A DNA stretch of 34,992 nt, taken from positions 1-34,992 of the forward strand of contig JAKDUG010000004.1 in assembly GCA_030457805.1 (NCBI GenBank). The letters run 5' to 3'. Below, piece after piece: positions 1 through 34,992 of the stretch (its first letter is position 1; every line of letters begins with the position of its first letter). The DNA comes from Psychroflexus sp. (GTDB taxonomy: Bacteria > Bacteroidota > Bacteroidia > Flavobacteriales > Flavobacteriaceae). A model generated the notes under the pieces. That model had not been told where the DNA came from, searched no databases, and saw nothing but the letters and a program-made list of their open reading frames with translations. A program made the translations under genes and the position numbers.

Positions 1-45
1 TTCTCAACTTTATAGCATTAAATACATTTGGAAAAAAATTCTAAC

Positions 46-672
46 ATGATTAATAAAATAATAACAAAAGAGGAGCTGAGTAAACTCACACCTGAGATGG
101 TTTTGTCAGATTTGATGGAAGGTAATAAGAGATACATCAACGACGGGTCTCACGAGAGAGATTACAATGCTCAGAAAACAATGGCTGTAACCGGTCAAAG
201 TCCTAAAGCGATTGTTTTATCATGTGTGGATAGTCGTGTGCCTGTTGAAACGGTTTTCGATCAAGGTTTAGGAGATGTTTTTGTTGCGCGTGTGGCTGGT
301 AATTTTGCTAATCCAGATATTATAGGGAGCATGGAGTTTGCCTGCGGGATTGCCGAAAGTAAACTTATTTTTGTTTTAGGACATGAATCTTGTGGTGCCA
401 TTTCAGCCGCTTGTGATCATGTGAAATTTGGAAACCTCACAGCAATGCTCGATAATATCCAGCCAGCGATTGATGCTATTGGCGATATCAAAGGCGAGCA
501 ATCTTCAAAAAATAAAGATTATGTGCAGTCAGTAGTGATCAAAAATGTTGAACTCACAATTGATAAAATCAGAAAAAACAGTCCTGTCCTCAAAAAACTT
601 GAAGATTCAGGTGTGATTAAAATCGTCGGGGGTGTTTATTACCTCGAGTCAGGCGAAATCAAATTGATATAG
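46..672 (+). CDS. beta-class carbonic anhydrase
   Basis: Zn-ligand motifs SCVDSR (CxDxR) and HESCGA (HxxC). The ORF track starts at TTG 28; the ATG at 46 (MINKIITKEEL) is the likelier start. Confidence 0.93.
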   Translation: MINKIITKEELSKLTPEMVLSDLMEGNKRYINDGSHERDYNAQKTMAVTGQSPKAIVLSCVDSRVPVETVFDQGLGDVFVARVAGNFANPDIIGSMEFACGIAESKLIFVLGHESCGAISAACDHVKFGNLTAMLDNIQPAIDAIGDIKGEQSSKNKDYVQSVVIKNVELTIDKIRKNSPVLKKLEDSGVIKIVGGVYYLESGEIKLI

Positions 673-712
673 AATAAGTTGTTTTCAATCTTATTCACGA
701 AAAGCACGGCTA

Positions 713-2074
713 TTAATTGGCGGGGCTTTTTTTGTTTAAGAGGTTATTCTTGATCTCTCGATTTAGGAAGAAGCCTGTGATTATGGTGGATAAAACATCT
801 GCAAGTGGGAATGAAATCCAAACGCCAAGCTCTCCATAGAAACGTGGAAGTATCAAGATAAGAGGAATAAAACAAAACCCCTGTCGTGTTAAAGTTAGGA
901 AAAAAGCAGGTTTGGCTTTTCCAATCGCTTGAAAATAAGCAGAGCCAATCAGCTGAAGTGCAATGATAGGAATCGCTGCAAATACCCAACGCATCGCAGA
1001 AGGTGTTTTAGAAAGAACTTCGGGATCTTGCGTAAAAGCACTCACGATTTCTGTTGCAAAAAACATGATCAGTCCAAAGACCAATAAAGCCATGATGGCC
1101 GCAAAAAGAATTGCTTTATTAATTGATTCGCGGACGCGTTCGTTCTTTTGGGCCCCATAATTGTAACCAGCGATGGGAAGGAAGCCTTGTGTCACTCCCA
1201 AAACTGGGAAAAGCGCAAACATCAGCATGCGTGAAATAATGGCGTAAACCGTCACAGAACCTTCGCCACCAAGCTTAAAGAGCACATTGTTTAGGATGAG
1301 GTAAATTAAACTGACAACAGCTTGTCTCGCCATTGTGACAAATCCTAAACTCGCAATTTCTCTTAATATCTTAGCATCAAATCCAAGATCTTGAAAGCGG
1401 AGTTTGAGCTCTGATTTGCGCGACATAAAGAAATAGATGATATAGATCAAGGAGAAGACATAGGAGCTTGTTGTTGCCCAGGCAGCTCCCATCATTCCCC
1501 AATCAAAGATGTTGATGAAGACATAATCTAAAATCAGGTTTGCTATTGATGGGATGATCATTGCAATCATCGAAAATTTCGGTTTCCCTTCCGCTCTGAT
1601 GACGGAGTTGCCCATCATTGTTAAAGCTAAAATTGGCACGCCGATCACAACAATTCTATAATAAATCTTAGCGGGTTCAAAGATGTCACCTTTTCCGCCA
1701 AATGCAGGAATAAGCGTATTCATGAAAATCAAGCCCACAGTCATTGCACTCAAAGTGATGAGGAGTGTGATGCTGATTTGATTTCCAAAAGTTTTGAGCG
1801 CCTTCTCTTTCAGATTAGCACCTAAAGCGCGAGAAATGACAGATGCACCACCAATACCGATGGCCATGCCCAGCGCAGCAATAAAAAATGAAATGGGCAA
1901 GACCACGTTTATCGCTGCAATAGCGATAGATCCGATCCAATTTCCAACAAAAATAGTGTCGACCAAAATATTGATAGACATCACTAAAATACCTATTGAT
2001 GCAGGAACGGATTGCCGGATGAGCAGTTGACTAATTGGCGCCGTTCCTAATTCATCGGCATTGATTTTTGCCAT
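713..2074 (-). CDS. MATE family multidrug/Na+ efflux transporter
   Basis: 453 aa, about 12 hydrophobic segments, MATE-like N-terminus (LLIRQSVPASIGILVMSINILVDTIFVG) and internal similarity of halves. Confidence 0.9.
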   Translation of the reverse strand: MAKINADELGTAPISQLLIRQSVPASIGILVMSINILVDTIFVGNWIGSIAIAAINVVLPISFFIAALGMAIGIGGASVISRALGANLKEKALKTFGNQISITLLITLSAMTVGLIFMNTLIPAFGGKGDIFEPAKIYYRIVVIGVPILALTMMGNSVIRAEGKPKFSMIAMIIPSIANLILDYVFINIFDWGMMGAAWATTSSYVFSLIYIIYFFMSRKSELKLRFQDLGFDAKILREIASLGFVTMARQAVVSLIYLILNNVLFKLGGEGSVTVYAIISRMLMFALFPVLGVTQGFLPIAGYNYGAQKNERVRESINKAILFAAIMALLVFGLIMFFATEIVSAFTQDPEVLSKTPSAMRWVFAAIPIIALQLIGSAYFQAIGKAKPAFFLTLTRQGFCFIPLILILPRFYGELGVWISFPLADVLSTIITGFFLNREIKNNLLNKKSPAN

Positions 2075-2077
2075 AAT

Positions 2078-3097
2078 TTATTGAGATAAAGCCCATTCAT
2101 CAATCCAGCGGCTGAGTGTTTTAACCCAATCTTCACGATCGTTGATGCACGGTATAAAAGTAAACTCTTCTCCACTATTTTCTTTGAAAATCTCATCGGC
2201 TTCCATAGCGATTTCTTCAAGTGTTTCTAAACAATCCGAAACAAATGCAGGTGTCACCACCGCAAGTTTTTTTGTGCCTTCTTGCGCCAATCGCTCTACT
2301 GTTCTGTCAGTATATGGTTTTAACCATGGGTCGAAACCAAGACGAGATTGAAAGCTTGTGCTGTAAGTGCCTTCTTTGAGTTTGAGTTTTTCTGCTACCA
2401 AACGCGTCGTTTCGAAGCATTGGTGTCTGTAGCAAAACTGATGTGCTCTTGAAGCCGTTTGACAACAACTTCCATCAATCTTACAATGACTATTTGTGAT
2501 ATCGCTTTTGCGGATATGTCGTTCGGGAATACCGTGATAACTAAAGAGCAAGTGATCGTAATCGATTTCTTCAATCTTTTCGATAATGCTTCTCGATAAA
2601 ACAGTGATGTAATCTGGATGGTTATAAAAAGGAGGAACAACGGTATAGTTGATCTTCGGGAAGAATTCATCACGTAATTGCTCTGCCAAAACAATAATTG
2701 TTTCCGTTGTCGCCATCGCGAATTGCGGATACAAAGGCACGAGTAAAACATCAGTCACACCTTGTTCATAAAGCTCTTGAAGTCCATCCTTCATCGAAGG
2801 TTCACCATAGCGCATGGCAAGTGCTATCGGCACGCTGGTCTCTTCGTTAACTTTAGATTGTAAGCGTTCGGAAAGAACGATAAGTGGGGAGCCATCGTCC
2901 CACCAAATTTTTGAGTAAGCTTTTGCGGATTGTTTAGGTCGCGTGTTTAAAATAATGCCTTTGACTAAAATTGCTCGCAACAAGTAAGGTACATCAATCA
3001 CCCGCTCATCCATCAAAAATTCACCGAGATAAGATTTGACATCCTTAGGATCTGTACTCGCTGGAGAACCTAAATTCACAAGTAAAACTCCTTTCAT
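2078..3097 (-). CDS. hemH: ferrochelatase
   Basis: MKGVLLVNLGSPAS N-terminus, FSYHGIPERH motif, TSFQSRLGFDPWLKPYTD motif; next to other hem genes. Confidence 0.96.
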   Translation of the reverse strand: MKGVLLVNLGSPASTDPKDVKSYLGEFLMDERVIDVPYLLRAILVKGIILNTRPKQSAKAYSKIWWDDGSPLIVLSERLQSKVNEETSVPIALAMRYGEPSMKDGLQELYEQGVTDVLLVPLYPQFAMATTETIIVLAEQLRDEFFPKINYTVVPPFYNHPDYITVLSRSIIEKIEEIDYDHLLFSYHGIPERHIRKSDITNSHCKIDGSCCQTASRAHQFCYRHQCFETTRLVAEKLKLKEGTYSTSFQSRLGFDPWLKPYTDRTVERLAQEGTKKLAVVTPAFVSDCLETLEEIAMEADEIFKENSGEEFTFIPCINDREDWVKTLSRWIDEWALSQ

Positions 3098-3111
3098 TTT
3101 TCAATTTTTTA

Positions 3112-3119
3112 CAAACATA
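3112..3119 (-). promoter_or_regulatory. Candidate Bacteroidetes -7 element TATGTTTG upstream of hemH
   Basis: Plus strand CAAACATA, i.e. TATGTTTG on the minus strand, matches TAnnTTTG; about 15 nt upstream of the hemH ATG. No clear -33 TTG at standard spacing. Confidence 0.4.
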
Positions 3120-3263
3120 ACGGAATTAAAATGAAGTTCTTTTTTAAAAACTTATATTTTTATCTTAACAAAAATATGATGGTGTTAATTTGTGTAAGCG
3201 ACCTCTTTTTAGTTCTAAAAACACCTGTTTTCATAATATGGTTAAAGTGTCTGAAGTTTATAA

Positions 3264-4154
3264 CTACATCAAGTTTCCAACATATTTTTTTGGCGTGGTA
3301 CCAAATTTCTTTTTAAAAGCTGTGATGAAATGACTCGCCGTGGAGTAGCCAATTGCCAAGCCGACTTCATTGACATTGTGCTGACCGTCCTCCAGAAGCT
3401 TACGTGCATATTCCAGTTTATAATTAAGGAGAAAGGAGTAAGCTGTATCACCATAAATTTCTTTAAAGCCTTCTTTCAATTTCTTTAGGCTCAAGCCCAC
3501 TTCTTCGGCAAGGTCTTTTAATTTTGGTGGTTCTATCATCCGGTGGATGATAATTTCTTTGGCTAGTTTTATTTTCTTGACATTGTCTTCATCATCAAGA
3601 AATGGACATTGCTCAATATCAACTTCCTCGGGCCTGTTGAAATACAAGCCGATCAATTCGTAAACTTTTCCTTTTAAATAGATATTTTTGATAGACGGAT
3701 GCAAGTTGAAATTTAATAATTGCGTTAAGACCACAGCCATGGCCGGAGATAATTGCCCTTCCGTATAGTATTTTTTATCGCGATTATCCTCAGTGAGGAA
3801 ATCGATATAATTTGCTTCAGCTGAAAATAAACCGTGTAATTTTTTAATAGAAAATAAAATCGAAACACCCCATGATTTCGGGTTGATGTCGATATTGATC
3901 GGAAGTTCACGCTGTGGATTGTAAAGCAGCAGGGATTTATCTTCTTCGATATTTAAGCCGTATTGTCCTTGGTTAAAATTAAACTTGATGGCTCCTTTTA
4001 AACAAAAGTGAAACTGAATATAATCAGCGCTTAAATTCCGTTTTATATGGGCTGAATCTTCGTTGTCATTCTGAATGTTGATTATGTAAATACCATTTTC
4101 GAGTTCATAAAAATGAGCTGAACTTTTAGCGTTGTTTTTTAGAGTCGTCGACAT
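3264..4154 (-). CDS. AraC family transcriptional regulator
   Basis: C-terminal double HTH (LKDLAEEVGLSLKKLKEGFKEIYGDTAYSFLLNYKLEYARKLLEDGQHNVNEVGLAIGYSTASHFITAFKKKFGTTPKKY) typical of AraC/XylS, with a distinct N-terminal sensor-like domain. Lies between hemH and hemA. Confidence 0.93.
   Translation of the reverse strand: MSTTLKNNAKSSAHFYELENGIYIINIQNDNEDSAHIKRNLSADYIQFHFCLKGAIKFNFNQGQYGLNIEEDKSLLLYNPQRELPINIDINPKSWGVSILFSIKKLHGLFSAEANYIDFLTEDNRDKKYYTEGQLSPAMAVVLTQLLNFNLHPSIKNIYLKGKVYELIGLYFNRPEEVDIEQCPFLDDEDNVKKIKLAKEIIIHRMIEPPKLKDLAEEVGLSLKKLKEGFKEIYGDTAYSFLLNYKLEYARKLLEDGQHNVNEVGLAIGYSTASHFITAFKKKFGTTPKKYVGNLM
4119..4143. repeat. Direct repeat copy 1: TGAACTTTTAGCGTT-GTTTTTTAGA, inside the 5' end of the AraC CDS
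   Basis: 15 nt identical to 4284-4298, followed by a similar T-run and AGA. Confidence 0.85.
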
Positions 4155-4173
4155 AGGAATTAAATTTTTTATT

Positions 4174-4186
4174 TAGAATGATTCTA
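4174..4186. repeat. Short palindrome TAGAAT-G-ATTCTA in the AraC/hemA intergenic region
   Basis: Perfect 6-bp arms around a single G, 20 bp upstream of the AraC start codon. Confidence 0.5.
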
Positions 4187-4283
4187 TTTAGAAACCCTGT
4201 AAAGCATGAGTTACCATGCGAAAGTAGGTCTATAAGCTGATATAAATCATTTTTTAGTCAAAAAGACTTTAAACGACAAAAAA

Positions 4284-4307
4284 TGAACTTTTAGCGTTAT
4301 TTTTAGA
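4284..4307. repeat. Direct repeat copy 2: TGAACTTTTAGCGTT-ATTTTTAGA, in the hemA promoter region
   Basis: 15 nt identical to 4119-4133, same orientation, 165 bp away; just upstream of the candidate hemA -7 element. Confidence 0.85.
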
Positions 4308-4320
4308 AATACTTCTGTTC

Positions 4321-4328
4321 TATTTTTG
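4321..4328 (+). promoter_or_regulatory. Candidate -7 element TATTTTTG for hemA
   Basis: Matches TAnnTTTG; 23 nt between the element and the hemA ATG at 4352. No obvious -33 TTG, which would fit activator dependence. Confidence 0.4.
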
Positions 4329-4351
4329 TTGGAAACTTTCTGAAAACATAA

Positions 4352-5614
4352 ATGTACAAATATAACGTATCAAAATACCAAACTTTCTTTGTTGTTGGCT
4401 TGAGTTATCAAAAAGCTGATGCAGTCACAAGAGGGAAATTCAGTTTAGGTATTGAGCAGCGTCGATCTATTTTGGAAAAAGCTGAAAGTATTGGTTTGGA
4501 TGCCATCACAGTGACATCCACTTGCAACCGAACCGAGATTTACGCTTTTGCAGATGATTCAGCTACACTCATTAATTTGTTGTGTGAATTTAGTATTGGT
4601 GACCAAGATTTGTTTCGAAAAGTCGGCTATGTCCGAGAAAATGAAGCAGCAATTTCGCACATGTTTCGTGTTGGCTGTGGCTTAGATAGCCAGATTTTGG
4701 GTGATTTTGAAATCATCAGTCAAATTAAATCTGCTTTTAGCGTTTCAAAAAAACGCAATCTGATCAATCCTTTCTTAGAGAGATTGGTTAATTCCGTGAT
4801 TCGTGCGAGCAGACGTATTAAGAACGAGACAGAAATGTCTTCGGGCGTGACTTCAGTTTCATTTGCATCGGTTCAGTACATTTTAGACCATATTGAAAAT
4901 GTCTCTGAAAAAAATATTTTACTTTTCGGAACCGGCAAAATCGGAAGGAATACATGTGAGAATCTTGTGAAGCACACGAGTAATAAGCATATCACACTCA
5001 TTAACAGAACGAAAGATAAGGCTGAAGAAATTGCAGGAAAATTTAATCTGACGGTTAAAGATTATTCAGAGCTTCAGGCTGAAATTCGTCAAACAGATAT
5101 TATGATCGTTGCCACTGGCGCGCAGCAACCAACAATTACAGAAGAAATTATTTTTCCTAAAAAGCCATTGTTGATTTTAGATTTGTCTATTCCTAAGAAT
5201 GTTTCTGAAGGTGTTGTGAAACTGGATGATGTGACGCTATTGCATTTAGATTATTTGTCACAAATGACAGATCAAACGCTGTCAAAACGCAAGAAATATA
5301 TCCCTGATGCTGAGCTTATTATTGAAGAAGAAGAAGCTGAATTTTATGAATGGTTAGATACGCGAAAATTTGCACCAACCATCAAAGCGCTCAAGGATAA
5401 ATTCAAAGATTTTCAAGCTGAGGAACTCGATTACCAAAGCAAAAAAGTGAAAAATTTTGACAAGGAGCAAGCCGAGTTTTTTAGTGACCGTTTGATTCAT
5501 AAGATCACAAGAAGTTTTGCAAGTCACTTGAGAGCCGCAAATGGCTCAACTGAAGAAAGTGTGGCGCTTCTTCAAAAAGTTTTTGAGCTTGAGGCACAAA
5601 AAAAATCTGAGTAA
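4352..5614 (+). CDS. hemA: glutamyl-tRNA reductase
   Basis: TSTCNRTEIYA active-site Cys motif, FRVGCGLDSQILGDFEIISQ, Rossmann segment LLFGTGKIGRN. Confidence 0.96.
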   Translation: MYKYNVSKYQTFFVVGLSYQKADAVTRGKFSLGIEQRRSILEKAESIGLDAITVTSTCNRTEIYAFADDSATLINLLCEFSIGDQDLFRKVGYVRENEAAISHMFRVGCGLDSQILGDFEIISQIKSAFSVSKKRNLINPFLERLVNSVIRASRRIKNETEMSSGVTSVSFASVQYILDHIENVSEKNILLFGTGKIGRNTCENLVKHTSNKHITLINRTKDKAEEIAGKFNLTVKDYSELQAEIRQTDIMIVATGAQQPTITEEIIFPKKPLLILDLSIPKNVSEGVVKLDDVTLLHLDYLSQMTDQTLSKRKKYIPDAELIIEEEEAEFYEWLDTRKFAPTIKALKDKFKDFQAEELDYQSKKVKNFDKEQAEFFSDRLIHKITRSFASHLRAANGSTEESVALLQKVFELEAQKKSE

Positions 5615-5645
5615 ATCAATTTCTTTTTATAAAAAAACAAGTCGA

Positions 5646-6566
5646 TTGGAAGCTAAACAAACGATTAAAATAGGGACGCGCGATAGCGAACTTGCTCTTT
5701 GGCAAGCCAAAAAAGTCCAAACTCTTTTAGAAAAACAAGGTTACAAAACCGAGCTTAAACCCGTAAAATCTCAAGGCGATCTCAATCTGAAACAGCCTTT
5801 ATACGAGATGGGAATTACAGGGATTTTCACAAAAACGCTTGACATTGCTTTGATTAATGGTGACATTGATATTGCTGTGCACTCTATGAAAGATGTGCCA
5901 ACGGCTTTGCCCAAGGGTGTTGTGAAAGCAGCTGTATTACCACGTGCCAATCATAAAGATATTTTGGTGCACAAAGATTTGGTTTTTCTAAAGCAAGCTG
6001 AAGGCACGATTGCTACGGGAAGTTTAAGGCGAAAAGCACAATGGCTTAACCAACATCCAAAACATCATGTTGAGAATCTAAGAGGAAACGTCATCACGCG
6101 TTTACAAAAGCTAAAAGATTCTGATTGGAATGCCGCAATTTTTGCAGCTGCAGGTCTTGAGCGCATTGAACTTACACCAGAAAATCACACAGAATTAGAC
6201 TGGATGATTTCAGCGCCAGCACAAGGTGCGATTATGACCGTTTGTATGGATATAAACAAACACAGTTTTGATGCCTTGCAAGCTTTAAATCACAAAGAAA
6301 CGGATTTAGCTGTAACGATAGAACGCGATTTTTTACGACGATTGGAGGGAGGATGTACTGCGCCAATTGGTGCGTTTGCAGAAATTAGAGCGCAAAAACT
6401 TCATTTTCAAGGCGCTTTATTTAGTTTAGATGGGAAGCAGAAATACGATATTTCAAAAACGGTTGATGTTGCCAATGCTGAGAACTTAGGAATTGAAGCT
6501 GCAGATGAACTTTTGGAGAATGATGCCGCCAAAAAATTAATGAAGGAATTAAGAGAAGTGTTGTAA
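5646..6566 (+). CDS. hemC: hydroxymethylbilane synthase (porphobilinogen deaminase)
   Basis: IKIGTRDSELALWQAKKVQ, VHSMKDVPT, RRLEGGCTAPIGAFA (cofactor Cys). The ORF opens at 5541, but codons 1-35 overlap hemA and read as out-of-frame hemA; TTG at 5646 (LEAKQTIKIGTR) is the likely start. Confidence 0.93.
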   Translation: MEAKQTIKIGTRDSELALWQAKKVQTLLEKQGYKTELKPVKSQGDLNLKQPLYEMGITGIFTKTLDIALINGDIDIAVHSMKDVPTALPKGVVKAAVLPRANHKDILVHKDLVFLKQAEGTIATGSLRRKAQWLNQHPKHHVENLRGNVITRLQKLKDSDWNAAIFAAAGLERIELTPENHTELDWMISAPAQGAIMTVCMDINKHSFDALQALNHKETDLAVTIERDFLRRLEGGCTAPIGAFAEIRAQKLHFQGALFSLDGKQKYDISKTVDVANAENLGIEAADELLENDAAKKLMKELREVL

Positions 6567-7217
6567 ATGGCTAGAATCCTTTCTACAAAATCGTTGACTG
6601 AATCACAACAGCAGCTTTTGCTAAACACAGACCATTCTCTGGTGCATTACGATGCGATCCAGATCAGTGAATTGTCTTCGAATTTTCCGCAGAAACCGTT
6701 GACAAATGCAATTGTCACAAGTCAAAATACCGCACGTATTATAATTGCACAGGCTTTTAAAATTGATCAGCTATTTTGTGTTGGAGAAAAAACGGCTAGC
6801 TTATTGTCAAGTCACGGTTATCAAGTGGTTTTAATTTGTGAATACGCAGCACAGTTGGCAAAATTGATCACTCAGAATTATGCATCAGATACATTTTCTT
6901 TATTGTGTAGTCAGCAGCGTTTGGATACAATACCTCACAGGTTTGTTGCAGAAAATATGTCTTTAACGGAATACCATTTATACGAAACATCAAGTCGTCA
7001 TCAGCATTTTCAAAATGATTTTGATGTCGTTTTGTTTTATAGCCCGAGTGGTATTCATTCATTTTTTGAAGCCAATTCAGAAATGACTTCAATTCAGGCT
7101 GTTTGTATTGGCACAACAACGGCTGAGGTGGCTAAGAGATATGTGAAAAATGTCACTTACTCGACGAAGACAAGCGTAGAAAGTGTGATAGTGAAAGCAG
7201 TACAATTACTGCGATAA
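6567..7217 (+). CDS. hemD: uroporphyrinogen-III synthase
   Basis: [35 protein letters not shown] motifs; position between hemC and hemE. Confidence 0.88.
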
Positions 7218-7245
7218 GAATAGATTTATTAAAGAGATTAATAAG

Positions 7246-8280
7246 ATGACAATGATAAAAAACGATTTATTTTTAAGAGCCTTAAAAGGCGAAACCGTTG
7301 AAAGACCACCAGTTTGGATGATGAGACAGGCAGGCCGCTATTTACCTGATTTCATGAAGATCAAAGAGAAGTATGACTTTTTTACACGTTGTCGTACACC
7401 AGAATTAGCAACCGAAATCACGGTGATGCCCATTCGTCAAATTGGAGTGGATGCGGCTATTTTATTTTGCGATATTCTTGTTGTACCGCAAGCCATGAAT
7501 ATTGAGGTAGAAATGAAACCTGGCGTTGGTCCGTGGTTGCCTAACCCAATCCGCTCGGCTGAAGATGTCAAAAATGTTGTTGTGCCAGATGTTTATGAAG
7601 AGCTCAACTACGTTTATGAGGCGATTAAAATGACAAAAAAAGAATTGGATAATGAGGTGCCTCTTATCGGTTTTGCAGGATCGCCTTGGACAATTTTTTG
7701 TTATTGTGTGCAAGGTCAGGGTTCTAAAAACTTTGATAAAGCAAAGCAGTTTTGTTTCTCAAATCCTGTTGCTGCGCATGAGTTATTGCAAAAAATTACA
7801 GATACAACCATTGCTTATTTAAAAGGGAAAGTTGAATCAGGTGTTGATGCTGTTCAGATTTTCGATTCATGGGGCGGTATGCTTTCTCCAGAAGACTATC
7901 AGCTTTTTTCTTGGAAGTACATCCAGCAAATTATCGATGCTCTTAAAGATGGCATTCCAGTGATTGCCTTCGGAAAAGGTTGTTGGTTTGCACTTGATCA
8001 GATGGCGGAATCAGGCGTTTCTGCTTTAGGAGTTGACTGGACATGTAGCCCAGAATACGCAAGAAAATTCACGAATAATTCGATTACACTTCAAGGAAAC
8101 TTTGACCCATCTCGACTTCTATCACCTATTCCAGAAATTGAAAGGATGACAGTTGAAATGATTGATAGATTTGGTAAGGACAAATACATTGCCAACCTAG
8201 GCCATGGTATCCTGCCAAACATTCCTGTTGATCATGCAAAAGCTTTTGTCAATGCTGTCAGGAATTACAAAGCAAAGTAG
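7246..8280 (+). CDS. hemE: uroporphyrinogen decarboxylase
   Basis: [16 protein letters not shown] signature and GFAGSPWTI motif; 344 aa. Confidence 0.97.
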
Positions 8281-8315
8281 ATTGCACTATCGTTTATTAT
8301 TTTAAATCATATTTT

Positions 8316-8347
8316 AAAAAGGCTGGTGTTGCAACACCAGCCTTTTT
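8316..8347. terminator. Intrinsic terminator after hemE
   Basis: Perfect palindrome AAAAAGGCTGGTGTTGCAACACCAGCCTTTTT followed by GTTTTT. Confidence 0.9.
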
Positions 8348-8427
8348 GTTTTTAAGACCATTCTGTAAGCTGCTTTTCTTGTCAAAGCATTAAAAATTAC
8401 GTATTTTCAACACAAATTTAGAAACGA

Positions 8428-9126
8428 ATGATTACAAAAACGGTAAACAATGTCACAGAAGCGCTTGAAGGTGTTAAGGACGATATGACTTTCATGTTCG
8501 GCGGCTTTGGTTTAAGTGGTATTCCAGAAAATAGCATTAATGAATTGGTGAAACGCAACATCAAAAACTTGACATGTATTTCTAACAATGCGGGTGTTGA
8601 TGATTTTGGATTAGGGCTTTTGCTCAAGAAAAACCAGATCAAAAAAATGATTTCTTCTTATGTGGGTGAAAATGCTGAATTTGAACGCCAAATGTTGAGC
8701 GGAGAGCTGGAGGTCGATTTGATTCCGCAAGGAACTTTAGCTGAGCGCTGTCGTGCTGCACAAAATGGTATTCCAGCTTTCTATACACCTGCAGGTTACG
8801 GAACGGAGGTCGCTGAAGGGAAGGAAGTCAGAGATTTTGACGGTAAGCCTCATGTTTTAGAAGAAGCTTTTGAAGCAGATTTTGCTTTTGTCAAAGCTTG
8901 GAAAGGCGATACAGCTGGAAATTTAATTTTTAAAGGAACCGCGCGAAACTTTAATGCTGTGATGAGTGGCGCTGCAAAAATCACCGTTGCTGAGGTTGAA
9001 GAACTCGTTGAGCCAGGAGAATTAGATCCAAACTTTGTGCATATCCCAGGTGTTTTTGTACAGCGAATTTACCAGGGTGAGAAGTATGAAAAACGAATTG
9101 AAAAGCGGACGGTTAGAGAATCATAA
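8428..9126 (+). CDS. scoA: 3-oxoacid (succinyl/aceto-acetyl) CoA-transferase subunit A
   Basis: [17 protein letters not shown] and Family I CoA-transferase alpha features; followed by the B subunit. Confidence 0.92.
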
Positions 9127-9141
9127 AATTGAAAAGAAATT

Positions 9142-9795
9142 ATGTTAGATAAAAAAGGAATAGCACAACGAATTGCAAAGGAAGTGAAAGATGGCTATTA
9201 CGTCAACTTAGGAATTGGTATTCCGACGCTTGTTGCAAATTTTGTCAGAGACGATATAGATGTTGAATTTCAAAGTGAAAACGGAATTTTGGGAATGGGA
9301 CCTTTTCCTACAGAAGATGAAGTTGATGCAGATTTAATCAATGCTGGAAAACAGACCATTACGGCTCGCCCTGGTGCAAGTTTTTTCGATTCGGCTTTGA
9401 GCTTCGGAATGATTCGTGGTCAGCACATTGACTTGACAATATTAGGCGCGATGGAAGTGGCGCAAGATGGCAATATTGCCAACTGGAAAATACCAGGCAA
9501 AATGGTGAAGGGAATGGGCGGCGCTATGGATTTAGTCGGTTCTGCACAGAATATTATTGTGGCAATGATGCACACGAATAAAGCAGGGAAGTCAAAACTA
9601 TTATCATCTTGTACTTTACCATTAACGGGTGTTAAGTGTGTGACCAAAGTGGTGACAAACCTAGCCGTAATTGATATTGTGGATGGTAAGTTTAAGTTAT
9701 TAGAACGCGCACCAGGCGTTTCTGTAGAAGAAATTAAAGAAGCGACTGAAGGTGAATTAATCGTCGATGGCGATATCCCAGAAATGACTTTATGA
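9142..9795 (+). CDS. scoB: 3-oxoacid CoA-transferase subunit B
   Basis: YVNLGIGIPTLVANFV and the SENGILGMGPFP catalytic Glu motif. Confidence 0.93.
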   Translation: MLDKKGIAQRIAKEVKDGYYVNLGIGIPTLVANFVRDDIDVEFQSENGILGMGPFPTEDEVDADLINAGKQTITARPGASFFDSALSFGMIRGQHIDLTILGAMEVAQDGNIANWKIPGKMVKGMGGAMDLVGSAQNIIVAMMHTNKAGKSKLLSSCTLPLTGVKCVTKVVTNLAVIDIVDGKFKLLERAPGVSVEEIKEATEGELIVDGDIPEMTL

Positions 9796-9820
9796 TATAC
9801 AAAGAATAAAGATTTGCTTA

Positions 9821-9854
9821 AAAACCGTTTAAACAGTTATGTTTAAGCGGTTTT
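9821..9854. terminator. Bidirectional terminator between convergent scoB and lpxB
   Basis: AAAACCGTTTAAAC-agttat-GTTTAAGCGGTTTT, one mismatch, then T-rich ATTTTT; overlaps the lpxB stop codon. Confidence 0.75.
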
Positions 9855-10971
9855 ATTTTTGAAGTAAATCAAGCATTAATTCAGCTGTATGATCGCTGGC
9901 GCCAAGTCCACCGAGTTTTTGTTTAAGCGTTTTAAACTCAGCACGCATATGAGATGAGTAATTTGAATCTAATATTTTGGTAAGCTCAGTTTCTAGGCTT
10001 TTGGCATTAAATTCATTCTGAATTAATTCCTTGACAACTTCTTTATCCATGATCAAGTTGACCAAGGAAATATAGTTGAGTTTGATAATGCGTTTTGCTA
10101 TTTGATAAGAAATTTGACTTCCTTTATAACAAACAACTTCTGGAACTTCAAACAAGGCCGTTTCAAGTGTCGCTGTGCCAGAAGTGACTAAGGCAGCTTT
10201 TGAATGTGATAGTAAACTGTAAGTTTCGTTTGTCACAAAACTGACATTTTCTTTGACGAGAAACTGTTCATAAAAAGCTTGATCCTGACTCGGCGCGCCT
10301 GCAATTACAAATTGATAAGCTTTAAATTTCTTTGGCATTTCAAGCATCGTTGACAGCATCTTGACAATTTCTTGTTTTCGACTACCAGGGAGAATTGCAA
10401 TAATTTCGCGTTGATCTAGACCGTGGTTTTTCTGAAATTCCTCCAAACTTCTAACCTCGAGTTGATCAATAGCATCTAAAAGTGGATGGCCGACAAAGTG
10501 TACCGGATAGTTGTGTTTGTCTTCGTAAAAGTTTTTCTCAAAAGGTAAAATGACAAACATTTCATCAACATCACGTTTGATTGCTTTAATTCTATTTTCC
10601 TTCCAAGCCCAGATTTGAGGCGAGATATAGTAGAAAGTTTTGATGTTTCTCTGTTTGGCCCATTTGGCAATACGCATATTAAAACCAGGATAATCAATAA
10701 AGATGATCACATCTGGATTGTAGTTTTCAATATCATTTTTACAGACTTTGATATTCCCTAAAATGGTTTTTAAATTTATCACAACCTCAATGAACCCCAT
10801 GAAAGCAAGATCTTTGTAATGCTTTACGGGATTGTGTTGTGCCACTTCTGTCATCAAATCGCCACCCCAAAATCTGAAATCTGCATTTTCATCTTTTTTG
10901 AGTAAGGCTTTCATTAGATTTGAAGCGTGCAAATCTCCAGAAGCTTCACCAGCAATTAGATAGTATTTCAT
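9853..10971 (-). CDS. lpxB: lipid-A-disaccharide synthase
   Basis: MKYYLIAGEASGDLHASNL, YYISPQIWAWKENR, HFVGHPLLD, LPGSRKQEI motifs. Confidence 0.96.
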   Translation of the reverse strand: MKYYLIAGEASGDLHASNLMKALLKKDENADFRFWGGDLMTEVAQHNPVKHYKDLAFMGFIEVVINLKTILGNIKVCKNDIENYNPDVIIFIDYPGFNMRIAKWAKQRNIKTFYYISPQIWAWKENRIKAIKRDVDEMFVILPFEKNFYEDKHNYPVHFVGHPLLDAIDQLEVRSLEEFQKNHGLDQREIIAILPGSRKQEIVKMLSTMLEMPKKFKAYQFVIAGAPSQDQAFYEQFLVKENVSFVTNETYSLLSHSKAALVTSGTATLETALFEVPEVVCYKGSQISYQIAKRIIKLNYISLVNLIMDKEVVKELIQNEFNAKSLETELTKILDSNYSSHMRAEFKTLKQKLGGLGASDHTAELMLDLLQK

Positions 10972-11052
10972 AGAATCAAACTCTTTAACTGTGTAAAATT
11001 AAAATAATTAACGCATAATCAGATATAATAGTGGGCATAGTTTTAGTTTTTT

Positions 11053-11060
11053 TACCTTTG
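11053..11060 (+). promoter_or_regulatory. Candidate -7 element TACCTTTG upstream of yicC
   Basis: Matches TAnnTTTG; 24 nt between the element and the ATG at 11085. Confidence 0.45.
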
Positions 11061-11084
11061 CAGGTTCATTTCTAAATACTGATT

Positions 11085-11951
11085 ATGATTCAATCCATGA
11101 CGGGTTACGGCAAAAGTACGCACGATTTGACAGATCAAACGATCCATGTCGAGCTCAAATCATTGAATAGTAAAAATCTAGATATTAATTTTAGAGCTGC
11201 TTCTCAATACCGCGAAATCGAAATTCCACTGCGCAATAAAATCTCTGAGGTTTTAAAACGCGGAAAGGTCGATGTTTCGCTTTATGTCGAATCAAAAACA
11301 GGAGAAACCTCAGCGGTGATCAACACCAAAATTGTTGAGAATTACTTAAATCAACTTCAGCAAATTCAGCCAGATGAAGAGAAAGATCTTTCTGATTTGT
11401 TGGGTATCGTCATGAAATTACCGGAAGCTTTGTCAACGGATAAAACAGATTTAGAAAAACATGAAGTCAAAGCAATTGAAGCTGCTTTAGAAGAAGCCTT
11501 GCAAACACTTCTCAAACATCGTTTGGATGAAGGGAAAGCCTTGGAGACTGATTTTAGATTTCGCATTGATAACTTGAAAGCGCTCGTCAATGAAGTGATA
11601 GCGATGGACCCTGAGCGTATTGAAAATGTTAGAACGCGTTTGCACAAAGCCGTTGATGATTTAAAAGTCAATGTTGATGAAAATCGGTTTGAGCAAGAAT
11701 TGGTTTATTACATCGAAAAATACGATATTACTGAAGAGAAAATTCGTTTAGAAAATCACCTTGATTACTTTGCTAAAAATTTAGATTCTGCTGACTCTAA
11801 TGGGAAAAAATTGAATTTTATATGTCAAGAGATTGGGCGTGAGATCAATACAATTGGGTCTAAATCAAATCATGCACCAATGCAAAAACTCGTTGTTAAG
11901 ATGAAGGATGAGTTGGAAAAAATTAAGGAACAACTTTTAAACGTGCTTTAA
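11085..11951 (+). CDS. yicC: YicC family protein (endoribonuclease family)
   Basis: MIQSMTGYGKS N-terminus, VELKSLNSKNLDI, C-terminal NTIGSKSNHAPMQKLVVKMKDELEKIKEQLLNV. Confidence 0.94.
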   Translation: MIQSMTGYGKSTHDLTDQTIHVELKSLNSKNLDINFRAASQYREIEIPLRNKISEVLKRGKVDVSLYVESKTGETSAVINTKIVENYLNQLQQIQPDEEKDLSDLLGIVMKLPEALSTDKTDLEKHEVKAIEAALEEALQTLLKHRLDEGKALETDFRFRIDNLKALVNEVIAMDPERIENVRTRLHKAVDDLKVNVDENRFEQELVYYIEKYDITEEKIRLENHLDYFAKNLDSADSNGKKLNFICQEIGREINTIGSKSNHAPMQKLVVKMKDELEKIKEQLLNVL

Positions 11952-11953
11952 AT

Positions 11954-12532
11954 ATGTTAGCAGAAAACGGAAAACTTATTGTGTTTTCAGCGCCTTCAGG
12001 CTCAGGAAAAACAACAATTGTTCGTTATTTATTATCAAGAGAAGAACTCAACCTTGATTTCTCTATTTCAGCCACTTCACGTGATCCTAGATCGCATGAG
12101 GTTGATGGAGAAGATTATTATTTTATGAGTTTAAAAGACTTTAAATCTTATATTAAAAGTGATGATTTTTTAGAGTGGGAGGAAGTGTATCGCGATAATT
12201 TTTACGGCACATTAAAAAAAGAAGTTGAACGAATTTGGGCAAAAGGCAAACATGTTGTTTTTGATATTGATGTCGTTGGTGGCTTAGATATCAAGCGGAT
12301 ATATCCAGAACGCACCTTGGCTGTTTTTGTGAAACCACCAAGTATTGAGGAACTCAAAATCCGTTTGAAAAAACGACAAACAGAAACTGAAGATCGAATT
12401 AATATGCGGATTGCCAAAGCGTCAATTGAACTGGCAACAGCGCCACAATTTGATCATATTATTGTGAATAATGAACTCAATGCAGCTTTGGAAGAAGCTT
12501 ATCATCTTGTCGATGATTTTGTAAATCAATAG
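11954..12532 (+). CDS. gmk: guanylate kinase
   Basis: P-loop FSAPSGSGKTTI, ISATSRDPRSHEVDGEDYYF. Confidence 0.97.
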   Translation: MLAENGKLIVFSAPSGSGKTTIVRYLLSREELNLDFSISATSRDPRSHEVDGEDYYFMSLKDFKSYIKSDDFLEWEEVYRDNFYGTLKKEVERIWAKGKHVVFDIDVVGGLDIKRIYPERTLAVFVKPPSIEELKIRLKKRQTETEDRINMRIAKASIELATAPQFDHIIVNNELNAALEEAYHLVDDFVNQ

Positions 12533-12534
12533 TT

Positions 12535-13122
12535 ATGAATAAAAAGGTTGGTTTGTACTTTGGGACTTTCAATCCCTTTCATATTGGGCATTTAATCATT
12601 GCAAATCACTTGTCACAATTTACTGATTTGGATGAAGTTTGGTTGGTGGTGACGCCACAAAGTCCTTTTAAAAAACGTTCAAATTTACTGTCCAATTATC
12701 ACAGATTTGAATTAGTCTATCGGGCTTTAGAAGGCTATGATCACTTGCATGTCAGCGATGTTGAATTTAATTTACCGCAGCCCAATTACACAAGCTTAAC
12801 GCTAGCGAAGTTAGCTGAAAAGCATCCGACGAACGAATTTGCAATTATAATGGGAGAAGATAATCTCAATCACTTCCATAAGTGGAAAAATTATGAATAT
12901 ATTCTAGAACATCATAAAATTTATGTGTGTCCGCGAATTTCAAAAGATGAAATTTCAGACGCTTTTAAAAATCATCCGAAGATTGTCAAAACGGATACAC
13001 CAATAATTGAAATTTCATCAACGCTGATTCGGCGTTCAATTAAAGATGGGAAGAATGTTGAGCCGTTGCTGCCAACTCAAGTTTGGAAGTACGTGGATGA
13101 GATGAATTTTTATAGAAATTAA
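12535..13122 (+). CDS. nadD: nicotinate-nucleotide adenylyltransferase
   Basis: GLYFGTFNPFHIGHLIIA, LVVTPQSPFKK, EISSTLIRRSIKDG. Confidence 0.96.
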   Translation: MNKKVGLYFGTFNPFHIGHLIIANHLSQFTDLDEVWLVVTPQSPFKKRSNLLSNYHRFELVYRALEGYDHLHVSDVEFNLPQPNYTSLTLAKLAEKHPTNEFAIIMGEDNLNHFHKWKNYEYILEHHKIYVCPRISKDEISDAFKNHPKIVKTDTPIIEISSTLIRRSIKDGKNVEPLLPTQVWKYVDEMNFYRN

Positions 13123-13128
13123 GAAAAC

Positions 13129-14166
13129 GTGAAAAAAAATAATATAAAATCAGAAAATCGCAGTCCTTTAAACTCACCGCGATTTGCAGTGATCGGAGGC
13201 GGGAGTTGGGCGACAGCCATTGTGAAAATGCTCAGTGAAAATTTAGAAACCATCAATTGGTACATCCGAGATGAACAGGCTATTGACCATATCCAAACGG
13301 AAGGACATAACCCAAATTACTTGAGTGCTGTCGAGTTTGACACAAGCCAACTGAACTTATCAAGCGATATCAATGTCGTTATTGAGAAGTCAGATGTTTT
13401 GATTTTTGTTGTGCCATCCGCTTTTTTACAAAGTGAGATGAATAAGATAAAAGTTCCTTTAAAGGATAAAATCGTTTTTAGTGCTATCAAGGGAATTGTC
13501 CCTGAATCTTATTTGCTCGTCGGGGAGCATTTTAATGTGAACTATAATATTCCTTTTGAAAATATTGGCGTCATTACAGGGCCTTGCCACGCTGAGGAAG
13601 TTGCTTTGGAGCGCTTGTCTTATCTGACGATTGCTTCTGCTGACGAAACCAATGCGCAGCTTGTTGCCGATCATTTAAGCAGTGATTATATCAAATGTAA
13701 TATTACCGAAGATGTGATCGGAACGGAGTACGCTGCCGTGCTTAAAAATATCTATGCTATTGCCGCAGGTATTGCACATGGTTTAGGATATGGAGATAAT
13801 TTTCAAAGTGTTTTGATGAGTAATGCTATTAAGGAAATGAAACGCTTTATCAAAAAACGCTACAAAATGAAACGAAACATTAATGATTCTGCCTACTTAG
13901 GGGATTTATTGGTGACAGGTTATTCAGTTTTTAGCCGAAATCGCTTATTTGGAAATATGATCGGAAAAGGCTATACCGTTAAAAGTGCACAACTTGAAAT
14001 GAGTATGGTCGCTGAGGGATATTACGCTGCTAAAAGTGCTTATGATATCAATAAAAAAGATGATAGTAAAGCCAAAACACCAATCATTAATGCAGTTTAT
14101 AAGGTTTTGTATCTCGATAAAAATCCCAAAAAAGTCTTTGCAAAACTAGCAGACAAATTAGTTTAA
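13129..14166 (+). CDS. gpsA: NAD(P)H-dependent glycerol-3-phosphate dehydrogenase (GTG start)
   Basis: FAVIGGGSWATAIVKML, VITGPCHAEEVA, YAAVLKNIYAIAAGIAHGLGYGDN. Confidence 0.95.
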   Translation: MKKNNIKSENRSPLNSPRFAVIGGGSWATAIVKMLSENLETINWYIRDEQAIDHIQTEGHNPNYLSAVEFDTSQLNLSSDINVVIEKSDVLIFVVPSAFLQSEMNKIKVPLKDKIVFSAIKGIVPESYLLVGEHFNVNYNIPFENIGVITGPCHAEEVALERLSYLTIASADETNAQLVADHLSSDYIKCNITEDVIGTEYAAVLKNIYAIAAGIAHGLGYGDNFQSVLMSNAIKEMKRFIKKRYKMKRNINDSAYLGDLLVTGYSVFSRNRLFGNMIGKGYTVKSAQLEMSMVAEGYYAAKSAYDINKKDDSKAKTPIINAVYKVLYLDKNPKKVFAKLADKLV

Positions 14167-14184
14167 TCTTTACTTATCTTTTTT

Positions 14185-15075
14185 ATGAATTCAGTATTCA
14201 AGGGAGCACTTTTTGTAGCTCTAGGCGCCTCATGCTACGGCTTGCTCACCACTTTTGTGAAATTAGCATATCAAGATGGATTTAAGGTTTATGAGGTGAC
14301 TTTTGCACAGCTATTCATCGGCTTTATCGGTTTGGTGATTCTCAATTTATTTCTTAAAAAATCATCGCGACCTGAAGAGACGAAAGCAGTTCGGAATAGG
14401 TCGCGTTTATATCTCGTCTTGTCGGGCACCTCTCTTGGTTTTACGAGTATATTCTATTATTTAGCCATGCAGACAATCACTGTTTCTGTCGGAATTGTGT
14501 TGTTGATGCAGAGTGTTTGGATCGGTGTTGTTTTTGATATTGTTGTCAATAAAGTCAAGCCGACAAAGCAGAAAATTAGTGCTGTCATTCTGGTTTTAAT
14601 CGGTACTGTTCTCGCTGCTGATTTGCTTGTGCAAGATCAATCTGTGAGTGGAATTGGTTTGCTGTATGGTTTTTGTGCGGCCTTGTCTTTTGCAACAACG
14701 ATGATCACTTCAAATAAGGTGTCCTTGCAATACCATTCGTTTACGCGGAGTAAGTGGATGATGCTTGGCGGTTTAGCGATTGCAAGTATTTTTACCATTA
14801 TCAGCTATGAAGGCAGTTTTAACTTCGAGATTTTTAAACTCTGGGGGCCTGTTTTAGCCTTGTTTGGAACGATTTTGCCGCCTTTGTTTTTTACGTCTGG
14901 CATGCCAAAAATCAATGTTGGCTTGGGCGCAATTGTCTCTTCAATGGAGTTGCCAGTGGCAGTGATGATGGGATATTTCGTATTAGGCGAGGAGCAAAAT
15001 TACACGAAATGGATTGGGATTGCCATGATTTTGTTTGCCATCGTTTTGATGAATTACAAAAAAGCGAGTCGTTAA
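14185..15075 (+). CDS. EamA/DMT-family transporter
   Basis: About 10 TM segments, two EamA-like halves; C-terminal MELPVAVMMGYFVLGEEQNYTKWIGIAMI. Confidence 0.88.
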   Translation: MNSVFKGALFVALGASCYGLLTTFVKLAYQDGFKVYEVTFAQLFIGFIGLVILNLFLKKSSRPEETKAVRNRSRLYLVLSGTSLGFTSIFYYLAMQTITVSVGIVLLMQSVWIGVVFDIVVNKVKPTKQKISAVILVLIGTVLAADLLVQDQSVSGIGLLYGFCAALSFATTMITSNKVSLQYHSFTRSKWMMLGGLAIASIFTIISYEGSFNFEIFKLWGPVLALFGTILPPLFFTSGMPKINVGLGAIVSSMELPVAVMMGYFVLGEEQNYTKWIGIAMILFAIVLMNYKKASR

Positions 15076-15081
15076 ATTTAA

Positions 15082-15477
15082 TTAGGTCGCTAAAATTCCT
15101 TTTTTTCCAATAGCCTTGATTGCCTTTGCTTTCTTTTGAGAAATTGAATGTGGTGGGAATACAAAGTCCTTGTGGAACATCTTATTTCCGATGAAGTATG
15201 TGACTTTAAAGCAGTTTTCAAAGCTCGTGAGTTCAGTTTGAAGGTATTCAAGGTGCGCAGCGGAATGCGCTGGTAAACGCTCTAGTTTTTTACGTAAAGT
15301 CGATGTCGTTTTGTTATCTGATTTTCCGTCAGAAACAATAAGTAAGGTGTCTAAGGCTTCTTCGTTTTCGTTGATGATGTAAATATTCCACTCATCGGAT
15401 TTAAAATCGTCATTGTACTCAAAGAGCGCTGCAACATATACATTCTTAACGTCTGGAATTTGGATGTCTTTCTTCAT
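15082..15477 (-). CDS. Conserved uncharacterised protein downstream of pheS
   Basis: 131-aa ORF ending the pheS transcription unit, 18 nt after pheS. Resembles small Flavobacteriaceae proteins I recall sometimes being mislabelled as PheRS alpha by neighbourhood. Confidence 0.7.
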   Translation of the reverse strand: MKKDIQIPDVKNVYVAALFEYNDDFKSDEWNIYIINENEEALDTLLIVSDGKSDNKTTSTLRKKLERLPAHSAAHLEYLQTELTSFENCFKVTYFIGNKMFHKDFVFPPHSISQKKAKAIKAIGKKGILAT

Positions 15478-15495
15478 CTTTTAGAGACTTTAGGC

Positions 15496-16518
15496 TTAGA
15501 GCACAGATTTAAATTGCTTTAAAAAGCGGATGTCATTTTCGTAAAACATTCTGATATCTTCAATTTGGTACAAGAGCATAGCGATACGCTCGATTCCCAT
15601 TCCGAAAGCAAATCCTGAGTATTCATTAGGGTCTATGCCGACATTTTTTAGCACATTTGGATCTACCATGCCACAGCCCATGATCTCGAGCCAACCCGTT
15701 CCTTTTGTAATGCGGTAGTCTGTTTCTGTTTCTAGTCCCCAGTAGATATCAACTTCAGCACTTGGCTCTGTAAATGGAAAATATGATGGTCTGAGTCTAA
15801 TTTTTGATTTTCCAAAAAGTTGTTCTGTAAAGTAGATCAGTGTTTGTTTCAAGTCTTTAAAAGAGACATCTTTGTCGATGTATAAACCTTCAACTTGGTG
15901 GAAAATACAATGTGACCGTGATGAGATATCTTCATTTCTAAAAACACGACCTGGAGAGATTGTGCGGATAGGAGGTTTGTTGTTTTCCATGTAGCGCACC
16001 TGCACACTTGATGTGTGTGTTCTCAGTAAAATATCTTTGGGATCGGTTTGGATAAAGAATGTGTCTTGCATGTCACGCGCTGGGTGATATTCTGGCAGGT
16101 TTAAGGCAGAGAAATTGTGCCAGTCATCCTCAATTTCGGGTCCTTCCGATACATTAAAGCCAATATTAGAAAAGACTTCGATGATTTGGTTTTTTACCAC
16201 AGAAATCGGGTGTCTTGATCCGATTTCAATTTGTTCACCTGGTTTTGTTAAGTCGCCATAAATCCCTTTTTCCTCCTGTTGATTTTTAAAGAAAGCCTTA
16301 GACGCTTCAATCTTAGCAGTCGCTTCTTGTTTGAGTGCGTTGATTGCTTTTCCAAAGTCTTTTTTCTGTGCGTTAGGGACAGTTTTGAATTTTGAAAAGA
16401 AGTCATTAAGAATCCCTTTTTTGCCTAAATAAGTAATCCTAAATTCTTCGAGTTCTTGTTCCGAAGATGCTTTGAAATTTTTGACGTTTTCAATATGAGA
16501 TTTAATCTGATCAATCAT
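15496..16518 (-). CDS. pheS: phenylalanine-tRNA ligase alpha subunit
   Basis: [61 protein letters not shown]. Confidence 0.97.
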
Positions 16519-16541
16519 AAGTCGGCTTGTAAATGAGGTTG

Positions 16542-16549
16542 CAAAAATA
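16542..16549 (-). promoter_or_regulatory. Candidate -7 element TATTTTTG upstream of pheS
   Basis: Plus strand CAAAAATA; 23 nt upstream of the pheS ATG. Confidence 0.4.
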
Positions 16550-16582
16550 CAAATTAATTTATGCTTAAAATGGAAAGTCTGT

Positions 16583-16939
16583 TTAATTGATGTAGTCGCG
16601 CTCTAAAAAATAAGTAACAATTGCTTCTTTCATCAATACGCTTTGTTCACCAGCTTTGAGTGCGGGAAGTTTTGAAATATTTGTATAATGGGGCCATCCG
16701 TCTTCATCGACGAAATCAAATTCATAATAGCCGTAATCTTCCAATAATTTGCAGATGGCAATATGCATTAAATTTATTTTATCATCTTTTTTGAATTTCA
16801 ATTGTGGTTTCCCTAGTTCTTGCACGCCGATTAAGTAAATAATCGCATCCAACTCGAGTTGCTCTCCATCGCCAAACTGTTCAGAAAGTTTACCTGAGAG
16901 TTTGCTCCATCGTTCTTTTAATTTTTCGTCTCCTATCAT
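16583..16939 (-). CDS. Conserved hypothetical protein (118 aa)
   Basis: Complete ORF filling the pheS-CvpA gap, divergent from the CvpA gene, soluble acidic composition; no recognised domain. Confidence 0.7.
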
Positions 16940-16982
16940 GTTGCAAACTTATAGCTTTCGGTTAAATTAGTATATTTACCGG

Positions 16983-17492
16983 ATGAATATTTTTGATATT
17001 ATTGTTGGTGTCCTTGCGCTCTTATTTCTCTTTAAAGGATTCAAGAAAGGCCTTTTTAATGAGTTGGCTGGCTTTGTTGCTTTGTTTTCCGGCCTGTGGC
17101 TTGCTTATCGCTATTATGCTTATTTCTCCTCTGTTTATTTATCTCAATATTTTGAATGGTCAGAAGAAAATTTGCAAGTCTTCAGCTTTTTCCTCCTCTT
17201 TATTATTGTTGTCACCCTTGTACATTTGATAGCTAAGCTTATGACAAGTTTTTTAAAAATGATTGCTTTGGGCCTAGTAAATCGTTTGTTTGGCGGTTTA
17301 TTTGGCCTGCTTAAATTACTTCTTCTGCTGATTGTTTTCTATCTCAGTTTAGATTATATCGATTCATTTTATGCACTCAAATCTGAAACTTGGCTTGAAA
17401 ACTCTCTCATCTTCCAAAATACGTTTGGATTATATCAAAATTACTTTCCCGCATTGGCTGATATATTTGAAGAACACGCCAGTAACTTATAA
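16983..17492 (+). CDS. CvpA family membrane protein
   Basis: N-terminal NIFDIIVGVLALLFLFKGFKKGLFNELAGFVALFSGLWLAYR is CvpA-like; 4 TM segments. Confidence 0.88.
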   Translation: MNIFDIIVGVLALLFLFKGFKKGLFNELAGFVALFSGLWLAYRYYAYFSSVYLSQYFEWSEENLQVFSFFLLFIIVVTLVHLIAKLMTSFLKMIALGLVNRLFGGLFGLLKLLLLLIVFYLSLDYIDSFYALKSETWLENSLIFQNTFGLYQNYFPALADIFEEHASNL

Positions 17493-17499
17493 GCAAAAA

Positions 17500-17526
17500 A
17501 AAGCTCATCCTATAAAGATGAGCTTT
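17500..17526. terminator. Bidirectional terminator between convergent CvpA gene and atpC
   Basis: AAAGCTCATC-ctataaa-GATGAGCTTT with A-run upstream. Confidence 0.75.
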
Positions 17527-17549
17527 GTATAAATTAGAGATTGTTTTAA

Positions 17550-17825
17550 TTAATCTGTCAAAACAATCACTTTGTTATTATTCATTTCGATAACGCCACC
17601 AGAAATCTTCATACAAAGTTTTCCTTTCTGTTTTTGAAAAGCATTTTCTGCAGCTTTCGGCAATATTGTATTTGCGTCAAGTTTGATGATTCCTTGTGTT
17701 AAGACTGAAACGATAGGCGCGTGATTATCTAAAATTTGAAACTCACCTTCTATGCCAGGCACACTCACAGATTGAACATCTTGATCGAGAATCACTTCTT
17801 CTGGTGTAACAATTTCTAATTGCAT
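17550..17825 (-). CDS. atpC: F1Fo ATP synthase epsilon subunit (short, N-terminal domain only)
   Basis: MQLEIVTPEEVILDQDVQSVSVPGIEGEFQILDNHAPIVSVL; 91 aa, lacks the C-terminal helical domain. Confidence 0.95.
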   Translation of the reverse strand: MQLEIVTPEEVILDQDVQSVSVPGIEGEFQILDNHAPIVSVLTQGIIKLDANTILPKAAENAFQKQKGKLCMKISGGVIEMNNNKVIVLTD

Positions 17826-17835
17826 AATATTGATT

Positions 17836-19356
<1,521 letters not shown>

Positions 19357-19390
19357 TTATGATGTTTGAGAAAAATTAATTTTCAGTTTG

Positions 19391-19398
19391 CAAATATA
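19391..19398 (-). promoter_or_regulatory. Candidate -7 element TATATTTG upstream of atpD
   Basis: Plus strand CAAATATA matches TAnnTTTG on the minus strand, 40-46 nt upstream of the atpD start. Confidence 0.4.
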
Positions 19399-19445
19399 CC
19401 ACTTTTTTATAAAAAAATGAAGTTGCAATTTTAAAAATAAATTCT

Positions 19446-21293
19446 TTATTCTACTGTGACTGATTTTGCTAAATTTCGCGGTTGATCAACATTTTTTCCG
19501 AGCATGACAGCAATGTGATACGACAATAATTGTAGTGGTATTGTCGTCAACAATGGAGTGAATTCTTCAAATGTATCTGGCACCTCTAAGATATGATCTG
19601 CCATTTGCTTAACAGAGGTATCACCTTCAGTGACAACAGCTATGATTTTTCCTTTTCTCGATTTGATTTCTTGAATATTGCTGACCACTTTTTCATAGTG
19701 CCCTTTTTTCGTGGCAATAACAACAACTGGCATCATTTCATCAATCAAAGCAATCGGACCGTGTTTCATCTCTGCAGCTGGGTATCCTTCTGCATGGATG
19801 TATGAGATTTCTTTGAGCTTCAATGCGCCTTCTAAAGCAACAGGGAAGTTATGTCCACGTCCTAAGTACAAACAGTTTTTTGCTTTTTTGTAAGCTTCTG
19901 CAACTTTGATGACCGCGTCATTTGTTTGAAGTGTTCTCTCAATTTTTTCTGGAATTGAGTCCAATTCATTTAGGTAGGCATGAAATTGAGAATTTGAAAT
20001 TTCTCCTTTTTGCTTTCCTAGTTTAAGAGCGATCAAAGTTAATATAGTGATTTGTGTCGTAAATGCTTTTGTCGAGGCAACGCCAATTTCTGGTCCCGCA
20101 TGTGTGTATGCACCTGCGTGAGTTTCTCTAGAAATAGATGAACCAACGACATTACAAACACCAAAAACAAAAGCGCCTTTTTCTTTAGCAATTTTAATTG
20201 CCGCCATTGTATCCGCTGTTTCTCCACTTTGAGAAATTGCGATAACGACATCATCCTCTGTGATGATTGGGTTGCGATATCTGAATTCAGAAGCGTATTC
20301 AACTTCGACTGGGATTCTAGCAAAATCTTCAAATAAATATTCTGAGACGAGCCCAGCATGCCATGATGTTCCGCAAGCAATGACAATAATGCGTCTTGCA
20401 TTGAGGAATTTTTCAATATTATCATCAATACCAGCCATACGGATGAGTCCTTTTTCAGGAAGCATACGTCCGCGGTAGGTATCTTTAATGGCTTCGGGTT
20501 GTTCGTAAATTTCTTTCAGCATAAAATGCTCATAACCCGCTTTTTCAATCTGGTCAAGGCTTAATTGGAGTTCTTGAACATAAGGCTCAATTAATTTATC
20601 ATTTTTGATTTTTCGCACTTTAATATTTCGCCCTAATCTGACAACGGCCATTTCACCATCTTCAAGATAAATAGATTTATTTGTAAACTCGATAAAAGGA
20701 GAAGCATCAGAAGCGATGAAGTATTCATCTTCTCCTACACCTATAGCCAATGGGCTTCCTAGTCGAGCAACAACGATTTCATTGGGTTTATTTCTGTCAA
20801 AAACAGCAATTGCGTATGCGCCAATAGTTTGGTTTAAAGCCACCTGAACGGCCTTGCCAAGCTTGACGTTTTCTTTTTTCTTAACATCTTCAATCAAGTT
20901 AATTAAAACTTCTGTGTCAGTATCTGATTCAAAAGAATAGCCTCTATTGGTGAGTTCTTTTTTAAGTGATTCATAATTTTCAATGATCCCGTTATGGATG
21001 ATAACAAGATCACCTGAGTTGGAAACATGCGGATGCGAGTTGACATCGTTAGGCTCTCCGTGTGTTGCCCAGCGTGTATGTCCGATTCCGATATGTCCAG
21101 AGGTGATATTTTCTTTTTCACATTTCTTAACGAGCTCTGAAACTTTTCCTTTTGTTTTGCAAATTTTCAATTCATCATCTGCGTATAGTGCGACTCCTGC
21201 ACTATCATAGCCTCTGTATTCGAGTCTTTGTAGGCCTTTTAAAACGACATTATAGGCGTTTTTAGGTCCGATGTATCCTACGATTCCACACAT
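19446..21293 (-). CDS. glmS: glutamine--fructose-6-phosphate aminotransferase (isomerizing)
   Basis: MCGIVGYIG (Cys1), RLEYRGYDSAGVA, two SIS domains, C-terminal QPRNLAKSVTVE. Confidence 0.98.
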   Translation of the reverse strand: MCGIVGYIGPKNAYNVVLKGLQRLEYRGYDSAGVALYADDELKICKTKGKVSELVKKCEKENITSGHIGIGHTRWATHGEPNDVNSHPHVSNSGDLVIIHNGIIENYESLKKELTNRGYSFESDTDTEVLINLIEDVKKKENVKLGKAVQVALNQTIGAYAIAVFDRNKPNEIVVARLGSPLAIGVGEDEYFIASDASPFIEFTNKSIYLEDGEMAVVRLGRNIKVRKIKNDKLIEPYVQELQLSLDQIEKAGYEHFMLKEIYEQPEAIKDTYRGRMLPEKGLIRMAGIDDNIEKFLNARRIIVIACGTSWHAGLVSEYLFEDFARIPVEVEYASEFRYRNPIITEDDVVIAISQSGETADTMAAIKIAKEKGAFVFGVCNVVGSSISRETHAGAYTHAGPEIGVASTKAFTTQITILTLIALKLGKQKGEISNSQFHAYLNELDSIPEKIERTLQTNDAVIKVAEAYKKAKNCLYLGRGHNFPVALEGALKLKEISYIHAEGYPAAEMKHGPIALIDEMMPVVVIATKKGHYEKVVSNIQEIKSRKGKIIAVVTEGDTSVKQMADHILEVPDTFEEFTPLLTTIPLQLLSYHIAVMLGKNVDQPRNLAKSVTVE

Positions 21294-21312
21294 AATTATT
21301 GGTTAGATTAGG

Positions 21313-22878
21313 TTAATTTTCTGTTTCTGTATAGATGATTCTTAGTTTCATTCTTTTCTGCTCATCTGGTGAGTTACTTCCGTGAAGGACAGTTCCTCTT
21401 GGTGTGATGACAGAGCTTTCGATGACTTTACTGATTTCTGATGGATCGTCATTCTTTACTTTTTTGGTCTTTGTTAAGTTGACGTTTTCTGAAAGTAAAA
21501 GCCCTAATTTTACGTTTGTTGAATCATTATTGATCACATTGTGAATGTGGTTGGTGATACGCAATCTGTAAAATTTATTGCCATTATCATCTTCATCTAA
21601 AGGAGGAAGGTGAATGAAAGCCGAGTTTGTCGGATTGTTTTCATTGACTGATGGGTCATTTAGGTAGTCTGGTAAAATCCTGTTATCGTCAGCATTGTAG
21701 ATAAAAAGACGCTTGACGATATTTTGATCAGTGGAAGCAATATCATCATTGACATAAAGAATCAAATTCGCTTCGTTAATGATCCAATTTTTTTCACGTA
21801 ATTCTTCAAGTTGATCAGAAACACCATCGTTATTTGAATCTGGTCCTGAGAAGAGATTGATGATTCCTGCCGAACCTTCTCCGCCTTTCAAGTAGAGGTT
21901 TTCTTCGCCATTTGTCTTGTCTTGATTAGATAAGTCGACGCCGAAATCATTGTCATATAAGTTAACTTTGATGCCTTGGAAGTTCAGCTTGAAACTTTCG
22001 TGTTTTTCATTGCTTTCATCGCCGTCGTCAGTGCTGTTATTTTCACGCTCTGTTGTGTAATGGATCTTTATTTCAGTCGCATCAGTGGCAAAGTTTAAAT
22101 AAAACATGATTGGGTCAGGGCCCACTTGTTCCATTTGGAAATATAAACCTCTGAGGTGGTTGATAAAATTATTGTTATTCACAAGAACATTGTTGCCTGC
22201 TTGGTCAATAATCTTATCTTGAAAATAAGCCTTTGGTAGTTTAATACGAATACGCGGCGACATTCTGATGGTGTCAACCTCAGATTTGCTACTATCAATC
22301 AGTGTAATTGGTGAAATGACTTCATCATAAGTGATAACGTCAGATTCAAAAAGAGGTGTTGACTCAAAGAAATTTTCAAACTCACCTATTTGATCTGAAT
22401 AGTAAGCTTGATTTTGATCGAACTCACCATCATCACCCGGGTCTAAATTCCTGAGGTAATAGTTTGATTCATAGATCTTCATTTTAAAATCTCCTTCACC
22501 ATAAATGGAATCGAGTTCATAAGTGTCTTCCTCGATTTTACGACCAAATAAAGGAAAAGATAGCACCACACTATCGACCTCTGGATTGGTTCCGAAATCA
22601 GGATTTGTACTTCCTAAGCTCAATTGTGTCAGTAGACTGGTCGTGCTTTTACCATAAATAGGATCGTCATAATTTCCTAATAGGTAATTTGACAATCCGT
22701 TCGTTTGAACAGCTCCTATTTTCTCGCTATATGAAGTGACTTCGTCAATTTCATAAGCGGGTTGTAGATCAATGCTGTCGATGTAATCACTTCCAGTTTC
22801 AAAGGTGTTGTCTTGGCAGGCTGTCATTGCAATGATAAAACCGAATAAGCCAAGCGTGTTTTTTAATAATCTATTCAT
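21313..22878 (-). CDS. DUF4270 family putative lipoprotein
   Basis: Lipoprotein signal MNRLLKNTLGLFGFIIAMTAC and DUF4270-like body. ORF track starts at 22908, but the ATG at 22878 gives a clean signal peptide and avoids the overlap with the upstream gene. Confidence 0.85.
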   Translation of the reverse strand: MNRLLKNTLGLFGFIIAMTACQDNTFETGSDYIDSIDLQPAYEIDEVTSYSEKIGAVQTNGLSNYLLGNYDDPIYGKSTTSLLTQLSLGSTNPDFGTNPEVDSVVLSFPLFGRKIEEDTYELDSIYGEGDFKMKIYESNYYLRNLDPGDDGEFDQNQAYYSDQIGEFENFFESTPLFESDVITYDEVISPITLIDSSKSEVDTIRMSPRIRIKLPKAYFQDKIIDQAGNNVLVNNNNFINHLRGLYFQMEQVGPDPIMFYLNFATDATEIKIHYTTERENNSTDDGDESNEKHESFKLNFQGIKVNLYDNDFGVDLSNQDKTNGEENLYLKGGEGSAGIINLFSGPDSNNDGVSDQLEELREKNWIINEANLILYVNDDIASTDQNIVKRLFIYNADDNRILPDYLNDPSVNENNPTNSAFIHLPPLDEDDNGNKFYRLRITNHIHNVINNDSTNVKLGLLLSENVNLTKTKKVKNDDPSEISKVIESSVITPRGTVLHGSNSPDEQKRMKLRIIYTETEN

Positions 22879-22879
22879 T

Positions 22880-23713
22880 CTAGTCCTCTTGTTCTTCTTC
22901 TTCTTCATTTAAAATATCTTTCAAGTAGAAAGTTTGGTAGGCTTGTGCAAAAGCTTCACGTGACTTGTATTCTAAAGTTGGCACATCTTTGTCAGCGACA
23001 TAAGAAACCAATTCTTCTGGGACATCCTCACTGCCGTAAATGATTCCGTCAGAGTTGTCAATTGCCACTTTCATGATATTGACATAATTTGGCGTCTTGA
23101 GGTGCATCACGGTGTCGTCTTCTAAACCATCGAACAAAACCTTCTTCATCATGTCAGGCTCTAACGCACCATCAAAACTTTGATTGTACACAGATGTCAC
23201 AATTTTTGATTCTTTGAACAACGGTTCGTTCCCGTAGTAATTACGTAAATACATTGGGAGAAGGGAAGCTAACCACCCGTTGACATGTATAATATCAGGT
23301 GCCCAGTTTAGTTTTTTGACTGTTTCAATAACGCCTTTTGCAAAGAAAATAGCGCGTTCGTCATTGTCTTCAAAAAGTTCACCATCTTCGTCAGTTAGTG
23401 TTGCTTTGCGTTTGAAATAATCTTCGTTATCAATAAAATAAACTTGCATTCTTTCCTTTGGAATTGATGCAACTTTAATGATCAAAGGCATATCAAGGTC
23501 GTTGACAACAAGATTCATACCTGATAAGCGGATCACTTCATGAAGTTGATGTCTTCTTTCGTTGATGTTTCCAAATCGTGGCATAAATATTCTTGTTTGA
23601 CCACCTGCAGCATTGACCATTTTTGGAGCTTCAAATGATAAAGAAGAAATGTTGTTTTCTGGTAAATACGGAACAACCTCAGACGATACGTATAATATGC
23701 GTTTATCTTTCAT
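22880..23713 (-). CDS. Short glycogen/starch synthase-like (GT5 N-terminal domain) protein
   Basis: RILYVSSEVVPYLPENN resembles the GT5 start; WAPDIIHVNGWLASLLPMYLR resembles the GT5 PDxxHxHDW region. Only 277 aa; diverged motifs. Confidence 0.85.
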   Translation of the reverse strand: MKDKRILYVSSEVVPYLPENNISSLSFEAPKMVNAAGGQTRIFMPRFGNINERRHQLHEVIRLSGMNLVVNDLDMPLIIKVASIPKERMQVYFIDNEDYFKRKATLTDEDGELFEDNDERAIFFAKGVIETVKKLNWAPDIIHVNGWLASLLPMYLRNYYGNEPLFKESKIVTSVYNQSFDGALEPDMMKKVLFDGLEDDTVMHLKTPNYVNIMKVAIDNSDGIIYGSEDVPEELVSYVADKDVPTLEYKSREAFAQAYQTFYLKDILNEEEEEQED

Positions 23714-23742
23714 GTGGAAAAGGATGATTATTTATAAAGCTG

Positions 23743-23750
23743 CAAATTTA
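23743..23750 (-). promoter_or_regulatory. Candidate -7 element TAAATTTG upstream of the GT5-like gene
   Basis: Plus strand CAAATTTA, about 30 nt upstream of the ATG at 23713. Confidence 0.35.
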
Positions 23751-23781
23751 CGAAATTTTATGCGGATTGAAGTGAAAATAT

Positions 23782-23789
23782 TAGCTTTG
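23782..23789 (+). promoter_or_regulatory. Candidate -7 element TAGCTTTG upstream of panC
   Basis: Matches TAnnTTTG; 23 nt between the element and the panC GTG start. Confidence 0.4.
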
Positions 23790-23812
23790 CAAATTAATTA
23801 TAGAAAACGAGA

Positions 23813-24658
23813 GTGGATATAACAGACTCACAAAAACTTCAAAAAGAAGTTGTTAAGCTCAAGGAGCAGAAAAAAATCATCGGTTTAGTGCCAACTATGG
23901 GCGCTTTGCATCACGGACACTTAACTTTAGTTGATTTTGCTTTTCAATATTGCGACTATGTGATTGTCAGTATTTTTGTAAATCCGACACAGTTTAATAA
24001 CGCGGGAGATCTTAAAAATTACCCAAAAAACCACCAAAGCGACTACGATTTGCTGATGAGCAACAATCCGAACACGATTGTTTTCAGCCCAAGTGTCGAG
24101 GGCATTTACGGCAATCAAGTCCAAGCTGAAGAATTCGATTTTGGAAGTATTGTTCAATATATGGAGGGACAATTTCGCTCCGGACATTTCAATGGTGTGG
24201 GCACAATTTTGAAGCACCTTTTTGATATTGTTAAGCCGCATAAAGCTTTTTTTGGTGAAAAAGATTATCAACAATTGGCTTTGGTTAAGAAGTTAGTTCA
24301 AATCACAGGTCAGGATGTTGAAGTGATTGGTTGTCCAACATCAAGGACAGCAAGTGGTTTGGCAGAAAGCTCTCGTAATTTTAGATTGACAGAAAAGCAA
24401 TTAGATGAGGCTGCCCTGATTCATTTAAGTTTGCAAAAAGCGAAAGCTGCTTTTCATGCTGAGAAAGATATTCAGGAAATTAAAACAATTGTTAAATCAC
24501 TTTTTGATGCGAGTCAAGGTCTTGATTTAGAGTATTTTGAAATTGCTGCTGCAGATGATTTGGTTCCAGTCACACAAATAAAGAGTGACAATTCCTACCG
24601 TGGTTTTATGGCTGCTTTTTCTGGAGATGTTAGACTAATTGATAATATTGCTTTTTAA
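23813..24658 (+). CDS. panC: pantothenate synthetase (GTG start)
   Basis: [54 protein letters not shown]. Confidence 0.96.
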
Positions 24659-24666
24659 ATAAACCT

Positions 24667-25017
24667 ATGCAAATACAAGTTGTCAAATCAAAAATTCACC
24701 GCGTCAAGGTGACAGGTGCAGATTTAAATTATATCGGAAGCATCACTATTGATGAAGATCTGATGGAGGCTGCGCAAATTATTGAAGGCGAAAAAGTTCA
24801 GATTGTCAATAATAACAATGGTGAGCGTCTTGAAACTTATGTGATTCCTGGTCCGCGTCAGAGTGGAGAAATCACACTCAATGGAGCTGCTGCTAGACGT
24901 GTGGCTCCTGGGGATATTGTGATTATTATGTCTTATGGTTTTATGACAATTGATGAGGCAAAGAGCTTTAAACCTAGCCTTGTTTTTCCTAATGATCAGA
25001 ACCTTTTGGACTCATGA
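24667..25017 (+). CDS. panD: aspartate 1-decarboxylase
   Basis: [23 protein letters not shown] containing the GS self-cleavage site, [19 protein letters not shown]. Confidence 0.97.
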
Positions 25018-25982
25018 ATCAACGGAAAAAAAAACTCCTAAAGATTGCTATCCCTTTAGTCATAGGTGTTTTTTTTGTGGTGATATCACTGTTGAGATTT
25101 GAGGCTGAAGAGCGACAATTAATTTGGGAAAATGTAAAAAAGGCGGACCTTTTCTGGGTTTCAGTTTCTGTTTTACTAGGAGTTTTATCACATTTATCTC
25201 GGGCGTATCGCTGGCATTATCTGTTAGAGCCTCTAAATGTCAAACCTAAATTTTCAAATTCATTTATGTCGTTGATGTTTGCCTATCTCGCTAATCTTGG
25301 TATTCCTCGATCTGGTGAAGTTTTGAGAGCCGTCAGTATTTCAACATACGAAAAGGTTAATTTTCAAGAGAGTTTTGGGACAATTGTGACCGAGCGTGTC
25401 ATTGATTTCATCATGCTTTTAAGTATCGTTGGTCTGACAGTCGTGTTGCAAACAGATATTATTCTTAGTTTTTTTAAAGCACAGTCCATTAATCCGCTCA
25501 TAACATTTGCTTTGATGCTTTTGCTTATCGGCATTTTTATTTTGGGCTTAAAAATTCTACAAAGATCACAACACAGGTTGATTATCAAGGTAAAAGTGTT
25601 CTTAGAAGGCGTTTTAAAGGGAATGAAAACAATTCTAAAAATGAAAAACAGAATTGCTTTTATCGGCCATACCCTTTTGATTTGGTTCCTCTACGTCGCC
25701 ATGTTTGTGGTTGTGAAATACAGTGTCCCCGAAACTGCAGATCTCGGCTTAAACGTGATGTTGGTTGCTTTTGTGTTTGGTTCATTTTCAATGTCTATCA
25801 CAAATGGCGGTATTGGTATTTATCCGCTCACAGTCGGGGCAAGTATTGCTCTTTTTGGCGGAAGTGCTGTCGCTGGCGAATCATTCGGATGGATCGTTTG
25901 GGCTGCGCAAACACTTTTGGTTGTAGTGATTGGTGGCGCTTCTGCTTTTCTGCTGCCGCTTGTCAATAAAAATAAAATTTAA
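25014..25982 (+). CDS. Lysylphosphatidylglycerol synthase TM-region (YbhN/UPF0104-like) protein
   Basis: About 8 TM segments, [16 protein letters not shown] and [14 protein letters not shown] motifs; 4-nt ATGA overlap with panD. Confidence 0.87.
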
Positions 25983-26008
25983 TACCTTTACTAATAAATT
26001 ATATTTTT

Positions 26009-27151
26009 ATGAAACAACACACTACTATTGTTTTTATGTTATGTTTTGTCTTAGGGTTTTCTCAAAAAGAATACGTCCAAGTTGATTCTAAGATATTAGA
26101 AGAAACACGCCAAATCAAGGTGCAGCTTCCGCGAAATTACGAAAAAAATAAAGAGAAAAAATATCCAGTCGTGGTCACTTTTGACGGCGATTATATGTTT
26201 GAGCCTGTAGCTGGAATATCTGATTTTTACTCTTATTGGGAGTATATTCCTGAAGTCATTGTCATTGGGATCAATCAAGCTGGCTTCCGTGAAGAAGATG
26301 GACAAAAGGATGACGGTGCTGGTTATCCTGAAGGAAAAGGAGTTAAGTTTTATGATTTTGTCAGCTTAGAAGTGATGAAATTTGTCGATGAAAACTATAG
26401 AGCCTCACCATTTGCCGTGATAGTCGGACAGGATTATATGTCAGATTTTGCGAGTTATTTTGTAATGAAGTCCAATCCTGTATTTAGAGGGTATATTAAT
26501 CTCAGTCCAGATTATACGCCCAATAATATTAACCGCTTGCAAGATGCTTTTGGTAAATCTAAACACAAAATATGGTATTATTTAGCAACGGCAGAAAATG
26601 ATGTTGACGCTTTGAGAACCAAGATTAGAGGAGCAAATGCAAAGTTCTCAATTGTTGAAAACGAAAACTTTTATTATTACTATGATGACATTAAAAAAGC
26701 AGACCACTTTAGTATGATTGGTCCTGCTTTACCTGAAGCTTTTCAAAATATTTTCTCGCTTTATAAACCCATTTCGCAACAAGAATATGACAGGCAAGTT
26801 TTAAAAGCAGATCACTATGTAGAATATCTTATTCAAAAGTATGAAACCATTTATGAACTTTATGCTTTAGACATTAAATACCGTGTGAGTGACTTTATGT
26901 ATATTCAACAAGCCATAGAAAAAAACAAGAAGTTTGACCAGTATAAAGACTTGGCTAAACTCGCTCAAAATGAACTTCCTAAGACTTTATTAGGCGACTA
27001 TTTTAGAGCTAGATATTTTGAAGAAGAAGGCAAACCGAAAAAAGCCATGCGCAGTTATCAAGATGCCTATGGCCTTGAGGAAGCTGGCGGGGTGACGAAT
27101 GATTATGTGCTTGATAAGGCTGAGACCATTAAAGAGACTTTCGGCTACTAA
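26009..27151 (+). CDS. Secreted esterase-fold (alpha/beta hydrolase, esterase D-like) protein, possibly catalytically inactive
   Basis: Signal peptide MKQHTTIVFMLCFVLGFSQ; RQIKVQLPRNYEKNKEKKYPVVVTFDGDYMF resembles PF00756 esterases; about 100-residue helical C-terminal extension. Confidence 0.78.
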   Translation: MKQHTTIVFMLCFVLGFSQKEYVQVDSKILEETRQIKVQLPRNYEKNKEKKYPVVVTFDGDYMFEPVAGISDFYSYWEYIPEVIVIGINQAGFREEDGQKDDGAGYPEGKGVKFYDFVSLEVMKFVDENYRASPFAVIVGQDYMSDFASYFVMKSNPVFRGYINLSPDYTPNNINRLQDAFGKSKHKIWYYLATAENDVDALRTKIRGANAKFSIVENENFYYYYDDIKKADHFSMIGPALPEAFQNIFSLYKPISQQEYDRQVLKADHYVEYLIQKYETIYELYALDIKYRVSDFMYIQQAIEKNKKFDQYKDLAKLAQNELPKTLLGDYFRARYFEEEGKPKKAMRSYQDAYGLEEAGGVTNDYVLDKAETIKETFGY

Positions 27152-27159
27152 AAATAATT

Positions 27160-28524
27160 ATGGCAAAAACAAAAACCGTTTATTACTGTCAAAGCTGTGG
27201 CGCGCAATACGCCAAGTGGCAAGGGCAGTGCAATGCTTGTAAAGCGTGGAATACTTTAGCAGAAGAGATTGTTGAGAAATCAACAAAACCGAGTTGGGAT
27301 AGCCATGCACAAGAATCTCCAGCCAAAAAGAAACAACGACCAACTCTTATTGCTGATATTGAGGTGTCTGCCGTTCAGCGGCTCGAGACCAAAAATGGAG
27401 AATTCAATCGGGTTCTTGGTGGTGGCCTAGTGCCTGGCTCTGTCACCCTTCTTGGCGGGGAACCTGGGATTGGGAAAAGTACCTTGTTGTTGCAGCTGTC
27501 ACTTCAGTTTAAACAGAAAGTGCTGTATGTGTCTGGAGAAGAGAGTCAGCAGCAAATAAAGTTGAGAGCAGAGCGCATTTCTGATACTGAGAATAATTGT
27601 TACATCCTTTCAGAGACCAAAACCCAACACATTTTTAAACAAATAGGAGAGGTGCAACCTGATGTTTTGATTATTGATTCTATTCAGACTTTACATACGG
27701 ATTATATCGAAAGTTCGCCGGGTAGCGTTTCTCAAGTGCGCGAATGTGCAGCAGAACTGATCAAGTTTGCAAAGGAAACCAATACGCCAGTGCTCTTAAT
27801 TGGCCATATCAATAAAGAAGGAAGTATTGCTGGTCCCAAAGTTTTAGAACATATGGTCGATACTGTTTTGCAGTTTGAAGGTGACCGGAATTATGTCTAT
27901 CGCATCTTGCGTGCGCACAAAAACCGTTATGGCTCTACGCATGAATTAGGGATCTTTGAAATGCAAGCTTACGGATTAAAAGAAGTCAAAAACCCATCTG
28001 ACTTATTAATATCTAAAATAGATAATGGACTTAGCGGAACGGCCATTGCCGCAACTTTAGAAGGTATCCGTCCATTGATGATTGAGATTCAGGCATTGGT
28101 CAGTACAGCAGTTTATGGAACGCCACAACGTTCCACCACAGGTTATCACGTGAAAAGATTAAATATGCTTTTGGCAGTTTTAGAAAAGCGTGCAGGCTTT
28201 AAACTCGGTGCTAAAGATGTCTTTTTAAATATTACTGGAGGTATTCAAGTCGATGATCCTGCTATTGATCTCGCTGTTGTGGCAGCTATTTTATCTTCCA
28301 ATGAAGATGAAGCCATCCCAAATGATATTTGTTTTGCTGCTGAAGTTGGATTGGCTGGTGAAATTAGGCCAGTGACCCGGATTGAGCAGCGCGTGATTGA
28401 AGCCGAAAAGTTAGGCTTTGGCAGAATAATTGTTTCCAAACAAGCTAAACTTCCCAAAACGAATTATACAATAGAGGTCTTTAAAGTTGCAAAGATTCAG
28501 GATTTAGTTAAAATCTTATTTTAA
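27160..28524 (+). CDS. radA: DNA repair protein RadA (Sms)
   Basis: Zinc finger YYCQSCGAQYAKWQGQCNACKAW, P-loop GGEPGIGKSTLLLQ, KNRYGSTHELGIFEM (KNRFG motif). Confidence 0.97.
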   Translation: MAKTKTVYYCQSCGAQYAKWQGQCNACKAWNTLAEEIVEKSTKPSWDSHAQESPAKKKQRPTLIADIEVSAVQRLETKNGEFNRVLGGGLVPGSVTLLGGEPGIGKSTLLLQLSLQFKQKVLYVSGEESQQQIKLRAERISDTENNCYILSETKTQHIFKQIGEVQPDVLIIDSIQTLHTDYIESSPGSVSQVRECAAELIKFAKETNTPVLLIGHINKEGSIAGPKVLEHMVDTVLQFEGDRNYVYRILRAHKNRYGSTHELGIFEMQAYGLKEVKNPSDLLISKIDNGLSGTAIAATLEGIRPLMIEIQALVSTAVYGTPQRSTTGYHVKRLNMLLAVLEKRAGFKLGAKDVFLNITGGIQVDDPAIDLAVVAAILSSNEDEAIPNDICFAAEVGLAGEIRPVTRIEQRVIEAEKLGFGRIIVSKQAKLPKTNYTIEVFKVAKIQDLVKILF

Positions 28525-28572
28525 AGTTTTTTTTATCTTATTTTTGAATTCTTTCAATTTGAAATAAAAGGA

Positions 28573-30099
28573 ATGAAGTATGTATTGGTTTTAAGTCTTT
28601 GCGTTTTGACTTTAACAAGTCAGGCGCAAATAGATCCAGAATCTAAACTGAGTAAACAGGAGTTTCATGAAATTATTCAGGATTCGGTTAAAATTGTTTT
28701 TGAAGATTACAAAAAGACAATTCGTCTGGATTCCGTTTGGCAGCAGGCCTTGTCTAACTCCGAGCTTTTTGAAGAAATTCACAATGATATCACAGTCAAA
28801 AATTTAGAGCGTGAGTCTATTAAAACTGTTGAAACTGATGTTTTAAAAGAGCGTCTCAAGCGCTTGAATCAAAAAACACCCTTTCATATTGAATACAATC
28901 CATCTTTAGAAGGTGTGATCAATTATTATTTGAGTCGTGGGCAAAAAAGCACAGAACGTTTGATAAGCTTAAGTCGTTTTTATTTTCCACTTTTCGAAAG
29001 AACCTTTGACAAGTACGATGTTCCTTTAGAGATGAAATATCTCGCGCTGGTTGAGTCAGCCTTAAATCCGCAGGCAAAATCACGTGTTGGTGCAACAGGT
29101 TTATGGCAGTTTATGTTTGCGACAGGCAAAATGTACGATTTGGATGTCAGTAGTTATGTTGACGAGCGCATGGATCCTGTGGCATCGACAGAAGCTGCAG
29201 CACAATACCTCAAGAAACTTTACAACATGTTTGATGATTGGGATTTGGCTCTTGCGGCTTATAATTCTGGTCCTGGGAATGTGTCTAAAGCAATCAGAAG
29301 AAGCGGAGGCGAAATTAATTACTGGAAACTCAGACGTTTTCTACCCCGAGAAACGGCGGGCTATGTGCCATCTTTTCAAGCGATGATGTATCTTTTTGAA
29401 TATGCTGATGAACACCATTTAGCGCCAAATGAACCTACACATGTTTTCTATGCCACAGATACAGTTCATACCAAAGGTTTAATCAAACTGGAGCATGTTG
29501 CCAAAGCCACAAGTATTGATCTTGACTATTTAAAATTCTTAAATCCAAGCTATAAATTAGGCATCATTCCTTATGAAGAAAATAAGGCGTACTACTTGCG
29601 TTTACCTTACCATGCTGTCGGTTTATTTGTCGCCAATGAAGATAAAATATACGATTATGCAGAAGTGCAGATTGCCAACCATGATGAGCCTTTACCAAAG
29701 TATTATAAAGCTGATGATAAGGTTTATTACCGTGTAAAATCTGGTGATTACTTAGGTCGTGTTGCACAGAAATTTGGTGTTTACACAAGTCAAATTCGGC
29801 GGTGGAATAATATGCGTTCTGATAAACTTAGTATTGGCCAACGTTTGACAATCTACCCAAAGAAACCAACAGCAATTGTTGAGTCTTCACCGAATAAGAA
29901 ATCAAAAACGACAGAATCTAAGAAGGAAACAGCGCAATCTTCTTCAAAAACAGCGACTTATAACGTTAAAAATGGAGACTCCCTGTGGAGTATTTCACGT
30001 AAATTCCCACATGTGACGATTGAAGATATCAAAAAAATAAATGACCTTAATACAAATCGACTTAAGCCAGGAATGACTTTACAGATTCGTAAAAGTTAA
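28573..30099 (+). CDS. Membrane-associated lytic transglycosylase with two LysM domains (MltD-like)
   Basis: SLT motif YLALVESALNPQAKSRVGATGLWQFM, AYNSGPGNV; LysM YRVKSGDYLGRVAQKFGV and YNVKNGDSLWSISRKF. Confidence 0.94.
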   Translation: MKYVLVLSLCVLTLTSQAQIDPESKLSKQEFHEIIQDSVKIVFEDYKKTIRLDSVWQQALSNSELFEEIHNDITVKNLERESIKTVETDVLKERLKRLNQKTPFHIEYNPSLEGVINYYLSRGQKSTERLISLSRFYFPLFERTFDKYDVPLEMKYLALVESALNPQAKSRVGATGLWQFMFATGKMYDLDVSSYVDERMDPVASTEAAAQYLKKLYNMFDDWDLALAAYNSGPGNVSKAIRRSGGEINYWKLRRFLPRETAGYVPSFQAMMYLFEYADEHHLAPNEPTHVFYATDTVHTKGLIKLEHVAKATSIDLDYLKFLNPSYKLGIIPYEENKAYYLRLPYHAVGLFVANEDKIYDYAEVQIANHDEPLPKYYKADDKVYYRVKSGDYLGRVAQKFGVYTSQIRRWNNMRSDKLSIGQRLTIYPKKPTAIVESSPNKKSKTTESKKETAQSSSKTATYNVKNGDSLWSISRKFPHVTIEDIKKINDLNTNRLKPGMTLQIRKS

Positions 30100-30123
30100 G
30101 GTTTAAGAAACTTCTTAAAAGAC

Positions 30124-30159
30124 AAAGCGGCGTTCTCAAAATCTTGAGAACGCCGCTTT
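30124..30159. terminator. Bidirectional terminator between the transglycosylase gene and DUF2892 gene
   Basis: 16-bp perfect stem AAAGCGGCGTTCTCAA-aatc-TTGAGAACGCCGCTTT followed by TTTT. Confidence 0.9.
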
Positions 30160-30181
30160 TTTTAGTCTTGCTTTTTAAAAA

Positions 30182-30370
30182 TTAATCCTTTACGCCAAAA
30201 TATTTTCTGAGGATATCTTCTAGTAAACACCACTTTGTGATTGAGGATTGTAATAAATTCGCGCCAACAAAGGCTGTAAACCAAAGCCAATTAATGTTGA
30301 CATATACGGCAAGGAGAAGACTGATCAATACAAATGTACCAGCGATTCCTCTGACTAATCTATTTCTCAT
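30182..30370 (-). CDS. DUF2892 (YgaP-type inner membrane) protein
   Basis: 62 aa, two TM segments, RLVRGIAGTFVLISLLLA and NLLQSSITKWCLLEDILRKYFGV with conserved Cys. Confidence 0.8.
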   Translation of the reverse strand: MRNRLVRGIAGTFVLISLLLAVYVNINWLWFTAFVGANLLQSSITKWCLLEDILRKYFGVKD

Positions 30371-30387
30371 AACTTTTATTTTTTAAA

Positions 30388-33300
30388 TTATTTGTACTTG
30401 TTTTTCATCATTAAATAATACACCAATGGCACGATGAGTAGAGTTAAAAAAGTGGAGCCAATTGTTCCGCCCATTAGTGAAATTGCTAAACCTTGAAATA
30501 TGGGATCAAACAGAATAACAAAGGCGCCAATCACAACTGTTCCTGCAGTTAATAGAATTGGCGTTGTTCGTACAGCGCCAGCTTCAATAACAGCTTGCTT
30601 TAAAGGAATGCCATCTGCTAATCTGATATTGATAAAGTCGATGAGCAGGACGGAGTTCCGGACCATGATTCCTGCCAGAGCAATCATTCCAATAAAAGAT
30701 GTTGCCGTAAAGAAAGCATCCATCATCCAGTGGCCTAAAATAATTCCGATCATCGATAACGGAATGGCCACCATCATCACAATTGGCGTTTTGAAATTTT
30801 GGAACCAGCCGACAATCAGCATATAGATAATGATAATCACGCCGCCAAAAGCCAATCCGAGATCTCTAAAAACTTCAAGTGTAATCTGCCATTCACCATC
30901 CCATTTAACGGTGTAATCATTTGTGTTTTCTGGCTGACCAACATAGAGTTCACTCAATTCATAGCCTTTAGGAATCTCAATGTTTTTGAGTTGATCTTCC
31001 ATTCCTAAAATGGCATAAACTGGGCTTTCAAGATCACCAGCCATTTCAGCAGTGACGTACACCACTGACATTTGGTTTTTTCTGTATTTGCTTTTAGGGA
31101 TTTCACCTTCCTTAATTGAAACTAAATCACCAATTGGGACCATTTGACCTTTTTGAGATTTGATCTCAATTTTGTTCAAACCATCAATATTCTTCTGTGT
31201 TTCATCAAGTTTTAAAACAATAGCCACTTGCTCAGTTTTCTCAGGCATATACATTGCACTCACAGCATCGTTGCCAAGAGCAGTTCTCAAGCTATGTACA
31301 ATTTGTTGTGTGCTGATTCCTGCTTTTTGAGCCTTATCTTTATTAATATCATAAGTCAACTCAGTTTGTGGCGCTTCAATACGCCAATCGATATCAACGA
31401 CATCTGTTGCGTTTTTTAAAATATTTTTAATCTCTTGGGCAATCCTGATTTGTTCTTCTTCATTTGGGCCATAAATCTCTGCCACGATAGTTGATAAAAC
31501 TGGTGGCCCCGGTGGTACTTCAACAATCTTTGCATTGGCCTTGTGTTTTTCAGCAACCTCTTGAATCCCTGGACGCATCAGTTTTGCAATGTCATGACTT
31601 TGCAAGCTGCGGTCATCTTTGTCTTTGATATTGACTTGAATATCAGCATGGTGATTTTCCTTTCGCATATCATAGTGGCGCACGAGTCCGTTGAATGTAA
31701 TTGGCGCTGCTGCCCCGATATAGCTTTGGTAATTCAGAACATATTCCTCTTGAGAAATGTATTGTGTGATGTCTTTCACAGCTGCTGAAGTTTCCTCGAG
31801 TGTGCTGCCTTCTGGTAAATCAACAATCACTTGGAACTCATTCTTATTGTCAAAAGGTAACATTTTGACTAAAACTGTTTCTGTGAAAAAGAGAGATAGT
31901 GTTCCAAATAAAACGAGCGCTGTCACGCCAATAACGAGAAAAGCTTTCTTCTTGTTTTCTAAAAGCGGTCTTTCAAATCTGTCGTAAAGCTTATAAATTC
32001 TAGTATTTTCAATGCCTTGTGCTTCATCGGTATTTGCGAGCTCATCAGATTTGTTTTTCTCTTTCCCCCTTAAAAATATATAGCCTAAATAAGGTGTGAT
32101 TGTCAAGGCGACAAAGAGCGATAAAATCATTGCGATTGAAGCACCAATCGGCATCGGACTCATGTAAGGCCCCATCATGCCGCTGACAAATGCCATGGGC
32201 AAGACTGAAGCAATCACAGTGAAAGTTGCTAAAATTGTTGGATTTCCTACTTCGTTAATGGCATAAAGTGCTGCTTCTTTAAAGGGGAGTTTCCGCATTT
32301 TAAAATGCCTGTGCATATTCTCTGCGATAATAATGGAGTCGTCCACTACAATTCCCGTTACGAAAACCAAGGCAAAGAGTGTGATTCTGTTCAGTGTATA
32401 ATCCAACAGATAATAACTTAATAAAGTCAAGGCAAAGGTAATTGGTACAGATAAGAAAACAACCAAACCACCTCGCCATCCCATGGCGAGCATGACCACT
32501 AAAGTCACGGCGATAATTGCACCGATGAGGTGAAGCATTAATTCAGAAACCTTATCAGAAGCCGTTTCTCCATAGTTACGAGTCACTTCAACTTTAACAT
32601 CACTAGGAATGGTGTTTTGCTTTAAAAGCTCAACACGCTCCAAAATTTGGTCAGCGATATTCATCGCGTCAGCTCCTTTTCTTTTAGCAACTGATAAAGT
32701 GACAGCAGGATATTCTGAAGGACTATTTTCAGCATTGATCACGTCACCAGCACCATAGCCAAAATTCGCATATTGATTTGGTATTTCTGCAGTGAGTTCA
32801 ACAGAAGCGACCTGATTTAAATAAATAGGCATCCGATTTTTTTGACCAATGATCAGTTTTTCAAGATCTTCTTTTGACTCAAAAAAGCCATTTGTCTTCA
32901 CTTTAAACTCGCGATTATTTTGGCTAAAGCTACCCAATTGCATTTGCACATTATTAGCAGAGATGTGCTTTCTAATTGTCAAGGGATCAACTTCAGCCGA
33001 TGTCATTTTTGAAGGATCGAGAACAATGTTTAGAGCTTCATTACGGCCACCAATAATTTCAGTTTGGGCGACATCATTAATTGTTTTGATTTCATTCTCA
33101 ACCTCCTGAGCGATTTTTTTAAGCTGAAAATCATCGTATTTTTCACTCCACAATGTCAACCCTAAGATAGGCACATCATCAATGGATCTCGTCTTGATTA
33201 GCGGTTGTGAAATACCTTGTGGCATTTCATCCATATGCTTCATGATTTCGTCATAAAGCTTGACATAAGAACGCTCCACATCTTCCCCGACATAAAACTG

Positions 33301-33594
33301 AGCAATCATCATTCCCTGACCTGGAAGTGCAGAGGAGTGTACAAACTTGACGCCTTTGACGTTCGAGACTATTTTTTCTAATGGCGCAATCACGCGTGAC
33401 TCAACTTCACTTGGTGTTGCACCTGGATAAGCCACAAAAACATCAGCCATCGGCACGTCAATTTGTGGCTCTTCTTCTCTTGGAATTAAAAACGAGCTGT
33501 AAACACCGATAGCCATAAAAACGACCATCAGCAAAACAGTCAGTTTTGAGTCTAAAAAAATTTTAGCAATTTTGCCAGCAATACCTTGTTTCAT
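30388..33594 (-). CDS. RND-family efflux transporter permease (AcrB/AcrD/AcrF family)
   Basis: 1068 aa; PREEEPQIDVPMADVFVAYPGATPSEVE; VTGIVVDDSIIIAENMHRH (TM4 Asp pair); TM11-12 region GIMVRNSVLLIDFIN. Confidence 0.96.
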   Translation of the reverse strand: MKQGIAGKIAKIFLDSKLTVLLMVVFMAIGVYSSFLIPREEEPQIDVPMADVFVAYPGATPSEVESRVIAPLEKIVSNVKGVKFVHSSALPGQGMMIAQFYVGEDVERSYVKLYDEIMKHMDEMPQGISQPLIKTRSIDDVPILGLTLWSEKYDDFQLKKIAQEVENEIKTINDVAQTEIIGGRNEALNIVLDPSKMTSAEVDPLTIRKHISANNVQMQLGSFSQNNREFKVKTNGFFESKEDLEKLIIGQKNRMPIYLNQVASVELTAEIPNQYANFGYGAGDVINAENSPSEYPAVTLSVAKRKGADAMNIADQILERVELLKQNTIPSDVKVEVTRNYGETASDKVSELMLHLIGAIIAVTLVVMLAMGWRGGLVVFLSVPITFALTLLSYYLLDYTLNRITLFALVFVTGIVVDDSIIIAENMHRHFKMRKLPFKEAALYAINEVGNPTILATFTVIASVLPMAFVSGMMGPYMSPMPIGASIAMILSLFVALTITPYLGYIFLRGKEKNKSDELANTDEAQGIENTRIYKLYDRFERPLLENKKKAFLVIGVTALVLFGTLSLFFTETVLVKMLPFDNKNEFQVIVDLPEGSTLEETSAAVKDITQYISQEEYVLNYQSYIGAAAPITFNGLVRHYDMRKENHHADIQVNIKDKDDRSLQSHDIAKLMRPGIQEVAEKHKANAKIVEVPPGPPVLSTIVAEIYGPNEEEQIRIAQEIKNILKNATDVVDIDWRIEAPQTELTYDINKDKAQKAGISTQQIVHSLRTALGNDAVSAMYMPEKTEQVAIVLKLDETQKNIDGLNKIEIKSQKGQMVPIGDLVSIKEGEIPKSKYRKNQMSVVYVTAEMAGDLESPVYAILGMEDQLKNIEIPKGYELSELYVGQPENTNDYTVKWDGEWQITLEVFRDLGLAFGGVIIIIYMLIVGWFQNFKTPIVMMVAIPLSMIGIILGHWMMDAFFTATSFIGMIALAGIMVRNSVLLIDFINIRLADGIPLKQAVIEAGAVRTTPILLTAGTVVIGAFVILFDPIFQGLAISLMGGTIGSTFLTLLIVPLVYYLMMKNKYK

Positions 33595-33600
33595 TGTTTT

Positions 33601-34683
33601 TTATTTAAGGCGAATTGGAGCGCCGTTGTACAATCTTGAGTCAGCCTGGAGGATGTAGGTGTCATCGGCAGAAATGCCAGAAATCACTTCGATCATGTCG
33701 TCATGTGTTTTTCCAAGTCTTAACCAATTTAAAATTGCTGTGTTTGAGCTACTTATTGTATACACGCCTTGGAGTTCGCCTTTTGAAATGATCGCTTCTT
33801 TTTCGATCATCAGTTGTGTGGCTGCTGTCTTTTCGTTTTTAACTTTAAAATTAATACTGGCATACATTCCTGATTTTGCGGCATCAGGAGATTGATCTAA
33901 AACGGCTTTAACTTTATATTGTCCGTTTGTTTGAGAGGCAGAACCGGCAACTTCAGAAACTTTTGCCGTTGTTTGAAGACCGAGACTTGAAATACTGACA
34001 GCGACAGAATCACCAATTTTGATATTTGAAATTTGTGATTCAGAGACAGTGGTATGGATTTCAAATTTTGATAAATTTTCAATCCTCAATAAGGGTTCTC
34101 CTGGTTGAGCCAAATTGCCAACCTCTGCATAAATATTGGTGACAATACCGTCAAATGCCGCGCGAAGATTTGTATAGGCAAACTGCGATTCAACTTCAGC
34201 TATCATTTGCTGGGCTGCTTCTTGGTTTGCTTTTGCCATATCGAAAGCCATTTCTATATTGTCAAATTCTTTCTGACTGATGCTATTCTTTTCGAGTAAA
34301 TTTTGGTAGCGTTCATAATCGCGTTTTGCATTTTTGAAATTAGCTTTCGTCTTATTTATTTCTGCAGCCACTTGTGCTTTTTTTGCATTAATTTCTTGGC
34401 TATTGATGTGTATCAAAGGATCTCCTTTTTTGATTTTCTGGCCTACTTCAACAGGGACTTCTTCAATATAGCCCATCATTCTTGTGCTCATCGTGGCTTG
34501 ATCAAGCGCCTTGATTTGCCCGCTTGTACTGATCAATGAAGAGTTTGATGCTTTAACGGTTGCTGTTTCAACTGTAATTGGATCTTTCTGTTGTTTTGTT
34601 GTTTCTTTATTTTCCTTATTGCCACAGCTCATAAAGCTGACGATGAAAATGAATGCAACTGATTTTATTAAAAATTTTGTCAT
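33601..34683 (-). CDS. RND efflux periplasmic adaptor (membrane fusion) lipoprotein
   Basis: Lipobox FIVSFMSCGNKE; GYIEEVPVEVGQKIKKGDPLIHINSQE lipoyl half-motif; AAFDGIVTNIYAEVGNLAQPGEPLLRIE. Confidence 0.94.
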   Translation of the reverse strand: MTKFLIKSVAFIFIVSFMSCGNKENKETTKQQKDPITVETATVKASNSSLISTSGQIKALDQATMSTRMMGYIEEVPVEVGQKIKKGDPLIHINSQEINAKKAQVAAEINKTKANFKNAKRDYERYQNLLEKNSISQKEFDNIEMAFDMAKANQEAAQQMIAEVESQFAYTNLRAAFDGIVTNIYAEVGNLAQPGEPLLRIENLSKFEIHTTVSESQISNIKIGDSVAVSISSLGLQTTAKVSEVAGSASQTNGQYKVKAVLDQSPDAAKSGMYASINFKVKNEKTAATQLMIEKEAIISKGELQGVYTISSSNTAILNWLRLGKTHDDMIEVISGISADDTYILQADSRLYNGAPIRLK

Positions 34684-34696
34684 GATCAGGGTTTGT

Positions 34697-34992
34697 TTAA
34701 TTTGTTAAAAAACTGAGGTAATACGAAGTGTAATTGTGTTTGAAAATAGCATTGTAATGTTTGAGTTGCTGTTGTGAGAATTTCGCTTCAGCTTCTAAAA
34801 CCTCAGTCGACTTTTCTAAGCCTTCTGCAAAACGATCTTCTTTGATGCGTAAAGATTCTTTAGCCTGCTCCACAGAAATGGCTGTTGTCTCTACTTCATT
34901 CAAGGCATCTTGATAATTGCGTTTTGCTTTTTGTAAAGTGTACGTCCCTGATATAGGTTGACCACATAAATCAAAGTGTAAGCTTATGAAAG
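34697..34992 (-). CDS. TolC family outer membrane efflux protein, C-terminal part (runs off the window edge)
   Basis: Open frame continues upstream of the ORF-track start (TTG 34903): ...FISLHFDLCGQPISGTYTLQKAKRNYQDALNEVETT..., followed by RIKEDRFAEGLEKSTEVLEAEAKFSQQQL, typical of TolC C-termini. Confidence 0.85.
   Translation of the reverse strand, partial: FISLHFDLCGQPISGTYTLQKAKRNYQDALNEVETTAISVEQAKESLRIKEDRFAEGLEKSTEVLEAEAKFSQQQLKHYNAIFKHNYTSYYLSFLTN

Follow-up and report, generated by a model that had tools for sequence, protein, structure and literature searches.

In the E. coli arabinose system, the ara half-sites I1 and I2 are set at a 21-bp spacing. This pair overlaps the −35 element, and the remote site O2 lies 211 bp upstream (PMC7408454). 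The locus described here shares with araBAD a regulator gene that is divergent from its target and, by our reading, two direct half-sites at the target promoter together with a third located far upstream on the regulator side. The predicted target here is heme synthesis. Heme biosynthesis genes of F. psychrophilum have been reported to rise under oxygen limitation, and the heme pathway is therefore regulated in this family (PMC9723704; its text contains neither ‘AraC’ nor ‘hemA’). In the literature searched, most of it open-access, hemA of Flavobacteriaceae had no assigned regulator, and the present AraC–hemA system was not described.

The window (the whole stretch of DNA analysed, 34,992 nucleotides from a Psychroflexus genome) carries the following genes:

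2078–3097, minus strand: hemH, ferrochelatase (TIGR00109, E 5e-75), downstream of araC on the same strand.
3264–4154, minus strand: araC, an AraC-family regulator gene (296 aa) with a cupin-like N-terminal domain, Cys183-Pro184 in the linker and two HTH motifs.
4352–5614, plus strand: hemA, glutamyl-tRNA reductase (TIGR01035, E 8e-84).
4352–8280, plus strand: the hemA-hemC-hemD-hemE run with hemA first (hemC, hemD and hemE by Pfam/NCBIfam).

The gene for the last heme enzyme, hemH, directly follows araC on the same strand (2078–4154 of the window), and the two may therefore be co-transcribed; hemA through hemE are transcribed the opposite way.

Direct reading of the sequence confirmed an earlier observation that TGAACTTTTAGCGTT is present as two exact copies (4119–4133 and 4284–4298) on the same strand, 165 bp apart. 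The repeat extends to 21 nt at 95% identity, and the two copies are the sole occurrences of TGAACTTTTAGCGTT in the 2.4 Mb genome. None of 3000 dinucleotide-preserving shuffles of the 252-bp region produced an exact direct repeat of 15 nt (the longest was 14). That count bears out the earlier argument that the match was unlikely to have arisen by chance, and a chance repeat was ruled out on this basis. The elements of the region are:

4113–4140, plus strand: site 1 (copy 1), the candidate remote half-site within araC codons 4–12, consensus GAACcTwTAGCGwYATTTTT.
4172–4187, no strand assigned: araC leader palindrome TTTAGAATGATTCTAT, conserved in the alignment (consensus TTTAGAATNATTCTAA).
4219–4226, minus strand: araC promoter −7 box TACTTTCG (family consensus TANTTTTG), a conserved column block in the alignment.
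4262–4278, plus strand: site 2a, a degenerate candidate third half-site, C-N6-CGACA, which precedes 2b by exactly 21 bp in 80/80 loci.
4281–4304, plus strand: site 2b (copy 2), the candidate promoter-proximal half-site GAACTTTTAGCGTTATTTTT, with C4288, C4295 and G4296 invariant in 80/80 loci.
4321–4328, plus strand: hemA promoter −7 box TATTTTTG (TAnnTTTG), with T, A and TTTG invariant in 80/80 loci.

The −7 consensus used for Bacteroidota promoters was taken from PMC9723704, and the TAnnTTTG-like box that had been expected just downstream of copy 2 is the one at 4321–4328. Placement of copy 1 in araC codons 4–12 holds when its A/T-rich tail is counted; site 1 proper corresponds to codons 8–12. 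Site 2a, the palindrome and the araC −7 box had been overlooked by the sequence-only reading. We consider it likely that the adjacent AraC-type regulator recognises the repeats as half-sites of an operator in three parts, with a loop switch acting on hemA.

A search with the regulator returned 80 loci, of which 79 were usable (one was truncated). Divergent hemA and araC genes were found in all 79 non-truncated loci, with aligned start-to-start distances of 184–218 nt. Sites 1 and 2b were both conserved in 79/79 usable araC–hemA loci of the Flavobacteriaceae. The outcome that the sequence-only reading had named as its refutation, loss of the repeat from relatives sharing this gene order, was thus not seen. 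The alignment consists of near-invariant islands in otherwise drifting DNA, namely site 1 (C4123, G4129, C4130 and G4131 invariant in 80/80 loci), the palindrome, the araC −7 box, 2a, 2b and the hemA −7 box. Site 2a appears throughout as a weaker copy of the motif, C-N6-CG-[AT][CT]-A. When the 12-nt core was scanned along each sequence, an offset of −21 scored best after 2b itself and ranked among the top three in 77 of the 80 sequences, which are related and do not amount to 80 independent tests. Site 2b reaches into the −33 region of the hemA promoter; counted from its C, the hemA −7 box ends 33 bp further on in 80/80 loci and in 147 of 152 distinct loci. The arrangement thus corresponds to the araBAD type, with two direct-repeat half-sites 21 bp apart beside the promoter (2a and 2b) and a third (site 1) lying over 100 bp upstream, towards the regulator.

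The motif and the regulator gene were also found to co-occur. The AraC ortholog is single-copy in 190 of 201 family genomes (200 genera), and a tandem-site model (E<1e-3) matched 143 of the 190 genomes with araC versus 1 of the 11 without it (counted from tables). Of the genomes with araC but weak matches, 20 were checked; the divergent pair is present in all 20, and a looser scan placed both sites at 158–172 bp in 13 of them. Each of 27 Psychroflexus genomes, where the locus was present and complete, yielded two strong single-site matches, both at the locus, and no consistent third target of the motif was found in scans of these 27 genomes. A global regulon was rejected on this evidence. A strong single site in G121 (L290), lacking both 2a and a −7 box, was left out of the counts.

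The araC product matches Pfam HTH_18 with an E-value of 1e-19 (HTH_18 and HTH_AraC are both above cut-off), and PDB profile HMM matches to AraC, MarA and Rob identify an AraC-type C-terminal double helix-turn-helix. In the AlphaFold model (AF2; pLDDT 84), residues 12–134 form a beta barrel, as expected of an N-terminal cupin-like sensing and dimerisation domain; this domain had no match in the Pfam search. Foldseek comparison with the model returned the full-length AraC-type proteins ToxT and Rns, together with BgaR and the AraC dimerisation domain. The closest genus is Psychroflexus, with the P. halocasei AraC at 88%. The protein contains one invariant cysteine, in the context CPFL or CPYV, that adjoins the low-confidence linker of the model. 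This Cys-Pro dipeptide is invariant in 31/31 aligned orthologs, is present also in L311–L316, and is absent from the AraC paralogs checked (27–38% identity), which we take to be PchR-like. The invariant Cys-Pro suggests heme sensing by the regulator, a CP dipeptide alone being no proof of heme binding. Matching of operator cores to HTH residues by eye yielded no simple code. In L296 (G443) the AraC ortholog carries one in-frame TAA (a recent pseudogene or a sequencing error), and the hemA promoter there retains its sites.

Class-wide, an ortholog at E≤1e-35 was present in 31 of 395 genomes, not always beside hemA. In families f3 and f54 (and more weakly f75) it is divergent from HmuY-like proteins: PF14064 (Pfam) exceeds its cut-off in L303, L305, L314 and L316, falls short of it in L310 and was not detected by the Pfam search in the neighbour at L315; in family f16 it is divergent from TonB receptors. 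In the promoters of L303, L305, L314 and L316 two motif cores are spaced by 21 bp, and 33 bp separate the second core from a −7-like box. Distant families show altered cores that appear jointly at sites 1 and 2b. In f39 the regulator neighbours hemA; both genomes have AGAGGTA as the core of 2b, and L306 has it at site 1 as well. In f16 GGGTA or a close variant occupies both sites. A link to heme had been drawn earlier from gene order; it is now supported as well by the HmuY and TonB-receptor neighbours, several of which share the promoter geometry, and by the invariant Cys-Pro.

Within the Flavobacteriaceae, TonB receptor–HmuY operons were rejected as general targets, 28 of the 30 upstream regions checked being without a tandem site. 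The two exceptions are G041 (L288:1916-5224), with a strong tandem site upstream of such an operon, and G213 (L387), where the operon carries a weaker one.

The palindrome lies between remote site 1 and the promoter sites (inside the putative loop); in most loci about 46 bp separate it from the araC −7 box. Genomes of the genus normally match it exactly just once, at araC, and it has degenerated in G154, the araC gene there being relocated. A reading of 4172–4187 as a Fur/PerR box found no support: the exact motif occurs essentially only at araC in the genus and the window's own genome contains 37 sites at two mismatches versus 33 for the control, arguing against a general box of this kind. 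One near-copy in that genome, TTAGAATGATTCAAA (L143:1501-1515, G000:C7), is located about 20 bp upstream of a cupin and OsmC-like gene pair.

The distance between sites 1 and 2b is mostly 165–169 bp, with a peak at 166–167 among the 152 distinct loci (167 bp in G066, read directly from the sequence) and a range of 122–247 bp across the Flavobacteriaceae. Outlying distances, read from the sequence, are 136, 145, 146, 146, 147, 147, 154, 155, 156, 157, 158 and 198 bp. Tested against uniform spacing, concentration at a 10.5-bp phase was V=0.49 (p=0.002) by a statistic that ignores kinship; collapsing shared values gave p of about 0.07, and adding distant lineages gave V=0.38 (p=0.007), kinship again being ignored. 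Off-phase distances are 122, 122, 172 (G192) and 247 bp (G028) in the family, and 120 (f54), 142 and 150 bp (f3 HmuY loci) in distant families. These values are suggestive of a tendency for the spacing to shift by whole helical turns, with exceptions. The 247-bp locus (L292) has a divergent araC–hemA pair, and its AraC is only 39% identical.

We infer that AraC binds candidate sites 1, 2a and 2b and that the loop, the activated and repressed states and the heme signal follow a scheme of the araBAD kind. In one state, a predicted AraC dimer would occupy 2a and 2b and activate hemA. In the other, the dimer would bridge site 1 and a promoter site, forming a DNA loop in which hemA, and possibly araC, would be repressed. 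The signal could, more tentatively, be heme or heme sufficiency, perceived through the invariant Cys-Pro linker or the cupin-like pocket. A direct-repeat operator by itself shows neither looping nor its sign. In G325 and G154, two species of another Flavobacteriaceae genus, hemA and araC are separated by two other genes. The araC gene, still intact, lies about 1.8 kb off and has a new start, and 2a, 2b and site 1 have all stayed on the hemA side. Despite the relocation, site 1 is 167 bp from 2b in both species, and therefore appears to serve hemA. Its sequence is 18/20 identical between them, versus 25–55% for adjacent in-register 20-nt blocks. In G154 the old araC start codon is gone and site 1 is non-coding, so that it appears to have been kept neither for coding nor only for shutting off araC.

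These observations weigh against an arrangement without a loop, in which AraC would activate hemA from 2a and 2b as from any ordinary site, and site 1 would be a separate roadblock for araC autorepression. Site 1 is situated some 75–100 nt downstream of the predicted araC transcription start, where bound protein could block elongation, and the exceptions to helical phase fit such an arrangement; we nevertheless consider it unlikely, since site 1 and the 167-bp distance persist in G325 and G154 where araC is no longer directly downstream, and distances elsewhere are tightly kept or shifted mostly by helical turns. Of the two roles that had been proposed for copy 1, looping on hemA is accordingly the one favoured, and autorepression alone is disfavoured. 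Looping between site 1 and the promoter site is, on these sequence comparisons, probable.

There is also little reason to believe that copy 1 is conserved as coding sequence for the regulator N-terminus, its match to copy 2 being an old duplication or fortuitous. Most species do have copy 1 within coding sequence, and the residues K-N-x-A-x-S are common there, but araC codons 6–12 show ratios of observed to expected synonymous codon identity of 1.5–2.8 versus a gene median of 1.09 (serine columns being inflated by the two serine codon blocks). The Ala9 codon is identical in 83% versus 29% expected, the largest z in the gene. Together with the non-coding site 1 of G154, the codon analysis contradicts coding conservation, and the shuffles and a core shared by site 1 and 2b in about 150 loci likewise stand against a chance match. 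That a different, unlinked regulator binds the sites, with araC merely a neighbour and itself a target, seems to us very unlikely. The assignment of AraC to the sites comes from sequence, and in G041 a tandem site was found where no araC ortholog was detected; G041, however, is only an 84%-complete MAG, and the motif co-occurs with araC, orthologs beside other target genes show the same 21/33 bp geometry, 21-bp direct repeats are typical of AraC dimers and no other consistent genomic target was found. The operator reading as originally proposed for AraC is thus strengthened by the fixed 21 and 33 bp geometry, the co-occurrence, the synonymous constraint and the relocation in G325 and G154.

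The three-part AraC operator with a loop on hemA, if correct, would add a further instance of the loop plan of araBAD, from another phylum and on an essential pathway, with about 150 natural loci for comparison. It would also make the AraC ortholog one candidate hemA regulator, nearly universal in the Flavobacteriaceae and accompanied by exact base-pair predictions. Where the promoter geometry is unchanged and the target has switched from heme synthesis to heme uptake, it would offer a clear case of regulatory rewiring. It is possible, though we put it forward only tentatively, that these proteins form an undescribed AraC subfamily spanning several Bacteroidota families, sensing heme through Cys-Pro and acting through an araBAD-like loop with the remote operator in its own coding sequence, that sets heme supply by way of hemA in some lineages and HmuY/TonB-receptor uptake in others.

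PchR-like AraC regulators located beside TonB-dependent receptors share with the present protein the AraC family, iron- or heme-related neighbours and a similar helix region before the HTH. The PchR-like paralogs checked differ in lacking the invariant Cys-Pro, and the present orthologs make up a single group, present in one copy and linked to hemA in Flavobacteriaceae. Regulators that sense heme through Cys-Pro, such as Irr (PMC4700492), have the CP dipeptide in common with the present protein, here invariant at the edge of a low-confidence linker; they belong to a different protein family, and heme sensing in the present case is putative. Relative to E. coli araBAD, the target is heme synthesis, the promoter is of the Bacteroidota TAnnTTTG type, the remote site is about 167 bp away and within the regulator coding sequence, and the regulator is not close in sequence to E. 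coli AraC outside the HTH. The kind of system, a probable loop on the araBAD plan, is a known one; its target is new, and so, probably, is its signal.
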